From the NCBI GenBank assembly GCA_024349765.1, contig AP026073.1, positions 2,170,001 through 2,234,000 on the forward strand: DNA of 64,000 nt, given 5' to 3'. Of the stretch, positions 1 through 64,000 are shown in pieces. A program made the position numbers and the translations under genes. This DNA comes from Streptomyces nigrescens (GTDB lineage Bacteria; Actinomycetota; Actinomycetes; Streptomycetales; Streptomycetaceae). Positions within the stretch are counted from its first letter, which is position 1. Each line of letters opens with the position of its first letter. The notes under the pieces were generated by a model that had not been told where the DNA came from, searched no databases, and saw nothing but the letters and a program-made list of their open reading frames with translations.

Positions 1-326
1 CGCCCAAGGGCCTGGAGCAGCAGGTGCTGATCAAGGGCAAGGGTCCCGAGGTGAAGGCCGGCGACGGCCTGATCGCGCAGTACACCGGTGTGAAGTGGGA
101 GGACGGCAAGAAGTTCGACTCCTCCTGGGACCACGGGGGTGCGACCGCGTTCCAGATCGGCACCGGGCAGGTCGTCCAGGGCTGGGACAAGGCGCTGGTC
201 GGCAAGCACGTCGGTGACCGGGTGGAGATCGTCATCCCGCCGAAGCTGGGCTACGGCGCGAGCCCGCAGCACGAGCTGGCCAAGAACACCCTGGTCTTCT
301 CGGTGGACATCGTCGGCACCGTCTGA
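1..326 (+). CDS. FKBP-type peptidyl-prolyl cis-trans isomerase, C-terminal part (5' end outside window)
   Basis: The reading frame is open from base 3 to the TGA at 324-326, so this is the 3' end of a longer gene. The visible part is one FKBP domain: it has the YTG strand, the KFDSSWD segment, the VVQGWDKAL core (the Val-x-x-Gly-Trp element of the active-site pocket) and a closing hydrophobic strand ending FSVDIVGTV. FKBPs isomerise X-Pro bonds during folding. In Streptomyces the gene at this position is usually a secreted or lipoprotein FKBP, but the N-terminus cannot be seen here. A second, complete FKBP follows 69 bp downstream on the same strand. Confidence 0.9.
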   Translation, partial: PKGLEQQVLIKGKGPEVKAGDGLIAQYTGVKWEDGKKFDSSWDHGGATAFQIGTGQVVQGWDKALVGKHVGDRVEIVIPPKLGYGASPQHELAKNTLVFSVDIVGTV

Positions 327-395
327 CCAGCGGCGACGTCAAGATCTGCCAGACTGGCCCGGTAATCGTAAAGATTCGCAAGTAGGAGCACATCA

Positions 396-770
396 GTGAG
401 CATCGACAAGCCCGAGATCGACTTTCCTGAGGGCCCGGCTCCCACCGAGCTCGAGATCGTGGACCTGACGGAGGGCGACGGGCCGGTCGCCAAGGCCGGG
501 GACACCGTCTCCGTCCACTACGTCGGCGTGTCCTTCAGCACCGGCGAGGAGTTCGACGCCAGCTGGAACCGCGGCAAGCCGCTGCAGTTCCAGCTCGGCG
601 CCGGCCAGGTCATCGCCGGCTGGGACCAGGGCGTCCAGGGCATGAAGGTCGGCGGCCGCCGCCGGCTGACCATCCCGCCGCACCTGGCGTACGGCGCGCA
701 CGGCGCCGGGGGCGGCCGGATCGCCCCCAACGAGACCCTGATCTTCGTCTGCGACCTGGTCTCGGTCTGA
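396..770 (+). CDS. FKBP-type peptidyl-prolyl cis-trans isomerase, single domain
   Basis: A 124-residue protein made of one FKBP domain with no signal peptide, so probably cytoplasmic. It shows the family landmarks: GDTVSVHYVG near residue 35, EFDASW near 52, VIAGWDQGVQGMKVGGRR near 72-89 (aromatic floor of the proline pocket) and IPPHLAYG near 93. It starts at a GTG preceded by a TAGGAG ribosome site 7 bp upstream. It lies directly behind another FKBP gene, which suggests an old tandem duplication with one exported and one cytoplasmic copy. A strong hairpin follows at 812-844. Confidence 0.95.
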   Translation: MSIDKPEIDFPEGPAPTELEIVDLTEGDGPVAKAGDTVSVHYVGVSFSTGEEFDASWNRGKPLQFQLGAGQVIAGWDQGVQGMKVGGRRRLTIPPHLAYGAHGAGGGRIAPNETLIFVCDLVSV

Positions 771-811
771 CACCGCCGCCGCTCCTGGACGGGACGGCCG
801 CCGACGCACCC

Positions 812-844
812 GAGGGCCCGCGCCACCTGATGGCGCGGGCCCTC
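812..844 (+). terminator. Hairpin terminator after FKBP gene
   Basis: Perfect 14-bp GC-rich stem (812-825 with 831-844) around a 5-nt loop, 41 bp after the FKBP stop codon. A short T-run follows at about 862. It separates the FKBP unit from pafB. Confidence 0.7.
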
Positions 845-924
845 GGCCATGGGCCCTCGGCTTTTACCTTGACCACCCCGAGCGGTACGGTCAACGATCG
901 GGAGTTCAACGAGAAAGGGCGTCG

Positions 925-1917
925 ATGGCGATTGCCAAGGCCGAGCGGCTGATGAATCTGGCGCTGTGCCTGCTGGGGACGCGACGCCCGCTGACCAAGC
1001 GCGAGCTCCGCTCGTCCATCGAGGCCTACCGCGAGGCCTTCGGGGCCGGTAACGGCACCCCGAGCGGCGACGAAGCCTTCAACCGGATGTTCGAGCGGGA
1101 CAAGGACGACCTGCGCGAGCTGGGCCTGGTCATCGAGACCGTCGAGGGCATCGACGGCGAGGTCGGCTACCTCGCCCGCCGCGACAGCAACCGGCTGCCT
1201 CCGATCACCCTGGACGCCGAGGAGGCCGCCGCCCTCGGGCTGGCCGCCAAGGTCTGGCAGCAGGCCCGGCTGGCCGGCGCCGCCAGCGGTGCGCTGCAGA
1301 AGCTGCGGGCGGCCGGGATGCCGCTGGCCGGGGACGGCGAGGACTACGACGCCGGGCAGCCGCACAGCGCGCTCGAACCCCGCATCCCCACCCACGAGGC
1401 CGCCTTCGAACCGCTGATGCTGGCCTGCCGCGACCGCCGCCCGGTCGTCTTCGACTACCGCAAGTCCAATGCCGCCCGCCCCGAGCAGCGCCAGGTCGAG
1501 CCGTGGATCCTGGAGTGCTGGCGCGGCCACTGGTACGTCGCCGGCTGGGACCGCGAGCGCAAGGCCGAGCGGGTCTTCCGGCTCTCCCGGATCACCGGCA
1601 AGGTCCGTTCCCGGCAAGGGAAGTTCACCGCGCCGGTGCCCGACCACGTCACCGTCCGCGAGACCGTCGAGAGCTGGGCCGGCGAGACCGCCACCGGCAC
1701 CGCCCGGATCAAGCTCCGCGCCGAGCACGGCTATCCGCTGCGGGCCCGCGCGCTGAGTGTCCGGGACCTGGGCGACGGCTGGGACGAGCTGGAGATCCCC
1801 AACGGCCACGGACTCGACGCCTGGCTGGTGGAGTTCGGGCCCGACGTGGTCGTACTGGAACCCGCGGAACTGCGCGCCGACGTCGTCGACCGGCTGCGCG
1901 CCGTGGCCAAGGGCTGA
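925..1917 (+). CDS. pafB: PafB, WYL-domain transcription regulator of the DNA-damage response
   Basis: 330 residues. The N-terminal third is a winged-helix domain (residues 1-75, LTKRELRSSIEAY). A WYL domain follows, with the partly degenerate WYL segment HWYVAGWD near residue 202, and then a C-terminal WCX region. PafB and PafC act together: in mycobacteria the heterodimer activates LexA-independent DNA-repair genes. The name comes from linkage to the Pup ligase gene pafA, which would lie upstream of this window. The ATG has an upstream GAGAAAGGG ribosome site. pafC follows after 21 bp, so the two are co-transcribed. Confidence 0.93.
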   Translation: MAIAKAERLMNLALCLLGTRRPLTKRELRSSIEAYREAFGAGNGTPSGDEAFNRMFERDKDDLRELGLVIETVEGIDGEVGYLARRDSNRLPPITLDAEEAAALGLAAKVWQQARLAGAASGALQKLRAAGMPLAGDGEDYDAGQPHSALEPRIPTHEAAFEPLMLACRDRRPVVFDYRKSNAARPEQRQVEPWILECWRGHWYVAGWDRERKAERVFRLSRITGKVRSRQGKFTAPVPDHVTVRETVESWAGETATGTARIKLRAEHGYPLRARALSVRDLGDGWDELEIPNGHGLDAWLVEFGPDVVVLEPAELRADVVDRLRAVAKG

Positions 1918-1938
1918 GAGGGACGGGGAGCTTCACTC

Positions 1939-2889
1939 ATGGCCACGAACGCGATCGACCAGACCCGCCGGATGCTGTCGCTGGTGACGTATCTGCGCGA
2001 GCGCCCCGGCGCCCGCGTCGGCGACGTCGCGCGCGCCTTCGGCATCACCGAGGACGAGCTGATCGCCGACCTCGACGTGCTGCCCATGTGCGGCACGAGC
2101 TTCCGCGGCGGCGACCTGCTGGACATCGACACCGACGGCGACCGGATCTGGTGGCACAACCCCGACGACGTCGCCGAACCGCTGCGGCTGGCCGCCGACG
2201 AGGCCACCGCCCTGCTGGTCGCGGCCCGCGCGGTCGCCACCCTCCCGGGGCTGCGGGAGGGCGACCGGCAGGCGCTGCTGCGGGCCACCGCCAAGCTGGA
2301 GGCGGCGGCCGGTGAGGCGGCCGGCGCCAGCTCCCGGCTCTCGGTGACCTTCGAGTCCGAGGGCGGGGTGTTCGCCGACGTCGACCGGGCGATCGCCGAA
2401 CGGCGCCGGCTGTGGCTGCGCTACTACTCCCCGGCCCGCGACGAGCTGACCGAGCGCGAGGTGGACCCGATCCGGCTGTTCGCCGTCGGCCACACCTACA
2501 TGGAGGCCTGGTGCCGGCTCTCGGAGGCCCGGCGCACCTTCCGGCTCGACCGGGTCGCCGAGATCAAGCTGCTGGACGCGCCCGCCGACCCGCCCCCGGT
2601 CGAGCTGCGCGATCTGTCCGAGGGCCTGGTGCAGCCGGCCGCCGAGGACCCCGAGGTGTCCATCGAGGTCGGGCCGGGCGGCCGCTGGGTCGCCGAGTAC
2701 TACCCGCACGACAGCGCCGAGGAGCTGCCCGACGGCGGGCTGCGCATCACCCTGCGCACCCCCGACCCGGCCTCGCTGCGGCGGCTGGCGCTGCGGCTGG
2801 GCCGGGACGGCCGGATCGTGGCGCCGCAGGCGCTGGCGGACAGTGCCCGGCGCGCCGCCGAGCAGGCGCTCGCGGCGTACGGCGAGTGA
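1939..2889 (+). CDS. pafC: PafC, WYL-domain partner of PafB
   Basis: 316 residues with an N-terminal helix-turn-helix (RVGDVARAFGITEDELIADL, residues about 31-50) and a WYL domain. The signature tripeptide is replaced by HTYMEAWC near residue 185, followed by the FRLDRVAEI strand typical of the fold. It is the second subunit of the PafBC damage-response activator. It directly follows pafB and is probably translated from the same mRNA. A promoter matching the PafBC-dependent pattern lies 2.3 kb downstream in front of the helicase gene. Confidence 0.92.
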   Translation: MATNAIDQTRRMLSLVTYLRERPGARVGDVARAFGITEDELIADLDVLPMCGTSFRGGDLLDIDTDGDRIWWHNPDDVAEPLRLAADEATALLVAARAVATLPGLREGDRQALLRATAKLEAAAGEAAGASSRLSVTFESEGGVFADVDRAIAERRRLWLRYYSPARDELTEREVDPIRLFAVGHTYMEAWCRLSEARRTFRLDRVAEIKLLDAPADPPPVELRDLSEGLVQPAAEDPEVSIEVGPGGRWVAEYYPHDSAEELPDGGLRITLRTPDPASLRRLALRLGRDGRIVAPQALADSARRAAEQALAAYGE

Positions 2890-2959
2890 GCGGCGGCCCG
2901 GCCACCGCGCGCGACGACCGAGGGAGCGGGCCGTGGCCAGTAGGAGGAGGCAGCGAGGG

Positions 2960-3232
2960 ATGACGACCACCATGGCGACCGGGACGGCGACCGCCGGCCC
3001 GGCGGACGTGACCGCTCCGGTGCTGTTCAAGGCGGCCTGCCCGGACTGCCGGGGCCGCTTCGAGCTGGCCTCGGACGCGTTCCGGCTGGCCATCGGCGGC
3101 AGCCGCCGCACCACCTTCTACTCCTTCACCTGCCCGGACTGCCGGCGCGCGGTGCGCCGGCCGGCCGGCGAGCGGATCGTCGAGCTGCTGACCGGCGGCG
3201 GGGTGCGCACGCTGCGGCTGCACTCGGGCTGA
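2960..3232 (+). CDS. Small protein with paired CPDC motifs (zinc-ribbon-like)
   Basis: 90 residues starting at an ATG with a weak upstream AGGGA site; longer upstream starts are possible but poorly supported. Two CPDC motifs near residues 28-31 and 57-60 flank a short beta-rich segment, an arrangement expected for a zinc ribbon. No enzyme domain is visible. It lies 70 bp after pafC on the same strand. I recall small conserved genes between paf and tat genes in streptomycetes, so this is likely real, but its function is unknown. Metal binding is inferred from the cysteines only. Confidence 0.75.
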   Translation: MTTTMATGTATAGPADVTAPVLFKAACPDCRGRFELASDAFRLAIGGSRRTTFYSFTCPDCRRAVRRPAGERIVELLTGGGVRTLRLHSG

Positions 3233-3248
3233 CCGATAGGCTCGCCCC

Positions 3249-3464
3249 ATGCTCTGGCCCATGATCGCCATCGCCCTCGGCTTCCTCGGGATCGCCGTAC
3301 TGGGCGTGCTCGCCGTCCGTGTCTTCATCGAGGTGCGCCGGCTGGCCCGCCAGGTCGGCACGGCGTCGGAGCGGATCCAGCGGGCCGCCCAGGACCTGGA
3401 ACGGGCGGCGGTGCCGCTGGCCTCCCGGATGTACGAGACCGGCCGGGACCGGGTCCGGGACTGA
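3249..3464 (+). CDS. Small single-pass membrane protein with coiled-coil tail
   Basis: 71 residues. The first 26 are one hydrophobic segment (MIAIALGFLGIAVLGVLAV). The rest is a charged amphipathic helix rich in Arg, Glu and Ala. The layout resembles short DUF948-like membrane proteins, but I cannot assign a family firmly. A TAGGCT hexamer ends 6 bp before the ATG and there is no ribosome site, so the mRNA is probably leaderless. It sits 247 bp upstream of tatA on the same strand, but a role in Tat export is only a guess. Confidence 0.7.
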   Translation: MLWPMIAIALGFLGIAVLGVLAVRVFIEVRRLARQVGTASERIQRAAQDLERAAVPLASRMYETGRDRVRD

Positions 3465-3607
3465 CACCGGGGCCGCGGGCCCGGCGCCCGGACGTCGCCC
3501 GGGACGCCGGCGCCCTGCTGCACGGCAGGGCGGAGAGGTAGGCTTCCCTCCGCGGTTCGAAGAGCGCGGCGGTCGTGGCAATCCGGAGGTTGCACGGGGA
3601 TTGCCGG

Positions 3608-3625
3608 ACGTTCACCACCGAACGT
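3608..3625. promoter_or_regulatory. Inverted repeat ACGTTC-N6-GAACGT in the tatA promoter region
   Basis: Perfect 6-6-6 inverted repeat about 87 bp upstream of tatA, immediately followed by TACGAT (3626-3631), which fits a -10 hexamer. TTGCCG at 3601-3606 could be a -35 at a wide 19-bp spacing. The position suits an operator, but no regulator is known to me. Confidence 0.4.
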
Positions 3626-3711
3626 TACGATCGATCGAGCACCAGGACGCCAGTCCGACCCCATCGGCAGGCACCACAGCAGACGCCGCCCCGGCGAGAA
3701 GGTAGTCGCAC

Positions 3712-4008
3712 ATGCTCAGCAACCTGAGGGCCCCCGAGATCATCCTGATCCTCGTCGTTATCGTGCTGCTGTTCGGCGCGAAGAAGCTCCCGGACATGGC
3801 GCGTTCGCTCGGCAAGTCCGCGCGGATCCTCAAGAGCGAGGCCAAGGCGATGAAGAAGGACGGCGAGGCGGACGGTGCCGCGGCCACCTCGTCCGAGGCG
3901 TCCACCGACGCCGCCCAGCAGGCGCCCCGTACGATCCAGGCCGCCCCGGGCGATGTGAGCAGCTCGCGCCCGGTCGCCGAGCCGAACCACACGACCAAGC
4001 AGGGCTGA
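3712..4008 (+). CDS. tatA: TatA, twin-arginine translocase pore subunit
   Basis: 98 residues: a short N-terminal segment, one transmembrane helix (IILILVVIVLLFG, about residues 10-22), the conserved FGAKKLPDMARSLG hinge and start of the amphipathic helix, then an acidic Ala/Ser-rich tail. TatA oligomers form the passage for folded proteins across the plasma membrane. tatC lies 78 bp downstream on the same strand. At least one product in this window, the GH10-like protein at 51262, carries a plausible Tat signal. Confidence 0.95.
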   Translation: MLSNLRAPEIILILVVIVLLFGAKKLPDMARSLGKSARILKSEAKAMKKDGEADGAAATSSEASTDAAQQAPRTIQAAPGDVSSSRPVAEPNHTTKQG

Positions 4009-4086
4009 CCCGCACCGCCCCCCGACGGACGATCCAGTCGTACCGAACCGGTCGGCAACGGCTGATGCACGAGACGAGGAAGTGGG

Positions 4087-5049
4087 TTGCTCAAGTCTGC
4101 CCGCAAGCAGGAGAAGGACCCCGAGGGACGGATGCCCCTCGCGGCGCATCTGCGTGAGCTGCGCAACCGGCTGCTGAAGTCGGTGCTGGCGATCGGTGTG
4201 GTCACCGTCGTCGCGATGTGGCAGTACGACGCCATCGCCCACTTCATCACGGGGCCGGTCATCGACGCGGTCGGCTGCGGGCGCGGCAGCGTGACCGCTC
4301 CGCGGACGCATCCGTGTGCCGAGGTCACCGCCAACGGTCTGCTGGCGCCGTTCACCATCCTGCTCAAGCTGTCCCTCACGGTGGGCGTCGTCGGTGCCAG
4401 CCCGATCTGGCTCTACCAGCTCTGGGCCTTCCTCGCACCGGGCCTGCACCGGCACGAGAAGAAGTACGCGCTGAGCTTCGTCGGCGCCGGCGTACCGCTC
4501 TTCCTGGCCGGTGCCTACCTCGCCTACGCGGTGCTGCCGACCACGGCGGGCGCCCTGGTCGGGCTGACGCCGGACGACTGGGCCAACCTCTTCCCGGCCG
4601 ACGAGTTCTTCGACATCGTCACGCGCATGATCGTGGTCTTCGGCCTCGCCTTCGAACTTCCGCTGCTGCTGGTGCTGCTCAACTTCGGCGGGGTGGTCAC
4701 CGGGCGACGGATCATGAGCTGGTGGCGGTTCATGGTCCTCGGCATCACGATCTTCGCGGCCATCGCCACCCCGACCGGTGACCCGCTGACCATGAGCCTG
4801 CTGGCCGCCCCGATCGTGGTGCTGTACTTCGGCGCCGCCGGCATCTGCCTCTTCAACGACCGCCGCCGCCGGCTGGGCAACCCGGACGCGGGGCTGAGCG
4901 ACGACGAGGCGTCCCGGCTGGATCTGACGCCGTCGGACGTCGGGGAGATCGAGTCGGTGTCCTCGGGGCGGATGCTGCCGGAGCAGGCGAGCGGCGAACC
5001 GGACGACGGCGCAGGGCCACGACGCGGTGGTTTCGACGACGTGACGTGA
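4087..5049 (+). CDS. tatC: TatC, twin-arginine translocase receptor subunit
   Basis: 320 residues. The start is a TTG with GAGGAAG 4 bp upstream; the conserved MPLAAHLRELRNRL segment then falls near residue 17, as expected. Six membrane helices are visible, with the conserved FELP motif near residue 193. A hydrophilic tail of roughly 60 residues, rich in Asp, Ser and Gly, extends past the last helix. TatC recognises the twin-arginine signal peptide. A stem-loop terminator begins 25 bp after the stop. Confidence 0.95.
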   Translation: MLKSARKQEKDPEGRMPLAAHLRELRNRLLKSVLAIGVVTVVAMWQYDAIAHFITGPVIDAVGCGRGSVTAPRTHPCAEVTANGLLAPFTILLKLSLTVGVVGASPIWLYQLWAFLAPGLHRHEKKYALSFVGAGVPLFLAGAYLAYAVLPTTAGALVGLTPDDWANLFPADEFFDIVTRMIVVFGLAFELPLLLVLLNFGGVVTGRRIMSWWRFMVLGITIFAAIATPTGDPLTMSLLAAPIVVLYFGAAGICLFNDRRRRLGNPDAGLSDDEASRLDLTPSDVGEIESVSSGRMLPEQASGEPDDGAGPRRGGFDDVT

Positions 5050-5073
5050 GGTGACGACCCCTCACATGCCGTG

Positions 5074-5105
5074 ACGGCCCCGGGCTCGGTTCGAGCCGGG
5101 GCCGT
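5074..5105 (+). terminator. Terminator after tatC
   Basis: Stem of 14 bp with one bulged G (ACGGCCCCGG...CCGGGGCCGT) and a 3-4 nt loop, followed by TT and a C. It ends the paf-tat transcription unit before the helicase promoter. Confidence 0.75.
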
Positions 5106-5172
5106 TTCGCATGCCGGGAACGTTCCTCGCCGGGTCCCCGCTCGGTAAAGGCCGCACATAAAGATCGGGTCG

Positions 5173-5195
5173 TTGTCAGAGGTGGCCGGTAGGCT
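5173..5195 (+). promoter_or_regulatory. PafBC-type (RecA-NDp) DNA-damage promoter of the helicase gene
   Basis: TTGTCAGAG, 8 bp, then TAGGCT. The actinobacterial LexA-independent damage promoter is TTGTCRGTG-N8-TANNNT, so there is one mismatch (GAG for GTG), an exact spacer and an exact -10. The -10 ends 10 bp before the ATG at 5206, predicting a transcript with almost no 5' leader. Confidence 0.65.
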
Positions 5196-5205
5196 CGTAA
5201 GCACG

Positions 5206-8022
5206 ATGACCGAGGACATGTCCCCTGCTGAGCGCTATGCCGCCGCCAAGCTCCGGGCGGCCGAGCAGGCCACCGCACTCACCGGTTTCCGGGAGCTGTA
5301 CGACTTCGAGCTGGACCCGTTCCAGGTCGACGCCTGCCAGGCCCTGGAGGCCGGTCAGGGCGTGCTGGTCGCCGCCCCCACCGGATCCGGCAAGACGATC
5401 GTCGGCGAATTCGCCGTCCACCTGGCCCTGGAGCAGGGCCGCAAATGCTTCTACACCACGCCGATCAAGGCACTGTCCAACCAGAAGTACCAGGACCTGG
5501 TCAAGCGGTACGGCGCGGCGAAGGTCGGCCTGCTGACCGGCGACAACAGCGTCAACTCCGAGGCGCCGGTGATCGTGATGACCACCGAGGTCCTGCGGAA
5601 CATGCTCTACGCCGGCTCCCAGTCGCTGATCGGCCTGGCGTACGTCGTCATGGACGAGGTGCACTACCTCTCCGACCGCTTCCGCGGCGCCGTCTGGGAA
5701 GAGGTGATCATCCACCTCCCCGAATCGGTGACCCTGGTCTCGCTGTCCGCGACGGTCTCCAACGCCGAGGAGTTCGGTGACTGGCTCGACACGGTGCGTG
5801 GTGACACCGCCGTGATCGTCTCCGAGCACCGCCCCGTCCCGCTGTGGCAGCACGTCCTCGCCGGCCGCCGGATATACGACCTCTTCGAGGAGCGGGACGG
5901 CGGCAACGGCGGCCGCCGGGAGGTCAATCCCGACCTCGAACGACTCGCACGGATGGAGAACAGCCGGCCGACCTTCGGCCGGGACAAGCGCCGGGGCCGC
6001 ACGATGCGGGAGGCGGACCGCGAGCGCGAGCGGCGGCAGCGGGCGCGGATCTGGACGCCGAGCCGGCCCGAGGTCATCGACCGCCTCGACAACGAGGGCC
6101 TGCTGCCCGCGATCACGTTCATCTTCAGCCGGGCCGGCTGCGAGGCCGCCGTCCAGCAGTGCCTGTATTCGGGGCTGCGGCTCAACGACGCGGAGGGCCG
6201 CGAACAGGTCCGCCGCATAGTGGAGGCCCGGACAGCCGGGATCCCGGACGACGACCTCCATGTGCTGGGCTATTACGAATGGCTGGAGGGCCTGGAGCGG
6301 GGCATCGCGGCGCACCACGCCGGCATGCTGCCGACCTTCAAGGAAGTCGTCGAGGAACTCTTCGTCAAGGGCCTGGTGAAGGCCGTCTTCGCCACCGAGA
6401 CCCTGGCGCTGGGCATCAACATGCCGGCCCGTTCGGTGGTGTTGGAAAAGCTCGTGAAGTGGAACGGCGAGCAGCACGCCGACATCACCCCCGGCGAGTA
6501 CACCCAGTTGACCGGCCGGGCCGGGCGCCGCGGCATCGACATCGAGGGCCATGCGGTGGTGCTGTGGCAGCGCGGGATGAACCCGGCCGCGCTGGCCGGG
6601 CTCGCCGGCACCCGGACGTACCCGCTGCGGTCGTCGTTCAAGCCGTCGTACAACATGGCGGTCAACCTCGTCTCGCAGTTCGGCCGGCACCGTTCGCGCG
6701 AGCTGCTGGAGATGTCGTTCGCGCAGTTCCAGGCCGACAAGTCGGTGGTCGGCATCTCCCGGCAGGTGCAGCGCAACGAGGAGGGCCTGGACGGCTACCG
6801 CGCCTCGATGACCTGCCACCTCGGCGACTTCGAGGAGTACTCCCGGCTGCGGCGGGAGTTGAAGGACCGTGAGACCGAGCTGGCCAAGCAGGGCGCCGCG
6901 CAGCGCCGGGTGGCGGCCGCGGCGGCCCTGGAGAAGCTGAAGCCGGGCGATGTGATCCATGTGCCGACCGGCAAGTACGCCGGCCTGGCGCTGGTCCTCG
7001 ACCCCGGTATGCCGTCGGGCCGGACCAACGGCCACCGTGGCTTCGACTCGCAGGACGGCCCGCGACCGCTGGTGCTGACCGCCGAGCGGCAGGTCAAGCG
7101 GCTCGGCTCGATCGACTTCCCGGTGCCGGTGACGGCGCTGGACCGGATGCGGATCCCCAAGTCGTTCAACGCCCGCAGCCCGCAGTCCCGCCGCGATCTG
7201 GCGTCCGCGCTGCGCACGAAGGCCGGGCACATCGTGCCGTCGCGCCACCGCAAGCCCCGGTCCGCGGCGATCGACGACGGCGAGATCTCCCGGCTGCGCA
7301 CCGCGATCCGTGCGCACCCCTGCCACGGCTGTGACGAGCGCGAGGACCACGCGCGCTGGGCGGAGCGCTACCACCGCCTCCAGCGGGACACCCGCCAGCT
7401 GGAGCGCCGCATCGAGGGCCGGACGAACACCATCGCCCGCACCTTCGACCGGATCTGTGCGCTGCTGACCGAGCTGGGCTACCTCGAAGGCGACGAGGTC
7501 ACCGACGAGGGCCGCCGGCTCGCCCGGCTCTACGGCGAGCTGGACCTGCTGGCCAGCGAGTGCCTGCGGGACGGCGTTTGGGAGGACCTCGGCCCGGCCG
7601 AACTCGCCGCCTGCGCCTCCGCGTTGGTGTACGAGGCCCGGCAGGCGGACGACGCGGTGGCCCCCAAGCTGCCGGCCGGCAAGGCGCGGGACGCGCTGGG
7701 CGAGATGGTCCGCATCTGGGGCCGGCTGGACGCCCTGGAGGAGGACCACCGGATCAACCAGGCCGAGGGCGTCGGCCAGCGCGAACCGGACCTCGGCTTC
7801 GCCTGGGCCGCCTATCGCTGGGCGGCCGGTTTCGGCCTGGACGAGGTGCTCCGGGAGGCGGAGATGCCCGCCGGTGACTTCGTCCGCTGGTGCAAGCAAC
7901 TGGTCGACATCCTCGGCCAGATCGCGGCCGCCGCCCCGGCCGGCAGCTCGGTGGCGAAGAACGCCCGCCGGGCCATGGACGGTGTGCTGCGCGGCGTGGT
8001 CGCGTACTCCTCGGTCGGCTGA
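5206..8022 (+). CDS. Ski2/Mtr4-like superfamily 2 RNA helicase (HelY family)
   Basis: 938 residues. The ATG at 5206 is preferred over an upstream TTG because that TTG lies inside the promoter -35 element. Walker A is APTGSGKT near residue 60, the Walker B/DEVH box is VVMDEVHYLS near 150, motif III is LSATV near 180, and the second RecA lobe ends in TGRAGRRGID near 445. The C-terminus carries a DSHCT-type helical domain (GRLDALEEDHRI, FVRWCKQLVDILGQI). A linker rich in Arg and Glu interrupts the core near residues 245-290. Family members unwind structured RNA for turnover. The promoter suggests DNA-damage induction. Confidence 0.93.
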   Translation: MTEDMSPAERYAAAKLRAAEQATALTGFRELYDFELDPFQVDACQALEAGQGVLVAAPTGSGKTIVGEFAVHLALEQGRKCFYTTPIKALSNQKYQDLVKRYGAAKVGLLTGDNSVNSEAPVIVMTTEVLRNMLYAGSQSLIGLAYVVMDEVHYLSDRFRGAVWEEVIIHLPESVTLVSLSATVSNAEEFGDWLDTVRGDTAVIVSEHRPVPLWQHVLAGRRIYDLFEERDGGNGGRREVNPDLERLARMENSRPTFGRDKRRGRTMREADRERERRQRARIWTPSRPEVIDRLDNEGLLPAITFIFSRAGCEAAVQQCLYSGLRLNDAEGREQVRRIVEARTAGIPDDDLHVLGYYEWLEGLERGIAAHHAGMLPTFKEVVEELFVKGLVKAVFATETLALGINMPARSVVLEKLVKWNGEQHADITPGEYTQLTGRAGRRGIDIEGHAVVLWQRGMNPAALAGLAGTRTYPLRSSFKPSYNMAVNLVSQFGRHRSRELLEMSFAQFQADKSVVGISRQVQRNEEGLDGYRASMTCHLGDFEEYSRLRRELKDRETELAKQGAAQRRVAAAAALEKLKPGDVIHVPTGKYAGLALVLDPGMPSGRTNGHRGFDSQDGPRPLVLTAERQVKRLGSIDFPVPVTALDRMRIPKSFNARSPQSRRDLASALRTKAGHIVPSRHRKPRSAAIDDGEISRLRTAIRAHPCHGCDEREDHARWAERYHRLQRDTRQLERRIEGRTNTIARTFDRICALLTELGYLEGDEVTDEGRRLARLYGELDLLASECLRDGVWEDLGPAELAACASALVYEARQADDAVAPKLPAGKARDALGEMVRIWGRLDALEEDHRINQAEGVGQREPDLGFAWAAYRWAAGFGLDEVLREAEMPAGDFVRWCKQLVDILGQIAAAAPAGSSVAKNARRAMDGVLRGVVAYSSVG

Positions 8023-8033
8023 CGGGCCGTACG

Positions 8034-8078
8034 GACGACGGCGCCGCGCCCCCGCAGAGGGGGTGCGGCGCCGTCGTC
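8034..8078. terminator. Bidirectional terminator between helicase and monooxygenase genes
   Basis: 20-bp stem (8034-8053 with 8059-8078, one G-T pair) with a 5-nt loop, in the 75-bp gap between two convergent genes. Confidence 0.8.
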
Positions 8079-8097
8079 GTGGGCCGGTCCGCCGGGG

Positions 8098-9216
8098 TTA
8101 CGAGGCCTGCCGTGCGCCCGTCGCCGCCCGCTCGGCGTCGCGCTTGGCGACCTCCTCGCGCACCAGCGGGATGACGTACCGGCCGAAGTCGATGGCGTCG
8201 TCGAGCAGGTCGTAGCCGCGTGCGGAGAGGATGTCCACGCCGAGGTCGTAGTAGTCGAGCAGGGCCTGGGCGACGGTCTCCGGCGTACCGACCAGGGCGG
8301 TGGAGTTCCCCGCGCCGCCGGTCTCGGCCGCGGTCGGCGTCCAGAGGGCCCGGTCGTGCCGCTCGCCCTCGGCGGCCACCGCCAGCAGTCGCTGGGAGCC
8401 GGCGTTCTGCGGGCCGGTCAGCGGGTGGCGGCGGCTGAGCGCGCCGCCCGCCTTGTGCGCCTTGATCCGGTCCAGGGTGCGGTGCGCCTTCTCCCAGGCC
8501 AGGTCCTCGGTGGGCGCGATGATCGGCCGGAAGGCGACCTGGATCCTGGGGACGTCACTGCGGCCGGCCGCCCGGGCCGCCGCCTTCACCGAGGCGATCT
8601 GCTCGGCGGTCTGCGCCAGCGGCTCGCCCCACAGGCAGTAGATGTCCGCCTCGGCACCGCCCGCCGCGTACGCCGCCGGTGAGGAGCCTCCGAACGACAC
8701 CTGCGGGTGCGGTTGTTGGAGGGGGAAGGTGTCGGAGACGAAGTCGTGGAAGCGGTAGTGGGTGCCCTCGTGGTCGAAGGGCTCGTGGGTGGTCCAGATC
8801 TTCTTGACGATGCGGATGTATTCCCGGGTGCGGTCGTAGCGCTCGTCCTTGGTCAGGGTGTCGCCCTCGCGCCGCTGCTCGTGGTCGTTGCCGCCGGTGA
8901 TGAAGTGCACCGCGAGCCGGCCGTCGCTGATCCGGTCGAGCGTGGCGAACGTCTTCGCGGCGAAGGTCGGGTACGAGACGTTGGGGCGGTGCGCCACCAG
9001 GATCTGCAGGGTGTCGGTGCGGGCGGCGACATAGGCGGCGGCCGGGGAGGGGTCGGGGGAGCCGGAGCCGTAGGCGAACAGCACCCGGTCCCAGCCGTAC
9101 TCCTCGTGGGCGCGGGCGAGCTTGAGGGTGTAGTCCTTGTCGAAGGACGCACCGGAGCGGGGGGTGACTTCGGAACCGTCGTTGGTCGCGGCAATGCCGA
9201 GGAACTCGACAGGCAT
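8098..9216 (-). CDS. SsuD-type FMNH2-dependent (alkanesulfonate-like) monooxygenase
   Basis: 372 residues, luciferase-like TIM barrel. The start chosen is the ATG giving MPVEFLGIAATNDG, with GAGG upstream; a longer frame exists but adds an Arg/Pro-rich stretch unlike the family. Recognisable SsuD features are the LVAHRPNVSYPTFAAK strand near residue 80, the TGGN turn, QVSFGGSSPAAY near 178 and GGAGNSTALVGT near 320. Enzymes of this group use FMNH2 from a partner reductase to release sulfite from alkanesulfonates. No reductase or sulfonate transporter is adjacent, so the substrate is uncertain. Confidence 0.85.
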   Translation of the reverse strand: MPVEFLGIAATNDGSEVTPRSGASFDKDYTLKLARAHEEYGWDRVLFAYGSGSPDPSPAAAYVAARTDTLQILVAHRPNVSYPTFAAKTFATLDRISDGRLAVHFITGGNDHEQRREGDTLTKDERYDRTREYIRIVKKIWTTHEPFDHEGTHYRFHDFVSDTFPLQQPHPQVSFGGSSPAAYAAGGAEADIYCLWGEPLAQTAEQIASVKAAARAAGRSDVPRIQVAFRPIIAPTEDLAWEKAHRTLDRIKAHKAGGALSRRHPLTGPQNAGSQRLLAVAAEGERHDRALWTPTAAETGGAGNSTALVGTPETVAQALLDYYDLGVDILSARGYDLLDDAIDFGRYVIPLVREEVAKRDAERAATGARQAS

Positions 9217-9405
9217 GGGTAGGGCCTCGTCTTCTCGTAGGCGGGCGCGCCGGGGCGCCGGGAATCGCGGAGGGAAGGTCCGCGCCACGGAGAAGTCAGC
9301 GGCAACAGGAGGCGGACCACACCCGACCGAAGTCGATGTGGTCGCGGGTGACCAGCCGCGTGAGAGGACGCATGGGGTCAGTGGAACAGACGGATACCTG
9401 CACCG

Positions 9406-9609
9406 TCAACCAATTGCCGGACGGGGAGCGGGTGTTGGGCCCGCCTGCGGGGACGGTGTTCCGTCCGCCGGCCGGGCGACGTAGATCCAGTCGAAGCCGT
9501 CGTACCCCTCCGCGTCGAGATGCCGCGCCCGGCGGAGTCCGGCACGCACCGCCACGCGCTGGGAGGCGACGTTCGCCGGGCGGACGCGGGCGATCAGAGG
9601 GGTGTCGGG
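9406..9609 (-). pseudogene. Remnant of a GNAT acetyltransferase (C-terminal third only)
   Basis: About 67 codons on the minus strand read like the last part of a RimJ/RimL-type acetyltransferase: VRPANVASQRVAVRAGLRRA matches the usual N-x-x-S-x-R-V-A-x-x-x-G-[FL] end of the acetyl-CoA site, then EGYDGFDWIYVA and a stop. Upstream in frame there is no acetyltransferase N-terminus and no start or ribosome site, only sequence shared with the neighbouring ADP-ribosylglycohydrolase region. I read this as a 5'-deleted gene. It explains most of the 475-bp gap between 9217 and 9691. Confidence 0.55.
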
Positions 9610-9691
9610 CACCTGGTGGGACGCCGGGTGCGAAGCTCCGGAAGGGGGAAGGCGTCCCGGGGCGTGCGACGATGTCTCCGCGGGATCTTCC

Positions 9692-10624
9692 CTATACGCC
9701 GGCTGACACCAACTCCCTTGCCAGTACGGCGAGTTCATTCGCGTGCAGCACCGTGCCGCCGCATCCGGGCAGCGGGACGTGCAGGGGGCGGAGCCAGCGG
9801 TCCGGGATGGCGGCGGTGCCGTGGACGGCGCCGGCGAGCGCGCCGGTGACCGCGGCGACGGTGTCGGTGTCCCCGCCGAGGTCGATCGCGGCGCCCACCG
9901 CTTCCTCATACGAGCCGGTGCTGCGCAGCGCCCAGAGTGCGGAGCCCAGGCAGGGCCAGACCGCGCCGTTGAACTCGGTGGCGAGACCGGGGTGCCAGCC
10001 GGGTGCGAGGACGACGGCCCAGCGGTCGCGCTGGGCCGGGTCGACGGCATCGAGCGCCTCGGGCACGGCGGCCACCGGATCGCCGCCGTCCAGGGCGACC
10101 CGGACCAGCTCGTGGAAGACGGCCGTCCCCTCCCAGGCCGCCGGGTCCCCGTGCGTCAGTGCGGCCAGCCGCCGGGCGGCGTCCATCGTCGCGGTACGGC
10201 CGTAACGGGCGAAGTGGACGGCGGAGGGGGCGGCGCGCATGAGTGAACCGTTCCCGGCCGCCCGGGAGTTGTGGGCGAAGTGCGCGGCGGCCGCCCGGTC
10301 CCAGGGCAGGCCGCTGCCGAGTACGTCCTCGGTCTGCAGCCCGATGTCCTTGGGGTCGGCGGCCGCCCAGCGCCGGAAGCGGTGGAAGACGTCCGGGAGG
10401 TCGAGGCCGCCGCGTTCCAGGAGCGAGTGCGCGGTGAGCACCGCCATCTGCGTGTCGTCGGTGGCCTCACCGCGCTCCCAGCCGCCGCCCGCGTGCATCT
10501 CTCCCCGCCCGTCGGGAAACCGGGCGGTGTACGCGCCCGGCTCCCCGAACTCGAAGGGGGCGCCCAGGGCGTCCCCCACGGCTGACCCGAGGACGGTGGC
10601 TGTCGCGCGGTCGGTCCGGTCCAT
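9692..10624 (-). CDS. ADP-ribosylglycohydrolase (DraG family)
   Basis: 310 residues. The family's metal-binding motifs are present: GDALGAPFEF near residue 17, the TDDTQM motif at 55-60, GNGSLMRAAP near 123 and the C-terminal DLGGDTDTVAAV that completes the dinuclear magnesium site. These enzymes remove ADP-ribose from proteins, nucleic acids or small molecules. No ADP-ribosyltransferase or toxin is adjacent, so the target is unknown. It starts at an ATG, and the next upstream minus-strand gene ends 46 bp away. Confidence 0.92.
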   Translation of the reverse strand: MDRTDRATATVLGSAVGDALGAPFEFGEPGAYTARFPDGRGEMHAGGGWERGEATDDTQMAVLTAHSLLERGGLDLPDVFHRFRRWAAADPKDIGLQTEDVLGSGLPWDRAAAAHFAHNSRAAGNGSLMRAAPSAVHFARYGRTATMDAARRLAALTHGDPAAWEGTAVFHELVRVALDGGDPVAAVPEALDAVDPAQRDRWAVVLAPGWHPGLATEFNGAVWPCLGSALWALRSTGSYEEAVGAAIDLGGDTDTVAAVTGALAGAVHGTAAIPDRWLRPLHVPLPGCGGTVLHANELAVLARELVSAGV

Positions 10625-10670
10625 GGCGGCATTCTTCCGTGCGGGGTGCCGCCGGCCCGGCCCCGGGTCG

Positions 10671-11156
10671 TCAGCTGCGCGGTGCGGCGGCCCGGACCGC
10701 GCCGGCCCGGCCCGCCACGCCGCCCTCGCCCTTCCTCAGCCGCACCGCCGCCGCCCGTATCGCGAGGAAGAGCAGCACGCCGATCGGGGAGAGGAGGACG
10801 GTCAGGAGGAGCAGGGGGCCCATCAGGAGGGGGTGGAGGCGCAGGGTGCGGGCCTCGCGGTACATCCACTGGCCGAGGAACAGGTCCCAGGCGATCACCT
10901 GGGCCCAGATCGCCCCGGCCCCGCCGCCGAGGCGCAGCAGGTCCTGGAAGCCGGTGAGGTCGGGGTGGCTGACGGCCGCCCAGAGGTGCGGGAACACCGG
11001 GACGGCCAGGGCGAGGTAGACGACCAGGACCGGGACCATGGGGAGCGGTGAGGCGGCGATCCGGTCGGTCCAGCGCCAGCCGGGGGCCAGGATCAGCAGT
11101 GCCCAGAACGGCGCGGCGAGCAGGAAGGCCAGATCGAAGAGGGTGCTGGGGGTCAT
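10671..11156 (-). CDS. ABA4-like (DUF4281) membrane protein
   Basis: 161 residues with four hydrophobic helices: FDLAFLLAAPFWALLILAP, VPVLVVYLALAVPVF, AIWAQVIAWDLFLGQWMY and PLLLLTVLLSPIGVLLFL. The WDLFLGQWMYREA segment is characteristic of the ABA4-like family, named after a plant protein needed for neoxanthin formation. The bacterial role is not known to me. The start codon overlaps the stop of the upstream gene (ATGA), so the two are translationally coupled. The C-terminal tail is short and basic. Confidence 0.8.
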   Translation of the reverse strand: MTPSTLFDLAFLLAAPFWALLILAPGWRWTDRIAASPLPMVPVLVVYLALAVPVFPHLWAAVSHPDLTGFQDLLRLGGGAGAIWAQVIAWDLFLGQWMYREARTLRLHPLLMGPLLLLTVLLSPIGVLLFLAIRAAAVRLRKGEGGVAGRAGAVRAAAPRS

Positions 11157-12112
11157 GCGGGGGACTCCGTGGTGAGGGTGGGGGAGGGGGCGGTGAGGCC
11201 GGGGGCCGGGGTCGCGGTGCGGCGGCGGAGTGCCGCGTACGTCGCGAGGCCGGTGGCCGCCGCGAGGGCGGCGAGCGCGGTGAGTGTTGCGGCGTCGGGG
11301 TGCACGAGGGCCTGGCCGCGCAGGGCCTGCCAGGTGACCACGGCCAGCAGTCCGGTGAGGAAGCCGGCCGCGACCAGGACCAGCCGCAGCCGCACCCGTG
11401 CGTCCCGCAGCCGGGCGAACCGTCCGGCCAGCGCCTCGATCCCGTAGAGGAGGAGCGGCAGCGCCTGGAGGGCGTGCATGCCGACGAAGTGCGGGATGCG
11501 CAGATCGCCGCCGGTGGTGTTCCAGCCGGTCACCGGCATGGCCGGACCGCCGTCGGGGACGCCGACGCTGTGCGCGCCGACGGCGGTGCGCAGCCCGTCG
11601 GCCTGCTGCTCCGGGGTGGGCATCAGCATCAGCCCGCCGAGCGCGAGTCCGGCCAGTGCGATCAGCAGGCCGAGGCGGATCGCCCAGGTGGTGGCCCGGT
11701 CGCCGAGCCGGGCCCGGAAGAGCAGGACCGCGATGACGAGGGTGGCGGTCCACAGGGCCACGATGGTCAGCCCCATCACGATGAACAGGCCCCGGTCCAG
11801 CGGGGTTTCGACGTTGAAGTGGCTGCGCCGGCCGCGCAGGGCCTGGCCGGTGATGACGGCCATCTCGATCAGCCCGGACACCACGACCACATGGGCGGCC
11901 CGGTCGCCCAGCCGGCCGGGCGCGGGGCGCCGGGAGAGCATCCAGGCCAGCGTCAGCCCGTACGCGGCGAACGACACCGCGAACTTGAACGGCTTGAACC
12001 AGACCGGAGCCCCGAGCACGACCCGTTCGTCGACGATCAGGCCGACCGCGGTGACGGCCGCGAGCGCGGCCATCGCCCAGGTGAAGGCGAGCAGTGAACG
12101 GTATCTGGACAT
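11153..12112 (-). CDS. Polytopic membrane protein of unknown function, coupled to ABA4-like gene
   Basis: 319 residues with about eight hydrophobic helices and short loops; a Pro/Thr-rich tail ends the protein. The start is MSRYRSLLAF; an in-frame ATG 21 bp further upstream lacks better support. I cannot name a family. It is the first gene of a two-gene operon with the ABA4-like gene and is divergent from the MerR-type gene at 12314. The shared 200-bp region holds four GATAG/CTATC half-sites, so the MerR protein probably controls this pair. Confidence 0.75.
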   Translation of the reverse strand: MSRYRSLLAFTWAMAALAAVTAVGLIVDERVVLGAPVWFKPFKFAVSFAAYGLTLAWMLSRRPAPGRLGDRAAHVVVVSGLIEMAVITGQALRGRRSHFNVETPLDRGLFIVMGLTIVALWTATLVIAVLLFRARLGDRATTWAIRLGLLIALAGLALGGLMLMPTPEQQADGLRTAVGAHSVGVPDGGPAMPVTGWNTTGGDLRIPHFVGMHALQALPLLLYGIEALAGRFARLRDARVRLRLVLVAAGFLTGLLAVVTWQALRGQALVHPDAATLTALAALAAATGLATYAALRRRTATPAPGLTAPSPTLTTESPA

Positions 12113-12186
12113 GGGTCCCCCCAGGGATGGCACCGGTGCGCGGGCGCACGGGTGCCCAGGCGTGGGCCGGCGGCGGCCACAGAATG

Positions 12187-12224
12187 GATAGTGGCGCTTT
12201 CCGCTATCTGATAGCTGGACTATC
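12187..12224. promoter_or_regulatory. Array of four GATAG/CTATC half-sites between the membrane operon and merR-type gene
   Basis: GATAG 12187-12191, CTATC 12204-12208, GATAG 12210-12214 and CTATC 12220-12224. The middle pair forms the perfect palindrome GCTATC-T-GATAGC (12203-12215); the outer pairs form inverted repeats of 12- and 5-bp spacing. TATGAT at 12225-12230 looks like a -10 for the plus strand. A likely autoregulatory operator. Confidence 0.6.
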
Positions 12225-12313
12225 TATGATGGGGGCGGAATTGGCAAGGCCGGGTGTGCGGGGGCCCGGGGACAGGGCGGCGGGGCGGACCCCGGCGCGG
12301 GAAAGGGCGGCGG

Positions 12314-12955
12314 GTGCGGATGCGCATCGGGGAGCTGAGTCGTGCGACCGGGGTCGCGATACCGACGATCAAGTACTACGTCCGCGAGGGACTGCTGCCC
12401 GCGGGCCAGCTGACCAGCCCCAATCAGGCCCGTTACGACGACGGTCACGTCCGCAGACTGCGGCTGATCCGGGGGCTGATGGACGTCGGCGGGCTGTCCG
12501 TCGCGGCCGTGCGGGAGGTGCTGGCCGCCGTCGACGCACCCGAGGAGCCGGTACACAAGGTCCTCGGCGCGGCGCAGGAGGCGATCGCCCCGCCGCAGGC
12601 CGCAGCGCCGGACGGCATCGAGGAGGCGCGGCGCACGGTCGAGGGGCTGATCCGCCGGCGCGGCTGGCGGGTCGCCCCGCAGAACCCGTCCGTCGAGGCG
12701 CTGGCGGTCGCGCTGGCCACCCTCCAGGGCCTCGGCCACGGTGACTTCGAGGAGCTCCTCGAAGGCTACGCCGACGCCTGCGAGCGGGTGGCCGACGCCG
12801 ACCTGGCATGGGTGGGGCGCAACGCGGAGGTCGACCGCCTGGTGGAGAGCGTGGTGGTGGGGACCGTGGTCGGGGACGCGGTCCTGAGCGCGCTGCGCCG
12901 GCTGGCGCATGTGGACGCCTCGGCCCGCAGGTACGAGGGCGGGGAGACGGTCTGA
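12314..12955 (+). CDS. MerR-family transcription regulator
   Basis: 213 residues. The N-terminal MerR DNA-binding domain is clear (MRIGELSRATGVAIPTIKYY, then VREGLLPAG, and DDGHVRRLRLIRGL as the second helix pair, residues 3-70). The C-terminal region is helical, without the conserved cysteines of metal sensors, so it probably senses a small molecule or acts alone. GTG at 12314 fits best with the GAAAGGG site 6 bp upstream; ATG at 12320 is the alternative. It is divergent from the membrane operon at 11153-12112. Confidence 0.85.
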   Translation: MRMRIGELSRATGVAIPTIKYYVREGLLPAGQLTSPNQARYDDGHVRRLRLIRGLMDVGGLSVAAVREVLAAVDAPEEPVHKVLGAAQEAIAPPQAAAPDGIEEARRTVEGLIRRRGWRVAPQNPSVEALAVALATLQGLGHGDFEELLEGYADACERVADADLAWVGRNAEVDRLVESVVVGTVVGDAVLSALRRLAHVDASARRYEGGETV

Positions 12956-13054
12956 GGGGCGGTCGGCAGGCCCGGGGGCGGAGGATCCGGTGGCGGACGT
13001 CCGGTCGCGGGCCCGCCGGTGGAGCGGGGGGGGCGCGGAGAGGCTGACGTGGCG

Positions 13055-13912
13055 TCAGGAGGCGGCCGCGGGGGCGGTCTCCTGCTCCGCCTCGACCTGC
13101 TGGTTCCAGTCGCTCTTGGACGCCTGCCAGCCGTCCTCGTCGTGGCCGGTGCGCCAGTAGCCGGAGATGGACAGGTCCTCGCGCGGGATCTGGCGCTCGA
13201 CGCGGAGCAGCCGGCGCAGCTCCTTCACGAAGCCCGCCTCGCCGTGCACGAACGCCTGGACCCGGCCGGCCGGGAACGCCAGGTCCCGTACCGCGGCGAC
13301 CAGTTGGCGGCCGACCGGGGCGTCGCCGCGGTGCAGCCAGGTGATCCGCGCACCGGCCGGAACGGTCAGCTCCTGGCGCTCCTCGGGCCCGGCGACCTCG
13401 ATGAATGCGTGCACCGGGGTGCCGTCCGGGATCCGTGCCAGGGACGCGGCGATGGCCGGCAGTGCGCTCTCGTCGCCGGCCAGGAGGTGCCAATCGGCCG
13501 CCGGGTCCGGGGTGTAGGCGCCGCCGGGGCCGAGCAGGAAGATCTCGTCGCCCGGTTGCGCGGCCGCCGCCCAGGGGCCCGCCAGGCCCTCGTCGCCGTG
13601 CACCACGAAGTCCACGGTCAGCTCGCGGCTCTCCGCGTCCCAGGCGCGCACGGTGTACGTACGGGTCCGGGGCCAGCGGTCGCGCGGGAACTCGGCGCGG
13701 ATCCGCGCGATGTCGAACGGCTCCGGGTAGTCCACGCCGGGGAGCGGGAAGACCAGCTTGACGTAGTGGTCGGAGTACTCGCCCGCGGCGAACTCCGCCA
13801 GTCCCGCGCCGTCCAGCACCACCCGGACCATGTGCGGGGTGAGCTGCTCGGTGCGCCGCACCCGGGCGCGGTGCAGTGCGGGCTTCTTGCGGGACGGTCG
13901 TGTCGCTGCCAC
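13055..13912 (-). CDS. Siderophore-interacting protein (FAD-linked ferric-siderophore reductase)
   Basis: 285 residues. The FAD-binding part includes the RTYTVR motif near residue 83 (flavin phosphate and isoalloxazine contacts). The C-terminal SIP/NAD(P)H-binding part contains LLAGDESALPAIA near 145 and VHGEAGFVKELRRLL near 235, and the SGYWRTGHDEDGW end is typical of SIPs. Such enzymes reduce Fe(III)-siderophores in the cytoplasm to free the iron. A DmdR/Fur-type iron box lies 58 bp upstream, so iron repression is expected. No siderophore cluster is adjacent. Confidence 0.93.
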   Translation of the reverse strand: MAATRPSRKKPALHRARVRRTEQLTPHMVRVVLDGAGLAEFAAGEYSDHYVKLVFPLPGVDYPEPFDIARIRAEFPRDRWPRTRTYTVRAWDAESRELTVDFVVHGDEGLAGPWAAAAQPGDEIFLLGPGGAYTPDPAADWHLLAGDESALPAIAASLARIPDGTPVHAFIEVAGPEERQELTVPAGARITWLHRGDAPVGRQLVAAVRDLAFPAGRVQAFVHGEAGFVKELRRLLRVERQIPREDLSISGYWRTGHDEDGWQASKSDWNQQVEAEQETAPAAAS

Positions 13913-13969
13913 GGCAATCTCCCCTGACGCGGTGGTGGCCGGCGGGCCCGGAGAAACGGACCCGCCTTG

Positions 13970-13988
13970 TTAGGTATACCTAACCTAA
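13970..13988 (-). promoter_or_regulatory. Iron box (DmdR1-type operator)
   Basis: TTAGGTATACCTAACCTAA, 19 bp, close to the Streptomyces DmdR iron box (TTAGG...CCTAA arms). It lies between the exonuclease stop codon and the siderophore-interacting gene start, placing that gene under iron control. Confidence 0.88.
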
Positions 13989-13995
13989 CAGTAGT

Positions 13996-14934
13996 TCACC
14001 GGCGGAGCGTGACGAGCAGCCGCTGCAGGGCGCCGCCCAGGCCCCACTGCGCGGCCAGCGCCTCCAGGCGCTCGGGATCGGCCGGCTCCGCCGGCAGCGC
14101 GAGGTCCGCGTCCGGGACGGGCACGTCGGCGGCCACCTTGATCACCTTCGGGGCGACCGCGACGTACGGGCGGGCCTCCAGCAGGCGGGCGCGCTGTGCC
14201 GGGGTCAGCTTCGAGGCGGGGTCCTCCGCGGCGGCCATGATCCCGGCGAGGTCCCCGTAGGTGGCCAGCAGCTTCGCCGCGGTCTTCTCGCCGATTCCCG
14301 GGACGCCGGGCAGGCCGTCGCTGGGGTCGCCGCGCAGCAGTGCCAGATCGGCGTACCCCGGGCCGTCCACGCCGTACTTCTCGCGCAGCCACGCCTCGTC
14401 GGTGACCTGGAGGGTGCCGACGCCCTTGAGGGGGTACAGGACGCGGATGCCGCGCCGGTCGTCGACGAGCTGGTAGAGGTCCCGGTCGCCGGTGACGATG
14501 TCCACCGGGCCCGCCGCCCGCGCCGCGAGCGTGCCGATGATGTCGTCGGCCTCGTAGCCGGCCGCGCCGATCCGGGCGATGCCGAGCGCGTCCAGCACGT
14601 CCTCGATGACGGGGACCTGGGGGGAGAGGGTGTCGGGGATCTGCTCCTCGTCGGGCTCGGCGGAGCCGGCCGGGGCCTCCTCGGCGACCCGGTGCGCCTT
14701 GTAGGAGGGGATCAGATCGACCCGCCACTGGGGACGCCAGTCGAAGTCCATGCAGGCGACCAGGTCGTCGGGGTGGTGGTCCTGGACGAGCCGGGCGATG
14801 AAGTCCAGCAGACCGCGCACCGCGTTCACCGGCGTGCCGTCCGGGGCCCTGACCGATTCCGGTACCCCGAAATAGGCGCGGAAGTACAGCGAGGCGGTGT
14901 CGAGGAGCATCAGGCGTCGAGTCACACCCCGCAT
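13996..14934 (-). CDS. 5'-3' exonuclease (PIN/H3TH, polymerase-I-exonuclease-like)
   Basis: 312 residues, a stand-alone homologue of the DNA polymerase I 5' nuclease domain. Metal-binding acidic motifs are LMLLDTASLYFRA near residue 10, VACMDFDW, YEADDIIGTLA and TGDRDLYQLV. The helix-hairpin-helix segment LPGVPGIGEKTAAKLL binds DNA behind the active site. It likely trims flaps or RNA primers in repair or replication. MRGVTRRL is chosen as the start because the first catalytic Asp then sits at the usual distance. The gene is divergent from the betaine importer. Confidence 0.92.
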   Translation of the reverse strand: MRGVTRRLMLLDTASLYFRAYFGVPESVRAPDGTPVNAVRGLLDFIARLVQDHHPDDLVACMDFDWRPQWRVDLIPSYKAHRVAEEAPAGSAEPDEEQIPDTLSPQVPVIEDVLDALGIARIGAAGYEADDIIGTLAARAAGPVDIVTGDRDLYQLVDDRRGIRVLYPLKGVGTLQVTDEAWLREKYGVDGPGYADLALLRGDPSDGLPGVPGIGEKTAAKLLATYGDLAGIMAAAEDPASKLTPAQRARLLEARPYVAVAPKVIKVAADVPVPDADLALPAEPADPERLEALAAQWGLGGALQRLLVTLRR

Positions 14935-15060
14935 GATGCCGTATGCCCCAATCGTCGCCGCGATGTGATCTGGCACACCGATGTGTTTGCGCCGCATAAA
15001 GGCGGGCAGACGCGCAGCCGGAGCGGACCCGGTGGAGATTCAACATTTCCAGCGGTTAAC

Positions 15061-15113
15061 GACGGGCCGAACCCGTCCCGCACCACGACCTGCCGGCGGG
15101 GGTGGCAGGTCGT
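15061..15113 (+). promoter_or_regulatory. Two tandem hairpins in the leader of the glycine betaine importer
   Basis: GACGGG-N5-CCCGTC (15061-15077) is followed by ACGACCTGCC-N9-GGCAGGTCGT (15085-15113), then TTTCTC, 25 bp before the GTG start. The second resembles an intrinsic terminator placed in a leader, so attenuation or a riboregulator is possible. Confidence 0.45.
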
Positions 15114-15138
15114 TTCTCGTGCGACAAGAGAGGTATAT

Positions 15139-16398
15139 GTGTCCAGGCTGCAAGCCGAGCACCTGTACAAGGTGTTCGGCAGACGACCCGAGGACGCGGT
15201 ACGCCGACTCGAAGCCGGCGCGAGCCGGGACGAATTGCGGGCCGAAGGCACCACCGCCGCCGTGATCGATGCGTCGATCGAGGTGGACGAGGGGCAGATC
15301 TTCGTCGTCATGGGCCTGTCCGGGTCCGGCAAGTCCACGCTGCTGCGCATGCTCAACGGCCTGCTGGAGCCGACCGCCGGAAGCGTGCGGATCGACGGCC
15401 AGGACCTCACCTCCCTCAGCGACAAGGAACTGCGCGCGGTCCGCTCCCGGAAGATCTCCATGGTCTTCCAGCACTTCGCGCTCTTCCCGCACCGCAGCGT
15501 CCTGGAGAACGCCGCCTACGGGCTGGAGGTCCAGGGCGTGCCGCGCGCCGAGCGCGAGCGGCGGGCCACCGAGGCACTGGAACTCACCGGCCTCAAGGGC
15601 TGGGAGAAGTCCTGGCCCGACGAGCTGTCCGGCGGCATGCAGCAGCGCGTGGGCCTGGCCCGGGCGCTGGCCACCGACGCCGACCTGCTGCTGATGGACG
15701 AGTCGTTCAGCGCGCTGGACCCGCTGATCCGCCGCGACATGCAGGACCAGCTGCTGGAACTGCAGAAGACCCTCAAGAAGACCATCGTCTTCATCACCCA
15801 CGACCTCAACGAGGCGATGCGCCTCGGCGACCGGATCGCGGTGATGCGGGACGGCCGGATCGTGCAGACCGGCAGCGCCGAGGACATCCTCGTGCGCCCC
15901 GCCAACGACTACGTCGCGTCCTTCATCCAGGACGTGGACCGCAGCCGGGTGCTGACCGCCGGCGCGGTGATGGCCGAGGTCGGCACGGTGCTCGGCGGCA
16001 GCACGCCGGAGGGCGGCACGCTCGGTACGGCCGCGGAGTTCCGCGCCGCGGCGCCCGCCACCGTGGACGTCGACACCCCGCTGGTGGAGCTGTTCACCCC
16101 CTGCTCGGCCAGCAGCGTCCCCGTGGCGGTGACCGACGACAAGGGCGCCGTGATCGGTGCCGTACCGGCCGAGCGGCTGCTCGCGGTGCTCGGCGAGCCC
16201 GCCGAACAGGGCGCGGAGCAGGAGCCGGCGGCTCCCGGCGTCCCCGCCCAGCCCGCGGTGAAGACCCTCGCGAAGACGGCGGAGACCACCGCGGAATCGA
16301 CGAAGACCACCGTGGAGACGACGAAGACCGCCGCGGAGACGGGTGACGACGAACCCGGTGACGGCGACGCCGAGGGCAAGGTGATCGCCGGTGCCTAG
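15139..16398 (+). CDS. Glycine betaine/proline-type ABC transporter ATPase (ProV/OpuAA)
   Basis: 419 residues. Walker A GLSGSGKST near residue 62, Q-loop MVFQHFALFPH near 112, signature LSGGMQQRVGLARAL near 164 and Walker B LLLMDESFSALDP near 187. The C-terminal part has a CBS-like region (residues about 270-355), which in this family senses ionic strength, then a Lys/Thr/Glu-rich tail of repeated ETTK-like units that I do not know from other members. GTG at 15139 has AGAGAGG 6 bp upstream. It overlaps the permease gene by 8 bp. It energises uptake of osmoprotectants. Confidence 0.93.
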   Translation: MSRLQAEHLYKVFGRRPEDAVRRLEAGASRDELRAEGTTAAVIDASIEVDEGQIFVVMGLSGSGKSTLLRMLNGLLEPTAGSVRIDGQDLTSLSDKELRAVRSRKISMVFQHFALFPHRSVLENAAYGLEVQGVPRAERERRATEALELTGLKGWEKSWPDELSGGMQQRVGLARALATDADLLLMDESFSALDPLIRRDMQDQLLELQKTLKKTIVFITHDLNEAMRLGDRIAVMRDGRIVQTGSAEDILVRPANDYVASFIQDVDRSRVLTAGAVMAEVGTVLGGSTPEGGTLGTAAEFRAAAPATVDVDTPLVELFTPCSASSVPVAVTDDKGAVIGAVPAERLLAVLGEPAEQGAEQEPAAPGVPAQPAVKTLAKTAETTAESTKTTVETTKTAAETGDDEPGDGDAEGKVIAGA

Positions 16399-18988
16399 GA
16401 TCCAGATAGGCAGCTGGGCCAATGACGCCGTCAACTGGCTGCGCGACCACCTCGACTGGCTCTTCACCCTCATCACGAAGGTGCTGAACGGCCTCTACGA
16501 CGCGATCCACACGGTCCTCGCCGGGCCCGAACCGCTGCTGCTGGCCGGCATCTTCGCGGTGCTCGCCTGGTGGCTGCGCGGACTGCCGGCCGCCGTGCTC
16601 ACCTTCCTCGGGTTCGCCCTGATCGACTCGGTCGAGCAGTGGGGCCCGACCGTCGAATCGCTCTCGCTGGTCCTGGTGGCCTGCCTGATCACCGTCGTGG
16701 TCGCGGTGCCGCTCGGCATCTGGGCGGCCCGCAGCCGGCTCGTCGGCGGGGCGCTGCGCCCGGTCCTGGACCTGATGCAGACCATGCCGGCGATGGTCTA
16801 CCTGATCCCCGGCATCCTCTTCTTCGGCCTCGGTGTCGTCCCCGGCATCGTCGCCACCATCGTCTTCTCCATGCCGCCCGCGGTCCGCATGACCGAGCTG
16901 GGCATCCGGCAGGTCGACGAGGAACTGGTCGAGGCCGCCGAGGCGTTCGGCACCCACCCGCGGCGCACCCTCTTCCGCGTCCAGCTGCCGCTCGCGCTGC
17001 CCACCATCATGGCCGGCATCAACCAGGTCATCATGCTCGCGCTGTCCATGGTCGTCATCGCCGGCATGGTCGGCGGCGGCGGTCTCGGCGCGTCCGTCTA
17101 CAACGCGATCAGCTCGGTCAACGTGGCGCTGGGCGCCGAGGCCGGCCTCGCGGTGGTCATCCTCGCCATGTACCTGGACCGGATGACCGGCGCCCTCAAC
17201 CAGCGGGTCTCGCCGCTCGGCCGGCGTGCGCTGGCCAAGGCCCAGGCGTCGCTGGGCAGCCTGAAGTTCCTGCAGTGGCGGCCCGCCACGTCCGTGGCCG
17301 TGGTCGGCGTGGTCGTGCTCGCGCTGATCGCCGGCGGCATGGGCATGTTCGGCAAGAACGCCGCCCAGGGCGGCGGCAACGGCCGTCCGATCAGCCTCGG
17401 CTACGTCAACTGGGACGAGGGCAAGGCCACCACCTACCTCTGGAAGGAGATCCTGGAGGAGCGCGGCTACAAGCCCAAGGTCCAGGCGCTGGAGGCCGGT
17501 CCGCTGTTCGCCGGGCAGGCCCGCGGGGACATCGACGTGCAGACCAACGCCTGGCTGCCGACCACCCACGCCTCGTACTGGAAGAAGTACAAGGACCAGC
17601 TGGAGGACCTCGGCGCCTGGTACGACAAGACGTCGCTGGAGATCGCGGTGCCCTCGTACGTCAAGGGCGTCAAGACCCTGGACGACCTCAAGGGCAAGGC
17701 CGGCGAGTTCGGCGGCAAGATCACCGGCATCGAGCCCGGCGCCGGCGAGATGAAGATCCTCAAGGACAAGGTCCTCAAGGACTACGGCCTGAGCGGTGAG
17801 TACAAGGTGCAGGAGTCCAGCACCTCGTCCATGCTCACCGAGCTGGACCGCTCGGTCCACCAGAAGAAGCCGATCGCCGTCACGCTCTGGTCGCCGCACT
17901 GGGCGTACGACAAGTACCCGCTCACCAAGCTGAAGGACCCCAAGGGATCGTTCGGCTCCGGTGACAGCCTGCACCTGCTGGGCCGCAAGGGCTTCGCCAA
18001 GGACGAGCCCGAGGTCGCCAAGTGGATGAAGAACTTCCACCTGGCCGAGAAGCAGCTCACCAGCCTGGAGAACGACGTCAAGAACGCCGGCGAGGGCCAT
18101 GAGCAGGACGGCGTGCGCAGCTGGCTGAAGAAGAACCCGGGCCTGGTCGAGAAGATCGCGCCGTCCGCCCACGCCACCTACGCCAAGGGCAAGGACGCGG
18201 GCAAGGCGCCCAACATCGGCTACCCGGCGTGGGACGAGGGCATCGCCACCACGTACCTCTGGAAGAACATCCTGGAGAAGCGCGGCTACCGGCCGAACAT
18301 CCGCAACCTCGACATCGGACCGATGTGGACCGGACTGTCCACCGGCCAGATCGACGTGGAGACGGACGGCTGGCTGCCGGTGGCGCAGAAGCAGTACTGG
18401 GACAAGTACCAGAAGGATCTCGTCGACGTCGGCCCGTGGTACGACAAGACGTCCCTGGAAATCGCCGTGCCGTCGTACGTCAAGGGCGTGAAAACCCTCG
18501 ACGACCTGCGCGAGCACAAGGACGAATTCAAGGGCAAAATCATCGGGATCGAGCCCGGCACGGGTGAGATGAAGCGGCTCAAGGACACCGTGGCACCGGC
18601 GTACGGGCTGCAGGACTTCGAGGTCACCTCGGCCGGTACCAGCGCCATGCTCGCCGAGCTGGACCGCGCCTACCACAAGCACGAGCCGATCGCGGTGGTG
18701 CTGTGGTCGCCGCACTGGGCGTACAGCAAATACCACCTGACCAAGCTCGCCGACCCGAAGGGCACCTGGGGAGCGAACAACCAGATCAAGACGCTGGGCA
18801 ACAAGAGCTTCCCGAAGAAATTCCCGGAGTTCGCCGGCTGGCTGAAGAACTGGAAGATGAGCCCCGAGGAACTCGGCAGCCTGGAGAAGGACATCCAGGA
18901 CGCCGGCAAGGGAAATGAGAACAAGGGCGTCGAGAAGTGGATCGACGACCACCCGGGAATTGTGGACAAGATGGCGCCGGTGAAGTAG
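16391..18988 (+). CDS. Betaine ABC permease fused to two substrate-binding domains
   Basis: 865 residues. Residues 1-315 are a ProW-type permease with the EAA loop (EELVEAAEAFGTHPRRTLF, near 177). Two OpuAC-type binding domains follow, about 328-598 and 603-865. Each has a G-Y-x-x-W-D-E-G start, a W-L-P strand, an IEPG-x-GEMK turn and an SPHWAY segment; the tryptophans suit a cation-pi cage for quaternary ammonium compounds. The two domains share a 24-residue stretch (WYDKTSLEIAVPSYV and onward) without change. They face outside, tethered to the membrane. Confidence 0.93.
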   Translation: MPRIQIGSWANDAVNWLRDHLDWLFTLITKVLNGLYDAIHTVLAGPEPLLLAGIFAVLAWWLRGLPAAVLTFLGFALIDSVEQWGPTVESLSLVLVACLITVVVAVPLGIWAARSRLVGGALRPVLDLMQTMPAMVYLIPGILFFGLGVVPGIVATIVFSMPPAVRMTELGIRQVDEELVEAAEAFGTHPRRTLFRVQLPLALPTIMAGINQVIMLALSMVVIAGMVGGGGLGASVYNAISSVNVALGAEAGLAVVILAMYLDRMTGALNQRVSPLGRRALAKAQASLGSLKFLQWRPATSVAVVGVVVLALIAGGMGMFGKNAAQGGGNGRPISLGYVNWDEGKATTYLWKEILEERGYKPKVQALEAGPLFAGQARGDIDVQTNAWLPTTHASYWKKYKDQLEDLGAWYDKTSLEIAVPSYVKGVKTLDDLKGKAGEFGGKITGIEPGAGEMKILKDKVLKDYGLSGEYKVQESSTSSMLTELDRSVHQKKPIAVTLWSPHWAYDKYPLTKLKDPKGSFGSGDSLHLLGRKGFAKDEPEVAKWMKNFHLAEKQLTSLENDVKNAGEGHEQDGVRSWLKKNPGLVEKIAPSAHATYAKGKDAGKAPNIGYPAWDEGIATTYLWKNILEKRGYRPNIRNLDIGPMWTGLSTGQIDVETDGWLPVAQKQYWDKYQKDLVDVGPWYDKTSLEIAVPSYVKGVKTLDDLREHKDEFKGKIIGIEPGTGEMKRLKDTVAPAYGLQDFEVTSAGTSAMLAELDRAYHKHEPIAVVLWSPHWAYSKYHLTKLADPKGTWGANNQIKTLGNKSFPKKFPEFAGWLKNWKMSPEELGSLEKDIQDAGKGNENKGVEKWIDDHPGIVDKMAPVK

Positions 18989-19011
18989 GCGGGTCTTCTC
19001 CCCATACCGCG

Positions 19012-19053
19012 GCGGGCCCCGTCCCCCGGCAGTCGCCGGGCGGCGGGGCCCGC
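19012..19053 (+). terminator. Terminator after the betaine importer operon
   Basis: GCGGGCCCCG (19012-19021) pairs with CGGGGCCCGC (19044-19053), with a further inner GC stem, 24 bp after the stop codon. Confidence 0.7.
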
Positions 19054-19123
19054 GACGTGTCCGGTTCACCTGACCGGCGGCGGGTGCGTCGCGGACCCCG
19101 GTGCCGGATGGTTCGCTGGGGCC

Positions 19124-19552
19124 GTGAACCCTGCGCACATCGCCGCCGCCGCACTGATCGGCGCCGCCGGCCTGGGCGTCGCCGCGCCGGCCGCCGCGGC
19201 CGAGGTCGACCCGGACCCGATGGTGGCCGGGCAGCGGGTGCGGATCAGCGACGAGCAGGAGTGCGGCGCGGTGCACGGCGCCCGGGCCGCCTCCAAGCTG
19301 TTCGGGCCGGTGGCGCTGCGGCCGGGCGCGGACGGGCTGACCGGCCACGCCCGGGTGGCCGACGGCGCGGCCCCGGGACGCTACCGGGTGACCATCGAAT
19401 GCACGCCGGGCGGCGAGCGGTTCACCGAGCTGGTGACCGTACGGGCCGGGCGGGTCGAGGGGCTGACGGCGACCCAGGCGGCGGGCGGGCTGGCCCTGCT
19501 GCTGCTCGCCGGGGGCGCGGCGTATCTGCTGCGGCGCAGCGTCCGCCGTTAG
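19124..19552 (+). CDS. Small exported, C-terminally anchored protein of unknown function
   Basis: 142 residues from a GTG. Residues 1-26 form a signal peptide ending in Ala-rich APAAAA. The middle is a beta-rich domain with two cysteines (EQECG and IECTPG) and a G-x-YRVTIEC strand. The C-terminus is one hydrophobic helix followed by RRSVRR. The protein at 56855 has the same plan (Ala-rich leader, V-x-PG strand, Cys, G-x-YRVTVVC, terminal helix), so both belong to one uncharacterised family. No sortase motif is seen. Confidence 0.7.
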   Translation: MNPAHIAAAALIGAAGLGVAAPAAAAEVDPDPMVAGQRVRISDEQECGAVHGARAASKLFGPVALRPGADGLTGHARVADGAAPGRYRVTIECTPGGERFTELVTVRAGRVEGLTATQAAGGLALLLLAGGAAYLLRRSVRR

Positions 19553-19598
19553 CCGGTCCACCCGGGGCGCGCACCCCGCCGACCCATAGCCTGGGCGC

Positions 19599-20321
19599 AT
19601 GACCCGTCGTGTGGTGTCCCTGGTGCCGTCCCTCACCGAAGCCGTGGCCGTCAGCGCGCCCGGGCTGCTGGTCGGGGCGACCGACTGGTGCAGCCGTCCG
19701 GCGGGCCTCGACGTGGTGCGGATCGGTGGCACCAAGAACCCCGACACCGCCCGGATCGCCGCGCTGGCGCCCGACCTGGTGCTCGCCAACGAGGAGGAGA
19801 ACCGCCCGGCCGATCTGGCAGCCCTGCGCGCCGCCGGGCTGGACGTCTGGGTCACCGAGGTGCGGACGCTGGAGCAGGGGTTCCGGGAGCTGCACCGGGT
19901 GCTGGTCACCGGCTGCGGACTGGCCCGGCCCGGCTGGCTGGACGCCGCCGAGGCCGCCTGGCGGGACCCGGCGCCCACGGTGGGGGAGCGGACCGCGGTG
20001 GTGCCCATCTGGCGACGGCCGTGGATGGTGCTGGGCCGGGACACCTTCGCCGGCGACCTCCTGGCCCGCCTCGGCGTGCGGAACCGCTACGCCGGCCACC
20101 CCGACCGCTATCCGCGGATCGCCCTCGACGCGCTCAACGCCGCCGGCGCCGACCTCGTCGTGCTGCCCGACGAGCCCTACCGCTTCACCGCCGACGACGG
20201 GCCCGAGGCGTTCCCCGGGCTGCCCGCCGCGCTGGTCAGCGGGCGCGATCTCACCTGGTACGGCCCGTCGTTGGTGACCGCCCCGGCGGCCCTGGCGACG
20301 GCGCTGGCCGGGGCGCGCTGA
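19599..20321 (+). CDS. BtuF-like helical-backbone metal/corrinoid receptor without signal peptide
   Basis: 240 residues. The first lines, RVVSLVPSLTEAV and VRIGGTKNPDTARIAALAPDLVLANEEENR, match the periplasmic-binding fold used for cobalamin and ferric siderophores (helical backbone metal receptor). No signal peptide or lipobox is present and no permease or ATPase is adjacent. It may therefore be a cytoplasmic binding protein or a soluble orphan. TAGCCT (19587-19592) ends 6 bp before the ATG and there is no ribosome site, so a leaderless mRNA is likely. Confidence 0.75.
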   Translation: MTRRVVSLVPSLTEAVAVSAPGLLVGATDWCSRPAGLDVVRIGGTKNPDTARIAALAPDLVLANEEENRPADLAALRAAGLDVWVTEVRTLEQGFRELHRVLVTGCGLARPGWLDAAEAAWRDPAPTVGERTAVVPIWRRPWMVLGRDTFAGDLLARLGVRNRYAGHPDRYPRIALDALNAAGADLVVLPDEPYRFTADDGPEAFPGLPAALVSGRDLTWYGPSLVTAPAALATALAGAR

Positions 20322-20339
20322 GCCGTCCGGCGGTACGGG

Positions 20340-21515
20340 CTACCGGGCCGGCGGCGGGGGCGTGAGCAGCCGGCCGTGGGCCAGACCGCTCGCGGTGCGG
20401 GCGGCGGCGACCGCGACCGCGGCCACCAGGAGGGCGTAGAGGGCCACGGCCAGCCAGGTGAAGGCGGTCAGCCCGGTGTGCCGGGCCAGGCCCGCCGCCC
20501 CGGTGACGCAGGTGCCGAGCGGGAAGGTGAAGCCCCACCAGGTCATCGCGAACGGCATGCCGTTGCGCACGGCGCGGACCACCAGCGCGCTCGCGAGCGC
20601 CAGCCACAGCAGGGCGAAGCCCGTCACCGGGATGCCGTACAGGACCGCGAAGGCGCCCATGGCATGGGCGGTCGGGGCGTCGACGACGCCCGGCGCCACG
20701 TCGGCCAGGTTGCCGGTCGCGGTGGTGGACTGGCCGAGCGGGCCGAGGACGAGGAACAGCGTGGGGGTGAGGGCGAGCGGCAGCGGCCCGTGGTGGATCA
20801 GCCGGGACACCACGAGGGGCAGCACCAGCAGCGTCGCGAGCAGCGACATCCCGAACAGCGCGTAGCAGGCCACCAGCATCGCCTGCTGCCACTGGCCGGC
20901 CGGCAGATGGGGCAGCAGCCCCGGGCCGAGGGCCGCCGAGACCATCGGCGCGACCAGCGGCAGCAGCCAGACCGGGGTGGCACTGCCCGGCTCGATGCGG
21001 TGGCGGGTCACCATCAGGTACGGGATCGCGGCGGCCCCGGCCACCCCGACGAGGGTGCCCAGGCTCCACAGCACGGCGTCGGCGGCGAGCGCGGCCGACC
21101 CGCCGATGACGTCCCTGCCCACCGTCAGCGTGCCGCCGCCCACCGCCAGCAGGGCCATCGACAGGCACCCGTAGAACGGCGCCACGGCCGGGTCGAGGAG
21201 ATGCCGGCGGGCCTGGTCGGTGTGGCGGAGCCAGTGGACGGCGCGGGCGGCCAGCAGGGTGACCAGCAGCAGGGCCGACAGCGCCCAGACGAACCGGCAG
21301 GCGGTGCGCAGCCCCGGGGCGGCGAGCGGCAGGGCCGCGCCGGCGTTGGCGACGATCGCCGTGCCCATCACCGTGGCGTACCAGTTCGGGCCGAGATGAC
21401 GGAACGGGCCCGAGCGACGGACCGGCTCCGAGGGGCGGGGTGGGGCGGCGGGGCGGGAAGGTGCGTGCGCGAGGGTTGCCATGGAAGAAGCGTCGGTGGT
21501 CGCCGCGGCCGCCAC
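20340..21515 (-). CDS. TDT-family transporter (tellurite-resistance/dicarboxylate/SLAC1-like)
   Basis: 391 residues from a GTG (ATG at 21482 is an alternative). About ten hydrophobic helices; the first begins NWYATVMGTAIVANAGAALPL, a typical TDT opening, and FAMTWWGFTFPLGTCVTG lies near residue 320. Family members move C4-dicarboxylates, sulfite, or anions linked to tellurite resistance. The substrate cannot be read from the sequence. It is divergent from a LysR gene, with a T-N11-A box between them, so LysR control is likely. Confidence 0.85.
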   Translation of the reverse strand: MAAAATTDASSMATLAHAPSRPAAPPRPSEPVRRSGPFRHLGPNWYATVMGTAIVANAGAALPLAAPGLRTACRFVWALSALLLVTLLAARAVHWLRHTDQARRHLLDPAVAPFYGCLSMALLAVGGGTLTVGRDVIGGSAALAADAVLWSLGTLVGVAGAAAIPYLMVTRHRIEPGSATPVWLLPLVAPMVSAALGPGLLPHLPAGQWQQAMLVACYALFGMSLLATLLVLPLVVSRLIHHGPLPLALTPTLFLVLGPLGQSTTATGNLADVAPGVVDAPTAHAMGAFAVLYGIPVTGFALLWLALASALVVRAVRNGMPFAMTWWGFTFPLGTCVTGAAGLARHTGLTAFTWLAVALYALLVAAVAVAAARTASGLAHGRLLTPPPPAR

Positions 21516-21539
21516 CAGGGACGTCGTGTCTATGAGGGC

Positions 21540-21554
21540 ATAAGCTGGGGTTAT
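21540..21554. promoter_or_regulatory. LysR-type T-N11-A operator
   Basis: ATAA-N7-TTAT inverted repeat (T-N11-A pattern), 14 bp before the LysR start and 25 bp before the transporter start. It fits joint control of both divergent genes. Confidence 0.5.
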
Positions 21555-21568
21555 GAGCAGGGGGAGCG

Positions 21569-22525
21569 ATGAGTGACGCGGCGGCCGGTTCCGGGGCCGG
21601 GACGAATGACGTCCCGGCCGCCTCGCTGGCGCACCGGGTGCCCGACCTCGGCGCGCTGGAGCTGCTGCTCGCGGTCGCCCGGCTGGGGAGCCTGGGGCGG
21701 GCCGCCCGGGCCCGCGGCATCAGCCAGCCGGCGGCCAGCAGCCGGATCCGGTCGATGGAGCGGCAGTTGGGTGTGGCGCTGGTCGAGCGGTCGCCGCGCG
21801 GTTCGCGGCTGACCGAGGCCGGGGTGCTGGTGACGGACTGGGCGCGCCGGGTCGTCGAGGCGGCCGAGGCGTTCGACGCGGGGGCCCAGGCGCTGCGCGG
21901 CCGGCGCGATTCCCGGCTGCGGGTCGCGGCGAGCATGACGATCGCCGAGTACCTGCTGCCCGGCTGGCTGATCGCGCTGCGCGCCGAGTTGCCCGGCACC
22001 GCGGTGTCGCTGCTGACGGGCAACTCCACGGTGGTGGCCGAGCGGCTGCTGGCGGGCGAGGCGGACCTGGGGTTCGTCGAGGGGCTGGACGTCCCGGCCG
22101 GGCTGGACGGCGCGGTCATCGGGCACGACCGGCTGGTGGTCGTCGCCGCCCCGTCCCATCCGTGGGCCCGGCGGCGCGGCGGACTGACCGCCGCCGAGCT
22201 GGCCGCGACCCCGCTGATCCTCCGGGAACGCGGCTCGGGCACCCGCCAGGTGCTGGACGCCGCGCTCGCCGGGCACGGCGGGCTGGCCGAGCCGCTGCTC
22301 GAACTCGCCTCGACCACCGCCCTGAAGGCCGCCGTGGTCAGCGAGGCGGCGCCGTCGGTGGTCAGCGAACTGGCGGTCGGCGAGGAGCTCACCGCCCGCC
22401 GGCTGGTGGCGGTCCCGGTGCGCGACCTGCGGCTCGGCCGTGATCTGCGGGCGGTGTGGCCGACCGGGCAGCGGCCCGCCGGCCCGGCCCGTCAGCTGCT
22501 GGGGCTGACCCGCGGCGGGTCCTGA
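21569..22525 (+). CDS. LysR-family transcription regulator
   Basis: 318 residues. The N-terminal winged helix spans residues about 20-80 (LELLLAVARLGSLGRAARAR, then GISQPAASSRIRSMERQLG). The effector domain follows (SRLRVAASMTIAEYLLPGWL). The sequence resembles the CysB/CbbR-like branch, but no ligand can be assigned. The ATG has a GGGGGA site. The gene is divergent from the TDT transporter, and its 3' end overlaps the convergent NCS2 permease gene by 34 bp. Confidence 0.92.
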   Translation: MSDAAAGSGAGTNDVPAASLAHRVPDLGALELLLAVARLGSLGRAARARGISQPAASSRIRSMERQLGVALVERSPRGSRLTEAGVLVTDWARRVVEAAEAFDAGAQALRGRRDSRLRVAASMTIAEYLLPGWLIALRAELPGTAVSLLTGNSTVVAERLLAGEADLGFVEGLDVPAGLDGAVIGHDRLVVVAAPSHPWARRRGGLTAAELAATPLILRERGSGTRQVLDAALAGHGGLAEPLLELASTTALKAAVVSEAAPSVVSELAVGEELTARRLVAVPVRDLRLGRDLRAVWPTGQRPAGPARQLLGLTRGGS

Positions 22526-23799
22526 GCCGGGCGCCGGTCCGGTCCCCACCGGGCGAACAGCGCGGAGAGCACGACCGCGGTCAGGGCGGCGGCCGGCACT
22601 CCGCTGCCGAAGAGCGTCCGGGCCCAGCCGGGCAGCGGCCGGTACCACTCCGGGGCCAGCACGGGCAGCAGCCCGGCCAGCAGGGTCAGCGCGACGACGG
22701 TGGTGGCGCCCCGGCCGGCGAGGTCGGTGCGGCGCAGCAGGCCGATGCCCATGGCCGCGATGACCGCGTAGATCACCAGGGACGCGCCGCCGACCACGGG
22801 CGTGGGCAGCGCCGCCAGCAGCCGGGTCACCGGCGCGCACAGCCCGCACAGGACCAGCAGCCCGCCCGCCCCGGCCGTCACGAACCGGCTGCGGACGCCG
22901 GTGAGTTGGACGATCCCGATGTTCTCGGCGCTGGTCACCATCACGGTCCCGCCGAGCAGCCCGGCCCCCAGGGAGGTCACCGCGTCCGCGCGGGCGGTGC
23001 GCGGGACGTCCCGCGCCGGGTCGGGCGTACGGCCCACCGCCTCGCTGTTGAGGACGGTCTGCCCGGTCGCCTCGGCCAGCGAGGCGAGCGCGAAGACCAT
23101 CAGCGGCAGGGCGGCGAGCAGGTCGAAGTGCGGGGCGCCGTACGGGAAGAGGCGGGGCAGGGCCAGCACGCCGCCGCCCGGGACGTGGTGGAACGGCGCC
23201 CCGGTCAGGACGGCGGCCAGGGTCCCCACGGCCGTCCCGAGCAGCACCGACAGCTGCCGCCACACCCCGCGCAGCAGCAGGAAGCCGAGGGCGGTGGCGG
23301 CGATCGTGACCACCGCGAGCCCGGTGCCGCCGGCCGCCATCGGCGCCGCCACGTCGATCATGTTGACGCCGATGACCAGCACCGTCGCGCCCATCACCAG
23401 CGGCGGGAAGAACCGTACGATCCGCCCGTACAGCGGCAGTACGGCCAGCAGCAGCGCGGCCGCCAGGAGGACCGAGCCGGACGCGGTGGCCGCGCCGTGC
23501 TCCTGGGCGGTCCGGAGGAAGAGGGCGGCCGCCGCGCCGCCCGGCAGCATCACGAACGGCAGCCGGGCCCCGGTCCGCAGCACACCGAAGGACTGCAGCA
23601 GCGCGCCGGCCCCGCACAGCAGCAGGGTGGCGCTGAGCAGCGCGGCGGTGCGGTCGGCGGGCAGCCGCAGACCGGTCGCGATCAGGAAGACCGTGGAGAC
23701 CGGGGCCGCGATCATCGCCAGGACGTGCTGGGCGGCCAGCGGCAGCAGCCGGACCAGCGGCAGCCGTTCGTCGACGGCGGGCGGTGCGGAGGCGGCCAT
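22492..23799 (-). CDS. NCS2 (uracil-xanthine type) permease
   Basis: 435 residues with about 12-14 hydrophobic helices. NCS2 landmarks: LPLAAQHVLAM in the first helix, ATGQTVLNSEAVGR in the substrate loop, SAENIGIVQLTGVRSR (family signature near residue 300) and PTPVVGGASLVIYAVIAAMG. Such carriers import nucleobases or related compounds with protons or sodium. The arylsulfotransferase-like gene lies 3 bp upstream on the same strand, so the two form an operon; that makes a non-nucleobase substrate possible. Confidence 0.87.
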   Translation of the reverse strand: MAASAPPAVDERLPLVRLLPLAAQHVLAMIAAPVSTVFLIATGLRLPADRTAALLSATLLLCGAGALLQSFGVLRTGARLPFVMLPGGAAAALFLRTAQEHGAATASGSVLLAAALLLAVLPLYGRIVRFFPPLVMGATVLVIGVNMIDVAAPMAAGGTGLAVVTIAATALGFLLLRGVWRQLSVLLGTAVGTLAAVLTGAPFHHVPGGGVLALPRLFPYGAPHFDLLAALPLMVFALASLAEATGQTVLNSEAVGRTPDPARDVPRTARADAVTSLGAGLLGGTVMVTSAENIGIVQLTGVRSRFVTAGAGGLLVLCGLCAPVTRLLAALPTPVVGGASLVIYAVIAAMGIGLLRRTDLAGRGATTVVALTLLAGLLPVLAPEWYRPLPGWARTLFGSGVPAAALTAVVLSALFARWGPDRRPAQDPPRVSPSS

Positions 23800-23802
23800 C
23801 GC

Positions 23803-24924
23803 TCACACCCGCCGCTTCAGCCAGGGCAGTTGGCCGGCGTCGTAGCGGTAGGCGCGAAAGACCGCGTTGTTCTGTGACGGGAAGAGCGCACCGACCTCCG
23901 GCTCGCGGTAGCTGCCGAACTCCGGGACCACGTACTCCCAGCACAGCAGGCCCTCGGCGGTCACCTCGAAGAGCCGGCCGGCGGGCGAGTCGGTGATCAG
24001 GGTGTTGCCGTTCGGCAGCCGCTGGGCGCTGCCCATGAACGGCGCGAAGAACGCTTCCCGGGCCGGGTCGTGGTACTCCCACACGATCTTCCCGGTCGCC
24101 CGTTCCACCTCGATGACCCGGGAGAACGGGACGTCCCGCCCGGGGCGGAAGACGCCGTTGTCGAAGATCAGGAAGTTGCCGTTCGGCAGCTCGGTGGGGT
24201 GGTGCTGCTGGGAGACCAGACCGGGTTCGGTGCGCCAGAGGATCTCGCCCGTCGCGCGGCTGATCACCACGACCGCGGAGACGCTGCGCAGGCTGGCGAG
24301 GACGTTCCCGTCGGCGAGCGGGTACACCGAGTTGATCAGCGGCCAGTGTTCGCGCGAGTAGTCCGGGTGCAGTGCGTACGCGTCCCGGTCGAGGTGGTCG
24401 GCCACCCGCCAGGACCACAGCGGCCGGCCCTCGGCGTCGACCTCCCGGATGGTGTCGGCCCAGACGGTTCCGCCCGGTTCGGAGCCGGGGACGCCGCCGC
24501 GCACCGCCGCGGCCCGGTCGCCGGTGAGCGGTTCGAGCGCGGTGTACAGGATCCGTCCGTCGCCGTGGTGGTGGGCGTCGTGGTGCTGCAGCGGGTCGGT
24601 GAACTCCCGCAGCACGGTGCCGTCCGGGGCGATCTCCTGCATCAGCCCGCCGCGGTACTTGTGCCACATCGGGAACAGCGCGTCCTGGTCCGGCAGGGTG
24701 GCGTTGTAGGCGAGGTTGCCGTTCGGCAGGATGCGGGCGTGCCGTCCCGGGCGGTGCGGCAGCTGCCAGCGGTGCACCACGGTGCCGTGCAGATCGATGA
24801 GCAGCACCTCCCCGCCGCCGGTCAGCGGGGCGTAGAGGGTGTAGCCGTCGTGGGCGGCACGGGCGTCGAGCGCGATCAGGCCGGTGCCGCGGCGGCGGCG
24901 TGTGTTTTGATCGACCGTGGTCAT
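23803..24924 (-). CDS. Arylsulfotransferase (ASST)-family beta-propeller protein
   Basis: 373 residues built of repeating blades of the type G-E-I-L-W-R and LPNGNFLIFDNG, the pattern of arylsulfate sulfotransferases. The histidine-rich segment QHHDAHHHGDGRILY near residue 112 and QQHHPTELPNGN near 243 supply candidates for the active-site histidines. No signal peptide is visible, unlike the periplasmic enzymes, so a cytoplasmic role is possible. It is the first gene of an operon with the NCS2 permease and faces the XRE-cupin regulator across a TCAAAC operator. Confidence 0.75.
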   Translation of the reverse strand: MTTVDQNTRRRRGTGLIALDARAAHDGYTLYAPLTGGGEVLLIDLHGTVVHRWQLPHRPGRHARILPNGNLAYNATLPDQDALFPMWHKYRGGLMQEIAPDGTVLREFTDPLQHHDAHHHGDGRILYTALEPLTGDRAAAVRGGVPGSEPGGTVWADTIREVDAEGRPLWSWRVADHLDRDAYALHPDYSREHWPLINSVYPLADGNVLASLRSVSAVVVISRATGEILWRTEPGLVSQQHHPTELPNGNFLIFDNGVFRPGRDVPFSRVIEVERATGKIVWEYHDPAREAFFAPFMGSAQRLPNGNTLITDSPAGRLFEVTAEGLLCWEYVVPEFGSYREPEVGALFPSQNNAVFRAYRYDAGQLPWLKRRV

Positions 24925-24940
24925 GAAGAAATTCCCCTTG

Positions 24941-24966
24941 TCAAACTTTGTTTGATGGGATCAAAC
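24941..24966. promoter_or_regulatory. TCAAAC/GTTTGA operator between arylsulfotransferase operon and XRE-cupin gene
   Basis: Three alternating half-sites: TCAAAC 24941-24946, GTTTGA 24950-24955, TCAAAC 24961-24966 (spacers 3 and 5 bp). TTGTTT (24948-24953) and TAGACG (24971-24976) are 17 bp apart and could be the regulator's promoter, overlapped by the operator. Confidence 0.6.
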
Positions 24967-25026
24967 AGCGTAGACGCTAGGGGCGGTCTGTTGCAGGGCT
25001 GTGAACGCGGCGATAAGGAGTGGCGG

Positions 25027-25668
25027 ATGGGCGGGCCGACGGACGGCGGGCAGGGCGGTGCGGAGGCGCCGAGGGTGGGGGTGGGGGTACGGCGGCGGCG
25101 CCGGGCCCGCGAGCTGACGCTGGCCGAACTCGCCCGCCGGACGGGGCTGTCGGCGCCCTTCCTCAGCCAGGTCGAGAACGACCGGGCCCGCCCCAGCATG
25201 CGCTCACTGCAGCTGATCGCCGACGCGCTGGACACCACCGCGGTCCGGCTGCTGGCCGCCGCCGACGGCCCGCGCACCGTCGACGTGGTCCGGGCCGGCT
25301 CCGCGGCGGTGCCCGAGGCCGGCGACGAGGGCGGCGGCGACGAAGCGGGCGGCGGCGACCGGGGCGGTGGCGAGCGCGGGGCCGGCGGTCCGGGCCGGGT
25401 GCGCCCGCTGGTCCGCGGCCGGCAGCAGCTGCACGCCCTGGAGTTCACCGGCCGGCACGACTGGCAGCGCGAATTCCGGCACCCGCACGACGAGTTGATG
25501 TACGTCGTCGAGGGCGCGGTGGAGGCCGAGGCGGCCGGCGAGGCCTATGAACTCGGCCCCGGCGACACCCTCTACTGCTCCGGCGGGGTCACCCACCGCT
25601 GGCGCGCGCTGACTTCCGGCACCCGGGTCCTCCTGGTCGGGGTGGCGGACGACTTTCCGCATCGATAA
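25027..25668 (+). CDS. XRE-family regulator with C-terminal cupin sensor
   Basis: 213 residues. ATG with AAGGAG 6 bp upstream. The helix-turn-helix spans about 25-75 (LTLAELARRTGLSAPFLSQV). A Gly/Glu/Asp-rich linker covers roughly 100-128. The cupin barrel contains HPHDELMYVVEGAVEA and ELGPGDTLYCSGGVTHRW, with the His/Glu metal or ligand positions kept. This class (SutR/PuuR-like layout) binds small acids or amines. It is divergent from the arylsulfotransferase-NCS2 operon and probably regulates both itself and that operon. Confidence 0.9.
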   Translation: MGGPTDGGQGGAEAPRVGVGVRRRRRARELTLAELARRTGLSAPFLSQVENDRARPSMRSLQLIADALDTTAVRLLAAADGPRTVDVVRAGSAAVPEAGDEGGGDEAGGGDRGGGERGAGGPGRVRPLVRGRQQLHALEFTGRHDWQREFRHPHDELMYVVEGAVEAEAAGEAYELGPGDTLYCSGGVTHRWRALTSGTRVLLVGVADDFPHR

Positions 25669-25704
25669 TCTGTGCGAACGCTTCATCGATCTTGAGGGGG
25701 ACAT

Positions 25705-26055
25705 ATGAGGCTGAAGCTGACGGCTCCCGCCGTCATCGCCGTGGCCGCGCTCGGCACCGCACTGACCAGCGGGATCGCCACCGCCGCCACACCCGCCAAG
25801 GCGCCCACCACCGCCACTGCGCGGGCCGCGTGCGTCAACGCGGAGGGCCAGGAGAACGTGAAGATCCGCAAGGAGCGGAAGCTGAACAGCACCGCCGTGG
25901 GGCTCTTCACCAAGGGCGCGACCACCTGCATCACCGGCCGGGGCACGGGCCAGAGCTACAGCCTCTGCGGCCGCTCGGGCAACGACTGGCTCAAGATCAC
26001 GTTCCGCGGCAACACCGGCTGGATCCCCGCCGCCTGCGGGAGCAGGGAGGTCTGA
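25705..26055 (+). CDS. Secreted SH3-like domain protein
   Basis: 116 residues with a cleavable signal peptide (about 1-27, ending ATAA). The mature part has a bacterial SH3-type fold: ENVKIRKERKLNSTAVGLF, a TTCITG strand and DWLKITFRGNTGWIPAAC. Four cysteines may form two disulfides outside the cell. Proteins of this kind often bind peptidoglycan. The ATG has a GAGGGGG site. It lies 36 bp behind the XRE-cupin gene, but a functional link is not evident. Confidence 0.8.
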   Translation: MRLKLTAPAVIAVAALGTALTSGIATAATPAKAPTTATARAACVNAEGQENVKIRKERKLNSTAVGLFTKGATTCITGRGTGQSYSLCGRSGNDWLKITFRGNTGWIPAACGSREV

Positions 26056-26064
26056 CGCGGCCGG

Positions 26065-26763
26065 TCACTCCCGGGGGGACGTCCCGCGTGCCGCCGCCAC
26101 CAAGGCGTCCATGACACGCGGGTCGTCCCCCGCCTCCGGGTGCCACTGCACCGCCAGCGCGAAGCCCGGCCCGTCCGGCAGCTCCAGCGCCTCCACGGTG
26201 CCGTCCGCCGCGTGCGCCGAGACCAGCAGCCCGCGCCCGAGCCGGTCCACGGCCTGGTGGTGGTAGGTCGGCACGGAGACCGGCTCGGGCAGCGCCCGGG
26301 CCAGCAGCGTGCCGGGGACCGGCGTGATCTCGTGCTTCTCGAAGACCCCGGGCGGCCCGGCGTGCCCGTCGAGGTGCTGGACGAGCGTGCCGCCCAGCGC
26401 CACGTTCAGCAGCTGCAGCCCGCGGCAGATCCCCAGCAGCGGCACCCCGGCCGCCAACGCCGCCTCGATCAGGGCCAGTTCCCAGGCGTCCCGGTCGAGC
26501 GAGGGCGGCCCGGTGCGCGGGTCGGGCTCCGCGCCGTACCGCGCCGGCTGCACGTCCGCACCGCCGGCGATCACCAGTCCGTCCAGCCGGGCCACGGTCG
26601 CGGCCGCGGTCGCCGGATCACCCGGCGGCAGCAGCGCGGCCAGCCCGCCCGAGCGCTGCACCAGCCGCGGGTACCCGGCGGGCACCAGCGCGGCCGGCAG
26701 CGTCCACACCCCCCACCTGGCCTCCTGCTGGTAGGTGCTGATGCCGATGAGGGGCTGGGACAC
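26065..26763 (-). CDS. Class I glutamine amidotransferase-like gamma-glutamyl hydrolase (PuuD-like)
   Basis: 232 residues. The nucleophile motif is LLGICRGLQLLNVALGG (Cys near residue 113), GLVIAGGADVQPARYG is the oxyanion region, and the histidine and glutamate are in AVQWHPEAGD near 212. PuuD-type enzymes hydrolyse gamma-glutamyl-GABA in the glutamylated polyamine pathway. It is next to an amine permease and a GlnA4-type gamma-glutamyl ligase, so hydrolysis of a gamma-glutamylated product of that pathway is the natural inference. It ends 9 bp from the convergent SH3 gene. Confidence 0.85.
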   Translation of the reverse strand: MSQPLIGISTYQQEARWGVWTLPAALVPAGYPRLVQRSGGLAALLPPGDPATAAATVARLDGLVIAGGADVQPARYGAEPDPRTGPPSLDRDAWELALIEAALAAGVPLLGICRGLQLLNVALGGTLVQHLDGHAGPPGVFEKHEITPVPGTLLARALPEPVSVPTYHHQAVDRLGRGLLVSAHAADGTVEALELPDGPGFALAVQWHPEAGDDPRVMDALVAAARGTSPRE

Positions 26764-26802
26764 GGATCCTCCGATGGGTGCTGGTGCGTTCCGGCTCGGC
26801 CG

Positions 26803-28356
26803 TCAGAATTCCAGTTCGTTCTCGATGGCGGCCAGTTCCTCCGCCGTGCCCTGGACCTTCGGGCCGGTGAACCACTTGCGGGCCGACACCAGCCACCAGG
26901 TGCCGGCGAAGCCGAGGACCAGGAGGACGGCCAGCGGGGTGTAGTTGAAGGTCTCCGCCGTCACCGGGCTGGTGGTCGGGAGCATGAAGAGGACGGAGAT
27001 GACCAGCGTCCAGCCGACGGCGATGACGCCGACGGGCTTGCTCCAGCGGCCCAGGTGCCAGGGCCCGCGCTGGAAGCGGTCGCCCTGCAGCAGGCGGAGG
27101 ATGACCGGCAGGACGTAGGCGATGTAGAGGCCGATCACGGCGATCGAGGTGACGGCCGCGTACGCCGTGGCGTTCCACAGGTACGGCAGCCCCAGCACGA
27201 AGGCGCCGCCGGCGGCCAGCCACACCGCGTTGGTCGGGGTCTTCGTCCGCTTGTTGATGCGGTGCCACAGCTGCGAGCCGGGCAGCGCGCCGTCCCGCGA
27301 GAAGGCGTAGATCATGCGCGAGTTGGCGGTGACCGACGACATGCCGCAGAAGAACTGGGCGCCGATGGCGATCAGGAGGAGCAGCTTGCCGCCGGTGGCG
27401 CCCAGCGCGTCGATGAAGATCTGCGCCGGGGGCACACCGGTCTTGCTGGCCAGTGCGCCGTCGTAGTCCTGGATGGCGAAGGTGATGCCGACCAGCAGCA
27501 CCCAGCCGGCGACCAGGGAGACCAGGATCGACATCACGATGCCGCGGGGGCCGGCCTTGGCCGCGTCGTGCGTCTCCTCGGTCATGTGCGCCGAGGCGTC
27601 GTAGCCGGTGAAGGTGTACTGCGCGAGCAGCAGTCCCAGCAGTCCGACGTAGAGGCTGGAGTGCCAGCCGGTGTTGTTGGTGAAGTGGGTGAAGACGAAG
27701 GAGGCGGACTGGTGCTTCGAGGGCACCACGACCAGGGCGCCCACGATGGCCAGTACGCCGAGGATGTGCCACCACACGCTGACGTTGCTGAGGAGGGAGG
27801 CCAGCTTCACGCCGAAGGTGTTCAGCAGGCCGTGGACCAGCAGCACGATGCCGAACAGCATGATCGTGTGCGCCGGGGTGGCGGTGAAGCCGAACTGCAG
27901 GTCCAGCAGCGCGTTCGTGAAGGACGCGGCACCGAAGTCGACCCCCGCGGTCACCGCGACCTGGCCGAGGAAGTTGAACCAGCCGGTGAACCAGGACCAC
28001 GCCGGGCCGTGCGAGGGGGCCAGCTTCGCCGCCCAGTAGTACAGGCCGCCCGCCGTCGGGTAGCTGGAACAGACCTCGGCCATCGCCAGGCCCACGAACA
28101 GCGTCATGAGGCCGACCAGCGGCCAGCCCCAGGTGATCAGGGCGGGCCCTCCCGTGTTCATGCCGAAGCCGTACAGCGTCAGACAGCCGGAGAGGACCGA
28201 GATGATCGTGAAAGAGACGGCGAAGTTCGAGAACGCCGACATCGAGCGGGCCAGCTCCTGGGCGTATCCGAGCTCGTGGAGGCGCTGTTCGTCGCTGGAG
28301 CGCTGAGGGGGTTGCTGTTCCTGGTCTGCGTTCGTCGCGTGCTCGTTGATGGACAC
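26803..28356 (-). CDS. APC-family amino acid/amine permease (ethanolamine/GABA-type)
   Basis: 517 residues from the GTG at 28356, chosen because it follows GGAGG and gives VSINEHATNA; the spacing is short, so the start is not certain. About 12 helices, with the APC opening SAFSNFAVSFTIISVLSG and EVCSSYPTAGGLYYWAAKL, typical of bacterial GABA and amine permeases. It is transcribed towards the PuuD-like gene 39 bp away. In Streptomyces coelicolor the equivalent gene sits next to glnA4 and its regulator, so ethanolamine uptake is the best guess. Confidence 0.85.
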   Translation of the reverse strand: MSINEHATNADQEQQPPQRSSDEQRLHELGYAQELARSMSAFSNFAVSFTIISVLSGCLTLYGFGMNTGGPALITWGWPLVGLMTLFVGLAMAEVCSSYPTAGGLYYWAAKLAPSHGPAWSWFTGWFNFLGQVAVTAGVDFGAASFTNALLDLQFGFTATPAHTIMLFGIVLLVHGLLNTFGVKLASLLSNVSVWWHILGVLAIVGALVVVPSKHQSASFVFTHFTNNTGWHSSLYVGLLGLLLAQYTFTGYDASAHMTEETHDAAKAGPRGIVMSILVSLVAGWVLLVGITFAIQDYDGALASKTGVPPAQIFIDALGATGGKLLLLIAIGAQFFCGMSSVTANSRMIYAFSRDGALPGSQLWHRINKRTKTPTNAVWLAAGGAFVLGLPYLWNATAYAAVTSIAVIGLYIAYVLPVILRLLQGDRFQRGPWHLGRWSKPVGVIAVGWTLVISVLFMLPTTSPVTAETFNYTPLAVLLVLGFAGTWWLVSARKWFTGPKVQGTAEELAAIENELEF

Positions 28357-28425
28357 CACGCCTCCGAGGGCCTCGATGATCCGCGGCGGGTACGGCCGTC
28401 GGCGAACCGCTACCAGCCCCGCAAT

Positions 28426-28447
28426 AAAGGTATGGGGCGATACCTTT
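28426..28447. promoter_or_regulatory. 22-bp perfect palindrome upstream of the amine permease
   Basis: AAAGGTAT-N6-ATACCTTT, 70 bp upstream of the permease start and 67 bp beyond the GntR gene stop. The arms resemble FadR-type (FCD GntR) operators with GT/AC cores. The neighbouring GntR regulator is the obvious candidate ligand. Confidence 0.6.
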
Positions 28448-28513
28448 GTCTTCAGGTCGGCTGAGCGCAAGACCCCGGCGGGAAAATCTCGTAACGGGCG
28501 GGTTTCGAGAACC

Positions 28514-29251
28514 TCACGGGTGGCGCAAACCCCCCGCAAGGAAGCCGCGCAGCAGCGCCGCGGTCCCGCAGCAGTGCTCCCGCATCACCTCGCGCGCCCC
28601 GTCCGCGTCCCCCTCCAGTACCGCCTCCACCAGCGCCGCGTGCTGGGTCTGCGAATGCTCCAGGTTGCGCACCAGCAGCGGGATGCAGTCCAGCAGGTCG
28701 TTGACGGTCGCCCGGACGGCGGCGTACTGCGCGGCCAGCGACGGCGAGCCGGACAGCTCGGCGAGGGTGAGGTGGAAGAGGGTGTCGCGCCGGCGGTAGT
28801 CGGCGAGCGGCGCGTCCTGCGTCGCGGCCAGCGCCTCGCGCAGCCGTCCGGCCTGCTCGTCGGCCAGCCCGTGGGCCGCGCACAGCCCGGCCGCGCCCAC
28901 CTCCAGCACCTCCCGGAACCGCAGGGTGTCCTCGACGTCGATCTTCTCGATCCGGCGGCGCAGCTCGGCCTCGCCGTGGTTCTCGGTGCGCACCCGGACG
29001 AACGTGCCGCCGTACCGGCCGCGCCGGCTCTCCACCAGGCCCTCGTCCTGGAGCACCTTGAGCACCTCGCGCAGGGTGACCCGGCTGATCTGCAGCCGCT
29101 CGGCCAACTCCCGTTCCGCGGGCAGCCGTTCGCCCTGCGGGACCAGGCCGAGCCGGACGATCTGGAGTATCTGCTCCAGCGCCTCCTCGAAGCCGTTGCC
29201 GGCGCGCACCGGCCGCAGCACCGGCGCCAGCCGGTCGTCCGTCCCGTCCAT
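28514..29251 (-). CDS. GntR/FCD-family regulator (EpuRII-like)
   Basis: 245 residues. The winged helix spans about 35-80 (ERELAERLQISRVTLREVL), and the C-terminal FCD ligand domain about 100-235 (DTLRFREVLEVGAAGL, RRDTLFHLTLAELSG, EHCC near the end). The position between the permease and the GlnA4-type gene matches the ethanolamine-utilisation regulator known as EpuRII in S. coelicolor. It is divergent from glnA4 with 73 bp between the start codons. I infer control of both flanking operons. Confidence 0.87.
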   Translation of the reverse strand: MDGTDDRLAPVLRPVRAGNGFEEALEQILQIVRLGLVPQGERLPAERELAERLQISRVTLREVLKVLQDEGLVESRRGRYGGTFVRVRTENHGEAELRRRIEKIDVEDTLRFREVLEVGAAGLCAAHGLADEQAGRLREALAATQDAPLADYRRRDTLFHLTLAELSGSPSLAAQYAAVRATVNDLLDCIPLLVRNLEHSQTQHAALVEAVLEGDADGAREVMREHCCGTAALLRGFLAGGLRHP

Positions 29252-29324
29252 CGCCACCTCTTCCCAATCAATGGTTCGTGTGCCTACCTTATGACCTCCG
29301 GATGCAGTGACAGGAGGCAATACC

Positions 29325-30692
29325 GTGGCAGACCGCACGCCCCCGCTCTCCGTCGAGGAGCTCAGGGTCCTCGTCGACGCCGGGGAGATCGACACTGTCG
29401 TCCTCGCCTTCACCGATATGCAAGGCAGGCTCCAGGGCAAGCGGTTCGCGGCCCGATACTTCCTCGACACCGTCCTCGAACACGGCACGGAGGGCTGCAA
29501 CTACCTCCTCGCCGTCGACGTCGACCTCAACACCGTCGACGGCTACGCGATGTCCTCCTGGGAACGCGGCTACGGCGACTTCGCCATGCACGGCGACACC
29601 GGCACCCTGCGCCGCACCCCCTGGAACCCCGGCACCGCCCTGATCACCGCCGACCTCGCCTGGCACGACGGCTCCCCGGTCGTCGCCTCACCCCGGCAGA
29701 TCCTCCGTCGCCAGCTGGACCGCCTCGCCGCTCGCGGTTGGCGCGCCTTCGCCGGGACCGAGCTGGAGTTCATGCTCTTCAAGGACTCCTACGAGGACGC
29801 CTGGTCACGCGGCTACCGCGACATGAACCCCGCCAACCAGTGGAACGGCGACTACTCCGTCCTCGGCACCGGCCGGGTCGAGCCCGTGCTGCGGCGCATC
29901 CGCAACGAGATGGGTGCCGCCGGGATGACCGTCGAGTCCGCCAAGGGCGAGTGCAACCTCGGCCAGCACGAGATCGTGTTCGTCTACGACGAGGCGCTCA
30001 CCACCTGCGACCAGCACTCGATCTACAAGACCGGCGCCAAGGAGATCGCCGCCCAGGAGGGCATGGCGCTCACCTTCATGGCGAAGTACGACGAGCGCGA
30101 GGGCAACTCCTGTCACATCCACCTCTCGCTCCAGGACGAGCAGGGACAGCCGGTCCTCGCCGACGACAGCGGCCCGTACGGCATGTCGCAGACCATGCGC
30201 CACTTCCTCGCCGGCCAGCTCGCCGCGATGCGCGACTTCACGCTCCTCTACGCCCCCAACATCAACTCCTACAAGCGCTTCCGCCCCGGCTCCTTCGCGC
30301 CCACCGCCGTCGCCTGGGGCCCGGACAACCGCACCTGCGCGCTGCGCGTCGTCGGCCACGGCCGCGCCCACCGCCTGGAGAACCGCCTCCCCGGCGGTGA
30401 CGTCAACCCCTACCTCGCGGTCGCCGGCATGGTCGCGGCCGGCCTCTACGGCATCGAGCACGAGCTGGAGCTCCCCGACGCCACCACCGGCAACGCCTAC
30501 ACCGGCGACGCCGCGCACGTCCCCACCACCCTGCGCGAGGCCGCCGAGCTGTGGGAGCACAGCCCGATCGCCCGGGAGGCCTTCGGCGACGAGGTCGTCG
30601 CGCATTACCGCCACATGGCCCGCGTTGAACAGGACGCCTACGACGCCGCCGTCACGGACTGGGAGCGCTTCCGCTCCTTCGAGCGCATGTAA
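29325..30692 (+). CDS. glnA4: Gamma-glutamylethanolamide synthetase-type glutamine synthetase (GlnA4-like)
   Basis: 455 residues. The start is the GTG with AGGAGG 7 bp upstream; an in-frame GTG 18 bp earlier lacks a site. The GS core is intact: ATP/metal motifs GTELEFMLF near residue 143 and NSCHIHLSL near 261, KRFRPGSFAPTAVAWG near 316 and LENRLPGGDVNPYLA near 350. In S. coelicolor GlnA4 ligates glutamate to ethanolamine rather than ammonia, starting ethanolamine use as carbon and nitrogen source. Context here (amine permease, FCD regulator, ALDH, SDR, PuuD-like hydrolase) supports the same role. Confidence 0.87.
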   Translation: MADRTPPLSVEELRVLVDAGEIDTVVLAFTDMQGRLQGKRFAARYFLDTVLEHGTEGCNYLLAVDVDLNTVDGYAMSSWERGYGDFAMHGDTGTLRRTPWNPGTALITADLAWHDGSPVVASPRQILRRQLDRLAARGWRAFAGTELEFMLFKDSYEDAWSRGYRDMNPANQWNGDYSVLGTGRVEPVLRRIRNEMGAAGMTVESAKGECNLGQHEIVFVYDEALTTCDQHSIYKTGAKEIAAQEGMALTFMAKYDEREGNSCHIHLSLQDEQGQPVLADDSGPYGMSQTMRHFLAGQLAAMRDFTLLYAPNINSYKRFRPGSFAPTAVAWGPDNRTCALRVVGHGRAHRLENRLPGGDVNPYLAVAGMVAAGLYGIEHELELPDATTGNAYTGDAAHVPTTLREAAELWEHSPIAREAFGDEVVAHYRHMARVEQDAYDAAVTDWERFRSFERM

Positions 30693-30703
30693 GGAACCAC
30701 GCT

Positions 30704-32083
30704 GTGTCCAATGGTTCGCACGAGCTGAAGATCCTCAACCCGGCCACCGAGGAAGTGGTGGCCACCGTCCCCACCACCTCCCCGGAAGAGGTCGACGCCG
30801 CGGTCCGCCGGGCAGCCGGCGCCCAGGAGGCCTGGGCCGCGGTGGCCCCCGGCGACCGCGCCCGCCTCCTGCGCCGCTTCGCCGACGTCGTCGACGCCCA
30901 CCTTCCCGAGCTCGCGGAACTGGAGCTGAAGGAGGCCGGCCACCCCCTGGGCAACGCGCAGTGGGAGGCGGGCAACGTCCGCGACCTGCTGCACTACGCC
31001 GCCGGGGGAGTGGAGCGGCTCACCGGCACCCAGATCCCGGTCGCCGGCGGCCTCAACATCACCGTCCAGGAACCGCTCGGCGTGGTCGCCGTGATCGCCC
31101 CCTGGAACTTCCCGATGCCGATCGCCGCCTGGGGCACCGCCCCCGCCCTCGCGGCCGGCAACGCGGTGCTGCTGAAGCCCGCCGAGACCACCCCGCTCAC
31201 CGCGCTCAGGCTCGCCGCGCTCGCCCTGGAGGCCGGACTCCCCGAGAACCTCTTCCAGGTCCTGCCCGGCGAGGGCCCGGTCACCGGCACCGCGCTCGTC
31301 GACCACCCCGGCGTCGCCAAGGTCGTCTTCACCGGCTCCACCGCCACCGGCCGGCAGATCGCCGCCCGCTGCGCCGCGCAGACCAAGCGGCTCACCCTCG
31401 AACTCGGCGGCAAGAGCCCCAACATCGTCTTCGCCGACGCCGACCTCGAGGCCGCCGCGGCCGCCGCCCCCGGCTCCTTCCTCGACAACACCGGCCAGGA
31501 CTGCTGCGCCCGCAGCCGCATCCTCGTCCAGCGGAGCGTCTACGACCGCTTCCTGGAACTCCTGGAGCCCGCGGTCAAGGCGTTCACCGTCGGCGACCCG
31601 GCCGACCCGGCCACCAAGATGGGCCCGCTGATCTCCGCCGCCCAGCGCGAGCGCGTACGGTCCTACGTCCCCGAGGACGCCCCGGCCGCCATCCGCGGCG
31701 AGGCCCCCGCGGGCAAGGGCTTCTGGTACCCGGCCACCGTCCTGGAGGGCCGCCCCGGGGACCGTACCGCCGTCGAGGAGATCTTCGGCCCGGTCGCGGT
31801 CGCCATCCCCTTCGAGGACGAGGCCGACGCGGTCCGGATCGCCAACGCCACCGACTACGGCCTCTCCGGCTCCCTGTGGACCCGCGACGTCGGCCGGGCG
31901 CTGCGCGTCTCGCGGGCCGTCGCGGCCGGCAACCTCTCCGTCAACTCCCACAGCAGCGTGCGCTATTGGACCCCCTTCGGCGGGTTCAAGCAGTCCGGCC
32001 TCGGCCGCGAGCTCGGCCCGGACGCGCTCACCGCCTTCACCGAGACCAAGAACATCTTCATCAGCACCGAGGAGAGCAAGTGA
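30704..32083 (+). CDS. Aldehyde dehydrogenase of the glutamylated-amine pathway
   Basis: 459 residues. NAD-binding PWNFPMPIAAWG near residue 130, catalytic glutamate in LELGGKSPNIVFADAD near 230, and the nucleophilic cysteine in NTGQDCCARSRI near 267. It starts 11 bp after the glnA4-like gene with AAGGAA upstream, so it is co-transcribed. It probably oxidises the aldehyde formed from the glutamylated amine or amino-alcohol. The stop overlaps the following SDR start (GTGA), giving coupled translation. Substrate is inferred from the neighbours only. Confidence 0.9.
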   Translation: MSNGSHELKILNPATEEVVATVPTTSPEEVDAAVRRAAGAQEAWAAVAPGDRARLLRRFADVVDAHLPELAELELKEAGHPLGNAQWEAGNVRDLLHYAAGGVERLTGTQIPVAGGLNITVQEPLGVVAVIAPWNFPMPIAAWGTAPALAAGNAVLLKPAETTPLTALRLAALALEAGLPENLFQVLPGEGPVTGTALVDHPGVAKVVFTGSTATGRQIAARCAAQTKRLTLELGGKSPNIVFADADLEAAAAAAPGSFLDNTGQDCCARSRILVQRSVYDRFLELLEPAVKAFTVGDPADPATKMGPLISAAQRERVRSYVPEDAPAAIRGEAPAGKGFWYPATVLEGRPGDRTAVEEIFGPVAVAIPFEDEADAVRIANATDYGLSGSLWTRDVGRALRVSRAVAAGNLSVNSHSSVRYWTPFGGFKQSGLGRELGPDALTAFTETKNIFISTEESK

Positions 32084-32865
32084 CCGACCAGACCGCAGTG
32101 TGCCGCCGCCTCGTCGGCCGTACCGCCGTGATCACCGGAGCCGGCAGCGGCATCGGGCTGGCCACCGCCCGCCGACTGGCCTCCGAAGGCGCCCACGTCG
32201 TCTGCGCCGACATCGACGAGGCGGCCGGCAAGGCCGCCGCCGAAGAGGTCGGCGGCATCTTCGTCCAGGTCGACGTGACCGACTCCGAGCAGGTCGAGGC
32301 GCTCTACAAGACCGCCTTCGACACCTACGGTTCGGTCGACATCGCCTTCAACAACGCCGGCATCTCGCCGCCCGACGACGACTCCATCCTCACCACCGGC
32401 CTGGACGCCTGGAAGCGCGTCCAGGAGGTCAACCTCACCTCGGTCTACCTCTGCTGCAAGCACGCCCTGCCCTACATGCAGCGGCAGGGCAAGGGTTCCA
32501 TCATCAACACCGCCTCCTTCGTGGCCGTCATGGGCGCGGCCACCTCCCAGATCAGCTACACCGCCTCCAAGGGCGGCGTGCTGTCGATGTCCCGCGAACT
32601 GGGCGTGCAGTTCGCCCGCGAGGGCATCCGGGTCAACGCCCTGTGCCCCGGGCCGGTCAACACCCCGCTGCTCAAGGAGCTGTTCGCCAAGGACCCGGAG
32701 CGCGCCGCGCGCCGCCTGGTGCACGTCCCGGTCGGCCGGTTCGCCGAGCCCGAGGAGATCGCATCCGCGGTCGCCTTCCTGGCCAGTGACGACTCGTCAT
32801 TCGTCAACGCGGCCGAATTCCTGGTCGACGGAGGGATCGCGGGGGCGTACGTCACGCCGGTGTGA
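32080..32865 (+). CDS. Short-chain dehydrogenase/reductase
   Basis: 261 residues from a GTG overlapping the upstream stop by 4 bp. The Rossmann motif is ITGAGSGIGLA near residue 17, NNAG near 90, the catalytic Ser in IINTASF near 141 and YTASK near 160 (Tyr-x-x-x-Lys). The Asp in VVCADIDE favours NAD over NADP. As the last gene of the glnA4 operon it could oxidise the free hydroxyl of gamma-glutamylethanolamide to the aldehyde used by the upstream dehydrogenase. That order of steps is my inference. Confidence 0.92.
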   Translation: MTDQTAVCRRLVGRTAVITGAGSGIGLATARRLASEGAHVVCADIDEAAGKAAAEEVGGIFVQVDVTDSEQVEALYKTAFDTYGSVDIAFNNAGISPPDDDSILTTGLDAWKRVQEVNLTSVYLCCKHALPYMQRQGKGSIINTASFVAVMGAATSQISYTASKGGVLSMSRELGVQFAREGIRVNALCPGPVNTPLLKELFAKDPERAARRLVHVPVGRFAEPEEIASAVAFLASDDSSFVNAAEFLVDGGIAGAYVTPV

Positions 32866-32896
32866 TCGTTCGTTGTTCACCTCCGCGTAAGCGCCG

Positions 32897-32930
32897 CGGC
32901 GGCCGGATGTCGTGCGACGTCCGGCCGCCG
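32897..32930 (+). terminator. Terminator after the glnA4 operon
   Basis: 15-16-bp stem (CGGCGGCCGGA and onward, one T-G pair) with a tiny loop, 31 bp after the SDR stop. Confidence 0.75.
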
Positions 32931-32977
32931 TACGCTAGCGTCCGCCTTCGATCCTTCGTTCGACAGGAGTTACGTCC

Positions 32978-34246
32978 ATGCTCACCAAGCGTCGCTGGCT
33001 GGCAGCCGGTGCTGCCCTCGCGGTCGTCGGAGGCGGCGTCGCGGTCGCCCAGACGGCCACGGCAGCGCCGACCCCGCACCGCTGTCCCACCCTCCAGGTC
33101 TCCAAGGGCTGGTACGGCGACAACCGCGCCAAGTTGCAGAAGATGATCGACGAGCGCGGCAGCTGCTCGGGAGCCGGCGGAGCGCGGCCGGTCGCGACCT
33201 TCGACTGGGACAACACCGTCGTCAAGAACGACATCTCCGACGCCACGCTGGCCTGGATGCTCCGCCACGACAAGGTGCTGCGCCCGGCCAGTTGGAAGGC
33301 CACGAACAAGTGGCTGACCGACGACGCCGCCGACGCGCTCACCAAGGCCTGCGGTACCTCCGTGCCCGCCGGCCACCCGCTGCCCACGTCGACCGACACC
33401 GACTGCACCGACGAGATACTCGACGTCTACAGCGACGAGAAGACCTCCGGCGGCAAGGAGGCGTTCGCGGGGGAGTGGAACCACCGGCGCACGGTCCCCT
33501 CGTACGTCTGGATCACCCAGCTCTTCGCCGGGCACACTCCGCAGGCCCTGACCTCGTACGCCGCCGAGGCGCGCAAGGAGAACCTCGCCGCGCCGATCGG
33601 CACGGAGCAGACGGTCGGCACGCACAAGTGGGCCGGCTACGTCCGCTACTACGACCAGCAGCGCGACCTCATCGGCACCCTCCAGAAGGCCGGCTTCGAC
33701 GTCTACATCGTCTCCGCCTCCGCCGAGCCGCTGGTCCGCGCCTGGGCCCCCGGAGTGGGCATCGACCGCGCCCACACCATCGGCATCCGCAACCTCGTCC
33801 GCGACGGCAAGCTCACCACCGGCGTGCAGGGCTGCGGCGACGTCAAGGACACCCACGGCGAGGTCCTGACGTACATGGACGGCAAGCGCTGCTGGATCAA
33901 CCAGGAGATTTTCCACGTCAAGGGCGCCAAGGCCTGGCAGCAGCAGGACCGGGCGCACCGCCCCGCCTTCTCGGCCGGTGACGCCGAGACCGACGTGACC
34001 TTCGTCGGCGACGCCACCGCCGGTCACCTGGCCATCAACCGCAACAAGACCGAGCTGATGTGCCGGGCGTACGACAACGCGGACCACCGCTGGATCGTCA
34101 ACCCGATGTTCATCGAGCCCAAGCCGCGCAAGGCCGACCCGTACCCCTGCGCGAGCGCCGGCTACACCCGGCCGGACGGCACCCTCGGCCCGATCCACCG
34201 CGCCGACGGCTCGGTGATCCCGGACCAGAAGGACACCGTGTACTGA
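32978..34246 (+). CDS. Secreted HAD-superfamily phosphatase (phosphoserine/PHOSPHO1-like)
   Basis: 422 residues with a signal peptide (about 1-29, ending ATAA). HAD motif I is FDWDNTV near residues 75-81, motif II is IVSASAEP near 245, and motif IV is SAGDAETDVTFVGDA near 330. The layout resembles phosphoserine phosphatase and the phosphoethanolamine/phosphocholine phosphatase group. It lies 112 bp behind the ethanolamine operon but beyond a terminator. An extracellular phosphatase releasing ethanolamine or choline from phosphate esters would fit, though this is only inference. The protein is longer than typical cytoplasmic SerB. Confidence 0.8.
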   Translation: MLTKRRWLAAGAALAVVGGGVAVAQTATAAPTPHRCPTLQVSKGWYGDNRAKLQKMIDERGSCSGAGGARPVATFDWDNTVVKNDISDATLAWMLRHDKVLRPASWKATNKWLTDDAADALTKACGTSVPAGHPLPTSTDTDCTDEILDVYSDEKTSGGKEAFAGEWNHRRTVPSYVWITQLFAGHTPQALTSYAAEARKENLAAPIGTEQTVGTHKWAGYVRYYDQQRDLIGTLQKAGFDVYIVSASAEPLVRAWAPGVGIDRAHTIGIRNLVRDGKLTTGVQGCGDVKDTHGEVLTYMDGKRCWINQEIFHVKGAKAWQQQDRAHRPAFSAGDAETDVTFVGDATAGHLAINRNKTELMCRAYDNADHRWIVNPMFIEPKPRKADPYPCASAGYTRPDGTLGPIHRADGSVIPDQKDTVY

Positions 34247-34267
34247 CCCGGCGGACGTCACCGCAAC

Positions 34268-34306
34268 GGGAGGGCCGCACCGCTCAGAGGAAGGTGCGGC
34301 CCTCCC
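34268..34306. terminator. Bidirectional terminator holding a stop codon in its loop
   Basis: GGGAGGGCCGCACC (34268-34281) pairs with its complement at 34293-34306, 14 bp. The convergent PLP-protein gene ends inside the 11-nt loop. Confidence 0.75.
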
Positions 34307-35504
34307 CGCGGTACGTCGGCACGGTGTCCACCACCCGGTCCCCGTCGACCAGTTGCAGCGCGTCGAACCGCTCGCACATCTCCCCGGCCTTGGCGTGCCG
34401 GAACCACACCTTGTCGCCGATCGCCAGCCCGTCCGCGGCCGCCCCCAGCAGCGGCGTCTGCACCTCGCCCGGCCCCTCCTGGGGGTCGTAGCGCAGCCCG
34501 GCCGGCAGATACGGCACCGGCAGCCGGTCCGCGCCCGCCACCCCCGACGCCGGATAGCCGCCGCCCAGCACCGTCACCACACCGGGCCCCGGCCGGCGCA
34601 CCACCGGCTGGGCGAACAGCGCCGCCGGACGCCCGCTGAACGAGCGGAAGTTGTCGAACAGCCGCGGCACGTACAGCCCGGAACCCGCCGCGACCTCGGT
34701 GACCGCCGCCTCCGCGGCCGTGTGCTGCACGCTGCCGGTCCCGCCGCCGTTGACGAACTCCAGCCGCGGCGCCACCGCCCGCACCGCCCGTACGGCCTCC
34801 CAGCGCCGCTGCGCCAGCTCCTTGCGCGCCGCCGCCTGCATCATCCGGACCGTGCGCGAGAACACCGGCTTGCCGTCGACCTCGTCGCCCACCCCCGCCA
34901 CATGCCCCTCGTACGCCATCAGCCCCACCAGCCGGAAACCGGGGCGGCGCGCCACCGTCCGGGCCAGCGCGGCCAGTTGGGACGGCTCCCGCAGCGGCGA
35001 CCGCCGGGCACCGAAGCGCACCTTCCCGCCCAGCAGCCGGTACGAGGTGTCCAGCTCCAGGCACACCCGGACCTCCTCGCCGCCGCGCCCCGCGGGCCGG
35101 GCCGCGTCGATCAGCGCCAGCTGCGCCGGATCGTCGACCATCACCGTCACCGCGGCCGCGAGCTTCGGATCCGCGGTCAGCTCGGCGAACCCCGCCCGGT
35201 CCGCCGACGGGTACGCGAGCAGGACGTCCTCGAAGCCCGAGCGCGCCAGCCACAGCGACTCGGCCAGCGTGAAGCTCATGATCCCGGCGAAGCCGTCCCG
35301 CGCCAGCACCCGCTCCAGCAGGGCCCGGCAGCGCACCGACTTGCTCGCCACCCGGATCGGCTTCCCCTTCGCGCGGCGCACCAGATCGGCCGCGTTGGCG
35401 TCGAACGCCCGCAGGTCGACGACGGCCAGCGGCGCGTCGAGATGGGCGGTTGCCCGGTCATAAGAGGCTTTGTCGCCATACGCATCGGCTGTCAGCTGGG
35501 ACAT
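34284..35504 (-). CDS. PLP-dependent alanine-racemase-fold protein (D-threonine aldolase/DSD1-like)
   Basis: 406 residues. The N-terminal TIM barrel has the lysine segment PIRVASKSVRCRALL (Schiff-base Lys near residue 52), LVGLMAYEGHVAG near 205 and EFVNGGGTGSV near 250. The C-terminal beta domain has the GDKVWFRHAKAGEMCERFD motif, whose His and Cys bind the metal in D-threonine aldolases and D-serine dehydratases. It likely acts on a beta-hydroxy D-amino acid. ATG at 35504 gives a family-length protein; much longer upstream frames are not credible. Confidence 0.85.
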   Translation of the reverse strand: MSQLTADAYGDKASYDRATAHLDAPLAVVDLRAFDANAADLVRRAKGKPIRVASKSVRCRALLERVLARDGFAGIMSFTLAESLWLARSGFEDVLLAYPSADRAGFAELTADPKLAAAVTVMVDDPAQLALIDAARPAGRGGEEVRVCLELDTSYRLLGGKVRFGARRSPLREPSQLAALARTVARRPGFRLVGLMAYEGHVAGVGDEVDGKPVFSRTVRMMQAAARKELAQRRWEAVRAVRAVAPRLEFVNGGGTGSVQHTAAEAAVTEVAAGSGLYVPRLFDNFRSFSGRPAALFAQPVVRRPGPGVVTVLGGGYPASGVAGADRLPVPYLPAGLRYDPQEGPGEVQTPLLGAAADGLAIGDKVWFRHAKAGEMCERFDALQLVDGDRVVDTVPTYRGEGRTFL

Positions 35505-35772
35505 GGCCGCAGCCTGCCAGACCGCCCCCCACCGCCAAAAGGGTGTGAGAGGCACCCCCTCGCCGGGTAAGGGGTGAGATCCCGACAGAGCGGACACGGC
35601 AGCGATCGGGGGTACCTTCAGAGCTCGGGGAGGGTTGGAGCACCGGCGGCGCCAGCCCGTAGAGTGGCCCGACACCGCCACCAGCAGGTCAGCGGCGTGT
35701 TGTCCGGATAGCAACCCCCCTGCCCCGATTGCGGATCGGGGGTCGGGGGCCACGGCGCAAGGGGGAGCGCGG

Positions 35773-37056
35773 GTGAGCACCGACGCAGATTTCGCCGATC
35801 CGCGGCACGTCCCGCCCATACCCCCGCGGCCGCCCGGGCAGCCCGCGGCGGCCGCGACACCGGAGCCGGACGACGACCCGCGCACGACCGTCCTGCGCCG
35901 CCAGTCCCCGGCCGACCCGCCCGTCCCCCCGCAGGCGCCCCCGGCGGCCCCCGCCGCCCCGCCGCGCCCCGCCACCCCGCCGCCCCCGCCCCCCGCGCAG
36001 CCACCGGCCGCCGGGGCGCCCCGGCCACCCCACCCCCCGTCGCCGCCCGCCCCCGCCGCGCCGCCGCGCCCGGCCGGGCGTCCGGCCGCGTTCCGCGACA
36101 CCGCGGCCTTCCACCTGGCCAACAGCCAGAACCTGTGGAACGGCCCCCAGGAACCCGCCGGCCCGGCGCCCACCCCGCCGCCGGGCGGCCCGTCCGCGGC
36201 CCCGCACCAGCCCTGGCCCACAACTCCCCGCCCACCACGGGGAGTTGTCCCCGGCCCGGCACCCACCCGCCGGTTCCCCGCCGGCCGCCGCCCCGCCGGC
36301 CGGGTGCTCGCCGCCGCGGCCTGCCTCGTCCTGGGCATCGGCCTGCTCGGCGGCGCCGCGGCCGGCAGCTGGCTCACCGACGACCCCCAGGACGCCCCGC
36401 CCACCGCCCAGGCCACCTTCGCCAAGGGCCGCGACGCCTGGCGCAACACCCCGGTCGACACCCTCTTCCCCCGCACCGTCGAGGGCCTGGGCGTCGGCCC
36501 CGGCGGCGCCGACCGGACCTGGACCCGGATCGCGGTCGCCCCCGACAGCGACTGCACCGGCGCCTACGACCCCAAGCTCGCCCAGGCCCTCGCCCGGGCC
36601 GGCTGCGTCCGCCTGCTGCGTGCCACCTACCTCGACGCCACCCGCTCCAGCGTCATCACCGTCGGCGCCCAGACCACCCGGACCGACCCGGCCGGCATGC
36701 TCGCCCTCAACACCGGCTTCAGCACCAAGAGCCTGGCCGACCGCACCGACCTGATGCCGGTGCCGTACGCCCCCAAGGGCACCCCCGCCGAGGGCTTCGG
36801 GCGCCCCCAGCGGGCCAGCTGGACCGTCCGGGTGCTCACCGACGTCCCGGTGATCGTCTACGCGGTCTCCGGCTTCGCCGACGGCCGCGCCGTCACCGAG
36901 CCGCAGCCCGCCGAGGCCGCGGTCCGCCCCGGCACCACCACCGCCCCCGCCGAATCCGGGCTCGGCCACGACGCCAAGGACCTCGCCGACCGCATCGAGA
37001 ACGACTTCCGCACGGCAGCCGGCACCCCCACCCAGCCCAGGGAGGACGCGCCATGA
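35773..37056 (+). CDS. Proline-rich single-pass membrane protein paired with mycosin
   Basis: 427 residues from a GTG with GGGGGAGC upstream. Residues 1-170 are a cytoplasmic, extremely Pro/Ala-rich disordered arm. One transmembrane helix follows (VLAAAACLVLGIGLLGGAAAG, near 177-197), then an exported domain of about 220 residues with two cysteines (DSDCTGAY and AGCVRLLRATY). No named family. The stop overlaps the mycosin ATG, so the two products are made together and probably interact, perhaps as regulator or substrate of the protease. Confidence 0.75.
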   Translation: MSTDADFADPRHVPPIPPRPPGQPAAAATPEPDDDPRTTVLRRQSPADPPVPPQAPPAAPAAPPRPATPPPPPPAQPPAAGAPRPPHPPSPPAPAAPPRPAGRPAAFRDTAAFHLANSQNLWNGPQEPAGPAPTPPPGGPSAAPHQPWPTTPRPPRGVVPGPAPTRRFPAGRRPAGRVLAAAACLVLGIGLLGGAAAGSWLTDDPQDAPPTAQATFAKGRDAWRNTPVDTLFPRTVEGLGVGPGGADRTWTRIAVAPDSDCTGAYDPKLAQALARAGCVRLLRATYLDATRSSVITVGAQTTRTDPAGMLALNTGFSTKSLADRTDLMPVPYAPKGTPAEGFGRPQRASWTVRVLTDVPVIVYAVSGFADGRAVTEPQPAEAAVRPGTTTAPAESGLGHDAKDLADRIENDFRTAAGTPTQPREDAP

Positions 37057-38228
37057 CGCAGACCCCGCTGCGCGCGGCCGCCCTCACCCTGGCCTCCGCC
37101 GCGCTCACCGTCCTGCCCGCCGTACCCGCCCGGGCCGACGCCATCCGCGCCCAGGAGTGGGGCCTGCAGGCCGTCCACGCCCAGCAGGCCTGGCGCACCA
37201 CCAAGGGCGAGGGCGTCACCGTCGCCGTCCTGGACACCGGCGTCGACGCCAACCACCCCGACCTCAAGGGCCAGGTCCTGCCCGAGAAGGACCTGGTCGG
37301 CTTCGGCGCCGGCCCGGGCGACGCGGCCTGGGCCCGGCACGGCACCGGCATGGCCAGCGTCATCGCGGGCCACGGCCACGGCGCCGGCCGCCAGGACGGC
37401 GTGCTGGGCATCGCCCCGGCCGCCAAGATCCTCCCCGTCCGGGTGATCCTGGAGGACAACGACCCGCAGCGCGAACGCGCCCGCACGGAGAAGGCCGGCG
37501 CGCTCGCCGACGGCATCCGCTGGGCCGCCGACCACGGCGCCGACGTCATCAGCATGTCCCTGGGTGACGACAGCGAGTCCGCCCACCCCGAGCCGCGCGA
37601 GGACGCCGCCATCCAGTACGCCCTCGGCAAGGGCATCTCCGTCGTCGCCTCCGCGGGCAACGGCGGCGACAAGGGCAACCACGTCTCCTACCCCGCCGCG
37701 TACCCGGGCGTCATCGCCACCACCGCCGTCACCCGCCAGGGCGACCGCGCCCACTTCTCCACCCGCCACTGGTACGCCACGGTCAGCGCCCCCGGCGACG
37801 ACATCCTCATGGCCGGCAACAACGACGGCTACCTCTCCGGCTGGGGCACCAGCCCCGCCGCGGCCTTCACCTCCGGCGCCATCGCCCTGATCCGTTCCGC
37901 GCATCCCGGCCTGAGCCCCGCCCAGATCCGCCGCCTGCTCACGTCGACCGCGCAGGACACGCCCCAGGGCGGCCGCGACGACGACTACGGCGCGGGCCTG
38001 ATCGACCCCGCCGCCGCCCTCAGAGCCGCGGACGGCCTCCGGGCCACCCCCCAGAAGCCGTCCCCCGCCGCCTACGGCCACCAGTACTTCGGCCCCGGCC
38101 CCACCACACCCGCCCCCGAGGACACCCCGACCAACTGGCTCCCATGGACCACCGGTGCCGCGGGAGCGGCCCTCGTGGCAGCGGCCACCCTCCTCTGGCG
38201 AACCCGCCCCAGCCCCCACCGTCCTTAA
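37053..38228 (+). CDS. Membrane-anchored subtilisin-like serine protease (mycosin type)
   Basis: 391 residues: signal peptide 1-29 (ending ARADA), S8 catalytic domain and a C-terminal transmembrane helix near 365-382 with a short basic tail, the plan of mycosins. The triad is Asp61 (VLDTGVDANHPDL), His96 (ARHGTGMASVIAG) and Ser267 (GTSPAAAFTSG), with oxyanion Asn203 (ASAGNGG). Mycosins normally serve type VII (ESX) secretion, but no EccB/C/D or WXG100 gene is present here. ATGA overlap with the upstream membrane-protein gene; AGGGAGG ribosome site. Confidence 0.9.
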   Translation: MTQTPLRAAALTLASAALTVLPAVPARADAIRAQEWGLQAVHAQQAWRTTKGEGVTVAVLDTGVDANHPDLKGQVLPEKDLVGFGAGPGDAAWARHGTGMASVIAGHGHGAGRQDGVLGIAPAAKILPVRVILEDNDPQRERARTEKAGALADGIRWAADHGADVISMSLGDDSESAHPEPREDAAIQYALGKGISVVASAGNGGDKGNHVSYPAAYPGVIATTAVTRQGDRAHFSTRHWYATVSAPGDDILMAGNNDGYLSGWGTSPAAAFTSGAIALIRSAHPGLSPAQIRRLLTSTAQDTPQGGRDDDYGAGLIDPAAALRAADGLRATPQKPSPAAYGHQYFGPGPTTPAPEDTPTNWLPWTTGAAGAALVAAATLLWRTRPSPHRP

Positions 38229-38252
38229 CGTCCCCTCCCACGGGAGGGGACG
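38229..38252 (+). terminator. Terminator directly after mycosin
   Basis: CGTCCCCTCC-CACG-GGAGGGGACG, a perfect 10-bp stem starting at the base after the stop codon. Confidence 0.75.
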
Positions 38253-38318
38253 GGCCGGAGGGGCCGGTTGTGGGGACGTAAAGCGTCAGCAGTCCCCACA
38301 ACCGGCCCCGGAGGCCCG
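38251..38318. repeat. Long hairpin between mycosin and the tandem repeats
   Basis: GGGGCCGGTTGTGGGG (38260-38275) is exactly complementary to 38294-38309, with an 18-nt loop. The stem extends outward through CGGGCC/GGCCCG (38251-38256 with 38313-38318) after a small mismatch. Together with the preceding terminator it makes two strong stems in 90 bp, more than a simple terminator needs. Confidence 0.65.
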
Positions 38319-38386
38319 TCACCGCACCCAAAAACAACCCAGCCCGCCGCAGGCGCCACGGCGAGAACCCCTACGGCGCCGCAGAC

Positions 38387-38618
38387 GGGTACGTGCGAGG
38401 CGCCGCAAAGCGCGCAACGGCGGCCAAGCCCCACGGCGGGAAAGCCAGGTACGTACGCGGCACCGCAAAGCGCAACGGCGAGAAGCCCCACGGCGGGACA
38501 GCCAGGTACGTGCGCGGCACGCAAAGCGCAACGGCGAGCAAGCCCCACGGCGGGAAAGCCAGGTACGTGCGCGGCACCGCAAAGCGCAACGGCGAGAAAC
38601 CACCACGACGGGCCAGCC
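38387..38618. repeat. Tandem repeat of a 57-58-bp unit, four copies
   Basis: Copies at about 38387-38446 (60 bp, diverged), 38447-38503 (57), 38504-38560 (57) and 38561-38618 (58); a partial, decayed copy precedes them from about 38351. Each unit begins AGGTACGTGCGCGGCA, contains CAAAGCGCAACGGCGAG and ends CACGGCGGGAAAGCC. Copies differ at a handful of positions. No unique spacers separate them, so this is not CRISPR. With the two hairpins before it, it fills the 426-bp gap from 38229 to 38654; no gene is supported there. Confidence 0.85.
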
Positions 38619-38654
38619 GAAAACGTCCGCCGAGGCCCCGATACGCTCGGGCAC

Positions 38655-39386
38655 GTGCAGAAGAACATTCCCGACTCGCCCTTCTCCGACGACGACGGGT
38701 CCGCCGATCCCGCCCTCGCCGCGGCCCTGGCGGCCTACGGCGCCGACCGGTCCGCCGAGCCCGCGCTGCTGGCCGCCCTGGCCGGCGCCCGCCTCCTCGT
38801 GCCGGTCGTCGCGATCCTCGGTGAGGTCGAGACGGGACCCGACGGGCTGCGGCACGAGAAGACCAGCGACATGGCCGTGCCCACCCTCCAGGCCCCGGAC
38901 GGCCGCCGTGCCCTCCCCGCCTTCACCGGCAAGGAGACCCTGCACCGCTGGCGCCCGGACGCCCGGCCGGTGGCCGTACCGCTCCAGCAGGCGCTGCTGG
39001 CCGCCTCCCACGAGAAGGCCGACACCGTCGTGATCGACCTGGCCGGCCCGGTCACCTACCAGCTCACCGGCCCCGCGCTGCGCGCCCTCGCCGAGGGCCG
39101 GACGACCGCCGACCCGCTCGCCGACCCGGCCGTCACCGAGGCCCTGCGCGCCCTCCTCGCCGCCGAGCCGGCCGTCCTCGCCGCCCGCCTCGCACCGTCC
39201 CGGGAGACCGACGGGACCCTCGCCCTGGGCCTGGCCGCCGACGCCCCCACCGCCGAGGTCGCCCAGCGGCTGGCGCAGGCGCTGGCCTCCGACGAGGTCC
39301 TGCGCGCCCGGCTCGTACGGGGCCTGGACCTGGCGCTCCTGCCGCCCGGTGCGGCGACCACCGGGGAACCGCTCTACCAGCGCTGA
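38655..39386 (+). CDS. SseB-like protein
   Basis: 243 residues from a GTG. TACGCT (38642-38647) ends 7 bp before the GTG and no ribosome site is present, so the mRNA is probably leaderless. The central part has the SseB fold features: ARLLVPVVAILGE near residue 46, VPTLQAPDGRRALPAFTGKETL near 75 and VVIDLAGPVTYQLTG near 122. SseB-domain proteins are common in Streptomyces; their role is not established. The gene follows the tandem repeat tract, so its promoter may lie at the edge of the last repeat. Confidence 0.82.
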   Translation: MQKNIPDSPFSDDDGSADPALAAALAAYGADRSAEPALLAALAGARLLVPVVAILGEVETGPDGLRHEKTSDMAVPTLQAPDGRRALPAFTGKETLHRWRPDARPVAVPLQQALLAASHEKADTVVIDLAGPVTYQLTGPALRALAEGRTTADPLADPAVTEALRALLAAEPAVLAARLAPSRETDGTLALGLAADAPTAEVAQRLAQALASDEVLRARLVRGLDLALLPPGAATTGEPLYQR

Positions 39387-39500
39387 CGGGCTCCGTCCCG
39401 GTCCCGTGCCACGGCGGTCCGGGTGATCGCCGACGGGCGGGTTCGCCTCCCGGGCCGCACAATGCGAGGAGAGCTCAAGATCCACGCGAGGAGGGCCCAC

Positions 39501-40271
39501 ATGGAGAAAACGGAGACCCCTTCGGTCGTGACCCGCACCGTCGTGTCCGAATTCCTCGGCACGCTGCTCCTGGTGTTCTTCGCCGTCGGCTCGGCGGTGC
39601 TGGCCGGCGAGTACATCGGCACCTTCGGCATCGCCCTGGCCTTCGGCTTCACCATGGTGGCCCTGGCCTACGCGCTCGGCCCGATCTCGGGCAGCCACGT
39701 CAACCCCGCGGTGACCCTGGGCATGCTGCTGTCCCGCCGCATCACCCTCCGTACGGCCGTCGAGTACTGGATCGCCCAGATCCTCGGCGCCGTCGTGGGG
39801 GCCGCGCTGCTCTTCCTGGTCGCCAAACAGGTCCCGGGCCTGCAGACCCACGGGGCCTTCGGCACGAACGGCTGGGGCGACCGTTCGGCGGTGCACCTCA
39901 ACCTCGGCGGTGCCTTCGTCGCCGAGATAGTGATGACCTTCCTGTTCGTCTTCGTGGTGCTGGCGGTCACCCACCGGGTCGCCGTGATCGGCTTCGACGG
40001 CCTGCCGATCGGTCTGGCACTGGCCACCGTCCACCTCATCGGCATCCCGCTGGACGGCACCTCCGTGAACCCGGCCCGCTCCATCGGCCCGGCGCTGTTC
40101 GCGGGCGGCGCCGCCATCACCCAGCTGTGGCTCTTCATCGTCGCGCCCCTGATCGGCGGTGCGATCGCCGCGGTGGTCCACCAGGTCACCCACCCGCCGC
40201 AGGAACCGGTGCTCGTCGCCGACCAGGTCTCGCCCCGCGAGCCCACCGCTGGCCCCGGCGAACGGGTCTGA
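39501..40271 (+). CDS. aqpZ: Aquaporin Z-type MIP channel
   Basis: 256 residues; ATG with GAGGAGGG upstream. Six membrane helices and the two NPA half-helix motifs, HVNPAVTLG near residue 72 and SVNPARSIGPA near 192. The second-half Arg follows NPA as in water channels, and the loop composition suggests water rather than glycerol selectivity. It would aid osmotic adjustment, as does the betaine importer earlier in the window. A bidirectional terminator separates it from the DUF1844 gene. Confidence 0.93.
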   Translation: MEKTETPSVVTRTVVSEFLGTLLLVFFAVGSAVLAGEYIGTFGIALAFGFTMVALAYALGPISGSHVNPAVTLGMLLSRRITLRTAVEYWIAQILGAVVGAALLFLVAKQVPGLQTHGAFGTNGWGDRSAVHLNLGGAFVAEIVMTFLFVFVVLAVTHRVAVIGFDGLPIGLALATVHLIGIPLDGTSVNPARSIGPALFAGGAAITQLWLFIVAPLIGGAIAAVVHQVTHPPQEPVLVADQVSPREPTAGPGERV

Positions 40272-40305
40272 CCTCGGAGGGCCCGGCGAACCGGCCCACC
40301 GAACA

Positions 40306-40340
40306 CGACGAGCCCCGGCCGCACCGGCCGGGGCTCGTCG
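40306..40340. terminator. Bidirectional terminator between aquaporin and DUF1844 genes
   Basis: Perfect 15-bp stem (40306-40320 with 40326-40340) and 5-nt loop between convergent genes. Confidence 0.85.
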
Positions 40341-40365
40341 CGTCGCGCGAAGGGGCGCGGACTAG

Positions 40366-40764
40366 CTAGCCGTAGACCGGCCCGGTGAACTTCTCGCCGG
40401 GGCCCTGACCCGGCTCGTCCGGGACGACCGAGGCCTCGCGGAAGGCCAGCTGCAGCGACTTCAGGCCGTCCCGCAGCGGTGCCGCGTGGTACGAGCCGAT
40501 CTCGGTGGCGCTGGCGGTGACCAGGCCGGCCAGCGCCTGGATGAGCTTGCGCGCCTCGTCGAGGTCCTTGTGCGTCTCGCCGCCCTCGGCGAGCCCCAGG
40601 TTGACCGCCGCCGAGCTCATCAGATGCACCGCGACGGTGGTGATCACCTCGACCGCCGGGACGTCCGCGATGTCCCGGGTCATGGCATCGAAGTCGGGGC
40701 TCGCCGCGTGCGGGGCGCCGGACGGCTCGGGGGCGTCGGACGGCTGCGGGGTCTGGTCGCTCAT
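40366..40764 (-). CDS. DUF1844 domain protein
   Basis: 132 residues. An Ala/Pro/Asp-rich N-terminus is followed by the DUF1844 core: VPAVEVITTVAVHLMSSAAVNLGL near residue 35 and DLDEARKLIQALAGLV near 67. These small helical proteins are widely conserved next to infC in actinobacteria and have no known function. The gene is divergent from infC, with about 400 bp between the start codons, most of which is the infC leader. Confidence 0.88.
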   Translation of the reverse strand: MSDQTPQPSDAPEPSGAPHAASPDFDAMTRDIADVPAVEVITTVAVHLMSSAAVNLGLAEGGETHKDLDEARKLIQALAGLVTASATEIGSYHAAPLRDGLKSLQLAFREASVVPDEPGQGPGEKFTGPVYG

Positions 40765-40892
40765 GTCTTAAGGGCTTCTTCCTGAGGAGGGGTCGGCTCC
40801 AGCCTATGGCCCCCCTCCTCGGGCCCGGCGCCCGGGAGTGTCGCCCTTGACGGGCGGCGCCCGCGCGGCGGCGTACGAGTGGGGGCCGGGGC

Positions 40893-41166
40893 TTGACTCG
40901 TGTACTCTGGTGTTCCGACCGGCCGGACACGCATGTGACCGGCCCACAAGTGGAGGCTCCGTTCTCCCACCCGGCCGACCTCAGGTTGGCGGGTCAACGG
41001 TCCGGCTGCGCCCCGCGGAGACTTCGCGGCGGTGCTCCAGATCTATGTGGAGCCCCGCCTGTGTCCCGTCCGGGGCATTTTTCATGTACCGGCGCGGTTG
41101 GTCACACCGAACAGACGTTACGCGGCAGTCCGCCAGGCCGTCGCGTGGTGCTACCGAGGAGGATCC
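40893..41166 (+). promoter_or_regulatory. infC promoter region and long leader with U-run hairpin
   Basis: The 402-bp gap 40765-41166 holds a promoter-like TTGACT (40893-40898) and TACTCT (40903-40908), too close to be one pair, then about 250 nt without a gene. GCCCCG (41052-41057) pairs with CGGGGC (41071-41076), followed by ATTTTTC, one of the few U-runs in this GC-rich window and well before the start codon. It looks like a transcription attenuator of the infC-rpmI-rplT operon. Confidence 0.6.
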
Positions 41167-41784
41167 ATCAGCGCCGAGCCCCGCATCAACGACCGGATTC
41201 GCGTCCCCGAGGTGCGACTCGTCGGTCCCAGTGGCGAGCAGGTCGGCATTGTGCCGCTTGCCAAGGCCCTGGAGCTTGCGCAGGAGTACGACCTCGACCT
41301 GGTCGAGGTGGCGGCGAACGCCCGTCCGCCGGTCTGCAAGCTCATGGACTACGGAAAGTTCAAGTACGAGTCGGCCATGAAGGCCCGTGAGGCGCGCAAG
41401 AACCAGGCGCACACGGTCATCAAGGAGATGAAGCTCCGGCCGAAGATCGACCCGCACGACTACGACACCAAGAAGGGTCACGTCGTCCGGTTCCTCAAGC
41501 AGGGTGACAAGGTCAAGATCACGATCATGTTCCGTGGTCGCGAGCAGTCCCGCCCCGAGCTGGGCTTCCGACTGCTGCAGCGGCTCGCGGAGGACGTCCA
41601 GGAGCTCGGCTTCATCGAGTCGAACCCGAAGCAGGACGGCCGCAACATGATCATGGTCCTCGGTCCGCACAAGAAGAAGACCGAGGCGATGGCCGAGGCC
41701 CGTGAGGCGCAGGCCGCCCGCAAGGCGGAGCGCCAGGGTGGTGCTCCCGCGGAGGAGCCCGCCGGGGAGCCCGCCGAGGCGTGA
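41167..41784 (+). CDS. infC: Translation initiation factor IF-3, ATC start codon
   Basis: 205 residues starting (M)[19 protein letters not shown]. The initiator is read as ATC at 41167: GAGGAGG lies 4 bp upstream, no ATG, GTG or TTG is suitably placed, and family alignment begins exactly here. A rare start codon on infC is known from E. coli (ATT), where IF-3 rejects it and so limits its own synthesis. N- and C-domains are complete ([23 protein letters not shown]-like end) with an Ala/Glu-rich tail. It separates 30S subunits and proofreads initiation. Confidence 0.93.
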
Positions 41785-41797
41785 TCCATGGGCGAGA

Positions 41798-41884
41798 GCC
41801 CCGGATTCATGCCGGGGCAACCCGCCCCGGACACCAACCGATACATCTGACGCTCCCGCCAGCCGGCCCGTGCCGGTGGGAGCG
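41798..41884 (+). promoter_or_regulatory. Two hairpins in the infC-rpmI spacer
   Basis: GCCCCGG-N7-CCGGGGC (41798-41818) and CGCTCCC...GGGAGCG (41851-41857 with 41878-41884) fill the 124-bp spacer. They could limit readthrough, or serve processing or L20 binding. Confidence 0.4.
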
Positions 41885-41908
41885 CCACTGACGAGGAGAG
41901 AACGGCGC

Positions 41909-42103
41909 ATGCCGAAGAACAAGACGCACAGCGGTGCCAGCAAGCGCTTCAAGGTCACCGGCTCCGGCAAGGTGCTGCGTGAGCGCGCCGGCAAGCGCCA
42001 CCTGCTCGAGCACAAGTCGTCCCGCGTGACGCGTCGCCTCACCGGCAACGCCGAGATGGCCCCGGGCGACGCCGCGAAGATCAAGAAGCTTCTCGGCAAG
42101 TGA
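41909..42103 (+). CDS. rpmI: Ribosomal protein bL35
   Basis: 64 residues, complete: [20 protein letters not shown] at the start and the [16 protein letters not shown] core, highly basic. ATG with GAGGAGAG upstream. A 50S subunit protein, second gene of the infC-rpmI-rplT operon. Longer in-frame upstream sequence is the infC tail region and not part of the gene. Confidence 0.97.
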
Positions 42104-42207
42104 GTCGCCGCGCCCCGCTGACCGGGCGGGGTGCGCGACTCGGACCGGGACTCAATCGATTCGGGCTGTGTGACGACAACCACGGCCCCGCTACAAGGAG
42201 TTAACAA

Positions 42208-42591
42208 GTGGCACGCGTCAAGCGGGCAGTCAACGCCCACAAGAAGCGCCGGGCGATCCTCGAGCAGGCCAGCGGCTACCGCGGCCAGCGCTCCCGCCTG
42301 TACCGCAAGGCGAAGGAGCAGGTCACCCACTCCCTCGTCTACAACTACAACGACCGCAAGAAGCGCAAGGGCGACTTCCGTCAGCTGTGGATCCAGCGCA
42401 TCAACGCCGCTGCCCGCGCCAACGGCATGACCTACAACCGCTTCATCCAGGGTCTGAAGGCCGCCAACATCGAGGTGGACCGCAAGATCCTGGCCGACCT
42501 CGCGGTCAACGACAGCAACGCGTTCGCCGCGCTCGTCGAGGTGGCCCAGAAGGCCCTGCCGAGCGACGTCAACGCCCCGAAGGCTGCCTGA
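42208..42591 (+). CDS. rplT: Ribosomal protein bL20
   Basis: 127 residues: [20 protein letters not shown], then [15 protein letters not shown] and [15 protein letters not shown], as in all L20 proteins. GTG start with AAGGAG 10 bp upstream. It assembles early on 23S rRNA and in other bacteria represses its own operon; the hairpins upstream may serve that. A perfect terminator follows. Confidence 0.97.
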
Positions 42592-42650
42592 ACAACACCA
42601 GCCTGACGACGTGGCCGTGACGACCGACGCGGTCGTGGCGCCGTCGTGAT

Positions 42651-42680
42651 CGGACCCGCAGGCCCCGGCCTGCGGGTCCG
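42651..42680 (+). terminator. Terminator of the infC operon
   Basis: CGGACCCGCAGGC-CCCG-GCCTGCGGGTCCG, a 13-bp perfect stem, followed at 42685 by CTTTTCC. Confidence 0.85.
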
Positions 42681-42747
42681 CCGCTTTTCCGGCCCGGGCC
42701 GCCAGGCCCCGGCCCCCGCACCGAACCACAGAAGCGAGCCGCCGCCC

Positions 42748-43602
42748 ATGGGCACCCCCGAGCTGATCTCCCCGCGTTCCCCGCGCGTCACCGCCGCCCG
42801 GCGGCTGGCCCGCCGCGCCTTCCGCGGCAAGGAGCGCCGGTTCATCGCCGAGGGCCCGCAGGCCGTACGGGAGGCCATCGCGCACCGCACGGACGGCGCC
42901 GCCACGCTCATCGAGCTGTTCGCCACCGTCGAGGCCGCCGAGCGGCACCACGAGATCGTCGGGGCGGCCCGCGCGGCCGGGGTCCGGGTGCACCTCGCCG
43001 ACGACCGGACCATCGGCGACATCTCCCAGACGGTCACCCCGCAGGGCCTGCTCGGCGTCTGCCACTTCCTCGACTCGCCCTTCGAGGAGATCCTCGCCGC
43101 CCGCCCGAAGCTGGTCGCGGTGCTCGCCCACGTCCGCGACCCCGGCAACGCCGGTACGGTGCTGCGCTGCGCGGACGCCGCCGGCGCGGACGCCGTGGTG
43201 CTCACCGACGCCTCCGTCGACCTCTACAACCCCAAGTCCGTACGGGCGTCGGTCGGTTCCCTCTTCCACCTCCCGGTCGCGGTCGGCGTACCGGTCGAGC
43301 AGGTGGTGGCCGGACTCAAGGGCGCCGGCGCACGGATCCTGGCCGCGGACGGCGCCGGCGACCGGGACCTGGACGCCGAGCTGGACGCCGGCTCCATGGG
43401 CGGGCCCACCGCCTGGGTCTTCGGCAACGAGGCCTGGGGCCTGCCCGAGGAGACCCGGGCACTCGCCGACGCCGTCGTCCGCGTCCCCATCCACGGCAGG
43501 GCCGAGAGCCTCAACCTCGCCACCGCCGCCGCGGTCTGCCTCTACGCCTCGGCCCGCGCCCAGCGCGGCCCCGGCGGCTGCCGCTCCGCGTCACCCGCCT
43601 GA
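42748..43602 (+). CDS. TrmH/SpoU-family RNA 2'-O-methyltransferase
   Basis: 284 residues. An N-terminal substrate-binding domain (KERRFIAEGPQAVREAI) is followed by the SPOUT knot with its three motifs: VRDPGNAGTVLRCADAAGAD near residue 132, TAWVFGNEAWGLPEE near 221 and VRVPIHGRAESLNLATAAAV near 243. It methylates a ribose in rRNA or tRNA using S-adenosylmethionine; the exact nucleotide cannot be told. ATG at 42748 is the first start after the infC-operon terminator. Position between rplT and pheS is conserved in streptomycetes. Confidence 0.92.
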   Translation: MGTPELISPRSPRVTAARRLARRAFRGKERRFIAEGPQAVREAIAHRTDGAATLIELFATVEAAERHHEIVGAARAAGVRVHLADDRTIGDISQTVTPQGLLGVCHFLDSPFEEILAARPKLVAVLAHVRDPGNAGTVLRCADAAGADAVVLTDASVDLYNPKSVRASVGSLFHLPVAVGVPVEQVVAGLKGAGARILAADGAGDRDLDAELDAGSMGGPTAWVFGNEAWGLPEETRALADAVVRVPIHGRAESLNLATAAAVCLYASARAQRGPGGCRSASPA

Positions 43603-43684
43603 GGGGCGTCCACCGGAACGCCCGGCACATCCGAGGCGAGCTAGTAGTCTTGCGTGCCCGGGGGCCCGGAAGGGGGTAACGGGG

Positions 43685-44845
43685 ATGAGTGTGAGGACTT
43701 CCGGCATCACAGCACGCGCTGACGGCAGCCCGTCCGACCGACCGCCCGGCGGCCCGCCGCCGGCCCGCGCGGTGGCGTCCACCGCCCCGGAGACCGGGCT
43801 CGGGCTCGACCCCGACGACCTTCCGGACGGCCTGGTGGTCGCCGACGCGACCGGCCGGGTCAGCTGCTTCAACGCCGCGGCCGCCAGGATCACCGGCCTC
43901 GCCCCCGAGGACGCGCTCGGCCGCCCCCTGGAGGAGGCCCTGCCGCTCCAGGACATCGAGGGCCGCCGGTGGTGGCGGCTGACCGATCCGTACGGCGGCC
44001 TGGCCATCCGCCGCGGCCAGCCCGAGCGCAATCTGCTGCTCGGCGGCCGCGAGGTGCTGGTCTCCGCCCGCTACGTCCGCGGCCGGCCGGGCGGGCCGGT
44101 CGAGCGGCTGGTGATCGCGCTGCGCGGCACCGAGGCCCGGCGCCGCACCGAGCTCAGCCACGCCGAGCTGATCGCCACCGTCGCCCACGAGCTCCGCTCG
44201 CCGCTGACCTCCGTCAAGGGCTTCACCGCCACCCTCCTCCAGAAGTGGGAACGCTTCACCGACGACCAGAAGCGGCTGATGCTGGAGACGGTGGACGCCG
44301 ACGCCAACCGCGTCACCCGTCTGATCGCCGAGCTGCTCGACATCTCCCGGATCGACTCCGGGCGGCTGGAGGTGCGCCGGCAGCGGGTCGACATGCTCGC
44401 CGCGGTGCGCCGGCACGTCCAGGCCCAGACCACCGCGGGCCAGCGGCCGGACCGCTTCCTGATCCGGATGCGGGAACCCCTGCCCGATCTGTGGGCGGAC
44501 CCGGACAAGGTGGACCAGGTGCTGGGCAACCTCCTGGAAAATGCGGTGCGCCACGGCGAGGGAACGGTCACCATCGAGGTCGGACCGGCAACGGACGCGA
44601 CCAGCACGGAGGGGACGAGCGTCACCGTGAGCGACGAGGGCCCCGGCATCCCGGAGGAGTCGATGAGCCGCGTGTTCACCCGCTTCTGGCGGGGCAGCAA
44701 GCGCGGCGGCACCGGCCTGGGCCTCTACATCGTCAAGGGCATCGTCGAGGCCCACGGCGGCACGATCACGGTCGGCCGGGCGCCCGCCGGCGGCGCCCAG
44801 TTCCGATTTAGTCTGCCCGTCGCGGCTCCGGCCTTCCTGGCCTGA
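43685..44845 (+). CDS. Soluble PAS-domain sensor histidine kinase, orphan
   Basis: 386 residues with no membrane segment. A PAS domain covers about 38-105 (LPDGLVVADATGRVSCFNAA). The HisKA helix holds the phosphorylated histidine in TVAHELRSPLTSVKGF near residue 167. The ATPase domain has the N box (NLLENAVRHG), G1 (DEGPGIP) and G2 (GTGLGLYIVKG). No response regulator is adjacent, so the partner must be elsewhere. The fixed place between a rRNA-methylase gene and pheS suggests a housekeeping signal. GGAAGGGGG ribosome site. Confidence 0.9.
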   Translation: MSVRTSGITARADGSPSDRPPGGPPPARAVASTAPETGLGLDPDDLPDGLVVADATGRVSCFNAAAARITGLAPEDALGRPLEEALPLQDIEGRRWWRLTDPYGGLAIRRGQPERNLLLGGREVLVSARYVRGRPGGPVERLVIALRGTEARRRTELSHAELIATVAHELRSPLTSVKGFTATLLQKWERFTDDQKRLMLETVDADANRVTRLIAELLDISRIDSGRLEVRRQRVDMLAAVRRHVQAQTTAGQRPDRFLIRMREPLPDLWADPDKVDQVLGNLLENAVRHGEGTVTIEVGPATDATSTEGTSVTVSDEGPGIPEESMSRVFTRFWRGSKRGGTGLGLYIVKGIVEAHGGTITVGRAPAGGAQFRFSLPVAAPAFLA

Positions 44846-45040
44846 GGGGAAGCGGCGGGCGCCCCGCACAGGGGACCTCGGGCCTGCCGCGCGGCCCGTC
44901 CCCCTTAGACTTGACCTTTGGCACCTTTGGCGCACAGGCATCGCGGGCGCAGCGCGGGCTCGGCGCATACGACCCATGTGATCGAAGAGCCGAGGCGAAG
45001 CGAGCCAAGCCAAGCCAGTCCACCGGAAGCACGGGAAGAG

Positions 45041-46165
45041 ATGTCCGCACCCAATAAGTCGTACGACCCTGTCGAGGTCGAAGCCCTGAAACCGGAAGAG
45101 ATCGCCGCCCGGCTGGACGAGGCGCTGGCCGCCATCGCCGCCGCGGCCGATCTGGAGGAGCTGCGCGAGGTGAAGGTCGCCCACGCCGGCGACCGCTCGC
45201 CGCTCGCCCTCGCCAACCGGGAGATCGGCGCCCTGCCGCCGCACGCCAAGGCGGACGCCGGCAAGCGCGTCGGCCAGGCCCGCGGCCGCCTCAACCAGGC
45301 GCTCAAGGCCCGCCAGGAAGAGCTGGAGGCGGAGCGCGACGCGCGGGTGCTGGTCGAGGAGGCGGTGGACGTCACGCTGCCCTACGACCGCGTCCCGGCC
45401 GGCGCCCGGCACCCGCTCACCACGTTCATGGAGCGGGTCGCGGACGTCTTCGTCGCGATGGGCTACGAGATCGCCGAGGGCCCCGAGGTCGAGGCGGAGT
45501 GGTTCAACTTCGACGCCCTGAACTTCGTGCCGGACCACCCGGCGCGCCAGATGCAGGACACCTTCTTCGTCAAGGCCAACGGCGCCCAGGACGACGAGTC
45601 CGGCGTCGTGCTGCGCACCCACACCTCGCCGGTCCAGGCCCGCACCCTGGTCGACCGCGAGCCGCCGGTCTACGTCGTCTGCCCGGGGCGGGTCTACCGC
45701 ACCGACGAGCTGGACGCCACGCACTCCCCGGTCTTCCACCAGATCGAGCTGCTCGCCGTCGACGAGGGCCTGACCATGGCCGACCTCAAGGGCACCCTCG
45801 ACCACATGGTCCGGGCGCTGTTCGGCCCGGACATGAAGACCCGGCTGCGGCCGAACTACTTCCCGTTCACCGAGCCGTCCGCCGAGATGGACATGGTCTG
45901 CTACGTCTGCCGTGGCGAGTCCGTGGGCAACCCCGACCGTCCGTGCCGCACGTGCTCCAGTGAGGGCTGGATCGAGCTGGGCGGCTGCGGGATGGTCAAC
46001 CCCAAGGTGCTCATCGCCTGCGGCGTCGACCCGGAGAAGTACAGCGGCTTCGCCTTCGGGTTCGGAATCGACCGGATGCTGATGTTCCGGCACAACGTGG
46101 AAGACATGCGCGACATGTTCGAGGGCGACGTCCGGTTCACCCGGCCGTTCGGGATGGAGATCTGA
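45041..46165 (+). CDS. pheS: Phenylalanyl-tRNA synthetase alpha subunit
   Basis: 374 residues. An N-terminal coiled-coil arm (about 1-105) precedes the class II catalytic core: motif 1 near [19 protein letters not shown], motif 2 near [20 protein letters not shown] and motif 3 in [13 protein letters not shown]. Charges tRNA-Phe as an alpha2beta2 enzyme with PheT. ATG at 45041 follows GGAAGAG. Upstream leader (44912-45040) holds a tandem ACCTTTGGC. The last base is shared with the pheT start (TGATG), so both subunits are made in step. Confidence 0.97.
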
Positions 46166-48690
46166 TGCGGGTCCCGCTTTCTTGGCTGCGGGAGTACGTC
46201 GACCTGCCGGCGACGGAGACCGGCCGGGACGTACAGGAAAAGCTCATCGCGGTCGGCCTGGAGGTCGAGACCGTCGAGCGCCTCGGCGCGGACCTCAAGG
46301 GCCCGCTCGTCGTCGGCCAGGTGCTGACCATCGAGGAGCTGGAGGGCTTCAAGAAGCCGATCCGCTTCTGCACGGTGGACGTCGGCCGGGCCAACGGCAC
46401 CGGCGAGCCCCAGGAAATCGTCTGCGGCGCCCGTAACTTCGCCGTCGGCGACAAGGTCGTGGTCGTCCTCCCCGGCGCCGAGCTCCCCGGCGGCTTCAAG
46501 ATCGCCGCACGCAAGACGTACGGCAAGAAGTCGCACGGCATGATCTGCTCCGGCGACGAGCTGGGCATGGGCGACGACGGCTCGCACGGCATCATCGTGC
46601 TGCCGCCGGAGACCGAGGTCGGCACCGACGCCATCGAGCTGCTGGAGCTCGTCGACGAGGTGCTGGACATCGCCGTCACCCCGGACCGCGGCTACTGCCT
46701 GTCGATGCGCGGCGTGGCCCGCGAGACCGCCACCGCCTACGGGCTGCCGCTGCGCGACCCGGCGCTGCTGGACGTCCCGCCGCCGAACGCCGCCGGCTAC
46801 CCGGTCCAGGTCGCCGACCCGATCGGCTGCGACCGCTTCACCGCGCGGACGGTCACCGGCCTGGAGCCCGGCGCCCGCACCCCGCTGTGGATGCAGCGCC
46901 GGCTGCAGAAGGCCGGCATGCGCCCGATCTCGCTCGCCGTCGACATCACCAACTACGTGATGCTGGAGCTCGGCCAGCCGCTGCACGCCTACGACCGCGC
47001 CACGGTCGAGGGCCCGATCGGCGTCCGCCGCGCCACCCCCGGCGAGAAGCTGACCACCCTGGACGGCACCAAGCGCGCGCTGGACGCCGGGGACCTGGTC
47101 ATCACCGACAACCGCGGCCCCATCGGGCTCGCCGGTGTCATGGGCGGTGCCAACACCGAGATCGCCGCGCCGGTCACCGACCCGGAGACCGGCCGGCTGC
47201 GCGGCACCACCGACGTCGTGATCGAGGCCGCGCACTTCGACGCGATCGCCATCGCCCGTACGGCGCGCCGGCACAAGCTGTCCTCCGAGGCGGCCAAGCG
47301 CTTCGAGCGCGGGGTGGACCCGGAGGCGGCGTCGGCGGCGGCCCAGCGCACCGTCGACCTGCTGGTGCTGCTCGCCGGCGGCACCGCCGGGGAAGGCGTG
47401 ACCGAGGTCGTCTCGCCCCGCGGGCCGCGCACGATCACCATCCCGGCCGACCACCCGGACAAGGTCGCCGGCGTCACCTACGGCCGGGAGACCGTCGTCC
47501 GCCGCCTCCAGCAGGTCGGCTGCGACGTCTACGGCCAGGACGAGCTGGTCGTCAGCGTGCCGTCCTGGCGGCCGGACCTCTCCGACCCCAACGACCTGGC
47601 CGAAGAGGTCATCCGGCTGGAGGGCTACGAGAACCTGCCCTCCACCCTGCCGAAGCCGCCGGCCGGCCGCGGCCTGACGGAGCGTCAGCGGCTGCACCGC
47701 AGGGTCGGCCGGGCGCTGGCCGGTGCGGGCTACGTCGAGGCGCTGAACTACCCGTTCACCGGCTCGCACGTCCTCGACCAGCTCGGCATCGAGCCGGACG
47801 ACCCGCGCCGCTCGGCGGTCACCCTCGTCAACCCGCTCTCCGACGAGGAGCCCGACCTCCGCACGACGCTGATCCCCGGGCTGCTGGGCACGCTGCGCCG
47901 CAACTACGGCCGGGGCACGCACGACCTCGCGCTCTTCGAGACCGGTCCGGTCTTCCGGGCGAGCGGTGACGAGAAGCCGGCCAGCCGGCTGGTCGTCGAC
48001 CGCCGGCCGACCGACGACGAGATCGCCTCGCTGGACGCCTCGCTGCCGCAGCAGCCGCGGCGCGCCGCGGTGGTCCTCGCCGGCCACCGCGAGCAGCCCG
48101 GCTGGTGGGGCGGCGGCCGACCGTCCGACTGGGCGGACGCCATCGAGGCCGGCCGTACGGTCGCCCGTGAGGCGGGCGTCGAGCTGATCGTCCGTCAGGA
48201 CCAGCACGCGCCGTTCCACCCGGGCCGGTGCGCGGCGCTGATCGCCGTCGTCGACGGCGAGGAGGTCCTCGTCGGCAACGCCGGTGAGCTGCACCCGCGG
48301 GTCATCAAGGCGCTGTCCCTGCCGGAGCGCACCTGCGCGATGGAGATCGACCTGGACCGTCTGGAGCGGGCCGGCACCGGCCCGCTGAAGGCGCCCAAGA
48401 TCTCCTCGTTCCCGGTCGCCACCCAGGACGTGGCGCTCGTCGTCGACGACACCGTCCCGGCGGCGGACGTCGAGGCCGCGCTGCGCGACGGCGCCGGTGA
48501 ACTCCTGGAGTCGCTGCGGCTGTTCGACATCTTCACCGGTGAGCAGCTCGGGGCCGGCAAGAAGTCGCTGGCGTACGCGCTGCGCTTCCGCGCCGCGGAC
48601 CGCACGCTGACCGCGGAGGAGGCGTCGGCCGCCCGGGACGCGGCGGTGGCGTCGGCCGTGGAGCGGACCGGAGCGGTGCTGCGCGGCTGA
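46165..48690 (+). CDS. pheT: Phenylalanyl-tRNA synthetase beta subunit
   Basis: 841 residues, normal length. The N-terminal EMAP-like tRNA-binding domain (about 40-150), B3/B4 editing domain (about 210-390), B5 domain (about 410-480), a degenerate class II core and the C-terminal ferredoxin-like anticodon-binding domain (from about 750, [16 protein letters not shown]) are all recognisable. The editing domain removes mischarged tyrosine. The start overlaps the pheS stop by one base. A perfect 15-bp terminator follows. Confidence 0.97.
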
Positions 48691-48709
48691 TCCGCGCACG
48701 AGCCCGGTG

Positions 48710-48743
48710 GAGGGCGTGGACGGCAACGGCCGTCCACGCCCTC
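48710..48743 (+). terminator. Terminator of pheST
   Basis: Perfect 15-bp stem (48710-48724 with 48729-48743) with loop AACG, 19 bp after the pheT stop. Confidence 0.88.
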
Positions 48744-48785
48744 TTCGCGTGCCGCGTCGTTTTGTCGACGATCCGATCCATACAC

Positions 48786-48808
48786 CATCACCCAATCGGG
48801 TGGTGATG
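48786..48808. promoter_or_regulatory. Inverted repeat CATCACC-N9-GGTGATG upstream of the PP2C gene
   Basis: Perfect 7-9-7 inverted repeat, 84 bp before the PP2C start and outside the pheT terminator. A plausible operator; no regulator is known. Confidence 0.4.
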
Positions 48809-48891
48809 TACGTTTCGTCGTGGAACGGATACGGAACGTCGCGAGAATCGATCCGGTCGAACCAGAACCACCGGCTGGGGGGACCATCGGC

Positions 48892-50151
48892 ATGATCCGA
48901 GCCTGGGCGAGGGCAGGCGCACGCGACGGGGCGAGCCGTGCCCGGCGCGGCTTCGTCCTCGTGCTGCCCGGACTCTGGGTGCTGGGCGTGGTCACCTGGG
49001 AGCTCTGCGAGCCGACCGGCGGCCGGCTGCTGCAACTCCTCGCCGCGGCGCCGGCCATCGCCTGTGCGGGCACCGGCCGCCGGCAGTGCGTCCTGCTCGG
49101 CGGGGTGTGCGCGCTGGCCGCCCTGGTCCCGTTCGGCGCGAACGACGCCGGCCCCGGCCCGGGTACCCGCGTGATGACCTGCGCGGCGGTCCTCGCGGTG
49201 GTCGGCGCCAGCTATCTGACGGCCGGTCGCAGGAAGCGGCTGCTGCGCGAGCTGGAGCGCACCCGCGAGGTCGCCACGGCCGCCCAGCGGGTCCTGCTGC
49301 GGCCGCTGCCGCCACGGATCGGCGGGCTGGTCCTGGCGGCCGACCACCTCTCCGCGAGCGAGGGCGCCGTGGTCGGCGGGGACCTCTACGAGGTCGTCGG
49401 GACCCGGTACGGCGTCCGGGCGGTGATCGGCGACGTCCGCGGGCACGGCCTCGAGGCCATAGGCACGGTCGGGGCGATGCTCGGCAGCTTCCGCGAGGCC
49501 GCGCACGACGAGCCCGAACTCGCCGGTGTGCTCGGGCGGTTGGAGCGGGCGCACCAGCGGCATCTGGGGGAGCGGGCGCGCCGGGCGGACCCGGCGGACG
49601 GCGGCGGTGCGGCGGGCCCGGCCGGGGAGGAGTTCGTGACGCTGCTGCTGGTGCAGATCGCCCCGGACGGCGCGGTGACGGCGCTCAACTGCGGGCACCC
49701 CTGGCCGTACCGCATCGTGTGGCGGGCGGTGGACCCGGTGACGCCGCTCGCCCCGGGCGAGCCGATGCCGCCGCTCGGACTGTTCCCGCTCCCCGCGGAC
49801 GAGGCACCGGTGTGCTGCGGGCGGCTGCGGCCCGGGGAGGGCCTGTTCCTGCACACCGACGGTGCGGTGGAGGCCCGGGACCGGGCCGGGGAGTTCTTCC
49901 CGCTGACGCAGCGGCTGCACCGCAGCGTGGCGACGGCCGGCGGGGCGCCCGGCCCCTCGCCGGCCGGGGTGGTGGACGACGTACGGGAGGCGCTGCTGCG
50001 GCATGCGGGCGGGCGGCTGCCGGACGACGTCGCGTTCGTGCTGCTCTGCGCGGACGGCACGGACCACGATCCGGCCGTACCGATCCCCGCCGCGGGAGTG
50101 CACGCCCCGTGGGGAGCGGGGTTCACCACCCTCAACGGGCGCAGCGGGTGA
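48892..50151 (+). CDS. Membrane PP2C/SpoIIE-type serine phosphatase
   Basis: 419 residues. The start used is ATG at 48892 with GGGGGG upstream; a GTG 72 bp earlier is possible. Three or four hydrophobic helices fill residues about 18-105. A short helix (LERTREVATAAQRVLLRPLP) links to the SpoIIE domain, with VVGGDLYEVV near 160 and GDVRGHGLEAIGT near 178 (metal-binding aspartates) and LPDDVAFVLL near the C-terminus. Such phosphatases usually act on anti-sigma-factor antagonists. No anti-sigma gene is adjacent. Confidence 0.88.
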   Translation: MIRAWARAGARDGASRARRGFVLVLPGLWVLGVVTWELCEPTGGRLLQLLAAAPAIACAGTGRRQCVLLGGVCALAALVPFGANDAGPGPGTRVMTCAAVLAVVGASYLTAGRRKRLLRELERTREVATAAQRVLLRPLPPRIGGLVLAADHLSASEGAVVGGDLYEVVGTRYGVRAVIGDVRGHGLEAIGTVGAMLGSFREAAHDEPELAGVLGRLERAHQRHLGERARRADPADGGGAAGPAGEEFVTLLLVQIAPDGAVTALNCGHPWPYRIVWRAVDPVTPLAPGEPMPPLGLFPLPADEAPVCCGRLRPGEGLFLHTDGAVEARDRAGEFFPLTQRLHRSVATAGGAPGPSPAGVVDDVREALLRHAGGRLPDDVAFVLLCADGTDHDPAVPIPAAGVHAPWGAGFTTLNGRSG

Positions 50152-50195
50152 GGAACATGGCGACGCCCGGGTGCCTGATGCCCGGTGAACGGCGA

Positions 50196-50224
50196 AGGGC
50201 CGGCGGACGGTGTCCGCCGGCCCT
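50196..50224. terminator. Bidirectional terminator between PP2C and acyl-CoA dehydrogenase genes
   Basis: AGGGCCGGCGGAC-GGT-GTCCGCCGGCCCT, a 13-bp perfect stem between convergent genes. Confidence 0.8.
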
Positions 50225-50244
50225 GGGGTGTGCGGGGTCCGGAC

Positions 50245-51102
50245 TCAGTACGGGTAGAAGCCCGAACCGGACTTCCGGCCCAGGCGGCCCGCGTCCACCA
50301 TGCGCTGGAGCAGCGGGGGAGCGGCGTACAGGGGCTCCTTGTACTCCTCGTACATGGACGCGGCGACCGAGGCGACGGTGTCCAGGCCGATCAGGTCGGA
50401 CAGCTTGAGCGGGCCCATCGGGTGGGCGCAGCCCAGCTCCATGCCGTTGTCGATGTCCTCACGGCTGGCGATGCCCGACTCGAACATCCGGATCGCGGAG
50501 AGCAGGTACGGGATGAGCAGCGCGTTGACCACGAAGCCGGAGCGGTCCTGGGCGCGGATGGCGTGCTTGCCCAGCACGTTCTGGACCAGCGCCTCGGAGC
50601 GCTTGATGGTCTCCTCGCCGGTGGTCAGCGCCGGGATGAGCTCCACCAGCTTCTGCACCGGCGCCGGGTTGAAGAAGTGGATGCCGATGACCTGGTCCGG
50701 GCGGGAGGTGGCCACCGCCAGCTTCACCAGCGGGATCGAGGAGGTGTTGGACGCCAGGATCGCGTCCGGGCGGCTGACGACCTGGTCGAGAACCTGGAAG
50801 ATCTCGGTCTTGACCTGCTCGTTCTCCACCACGGCCTCGATGACGAGGTCGCGGTCGGCGAACTCCCCGAGGTCGGTGGTGAAGCTGAGCCGGTCGAGCG
50901 TCGCGTCGCGTTCCTCGGTGGTCATCTTGCCGCGTTCGGCGGCCTTGCCGAGGGAGTTGGTCAGGCGGGTACGCCCCAGCTCCAGGGCCTCGCCGGTGGT
51001 CTCGGCGACCATGACGTCCAGCCCGGCGCGGGCGCACACCTCGGCGATGCCTGCGCCCATCTGGCCGCAACCGACCACTCCGACGCGTTCGATGTCCGTC
51101 AC
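50245..51102 (-). CDS. 3-hydroxybutyryl-CoA dehydrogenase
   Basis: 285 residues. The NAD motif is VGVVGCGQMGAGIAE near residue 7; catalytic His and Glu are in IGIHFFNPAPVQKLVELI near 140. The GFVVNALLIPYLLSAI and HPMGPLKLSDLIGLDT segments form the dimerising C-terminal domain. It interconverts 3-hydroxybutyryl-CoA and acetoacetyl-CoA, supplying polyhydroxybutyrate, butanol-like or ethylmalonyl-CoA routes. GTG start. It stands alone, with its promoter in the 159-bp divergent gap to the GH10-like gene. Confidence 0.93.
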   Translation of the reverse strand: MTDIERVGVVGCGQMGAGIAEVCARAGLDVMVAETTGEALELGRTRLTNSLGKAAERGKMTTEERDATLDRLSFTTDLGEFADRDLVIEAVVENEQVKTEIFQVLDQVVSRPDAILASNTSSIPLVKLAVATSRPDQVIGIHFFNPAPVQKLVELIPALTTGEETIKRSEALVQNVLGKHAIRAQDRSGFVVNALLIPYLLSAIRMFESGIASREDIDNGMELGCAHPMGPLKLSDLIGLDTVASVAASMYEEYKEPLYAAPPLLQRMVDAGRLGRKSGSGFYPY

Positions 51103-51261
51103 CTCGTGCCTTTCGCTGATCTTCGGGAGCGGCGGTACGCCGTAAGGGTCCGGCGGCCGCCTCGGCCCCGACGTTACTCCGCGCGGTGCTGGGTCATGGC
51201 TTCCGGGGCGGGCATTCTGAGCCCGCAGGACGGGACGAACCGGACAAGCTGGGGACTTTTG

Positions 51262-52488
51262 ATGAGACGGATCACACGCAGGGTGTTCGGCAGGGCGGCG
51301 ATCGGCATGGCGGGCTCACTGCTGGGGGCGGCGGCCGGACCGGCCGGGGGAGCGGCACGGCGCGAGATGCGCGGGATGTGGCTGGCCACCGTCGGCAACC
51401 TCGACTGGCCCTCGCGCACGAAGCTGACCGCCGCCGCGCAGCAGCGCGAATTGCGCGCCCACTTCGACGCGGCGGTCGCGCACAAGCTCAACACGGTGTT
51501 CTTCCAGGTGCGGGCCGCCGCGGACGCGCTCTGGCCGTCCCCGTACGAGCCCTGGGCCGAGTCGCTGACCGGGCGGCAGGGCGGCGATCCGGGCTGGGAC
51601 CCGCTGGACTTCGCGGTCCGCGAGGCGCACCGGCGCGGCCTCGAACTGCACGCCTGGTGCAATCCGTACCGGGTCGCCAACCACACCGACCCGGGCCGGC
51701 TGACCGCCGACCATCCGGCCCGCCGGCACCCCGAGTGGATCGTGCCCTACGGCGGCAAGCTGTACTACAACCCCGGTCTGCCCGAGGTCCGCACGTTCGT
51801 CCAGGACGCGATGCTCGACGCGGTGGAGCACTACTCCGTCGACGGGGTGCACTTCGACGACTACTTCTATCCGTATCCGGTCGCCGGCAAGCGCTTCGAC
51901 GACGACGAGGCCTACGACACCTATGGCGAGGACTTCGACAACCGGGCCGACTGGCGGCGGGACAACATCGACCGGCTGGTGTACGAGATGGCGCAGCGGC
52001 TCGGCGAGGGCGGCCAACAGGAGGGCCGCAAGGTGCGGTTCGGCGTCAGCCCGTTCGCGGTCTGGCGCAACCAGGCCACGGACAAGAACGGCTCCCGGAC
52101 CCAGGCCGGGATCGAGACCTACGACGACCTCTACGCCGACACCCGCCGGTGGGTGCGCGAGGGCTGGCTCGACTACATCGTGCCGCAGGTCTACTGGCCG
52201 ATCGGCACCAAGGCCGCCGACTACGCCGAGCTGGTGCCGTGGTGGTCGCGGACCGTCGACGGCACCGGCGTCGACCTCTACATCGGTGAGGCGCTGTACA
52301 AGGCGGGCGACAGCCAGCCGGCGGGCTGGAAGAACCCGGCGGAACTCTCCCGCCACCTCACCTTCGCCCGCCGCTACCCCCAGGTCGGCGGGCACGTCTA
52401 CTTCTCGGCGAAGGAGGTGGCCAAGGACCGGGTGGGCGCACTGGCCCGGGTCGTGCGCGACCACTACGGCAGCGCGGCACGGTCCTAG
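51262..52488 (+). CDS. Exported GH10-like glycosyl hydrolase (DUF187/GHL10, DigH-like)
   Basis: 408 residues. The N-terminus MRRITRRVFGRAAIG is a plausible Tat signal (RRVF followed by a hydrophobic stretch to GAAAGPAGGAA), linking it to the tatAC genes in this window. The mature TIM barrel has MRGMWLATVGNLDWPS, FQVRAAADALWPSPYEPW near 80, YVDGVHFDDYFYPYP-like acidic strand near 195 and YIVPQVYWPIG near 308. E. coli DigH cleaves denuded peptidoglycan glycans; the same is likely here. A longer upstream frame is discounted. Confidence 0.88.
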   Translation: MRRITRRVFGRAAIGMAGSLLGAAAGPAGGAARREMRGMWLATVGNLDWPSRTKLTAAAQQRELRAHFDAAVAHKLNTVFFQVRAAADALWPSPYEPWAESLTGRQGGDPGWDPLDFAVREAHRRGLELHAWCNPYRVANHTDPGRLTADHPARRHPEWIVPYGGKLYYNPGLPEVRTFVQDAMLDAVEHYSVDGVHFDDYFYPYPVAGKRFDDDEAYDTYGEDFDNRADWRRDNIDRLVYEMAQRLGEGGQQEGRKVRFGVSPFAVWRNQATDKNGSRTQAGIETYDDLYADTRRWVREGWLDYIVPQVYWPIGTKAADYAELVPWWSRTVDGTGVDLYIGEALYKAGDSQPAGWKNPAELSRHLTFARRYPQVGGHVYFSAKEVAKDRVGALARVVRDHYGSAARS

Positions 52489-52578
52489 GGGCGGTGCCCC
52501 GGGCCGGTCCGCGCGGCGCGGGTCGGGTGGCGGGGCCGCGGGGCCCCGGTGGGTCCTCGGCCGGTCGGTCGAGGGGGG

Positions 52579-52788
52579 TCAGCGGCCGGTTTCGACGTCG
52601 GAGGTCTTGGCGTGCCGGACGACCGAGTCGGGCCCGGGCGACACGATCGCCTCGTGTCCGTCCTCCGCGCGGACGCGGTAGGGCGGATCGCCGTTCGTGC
52701 CCAGTACCTCGACGATTTCCACGACCCGGTCGTGGTGCCCGACGGTCCTGCCGTGCACCACCAGCCGGTCGCCCTTGGTCGCGTGCAT
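52579..52788 (-). CDS. DUF1918 small protein
   Basis: 69 residues: MHATKGDRLVVHG, then HDRVVEIVEVLGTNGDPPYRVR and DGHEAIVSPGPDSVV. This is the DUF1918 pattern, a single beta-barrel-like module common in actinobacteria, with no known function. ATG start with GGGAGG upstream on the minus strand. The following 228-bp stretch to 53016 holds no gene or clear signal. Confidence 0.85.
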   Translation of the reverse strand: MHATKGDRLVVHGRTVGHHDRVVEIVEVLGTNGDPPYRVRAEDGHEAIVSPGPDSVVRHAKTSDVETGR

Positions 52789-53016
52789 CAGGGTCCTCCC
52801 CGCTTCGGGCGGCCATGCGACCCGAACGGCCGACGAGGGGACGGCCGAGCGGTTGAACGGCCAACGGTTTCAGGGGTTACGGGCCTGGCGCGGCCCGGAC
52901 GGCGCGCTATCTGCCATCGCGGCAAGTTTACGTCCGCGGGGGCGCGGCGCACCCGGGGAGCGGGCCGCCGGTTCCCCGGAACCGGCGGCCGGGCCGGGGC
53001 GCCGTGCCCGGGCCGG

Positions 53017-54003
53017 TCACCCGCGGGCCCGCTGGGTCACCACGATGCAGGCCAGCACCGCCAGCGCCGTCAGGGGCGCGGCCGGCGGCAGCCGTTCGCC
53101 GAGCAGCAGCACCGACCACACCAGGGTCAGCAGCGGCTGGGCGAGCTGGAGCTGGCTCGCCTTGGAGACGCCGATCACGGCCATCCCGCGGTACCAGACC
53201 ATCAGCCCCAGGAACTGCGAACCGGCCGCCAGCCACAGCAGCCCGGTGACCGCGTGCGCGGTCAGCCGCAGCGGCTCGGTGGACAGCGCGACCGCCGCGC
53301 CCGTCACCGTCACCGGCAGGCACAGCACCAGCGCCCAGCCGATCACCTGCCAGCCCGGCATGTGGCGGGCCAGCCGGCCGCCCTCGGTGTAGCCGGCCGC
53401 GCACACCAGCAGCGCCGCGAACAGCAGCAGATCACCCCGGCCCGGGGCGCCGCCGCTCTGCTGCACCGCGAAGCCGAGGACGACGGCGGCACCGACCAGG
53501 GACGCCACCCAGAAGGTGCGGGACGGGCGGGCACCGGTGCGCAGGGCCGAGCAGGCGGCGGTGGTCAGCGGCAGCAGGCCGACCACGACGGCCGCGTGGG
53601 AGGTGGTGGAGGTCTGCAGCGCCAGGGTGGTCAGCAGCGGGAAGCCGAGCACCACGCCGCCCGCCACGACCGCGATCCCGGCCCAGTGGCGGCGCTCCGG
53701 CAGGCGCACCCGGAGGACGGCCAGCGCGCTGCCGGCGAGGGCGGCGGCCAGCACGCTGCGCAGCATCACCACGGTCCAGGGCCCCATGCCCTCCAGCGCC
53801 CAGGCGGTCCCGGGGAAGGTGAGGGAGAAGGACGCCACGCCCAGGCCGGCGAGCAGCGCCCCGCGGCCGGCCGGGGTGCGACCGGCCGGCGCGGTGGTCG
53901 CAGAAGCGGCGGTGGCGGGGCCGGCGACGGCGGTCGCGGAGGACGGGGCGGGGGCGTTCACCGCTATCGCCGTGGCGGTAGTAGCGCTATCGTTGCTTCT
54001 CAT
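53017..54003 (-). CDS. EamA/DMT-family transporter
   Basis: 328 residues from an ATG, or 314 from the GTG at 53961. After an Ala/Thr-rich leader there are ten hydrophobic helices in two EamA halves (LLAGLGVASFSLTFPGTAWAL and VIGWALVLCLPVTVTGAAVA). Members export amino acids or metabolites. Its ATG overlaps the start of the divergent MocR gene in the sequence CATG, leaving no intergenic DNA, so the shared promoter must lie within the 5' coding part. The MocR regulator most likely controls it. Confidence 0.87.
   Translation of the reverse strand: MRSNDSATTATAIAVNAPAPSSATAVAGPATAASATTAPAGRTPAGRGALLAGLGVASFSLTFPGTAWALEGMGPWTVVMLRSVLAAALAGSALAVLRVRLPERRHWAGIAVVAGGVVLGFPLLTTLALQTSTTSHAAVVVGLLPLTTAACSALRTGARPSRTFWVASLVGAAVVLGFAVQQSGGAPGRGDLLLFAALLVCAAGYTEGGRLARHMPGWQVIGWALVLCLPVTVTGAAVALSTEPLRLTAHAVTGLLWLAAGSQFLGLMVWYRGMAVIGVSKASQLQLAQPLLTLVWSVLLLGERLPPAAPLTALAVLACIVVTQRARG
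53962..53992. promoter_or_regulatory. Direct repeats of CGCTATCG, MocR-type operator
   Basis: CGCTATCG at 53962-53969 and 53985-53992, 23 bp apart (about two helical turns). MocR/GabR/PdxR regulators bind direct repeats in this way. Between them lies the imperfect palindrome 53964-53981. The site is inside the first codons of the transporter frame, 10-40 bp before the MocR start. Confidence 0.6.
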
Positions 54004-55498
54004 GCAAGAGCGTAGCAGCGTGGCTGAGCTGGCCGCGAGCCTGAGGAACGAACTGAAGCGCTACTCTCCGGGAGAGAAGCTGCCGTCGAGCCGGGCCCTC
54101 GTGGAGCGGCATCGCGTGAGCCCCGTGACCGTCTCCCGCGCCCTCGCCGAACTCGTCGCCGAGGGACTCGTCACCACCCGGCCCGGCGCCGGCGCCTTCC
54201 GGGCCGAGCCCGCCGTCGCGGCCCCCCGGCCGGTCGACACCTCCTGGCAGGAGATCGCGCTCAGCGCCGAACCGGGCGGCGACCAGGTGCCGCGCAGCGT
54301 CGACGCGTCGGGCGTGGTGGCCACCCTCGCCCGCCCGGCTCCCGGCGTCATCGAGCTCAACGGCGGCTATCTGCACCCCGATCTGCAGCCCGAACGCGCC
54401 CTCGCCGCCGCCCTCGCCCGGGCCGGCCGCCGGCCGGGCGCCTGGACGCGGCCCCCGGTCGACGGCGTACCGGAGCTGCGCGCCTGGTTCGCCCGGGAGA
54501 TCGGCGGCCCCGGCGGCGCGCTCGCCGCGAGCGATGTGCAGATCACCGCGGGCGGCCAGAACGCGCTGACCGCCGCACTGCGCGCGCTCGCCGCGCCCGG
54601 CGCACCCGTACTCGTCGAATCGCCCACCTACCCCGGCATGCTCGCCGTCGCCCGTGCCTCCGGGCTGCGCCCGGTGCCGGTCCCGGTGGACGCGGACGGC
54701 GTACGGACGGACCTGCTCGCCGACGCCTTCCGGGCCAGCGGCGCCCGGCTCTTCGTCTGCCAGCCGCTGTTCCAGAACCCGACCGGGGCGGTGCTCTGTG
54801 CCGAGCGGCGGCGCGAGGTGCTCCGGGTGGCCCGGGCGGCCGGCGCCTTCGTGATCGAGGACGACTTCGCCCGGCTGCTGGTCCACGACGACGCGGCCGG
54901 GCTGCCGCCGACCCTGATGGCGGACGACCGGGACGGCACCGTCGTGCACATCCGCTCCCTGACCAAGGCCACCTCGCCCAATCTGCGGGTGGCCGCCCTG
55001 GCCGCCCGCGGTCCGGTCCGGGACCGGCTGCGCGCCATCCAGGTCGTCGACAACTTCTTCGTGCCCCAGCCGCTCCAGGAGACCGCCCTGGAGCTGGTCG
55101 GATCGCCCGCCTGGGGTCGCCATCTCCGGTTCATCGCGGGGGAGTTGACCGCCCGCCGGAACGCGCTGACCGCGGCGCTGCGGGACCGGCTGCCGGCCCT
55201 CGCCGGGCCCGGCGCCGCATACGCCGGCATCCCCGGCCCGGACGGCGGCCCGTACGTGCCGTGCGGCGGCTACCAGCTGTGGCTGCGGCTGCCGGACGGT
55301 GCCGACGAGGCCGCGCTGACGGACGCGGCGCTGCGCGCCGGGGTGGCGGTCGCGGGCGGCCGCCCGTACTTCGCCGCCGAGCCGTCGGCCGGGCACCTCC
55401 GGCTGAGCTTCGCGGCCGCGGCCGGCCCGGCCGAGATCACCGAGGGCGTCCGCCGGCTGCGCACGGCCTGCGGCGAACTGGGGGTGGCCGTCGGGTGA
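54002..55498 (+). CDS. MocR-family regulator (GntR winged helix fused to PLP aminotransferase fold)
   Basis: 498 residues. Winged helix about 5-70 (KLPSSRALVERHRVSPVTVSR). The aminotransferase-like domain from about 100 keeps YLHPDLQP, QNPTGAVLC near 265 and the PLP lysine in IRSLTKATSPNLRVA near 325. MocR proteins sense an amino compound or PLP through this domain. It is divergent from an EamA exporter with overlapping start codons and no ribosome site, so its mRNA is probably leaderless. Amino acid export control is the likely role. Confidence 0.9.
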   Translation: MQERSSVAELAASLRNELKRYSPGEKLPSSRALVERHRVSPVTVSRALAELVAEGLVTTRPGAGAFRAEPAVAAPRPVDTSWQEIALSAEPGGDQVPRSVDASGVVATLARPAPGVIELNGGYLHPDLQPERALAAALARAGRRPGAWTRPPVDGVPELRAWFAREIGGPGGALAASDVQITAGGQNALTAALRALAAPGAPVLVESPTYPGMLAVARASGLRPVPVPVDADGVRTDLLADAFRASGARLFVCQPLFQNPTGAVLCAERRREVLRVARAAGAFVIEDDFARLLVHDDAAGLPPTLMADDRDGTVVHIRSLTKATSPNLRVAALAARGPVRDRLRAIQVVDNFFVPQPLQETALELVGSPAWGRHLRFIAGELTARRNALTAALRDRLPALAGPGAAYAGIPGPDGGPYVPCGGYQLWLRLPDGADEAALTDAALRAGVAVAGGRPYFAAEPSAGHLRLSFAAAAGPAEITEGVRRLRTACGELGVAVG

Positions 55499-55556
55499 CG
55501 GCGTCCGGGGGCACACCGGTTCGACGCCGCCGCCGTCCTTCTGGGAATCTCCCGGG

Positions 55557-56009
55557 ATGAACGCGCACGCCCTCGACGGCTACGAGATCTCCACCGACCC
55601 GGCCCGCCTGGACGCCGACCTGGTCCACACCTGGCTCGCCACCGACGCCTACTGGGCGCTGGACCGGCCGCGGGCCCTGCACGACCGCGCCGTCGCGGGC
55701 TCGCTCAACTTCGGGCTGTACGCGTCCGGTTCCGGCCGCCAGGTGGCGTACGCCCGGGTCGTGACCGATCACGCCACCTTCGCCTGGCTCTGCGACGTCT
55801 ACGTCTGCCGGGACGACCGCGGCAAGGGGCTGGGCACGGCCCTGGTCGAGGCCATAGCCGACCACCTGGCGCCCAGCGGGCTGAACCGGCTCACGCTCGC
55901 CACCAAGGACGCCCACGGCGTCTACGAGAAGGTCGGCTTCCGGCCACTGGTGGCGCCCGAGCAGTGGATGACCCTCGGGCTGATCGACCCGGGACCGCTC
56001 GGAATCTGA
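55557..56009 (+). CDS. GNAT-family N-acetyltransferase
   Basis: 150 residues, one GNAT domain. The acetyl-CoA loop is CRDDRGKGLGTALVEAIADHL (R-x-x-G-x-G near residue 90), preceded by the VAYARVVTDHATFAWLCDVYV strands and followed by HGVYEKVGFRPL. The C-terminal EQWMTLG matches a subgroup close to plant-type and bacterial small-molecule acetyltransferases. The substrate is unknown. It follows the MocR gene by 58 bp on the same strand. Confidence 0.9.
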   Translation: MNAHALDGYEISTDPARLDADLVHTWLATDAYWALDRPRALHDRAVAGSLNFGLYASGSGRQVAYARVVTDHATFAWLCDVYVCRDDRGKGLGTALVEAIADHLAPSGLNRLTLATKDAHGVYEKVGFRPLVAPEQWMTLGLIDPGPLGI

Positions 56010-56074
56010 GGCGGGCCGCTCAGGATCTGCGCAAGCGAGGTCCCGCCGGCCGGTCCTCCTCTTACCATCGGCGA

Positions 56075-56644
56075 ATGAGCGTTCGACTCTCGCTGCTGGC
56101 CGCGGCCCGCAGTTCCGCGCTGCTCGCGACGCAGTTCGACGACGACCGCCCGCTCGACGCGGTGGGCTGGCAGGAGGTCGAGCGGGCCGCGCCCGTGCTG
56201 TGCCGGCTCGCCGCCGCCGAGCTGCGCTACTGCTCGCCGTCCGCGCGCTGCCGGGAGACCGGGGAGGGGCTGGGCCTGCGCCCGCTGCCCCAACCGGCGC
56301 TGCGCGACTGCGACATGGGGCGCTGGCGCGGCCGCACGCTGGGGGAGGTCGCGGCCGCCGAGCCCGCCGCGGTCGAGACCTGGCTGGCCGACCCCCGCTC
56401 GGCCCCGCACGGCGGGGAGTCGCTGCTGGCCTTCATCACCCGGGTCGGAGGCTGGCTGGACACCCGCCCGGTCGAGGACGCCGCCGGGCTGCTCGCGGTC
56501 GCCGAACCCGGCGTGGTCCGGGCCGCCCTGGTCTACGCCCTCCAGGCGCCGCCGCACGCGTACTGGCGGATCGACGTCCAGCCGCTGTCGGTGGTCACCC
56601 TCGCCGGCCGCTCCGGCAAATGGGACCTCCGGCTGGAGGCGTAG
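56075..56644 (+). CDS. Histidine-phosphatase-fold protein lacking the RHG motif
   Basis: 189 residues. CSPSARCRETGEGLGL near residue 50 and the H-x-GES-like segment SAPHGGESLLAFITRV near 107 follow the histidine phosphatase (CobC/PGM) pattern. The N-terminal strand, where RHG with the nucleophilic histidine belongs, reads LSLLAAARSSALLATQF, with no histidine. The protein is therefore probably not a normal phosphatase. TACCAT (56063-56068) ends 6 bp before the ATG and no ribosome site is present, pointing to a leaderless mRNA. Confidence 0.75.
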   Translation: MSVRLSLLAAARSSALLATQFDDDRPLDAVGWQEVERAAPVLCRLAAAELRYCSPSARCRETGEGLGLRPLPQPALRDCDMGRWRGRTLGEVAAAEPAAVETWLADPRSAPHGGESLLAFITRVGGWLDTRPVEDAAGLLAVAEPGVVRAALVYALQAPPHAYWRIDVQPLSVVTLAGRSGKWDLRLEA

Positions 56645-56854
56645 AGGCGGCGACACCGGACCCCACCCCCTCACTCCCCGTCACGGACCGTCACCACCCG
56701 GAAAGCCCAGCCCGCGAGTTCCGCTGTCCGGGGCATGGACACCCGGTGTGACCTGCGCGAACGGTGCCGGCCGGGGCGTTGGCCCCGGTCATGGGCGGCG
56801 GCCGAGGTGTTCATCGAGGTGCGGGCCGCCGGGCGGGGCGCTTCTCTGTGGGGT

Positions 56855-57688
56855 ATGCACATAAGCCACATTCCTCTCTATGCGCTGGCGGCCGGTGGTC
56901 TGGCGGTGTCCGTCCTGCTCTTCGGTGACGGGGACGGTGCGGACGCCGCCACCGACGCGGCGGGCGAGGCGGTGAGCGGCGCCGCGTCCAAGGCGGCCTC
57001 CGGGCTCGCGCCGGACGCCTCCGGTGCGGTGACCGTCCAGCCCGAGCGGGTGGCGCCCGGCGGGGCCTTCTCGGTGTACGACGGCGGCATCTGCGCGGGT
57101 GGGCCCGCCGAGGCCCGCTTCGACAGCCCCGCCCTCCCGGTCCTGCGGCTGTCCGCCGTGGCGGGCCAGGCGGGCGCCACCGCGGTGCTGCCGCAAGGCG
57201 TCGCCCCGGGCACGTACCGGGTCACCGTCGTCTGCGGCGGCAAAACGGCCACCCGGCAGCACCATGCGGTGTACGGGGCGGCCGGCGCCCGGGAGGAGGA
57301 CGGCGGCGGAGGCAAGGCGGCGAAGACCGCCACCGGCACCCTGACCGTCACGGACGGCGCGCTCCTGGCCACCCCGGTCTCCGACGGCACCGGAGCCTTC
57401 TCCGGCGGCCCGGCCCCCGACGACGGCGCCCAGGCGGACGACGTGCTCTCCGAGCGGTCCGGGCCCGACGACTCCGGGCTCTCCGAGCAGTCCGGGCCCG
57501 ACGACTCCGCGCTCTTTGATGACTCCGGCCGGTACCTCCCGCAGGGCGGCTCGCGCACCGGTCTCGGCGGGGCGGCCGGCCGCGACGGCGACCGGACGGC
57601 GGCGGTGCTCGGCGGCCTGGCGCTGCTCGGCGCGGCCGCCTGGGGAGCCGGCGTGCACCGCCGGCGGGCCCGCCGGGCCCGGGGCTGA
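56855..57688 (+). CDS. Exported, C-terminally anchored protein with acidic repeat
   Basis: 277 residues. MHISHIPLYALAAGGLAVSV is a signal-like start. An Ala/Gly-rich region leads to a beta domain with V-x-PGGAFSVYDGGICAGG and G-TYRVTVVCGGKTA; the two cysteines match those of the 142-residue protein at 19124. A linker with repeated SGPDDS units follows near 190-225, then a hydrophobic helix and a basic RRRARRARG tail. No LPxTG motif. Family unknown, probably cell-envelope. The next gene starts 5 bp downstream. Confidence 0.7.
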   Translation: MHISHIPLYALAAGGLAVSVLLFGDGDGADAATDAAGEAVSGAASKAASGLAPDASGAVTVQPERVAPGGAFSVYDGGICAGGPAEARFDSPALPVLRLSAVAGQAGATAVLPQGVAPGTYRVTVVCGGKTATRQHHAVYGAAGAREEDGGGGKAAKTATGTLTVTDGALLATPVSDGTGAFSGGPAPDDGAQADDVLSERSGPDDSGLSEQSGPDDSALFDDSGRYLPQGGSRTGLGGAAGRDGDRTAAVLGGLALLGAAAWGAGVHRRRARRARG

Positions 57689-57693
57689 CGGCG

Positions 57694-58065
57694 GTGACCG
57701 GTCAGCCGCCGCCCCGCCGAGGGCTGCTCCTCGGCCTGCTCACCGCCCTCCTCGCGGCCGGCGCCGCCCTCCTCGTGCTCGTCGTGCCGCAGCTGTACGG
57801 CCGGGACGCGACCAGCGAGGTCGACGACGGCACCCACACCGTCCCGCGCTCCGAGATCGCCCGCACCCTCAGCGGGCAGCTCACCCTGCCGTTCCGCAGC
57901 GGCCCGGACGCGGTGCACTGCTCGGGCGACCTGCGGCCGGTGCGGTCCGCCGCGGTGCGCTGTACGGCGCACTTCCCGATCGGCCGGGACCGCCAGCTGA
58001 CCGTCGAGGTCACCCGGGTCCAGGACAACAAGGTGACCTACCGCCGGCGCTCCGTTCCCCACTGA
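57694..58065 (+). CDS. DUF4333-like membrane-anchored protein
   Basis: 123 residues from a GTG. One N-terminal transmembrane segment (LLLGLLTALLAAGAALLVLVV), then an outside domain with VHCSGDLRPVRSAAVRCTAHF, the paired-cysteine pattern of DUF4333. It begins 5 bp after the acidic-repeat protein, so the two are co-transcribed and may act together at the cell surface. Function unknown. Confidence 0.75.
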   Translation: MTGQPPPRRGLLLGLLTALLAAGAALLVLVVPQLYGRDATSEVDDGTHTVPRSEIARTLSGQLTLPFRSGPDAVHCSGDLRPVRSAAVRCTAHFPIGRDRQLTVEVTRVQDNKVTYRRRSVPH

Positions 58066-58111
58066 GCCCCGGCGGGCCGGCGGCCACCGGGCCGCCGGCG
58101 AGTCCGTCCCG

Positions 58112-59074
58112 TCAGGTGAGGGCGGTGCGCAGCGCGGTCAGCCAGTGGTCGGTGGTGCGGCGGGCCAGGTCGGATTCCGGGGCGTAGGCCTCGAAGAAGT
58201 GCCAGGCGCCGGGGACGTCCTTGACCTCGACCGGTACGTCCGCCTCCATGAGGCGCCGGGCGTACTCCAGGCCCTCGTCGCGGAGCGGGTCGAGGCCGCA
58301 GGTCAGGACGTACGCGGGCGGCAGTCCGGCGAGGTCGGTGGCCCGGGCGGGGGCGGCGTAGGCGGGGGTGTCGGGGCCGCGGCCGGGGCCGAGGTAGGTG
58401 TCCCAGGTGCGCGCGATGCCCAGGCCGTTGATGATGCGCGGGTCGCCGATCCGCCGCCGGGAGGCGGTCCGGTCGCGGTCGTCCAGGCAGGGGATCAGCA
58501 GGCACTGGAAGGCGATCCGCGGCCCCTGGCGATCGCGGGCCATCAGGCAGACGGCGGCACTCAGATTGCCGCCCGCGGAGGCGCCGGTGACGGCGATCCG
58601 CCCGCGGTCGATGCCGAGTTCGTCGGCCGCCGCGGCCATCCACTCCAGCGTGGCGTAGCAGTCCTCGACCCCGGCCGGGTAGCGGTGCTCGGGGGCCAGC
58701 CGGTAGTGGACGTTGACCACCACCGCCCCCACCGCGGCACAGGCGTTGCGCGCCATCGGGCTGGGCCCGTCCAGCTCCCCGTACGCGAAGCCGCCGCCGT
58801 GCAGGTAGAGGACGCCGGGCAGTACCCCCTCGGCCCCGGCGGGGCGCAGCACCTGTACGTCGAGGGAGTTGCCGTCCGGCCCCGGGACGGTCAGCTCCCG
58901 CACGGTCACCCGCGGGTCGTGGGCCGGCATCAGCGGTGCCATGAGCTGCCGGAAGCCGCTGCGGACCGCGTCGATGTCGGCGTACGGGTCGGCGGGTCGC
59001 GGCGCCAACCGGTCGAGGGTTTCGGCCAGTTCGGGGTGCGGACGGACGGCGGTCGTGGTGCTGCGGCTGGGCAT
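58112..59074 (-). CDS. Alpha/beta hydrolase (hormone-sensitive-lipase family esterase)
   Basis: 320 residues. Oxyanion motif YLHGGGFAYG near residue 91, nucleophile in VTGASAGGNLS near 163, acid in TCGLDPLRDEG near 258 and histidine in GAWHFFEAY near 290. This is the HSL/GDXG group, which hydrolyses short acyl esters. ATG at 59074 is chosen; a longer frame upstream crosses the PadR operators. It is divergent from a PadR gene with three TCTCA/TGAGA palindromes between, so PadR repression is likely. Confidence 0.92.
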   Translation of the reverse strand: MPSRSTTTAVRPHPELAETLDRLAPRPADPYADIDAVRSGFRQLMAPLMPAHDPRVTVRELTVPGPDGNSLDVQVLRPAGAEGVLPGVLYLHGGGFAYGELDGPSPMARNACAAVGAVVVNVHYRLAPEHRYPAGVEDCYATLEWMAAAADELGIDRGRIAVTGASAGGNLSAAVCLMARDRQGPRIAFQCLLIPCLDDRDRTASRRRIGDPRIINGLGIARTWDTYLGPGRGPDTPAYAAPARATDLAGLPPAYVLTCGLDPLRDEGLEYARRLMEADVPVEVKDVPGAWHFFEAYAPESDLARRTTDHWLTALRTALT

Positions 59075-59123
59075 GGGTTCCCCGTTCCGGTGTGACATGG
59101 CGTGGGCGCTGCGAGATTCCATC

Positions 59124-59172
59124 ATCTCATTGAGATGGTCTCGGTGAGAGGGAAGGTATGGTCTCAATGAGA
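59124..59172. promoter_or_regulatory. Three TCTCA/TGAGA palindromes, PadR operator array
   Basis: ATCTCA-T-TGAGAT (59124-59136), TCTCG-G-TGAGA (59139-59149, one mismatch) and TCTCA-A-TGAGA (59162-59172). They lie between the divergent hydrolase and PadR starts; centre spacings are 14 and 23 bp. Confidence 0.7.
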
Positions 59173-59203
59173 GGGTGTCAAGGTGAGTGGGAGGCGGCGG
59201 AGG

Positions 59204-59749
59204 ATGGCGGAGTACAGCCCGGCGAGATACGTCGTGCTCGGTCTGATCGCCCGGCACGGCGCGATGACGCCGTACGAGCTCAAGTCCCGTGTCGAGGACG
59301 ACATCCAGCCCTTCTGGCCGATCCTGCATGCGCAGCTGTACCGCATCCCGGCGGAGCTGGCGGGGGCCGGTCTGCTGCGCGAGGAGACCGAGACGGCGGG
59401 CCGCCGCCGGCGGATCTTCCACCTCACGCCGGAGGGCCGCGCCGCCCTGGAACGCTGGCTGGCCGACCCCGACACCCCCGAGGCGGAGACCCGCGATCCG
59501 GCCCAGCTGAAGCTGTTCTTCGCCGATCTCGGGGCCGCCGCGGACATCGTCGCGCTGGCCACCCGGCAGGCCGAACGGCACCGCGGATGGCTCGCCCACT
59601 ACGCGTCGCTGCGCGCGGCCCTCGATCCGGCCGAGGACTCCCGGCAGCGCTCCCGGGCCCGGCTGCTGCGCCTCGGGGTGCTGCACGAGCGGGCCCACGC
59701 GGAGTTCTGGGAGTCGGTGGCCGCCGACCCGGACCGGCTGGACGACTGA
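59204..59749 (+). CDS. PadR-family transcription repressor
   Basis: 181 residues from ATG 59204 (GGGAGG 9 bp upstream; a GTG at 59183 is the alternative). The winged helix is complete (YVVLGLIARHGAMTPYELKS, then RRRIFHLTPEGRAALERWL, residues about 8-90). The C-terminal helical part (residues 95-175) dimerises. PadR proteins respond to phenolic or drug-like compounds. With the adjacent esterase this may form a small detoxification unit. Confidence 0.9.
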   Translation: MAEYSPARYVVLGLIARHGAMTPYELKSRVEDDIQPFWPILHAQLYRIPAELAGAGLLREETETAGRRRRIFHLTPEGRAALERWLADPDTPEAETRDPAQLKLFFADLGAAADIVALATRQAERHRGWLAHYASLRAALDPAEDSRQRSRARLLRLGVLHERAHAEFWESVAADPDRLDD

Positions 59750-59777
59750 CGACGACAGGGGCGGACGGGCGGGGCCG

Positions 59778-60539
59778 CTACCGGACCGGCCGTACCGCCG
59801 CCGCGTCCCGCGTCAGCCAGGCGTTCGCCGCCTCGACACGGCTGCCGACCCGCAGCTTCGCGTAGACGTGCTCCAGGTGCTTGTCGACCGTGCGCGGACT
59901 GATCGCCAGCCGGTGCGCGATCTGCTGGTTCGTCAGGCCCCGGGCCAGCAGGGTGAGTACGGCGGACTCCCGGCGGGTGACCGGCGGCGGGGCGGGCCCC
60001 GCCGGGGCGAGCCGGGTGAGGACCCGGGTGAGCCGGCTGCGCAGCAGCGCGGCGGTGGCCACGTCGTCGTCGGAGAAGTCGCTGCCGTCCCGGCTGATCA
60101 CCACGCACACCTTGCGCGGCGGCTCGTCGGCGCGGCCGGCCGGGAACGACATCGCGAGCTGCTGTTCGGCGCCGAGCGGCCGGTACACGTCCGGGTAGGC
60201 GGCCAGCGCGTGGAACTCGCGGCGGGTCTGCAGGGTCGAGCGGCGCATGGGCGTGCCGGGGCCGACGGTGGTGTGCAGCACGAGGGAGTCGGCGGCCGCC
60301 TCGCGGTCGAAGGCGTCGCGGATGTCCTGGCTCAGCAGCCCGGCGGGGACGGTGAGCGGACGCTCCGTGGTCCCGGCGTGCGGCGACCAGACGATGCTGT
60401 CGCCGGGGACCGCCCCGAGCAGCAGCGGCAGCAGCACCGGAACGAGGGTTTCCTCGTCGACGGCATCGATGACGGCATCCATCAGGAGGTCCACGACGGC
60501 GAGGATCCGTCGCAGGCCGACCTCCGCGGCCGGGGTCAT
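59778..60539 (-). CDS. LuxR-type regulator with N-terminal sensory region
   Basis: 253 residues. The C-terminal HTH (about 190-245) is clear: RRESAVLTLLARGLTNQQIA, then HRLAISPRTVDKHLEHVYAKLRV. The N-terminal 180 residues look like a GAF-like helical/beta domain without a phosphoacceptor Asp pocket, so it is not a standard response regulator. It lies convergent with padR and downstream of the methyltransferase, same strand, separated by a terminator. Confidence 0.87.
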   Translation of the reverse strand: MTPAAEVGLRRILAVVDLLMDAVIDAVDEETLVPVLLPLLLGAVPGDSIVWSPHAGTTERPLTVPAGLLSQDIRDAFDREAAADSLVLHTTVGPGTPMRRSTLQTRREFHALAAYPDVYRPLGAEQQLAMSFPAGRADEPPRKVCVVISRDGSDFSDDDVATAALLRSRLTRVLTRLAPAGPAPPPVTRRESAVLTLLARGLTNQQIAHRLAISPRTVDKHLEHVYAKLRVGSRVEAANAWLTRDAAAVRPVR

Positions 60540-60603
60540 GTTTCCAGCGTGCCGAGGGGGCCGGGGCCCGTCAAGGCAGGTCCGCCCGGCCCCCGGGGTG
60601 TCA

Positions 60604-60632
60604 CCCGGCCGGCCGGGGGAAGACCGGCCGGG
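60604..60632 (-). terminator. Terminator after the methyltransferase gene
   Basis: CCCGGCCGG (60604-60612) and CCGGCCGGG (60624-60632), 9-bp stem, just past the methyltransferase stop on the minus strand. Confidence 0.6.
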
Positions 60633-60646
60633 CGCGTCAGGCGCGG

Positions 60647-61738
60647 TTAACGCCCGACGGCATAGACGCGGTTGACCGGGCTCTCGGCGGCGAGCCGCCA
60701 GTGGTGGAGTCCGGCGTCGTCGGCGATCCGCCGCATCGCCTCCTCACCCGCGTGGTTCCCCAGCGCCTGCGGTCCGTGCTGGGCCAGCGCGGACGGCAGG
60801 CAGACGGCGACCGAGGCGGCGGTCAGCGCCCGGCCGACGGGGTTGGTGTTCTCCTGGGCGTTGGCCGAGGCGTTCGGTTCGACGATCATGCAGGTGCCGC
60901 CGTCGGCCAGCGCGTGCTCGGCGTGCCGCAGCGCGCCGCCCGGGTCGCCGATGTCGTGCAGGCAGTCGAAGAACGTGATCAGGTCGAAGCCCTCGCCCGG
61001 GAAGTCCTGTGCGGTGGCGACGTCGAAGCTGACCCGGTCGGCCAGTCCCCGCTCGGCCGCGATGCCGCGGGCGGCCTCGACGGACGGGCGGTGGAAGTCG
61101 AAGCCCCGGAAGTACGACCGGGGGAAGGCCCGGGCCATCAGCGTCGTGGAGTAGCCGTAGCCGCATCCGATGTCGGCGACCCGCGCACCGCGCTCCAGCT
61201 TCTCCACCACGCCGTCCAGCGCGGTCAGCCACTCCGGAACCAGCGCGGCCGTGTAGCCGGGGCGGAAGAACTTCGCGGTGCCGGCGAACAGCGCCGGGCT
61301 GTGCTCCTCCCAGCCGACGCCCTCGCCGGTGCGGAAGGCCTCCATCAGGCTGTCCTCGGTGGCGTACACGGCCTGCAGCATGGTGAAGAACCCGGCGGCG
61401 TACGTGCTCCGGTCCGGGTCCGCCAGGACGGCGGCGTGCTCGTCGGGCAGCTGGTAGGTGTCCGTCCCCGGGGTGTAGGTGACGTACTCGCCGGCCACCT
61501 GGGCGTCGAGCCATTCGCGGACGTAGCGCTCGATCAGGCCGGTGCGGGCGGCGAGCCGGGCGGAGGTGAGCGGACCGGCGCCGGCCATGGCCGTGTACAG
61601 GCCCAGCCGGTCGCCGAGCGAGGTGCACAGCCCGGCCACCGCGGCCCCGCCGTCGGCGATCACCTTCTCCAGGAACCGCTGCACCCGCTCCTGGTCCACG
61701 GCGCCGGAGGGGGCGCCGGCGGAGGTCGAAGTCGCCAC
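60647..61738 (-). CDS. SAM-dependent methyltransferase with N-terminal winged helix (Rv2258c-like)
   Basis: 363 residues from a GTG with GGGAGG 8 bp upstream. Residues about 12-95 form a helical/winged-helix part (LTSARLAARTGLIERYVREW). The Rossmann domain has motif I VADIGCGYGYSTT near 180, acidic FRGFDFHRPSVE near 205 and DLITFFDCLHDIGDP near 245. The layout matches mycobacterial Rv2258c-type enzymes of unknown substrate. Divergent from DUF1059 across a 141-bp gap with a double palindrome. Confidence 0.87.
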   Translation of the reverse strand: MATSTSAGAPSGAVDQERVQRFLEKVIADGGAAVAGLCTSLGDRLGLYTAMAGAGPLTSARLAARTGLIERYVREWLDAQVAGEYVTYTPGTDTYQLPDEHAAVLADPDRSTYAAGFFTMLQAVYATEDSLMEAFRTGEGVGWEEHSPALFAGTAKFFRPGYTAALVPEWLTALDGVVEKLERGARVADIGCGYGYSTTLMARAFPRSYFRGFDFHRPSVEAARGIAAERGLADRVSFDVATAQDFPGEGFDLITFFDCLHDIGDPGGALRHAEHALADGGTCMIVEPNASANAQENTNPVGRALTAASVAVCLPSALAQHGPQALGNHAGEEAMRRIADDAGLHHWRLAAESPVNRVYAVGR

Positions 61739-61813
61739 GTCCCGCACCTCCCGTCGCCTCGATGCGGCCACCAGATCGTCTTCCACTCCACCAGCCCCGC
61801 CCCCGCGCGCGCC

Positions 61814-61835
61814 ATACGGGATTCGCCGTATACGG
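61814..61835. promoter_or_regulatory. Alternating ATACGG/CCGTAT half-sites
   Basis: ATACGG-N6-CCGTAT (61814-61831) overlaps the palindrome CCGTATACGG (61826-61835), so three half-sites alternate between the methyltransferase and DUF1059 starts. Candidate operator, perhaps for the nearby LuxR-type protein. Confidence 0.5.
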
Positions 61836-61879
61836 CGGGCCCCGGGCGCCCGCCGACACTGGAAGGGAGGAGGTGCGCC

Positions 61880-62071
61880 ATGCGCAAGAAGATCGACTGC
61901 CGCGACTACCCGAGCGAGATGAACTGCTCCCTCGTGATCTCCGGCGAGGAGGAGGAAGTGGTGCGCGCAGCCACCGAGCACGCGATGTCCGTCCACGGCC
62001 ACACCGACAGCCCCGAGCTGCGGGAACAGATCCGGGCCTCCCTGAAGAACGAGATGCCGCAGCCCGCCTGA
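61880..62071 (+). CDS. DUF1059 small protein
   Basis: 63 residues: KKIDCRDYPSEMNCSLVISG, then EEVVRAATEHAMSVHGHTD and REQIRASL. This is the DUF1059 pattern with two conserved cysteines; the family is short and of unknown function. ATG with GGGAGGAGG upstream. Single-gene unit followed by a hairpin. Confidence 0.88.
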   Translation: MRKKIDCRDYPSEMNCSLVISGEEEEVVRAATEHAMSVHGHTDSPELREQIRASLKNEMPQPA

Positions 62072-62110
62072 GCCGCGGCACCACCCGGCCGCCGGGGACA
62101 GCCGCGGCCC

Positions 62111-62139
62111 GCCGCCGCCCCGCAGGACGGGGCGGCGGC
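62111..62139 (+). terminator. Terminator after DUF1059 gene
   Basis: GCCGCCGCCCC-N7-GGGGCGGCGGC, 11-bp perfect stem. Confidence 0.7.
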
Positions 62140-62192
62140 CGCACGTGCGGCAGGGCGAAGGGCCCGGTACCGGCGCGGACACGGAAACGGCA

Positions 62193-64000
<1,808 letters not shown>

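Follow-up and report, generated by a model that had tools for sequence, protein, structure and literature searches.

A predicted near-leaderless helY promoter in Streptomyces nigrescens with a conserved PafBC-type box and a candidate WblC/WhiB7 block upstream of one -10 element

Background

Two described systems come close to the promoter considered here. The first is the PafBC-dependent RecA-NDp (P1) promoter of mycobacteria, in which PafB reads a motif at -26, PafC binds sigma region 4 and single-stranded DNA switches the complex on (PMC11804915). In Streptomyces, RecA-NDp promoters were noted earlier for recA and for SCO6735 of S. coelicolor (PMC5087735). A paper on LexA in S. venezuelae reports that in an initial search the PafBC motif known from M. 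smegmatis seemed not to be conserved in that species, and leaves it to be shown whether a LexA-independent damage response of this kind exists in Streptomyces (PMC9380542).

The second system is the WblC/WhiB7 promoter. WhiB7 contacts both sigma region 4 and an AT-rich motif lying above the -35 (PMC3905903), and the WblC promoter logo comprises GAAAWY, 3 bp, the -35 element, 16-19 bp and TANNNT, with transcription of WblC targets starting mostly 7-8 bp after the -10 (PMC7157823). The S. coelicolor helicase gene helY (SCO1631), taken here as the ortholog of the helY under study, is among the genes activated by WblC according to ChIP-seq and RNA-seq, with an RNA fold change of 5.1; tetracycline led to a WblC-dependent enrichment of its product on ribosomes, and deleting the gene changed tetracycline sensitivity only marginally, by a factor of two (PMC7157823). 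In the open-licence literature we found nothing that connects helY with PafBC in Streptomyces, nor damage-induction or pafBC-mutant data for helY in this genus.

Results and discussion

Organisation of the helY locus

We analysed a 64-kb window (the whole stretch of S. nigrescens DNA under study) in which a helicase gene follows pafBC and two tat genes. The features of the locus are:

925 to 1917, plus strand: pafB, a WYL-WCX regulator (Pfam WYL and WCX; end-to-end alignment with chain 7p5x_AY, E 5e-54)
1939 to 2889, plus strand: pafC (Pfam HTH_PafC; PafC chain 7p5x_AX, E 7e-56)
3712 to 4008, plus strand: tatA (NCBIfam TatA, over cut-off)
4087 to 5049, plus strand: tatC (NCBIfam TIGR00945, over cut-off)
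5065 to 5113, plus strand: strong hairpin between tatC and helY (MFE -37 kcal/mol, z -5.5; inverted arms 5074-5083/5096-5105)
5206 to 8022, plus strand: helY, a Ski2/MTR4-like helicase with a DSHCT domain (Pfam DEAD, Helicase_C and DSHCT)

The gene name was inferred from family and neighbourhood, the product having both the helicase core and the DSHCT domain of a HelY/Ski2-like protein by Pfam. We took the ATG at 5206 as the start codon, since MTE/MTD is the conserved start in relatives; the TTG start in the list of open reading frames, at 5173, falls within the promoter box described below. The hairpin is a possible end of the tatC transcript, and no terminator with a T-run was found. A 907-aa open frame antisense to helY (window positions 5176-7899, minus strand) most likely results from the codon usage of high-GC DNA.

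The initial annotation had stressed that regulator and target are neighbours. As a description this stands, pafB and pafC lying upstream of helY at the distance of 2-4 kb that it gave, and both genes of the regulator are thus present in the genome; as evidence for regulation, adjacency was rejected as ancestral synteny. Among 59 helY loci from outside the order, sampled from 148 genomes of the class, 55 have pafC no more than 8 kb from helY (hand count), and the promoter box is present at none, so that adjacency stays where the box is absent and proximity says nothing about control. In three of the other four (G253, G193 and G195) pafC and helY are on different contigs, and G201 has no PafC match.

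A PafBC-type box before helY

Three promoter features were identified between the hairpin and the start codon:

5173 to 5181, plus strand: PafBC/RecA-NDp-type -26 box TTGTCAGAG (consensus TTGTCRGTG; TGTC core conserved)
5190 to 5195, plus strand: -10 element TAGGCT of the housekeeping type TANNNT
5202 to 5203, plus strand: predicted transcription start, giving a leader of 3-4 nt

We could confirm the box proposed by the initial annotation, one mismatch and exact spacing before the helicase ATG included: TTGTCAGAG is followed by N8 and TAGGCT, with the ATG at 10 bases past the -10. The single mismatch to TTGTCRGTG is T to A at position 8, the 3' half reading AGAG. The very short leader that had also been predicted agrees with a start placed 7-8 bp past the -10, the rule for WblC targets (PMC7157823). 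The TTGTC core lies 17 bp before TANNNT, and a search of 4900-5400 yielded no sigma-70-type -35/-10 pair, leaving the -10 with no normally spaced -35, as in PafBC promoters. TTGTC was itself considered as a -35 element and rejected, as 11 bp would then separate it from the -10. A script search of 4901-5300 found no LexA-like repeat near helY. By sequence the helY site is of PafBC type, conserved and correctly spaced.

RecA-NDp-type sites across the genome and the class

In the whole genome TTGTCNGNG-N8-TANNNT occurs 46 times (once for the reversed control), and the exact RGTG form 43 times (control 0). Position 8 is T in 43 of the 46, and helY alone has A; the mismatch thus falls where nearly all other copies agree, and the helY copy of this genome may be weaker than the initial annotation implied. 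The sites precede genes for recA, uvrB, uvrC, a UvrD-like helicase, UDG, MGMT, an AlkZ-like protein, ExoIII, RuvA, DnaX and MazG, among others (Pfam); many other downstream ORFs have no match or belong to families without an evident repair role. As at helY, the start codon follows within 10 nt of the -10 at 31 of the 46 sites by the longest-ORF rule. These promoters thus share with the mycobacterial RecA-NDp/P1 promoters the -26 TTGTC box, the N8 to TANNNT, the lack of a -35 and the repair genes downstream, and are often near-leaderless. What sets helY apart from RecA-NDp/P1 promoters is the A at position 8, an RNA helicase as target and a putative second activator box upstream.

Several further genes follow RecA-NDp sites. 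Two exact sites on contig C2 (1.07 Mb; L183 and L182) lie 6-7 nt before the ATG of a DUF6333 and a leucine-rich-repeat gene, which are candidate damage-response genes. Genes whose function is unknown or unexpected in this setting, namely DUF1877, DUF2797, YjbR, SUKH-1, WGR and mycothiol-isomerase-like ones, follow sites at L173, L180, L028, L169, L008 and L181, mostly within 10 nt of the -10.

Exact RecA-NDp sites were found in all 121 sampled genomes of the genus, at 5-44 each (reversed control 0-2), and at least one was present in 109 of 148 genomes of the class. For the genomes sampled these motif counts disagree with the remark in PMC9380542 that the motif seemed not to be conserved in S. 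venezuelae. Among class genomes lacking both PafB and PafC, three that are 97-100 % complete (G201, G249 and G301) have no site and one (G240, 91 %) has one, and six less complete genomes have 0 to 5. This is consistent with the motif being absent where pafBC is absent, in a comparison underpowered by too few good genomes.

That the box is read by some other factor, such as the ClgR-like regulator proposed in mycobacteria, instead of by PafBC seems very improbable. The PafB encoded here aligns over its full length, N-terminal region included, to the PafB chain of PDB 7p5x, which we take to be the same PafBC complex as in the published M. smegmatis structure, and this argues against another reader. 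So does that cryo-EM structure itself, with PafB bound at the -26 motif (PMC11804915), against which stands the proposal of a ClpR/ClgR-like regulator for the motif by Wang et al. 2011, as cited in PMC5656591.

Conservation of the helY box

On the window alone the match could have been accidental. With up to two mismatches allowed there are 3 sites in the 64 kb where 1.24 are expected, 12 of 100 shuffles also give at least 3, and the helY site, the sole one with a single mismatch, is itself imperfect. We therefore turn to its conservation, for which two sets of loci, which may overlap in species, were used. The named set came from a scan of public genomes by a pattern of the -10, start and first codons, with the box left out to avoid circularity; among the matches listed there are 118 stretches, 117 of which encode HelY as judged by the N-terminus and one (L355) another gene, and 90 nt of upstream sequence are present in 116 of them (115 helY, 1 not). 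The genus set consists of upstream regions from 90 of the 119 genomes with a full-length helY match (30 given, 45 plus-strand and 15 minus-strand places, chosen for convenience) and 3 genus loci found otherwise. Three loci (L096, L247 and L383) end at contig edges.

Among the matches listed, TGTC is at exactly the same place in all 117 named helY loci and is missing from L355, and further upstream the commonest background 4-mer is common to at most 13 of 116. This conservation excludes a chance resemblance, which is hardly credible any longer, and bears out the initial judgement that the match was unlikely to be accidental. Close relatives have kept the box: TGTC-N12-TANNNT precedes helY in 92 of 93 genus loci, the exception (L149) reading CGTC. 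In the family's other genera all 20 loci have it, and in 5 of these it lies ahead of an apparently longer N-terminus.

Beyond the family the box becomes patchy. In other families of the same order it is at helY in 4 of 15 loci (L410, L412, L415 and L416), a distribution which may reflect a single gain with losses or repeated gain. Outside the order, where the box is absent from all 59 loci, TANNNT nevertheless lies 4-11 nt before the start codon in 49 of the 59 (control windows 1-4 of 59); since these loci have the -10 by the start codon and no box, the near-leaderless helY start looks older than the box.

Variation in the 3' half of the box

The RGTG half is less constant than the core, being present in 40 of 92 genus boxes and, among the matches listed, in 58 of 117 named ones. 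We compared two repair genes. At uvrB (30 loci) the core is present in 29, the other having N7, and RGTG in 28 of the 29; at xthA (30 loci, L379-L408) TGTC is present in all 30 and RGTG in only 9. The boxes of helY and xthA vary alike (AGAG, GGAC, GTAC) around a constant TGTC and -10. As the two drift in the same way, the helY box of this genome appears off-consensus but not unusual by sequence, and RGTG is not decisive for the PafBC type, given that it is not strict at a known repair gene. The variation of the xthA box across the genus also means that strict motif searches may miss true regulon members.

A second conserved block

A further feature lies upstream of the box:

5158 to 5166, plus strand: AT-rich block ATAAAGATC, in the place of a WblC/WhiB7 box above the -35 region (conservation in named loci)

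The block, as ATAAAGATC or GATAATGATC, is conserved between tatC and the TGTC box. Among the matches listed, AA is present at the block in 110 of 116 named loci and an AAWGATC-like block in 106 of 116, and the WblC logo GAAAWY matches in register at 4 or more of its 6 letters in 100 of 116 named promoters, compared with 15, 6, 9 and 13 of 116 at four shifted positions. Three order-level relatives have GAAATC, 6 of 6 letters, with a TGTC box downstream. At the helY of a strain named S. violaceoruber, a species close to S. coelicolor, GATAATGATCGTCCTG is immediately followed by a perfect TTGTCAGTG-N8-TACGCT, GATAAT matching 5 of 6 letters of the logo. The S. nigrescens genome also encodes a WhiB-like protein with an AT-hook-like RGRPRKNP tail (L260), as a WblC-activated promoter would require. 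On this conservation the block is a candidate WblC site. The resemblance to WblC promoters lies in an AT-rich block at the right distance and in S. coelicolor helY as a listed target (PMC7157823); the differences are that the helY spacer holds a conserved PafBC-type box and that the block of S. nigrescens matches only 3 of 6 logo letters. Both the second block and the published WblC/WhiB7 activation of helY (PMC7157823) had been missed in the initial annotation.

On a rival reading WblC alone controls helY, and TGTC is conserved for some other reason, for instance because it serves the HrdB-WblC complex as a spacer or makes a discriminator contact. In its favour are the published status of helY as a WblC target (PMC7157823) and the departure from RGTG in about half of the helY boxes, with TGTC and the -10 unchanged. 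We consider it unlikely, given that 35 of 93 genus loci have the complete TTGTCRGTG correctly spaced, that none of the genome's 45 other RecA-NDp-type sites has the AAWGATC block at this place and that the boxes of xthA drift alike. The converse, that PafBC alone acts in this strain and the block is either a general UP element contacted by the alpha subunit or what is left of a WblC box, is quite improbable. It could draw on the 3 of 6 match of the S. nigrescens block, and UP elements can consist of A-rich tracts at about -38 to -44. Most relatives, however, match the logo in register at 4-5 of 6 letters (named loci, among the matches listed) and three from the order at 6 of 6, and the S. coelicolor ortholog is activated by WblC (PMC7157823).

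Among the 45 other sites of the genome, 5 reach at least 4 of 6 letters of the WblC logo. The best is at an ABC transporter gene (L172; C1:6217754-6220776, site at 1501), with GAAATC in register, 6 of 6, and a perfect RecA-NDp site TTGTCAGTG. No evident ortholog with both boxes was seen among the 33 exact sites of one relative (G036). The promoter may be a second one with two boxes, and we offer it as a lead.

Model of helY control

The reading that we prefer is that helY probably has a near-leaderless promoter in which a single -10 goes with two activator boxes, WblC serving translation stress and PafBC serving DNA damage. The gene would have its own promoter, set off from tatC by the hairpin, at which the housekeeping sigma factor HrdB would read the TAGGCT -10. 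With no usable -35, the missing contact would be supplied by either of the two activators. Upon DNA damage, PafBC loaded with single-stranded DNA would act on the helY promoter at the TGTC box, at about -26, adapting sigma region 4; under translation stress, WblC/WhiB7 would sit on sigma region 4 with its AT-hook on the AT-rich block just above the -35 position. Either route would yield a nearly leaderless helY mRNA and more of the RNA helicase, for which stalled ribosomes or RNA:DNA hybrids are possible targets. As both activators would use sigma region 4 and the same -10, we infer that they act one at a time, excluding each other on sigma.

In this scheme the boxes with their spacing and conservation, the repair genes behind the motif, pafBC and the WblC-like gene were observed in the present analysis. 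The control of helY by WblC is taken from S. coelicolor, and the mechanisms of PafBC and WhiB7 from mycobacteria. Counterpoints are the A at position 8 of the S. nigrescens box, the 3 of 6 match of its AT block and a WblC result that comes from S. coelicolor and not from this strain. In another organism a G-quadruplex ligand is reported to have raised helY along with dnaE2 and imuA/B. As a single gene with two stress inputs, helY resembles M. smegmatis recA, with its RecA-independent promoter P1 and second promoter P2 (PMC5656591). There the gene has two promoters, whereas helY would have two activator boxes on one -10. The P2 promoter of recA is a LexA promoter.

A fuller account is put forward tentatively, as quite possible: the boxes of two sigma adaptors, WblC and PafBC, have a -10 in common and the adaptors compete for sigma region 4, forming an OR gate that would supply HelY when either translation or DNA is under attack; the arrangement would be conserved throughout the Streptomycetaceae and in some relatives at order level, the box having been added to an older near-leaderless start, and the ABC transporter promoter may share the design.

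Conclusions

The pair of boxes on one -10 is a more interesting object than the pafBC neighbourhood. The presence of exact sites in every sampled genome of the genus, and before repair genes in S. nigrescens, bears on the remark left open in PMC9380542. If the preferred reading holds, a LexA-independent damage response and the antibiotic-stress regulon would meet at one promoter resolved to the base, and two sigma adaptors on one -10 would offer a clean test bed for competition between such factors. It would also suggest that this RNA helicase acts at the meeting point of DNA damage and stalled translation.
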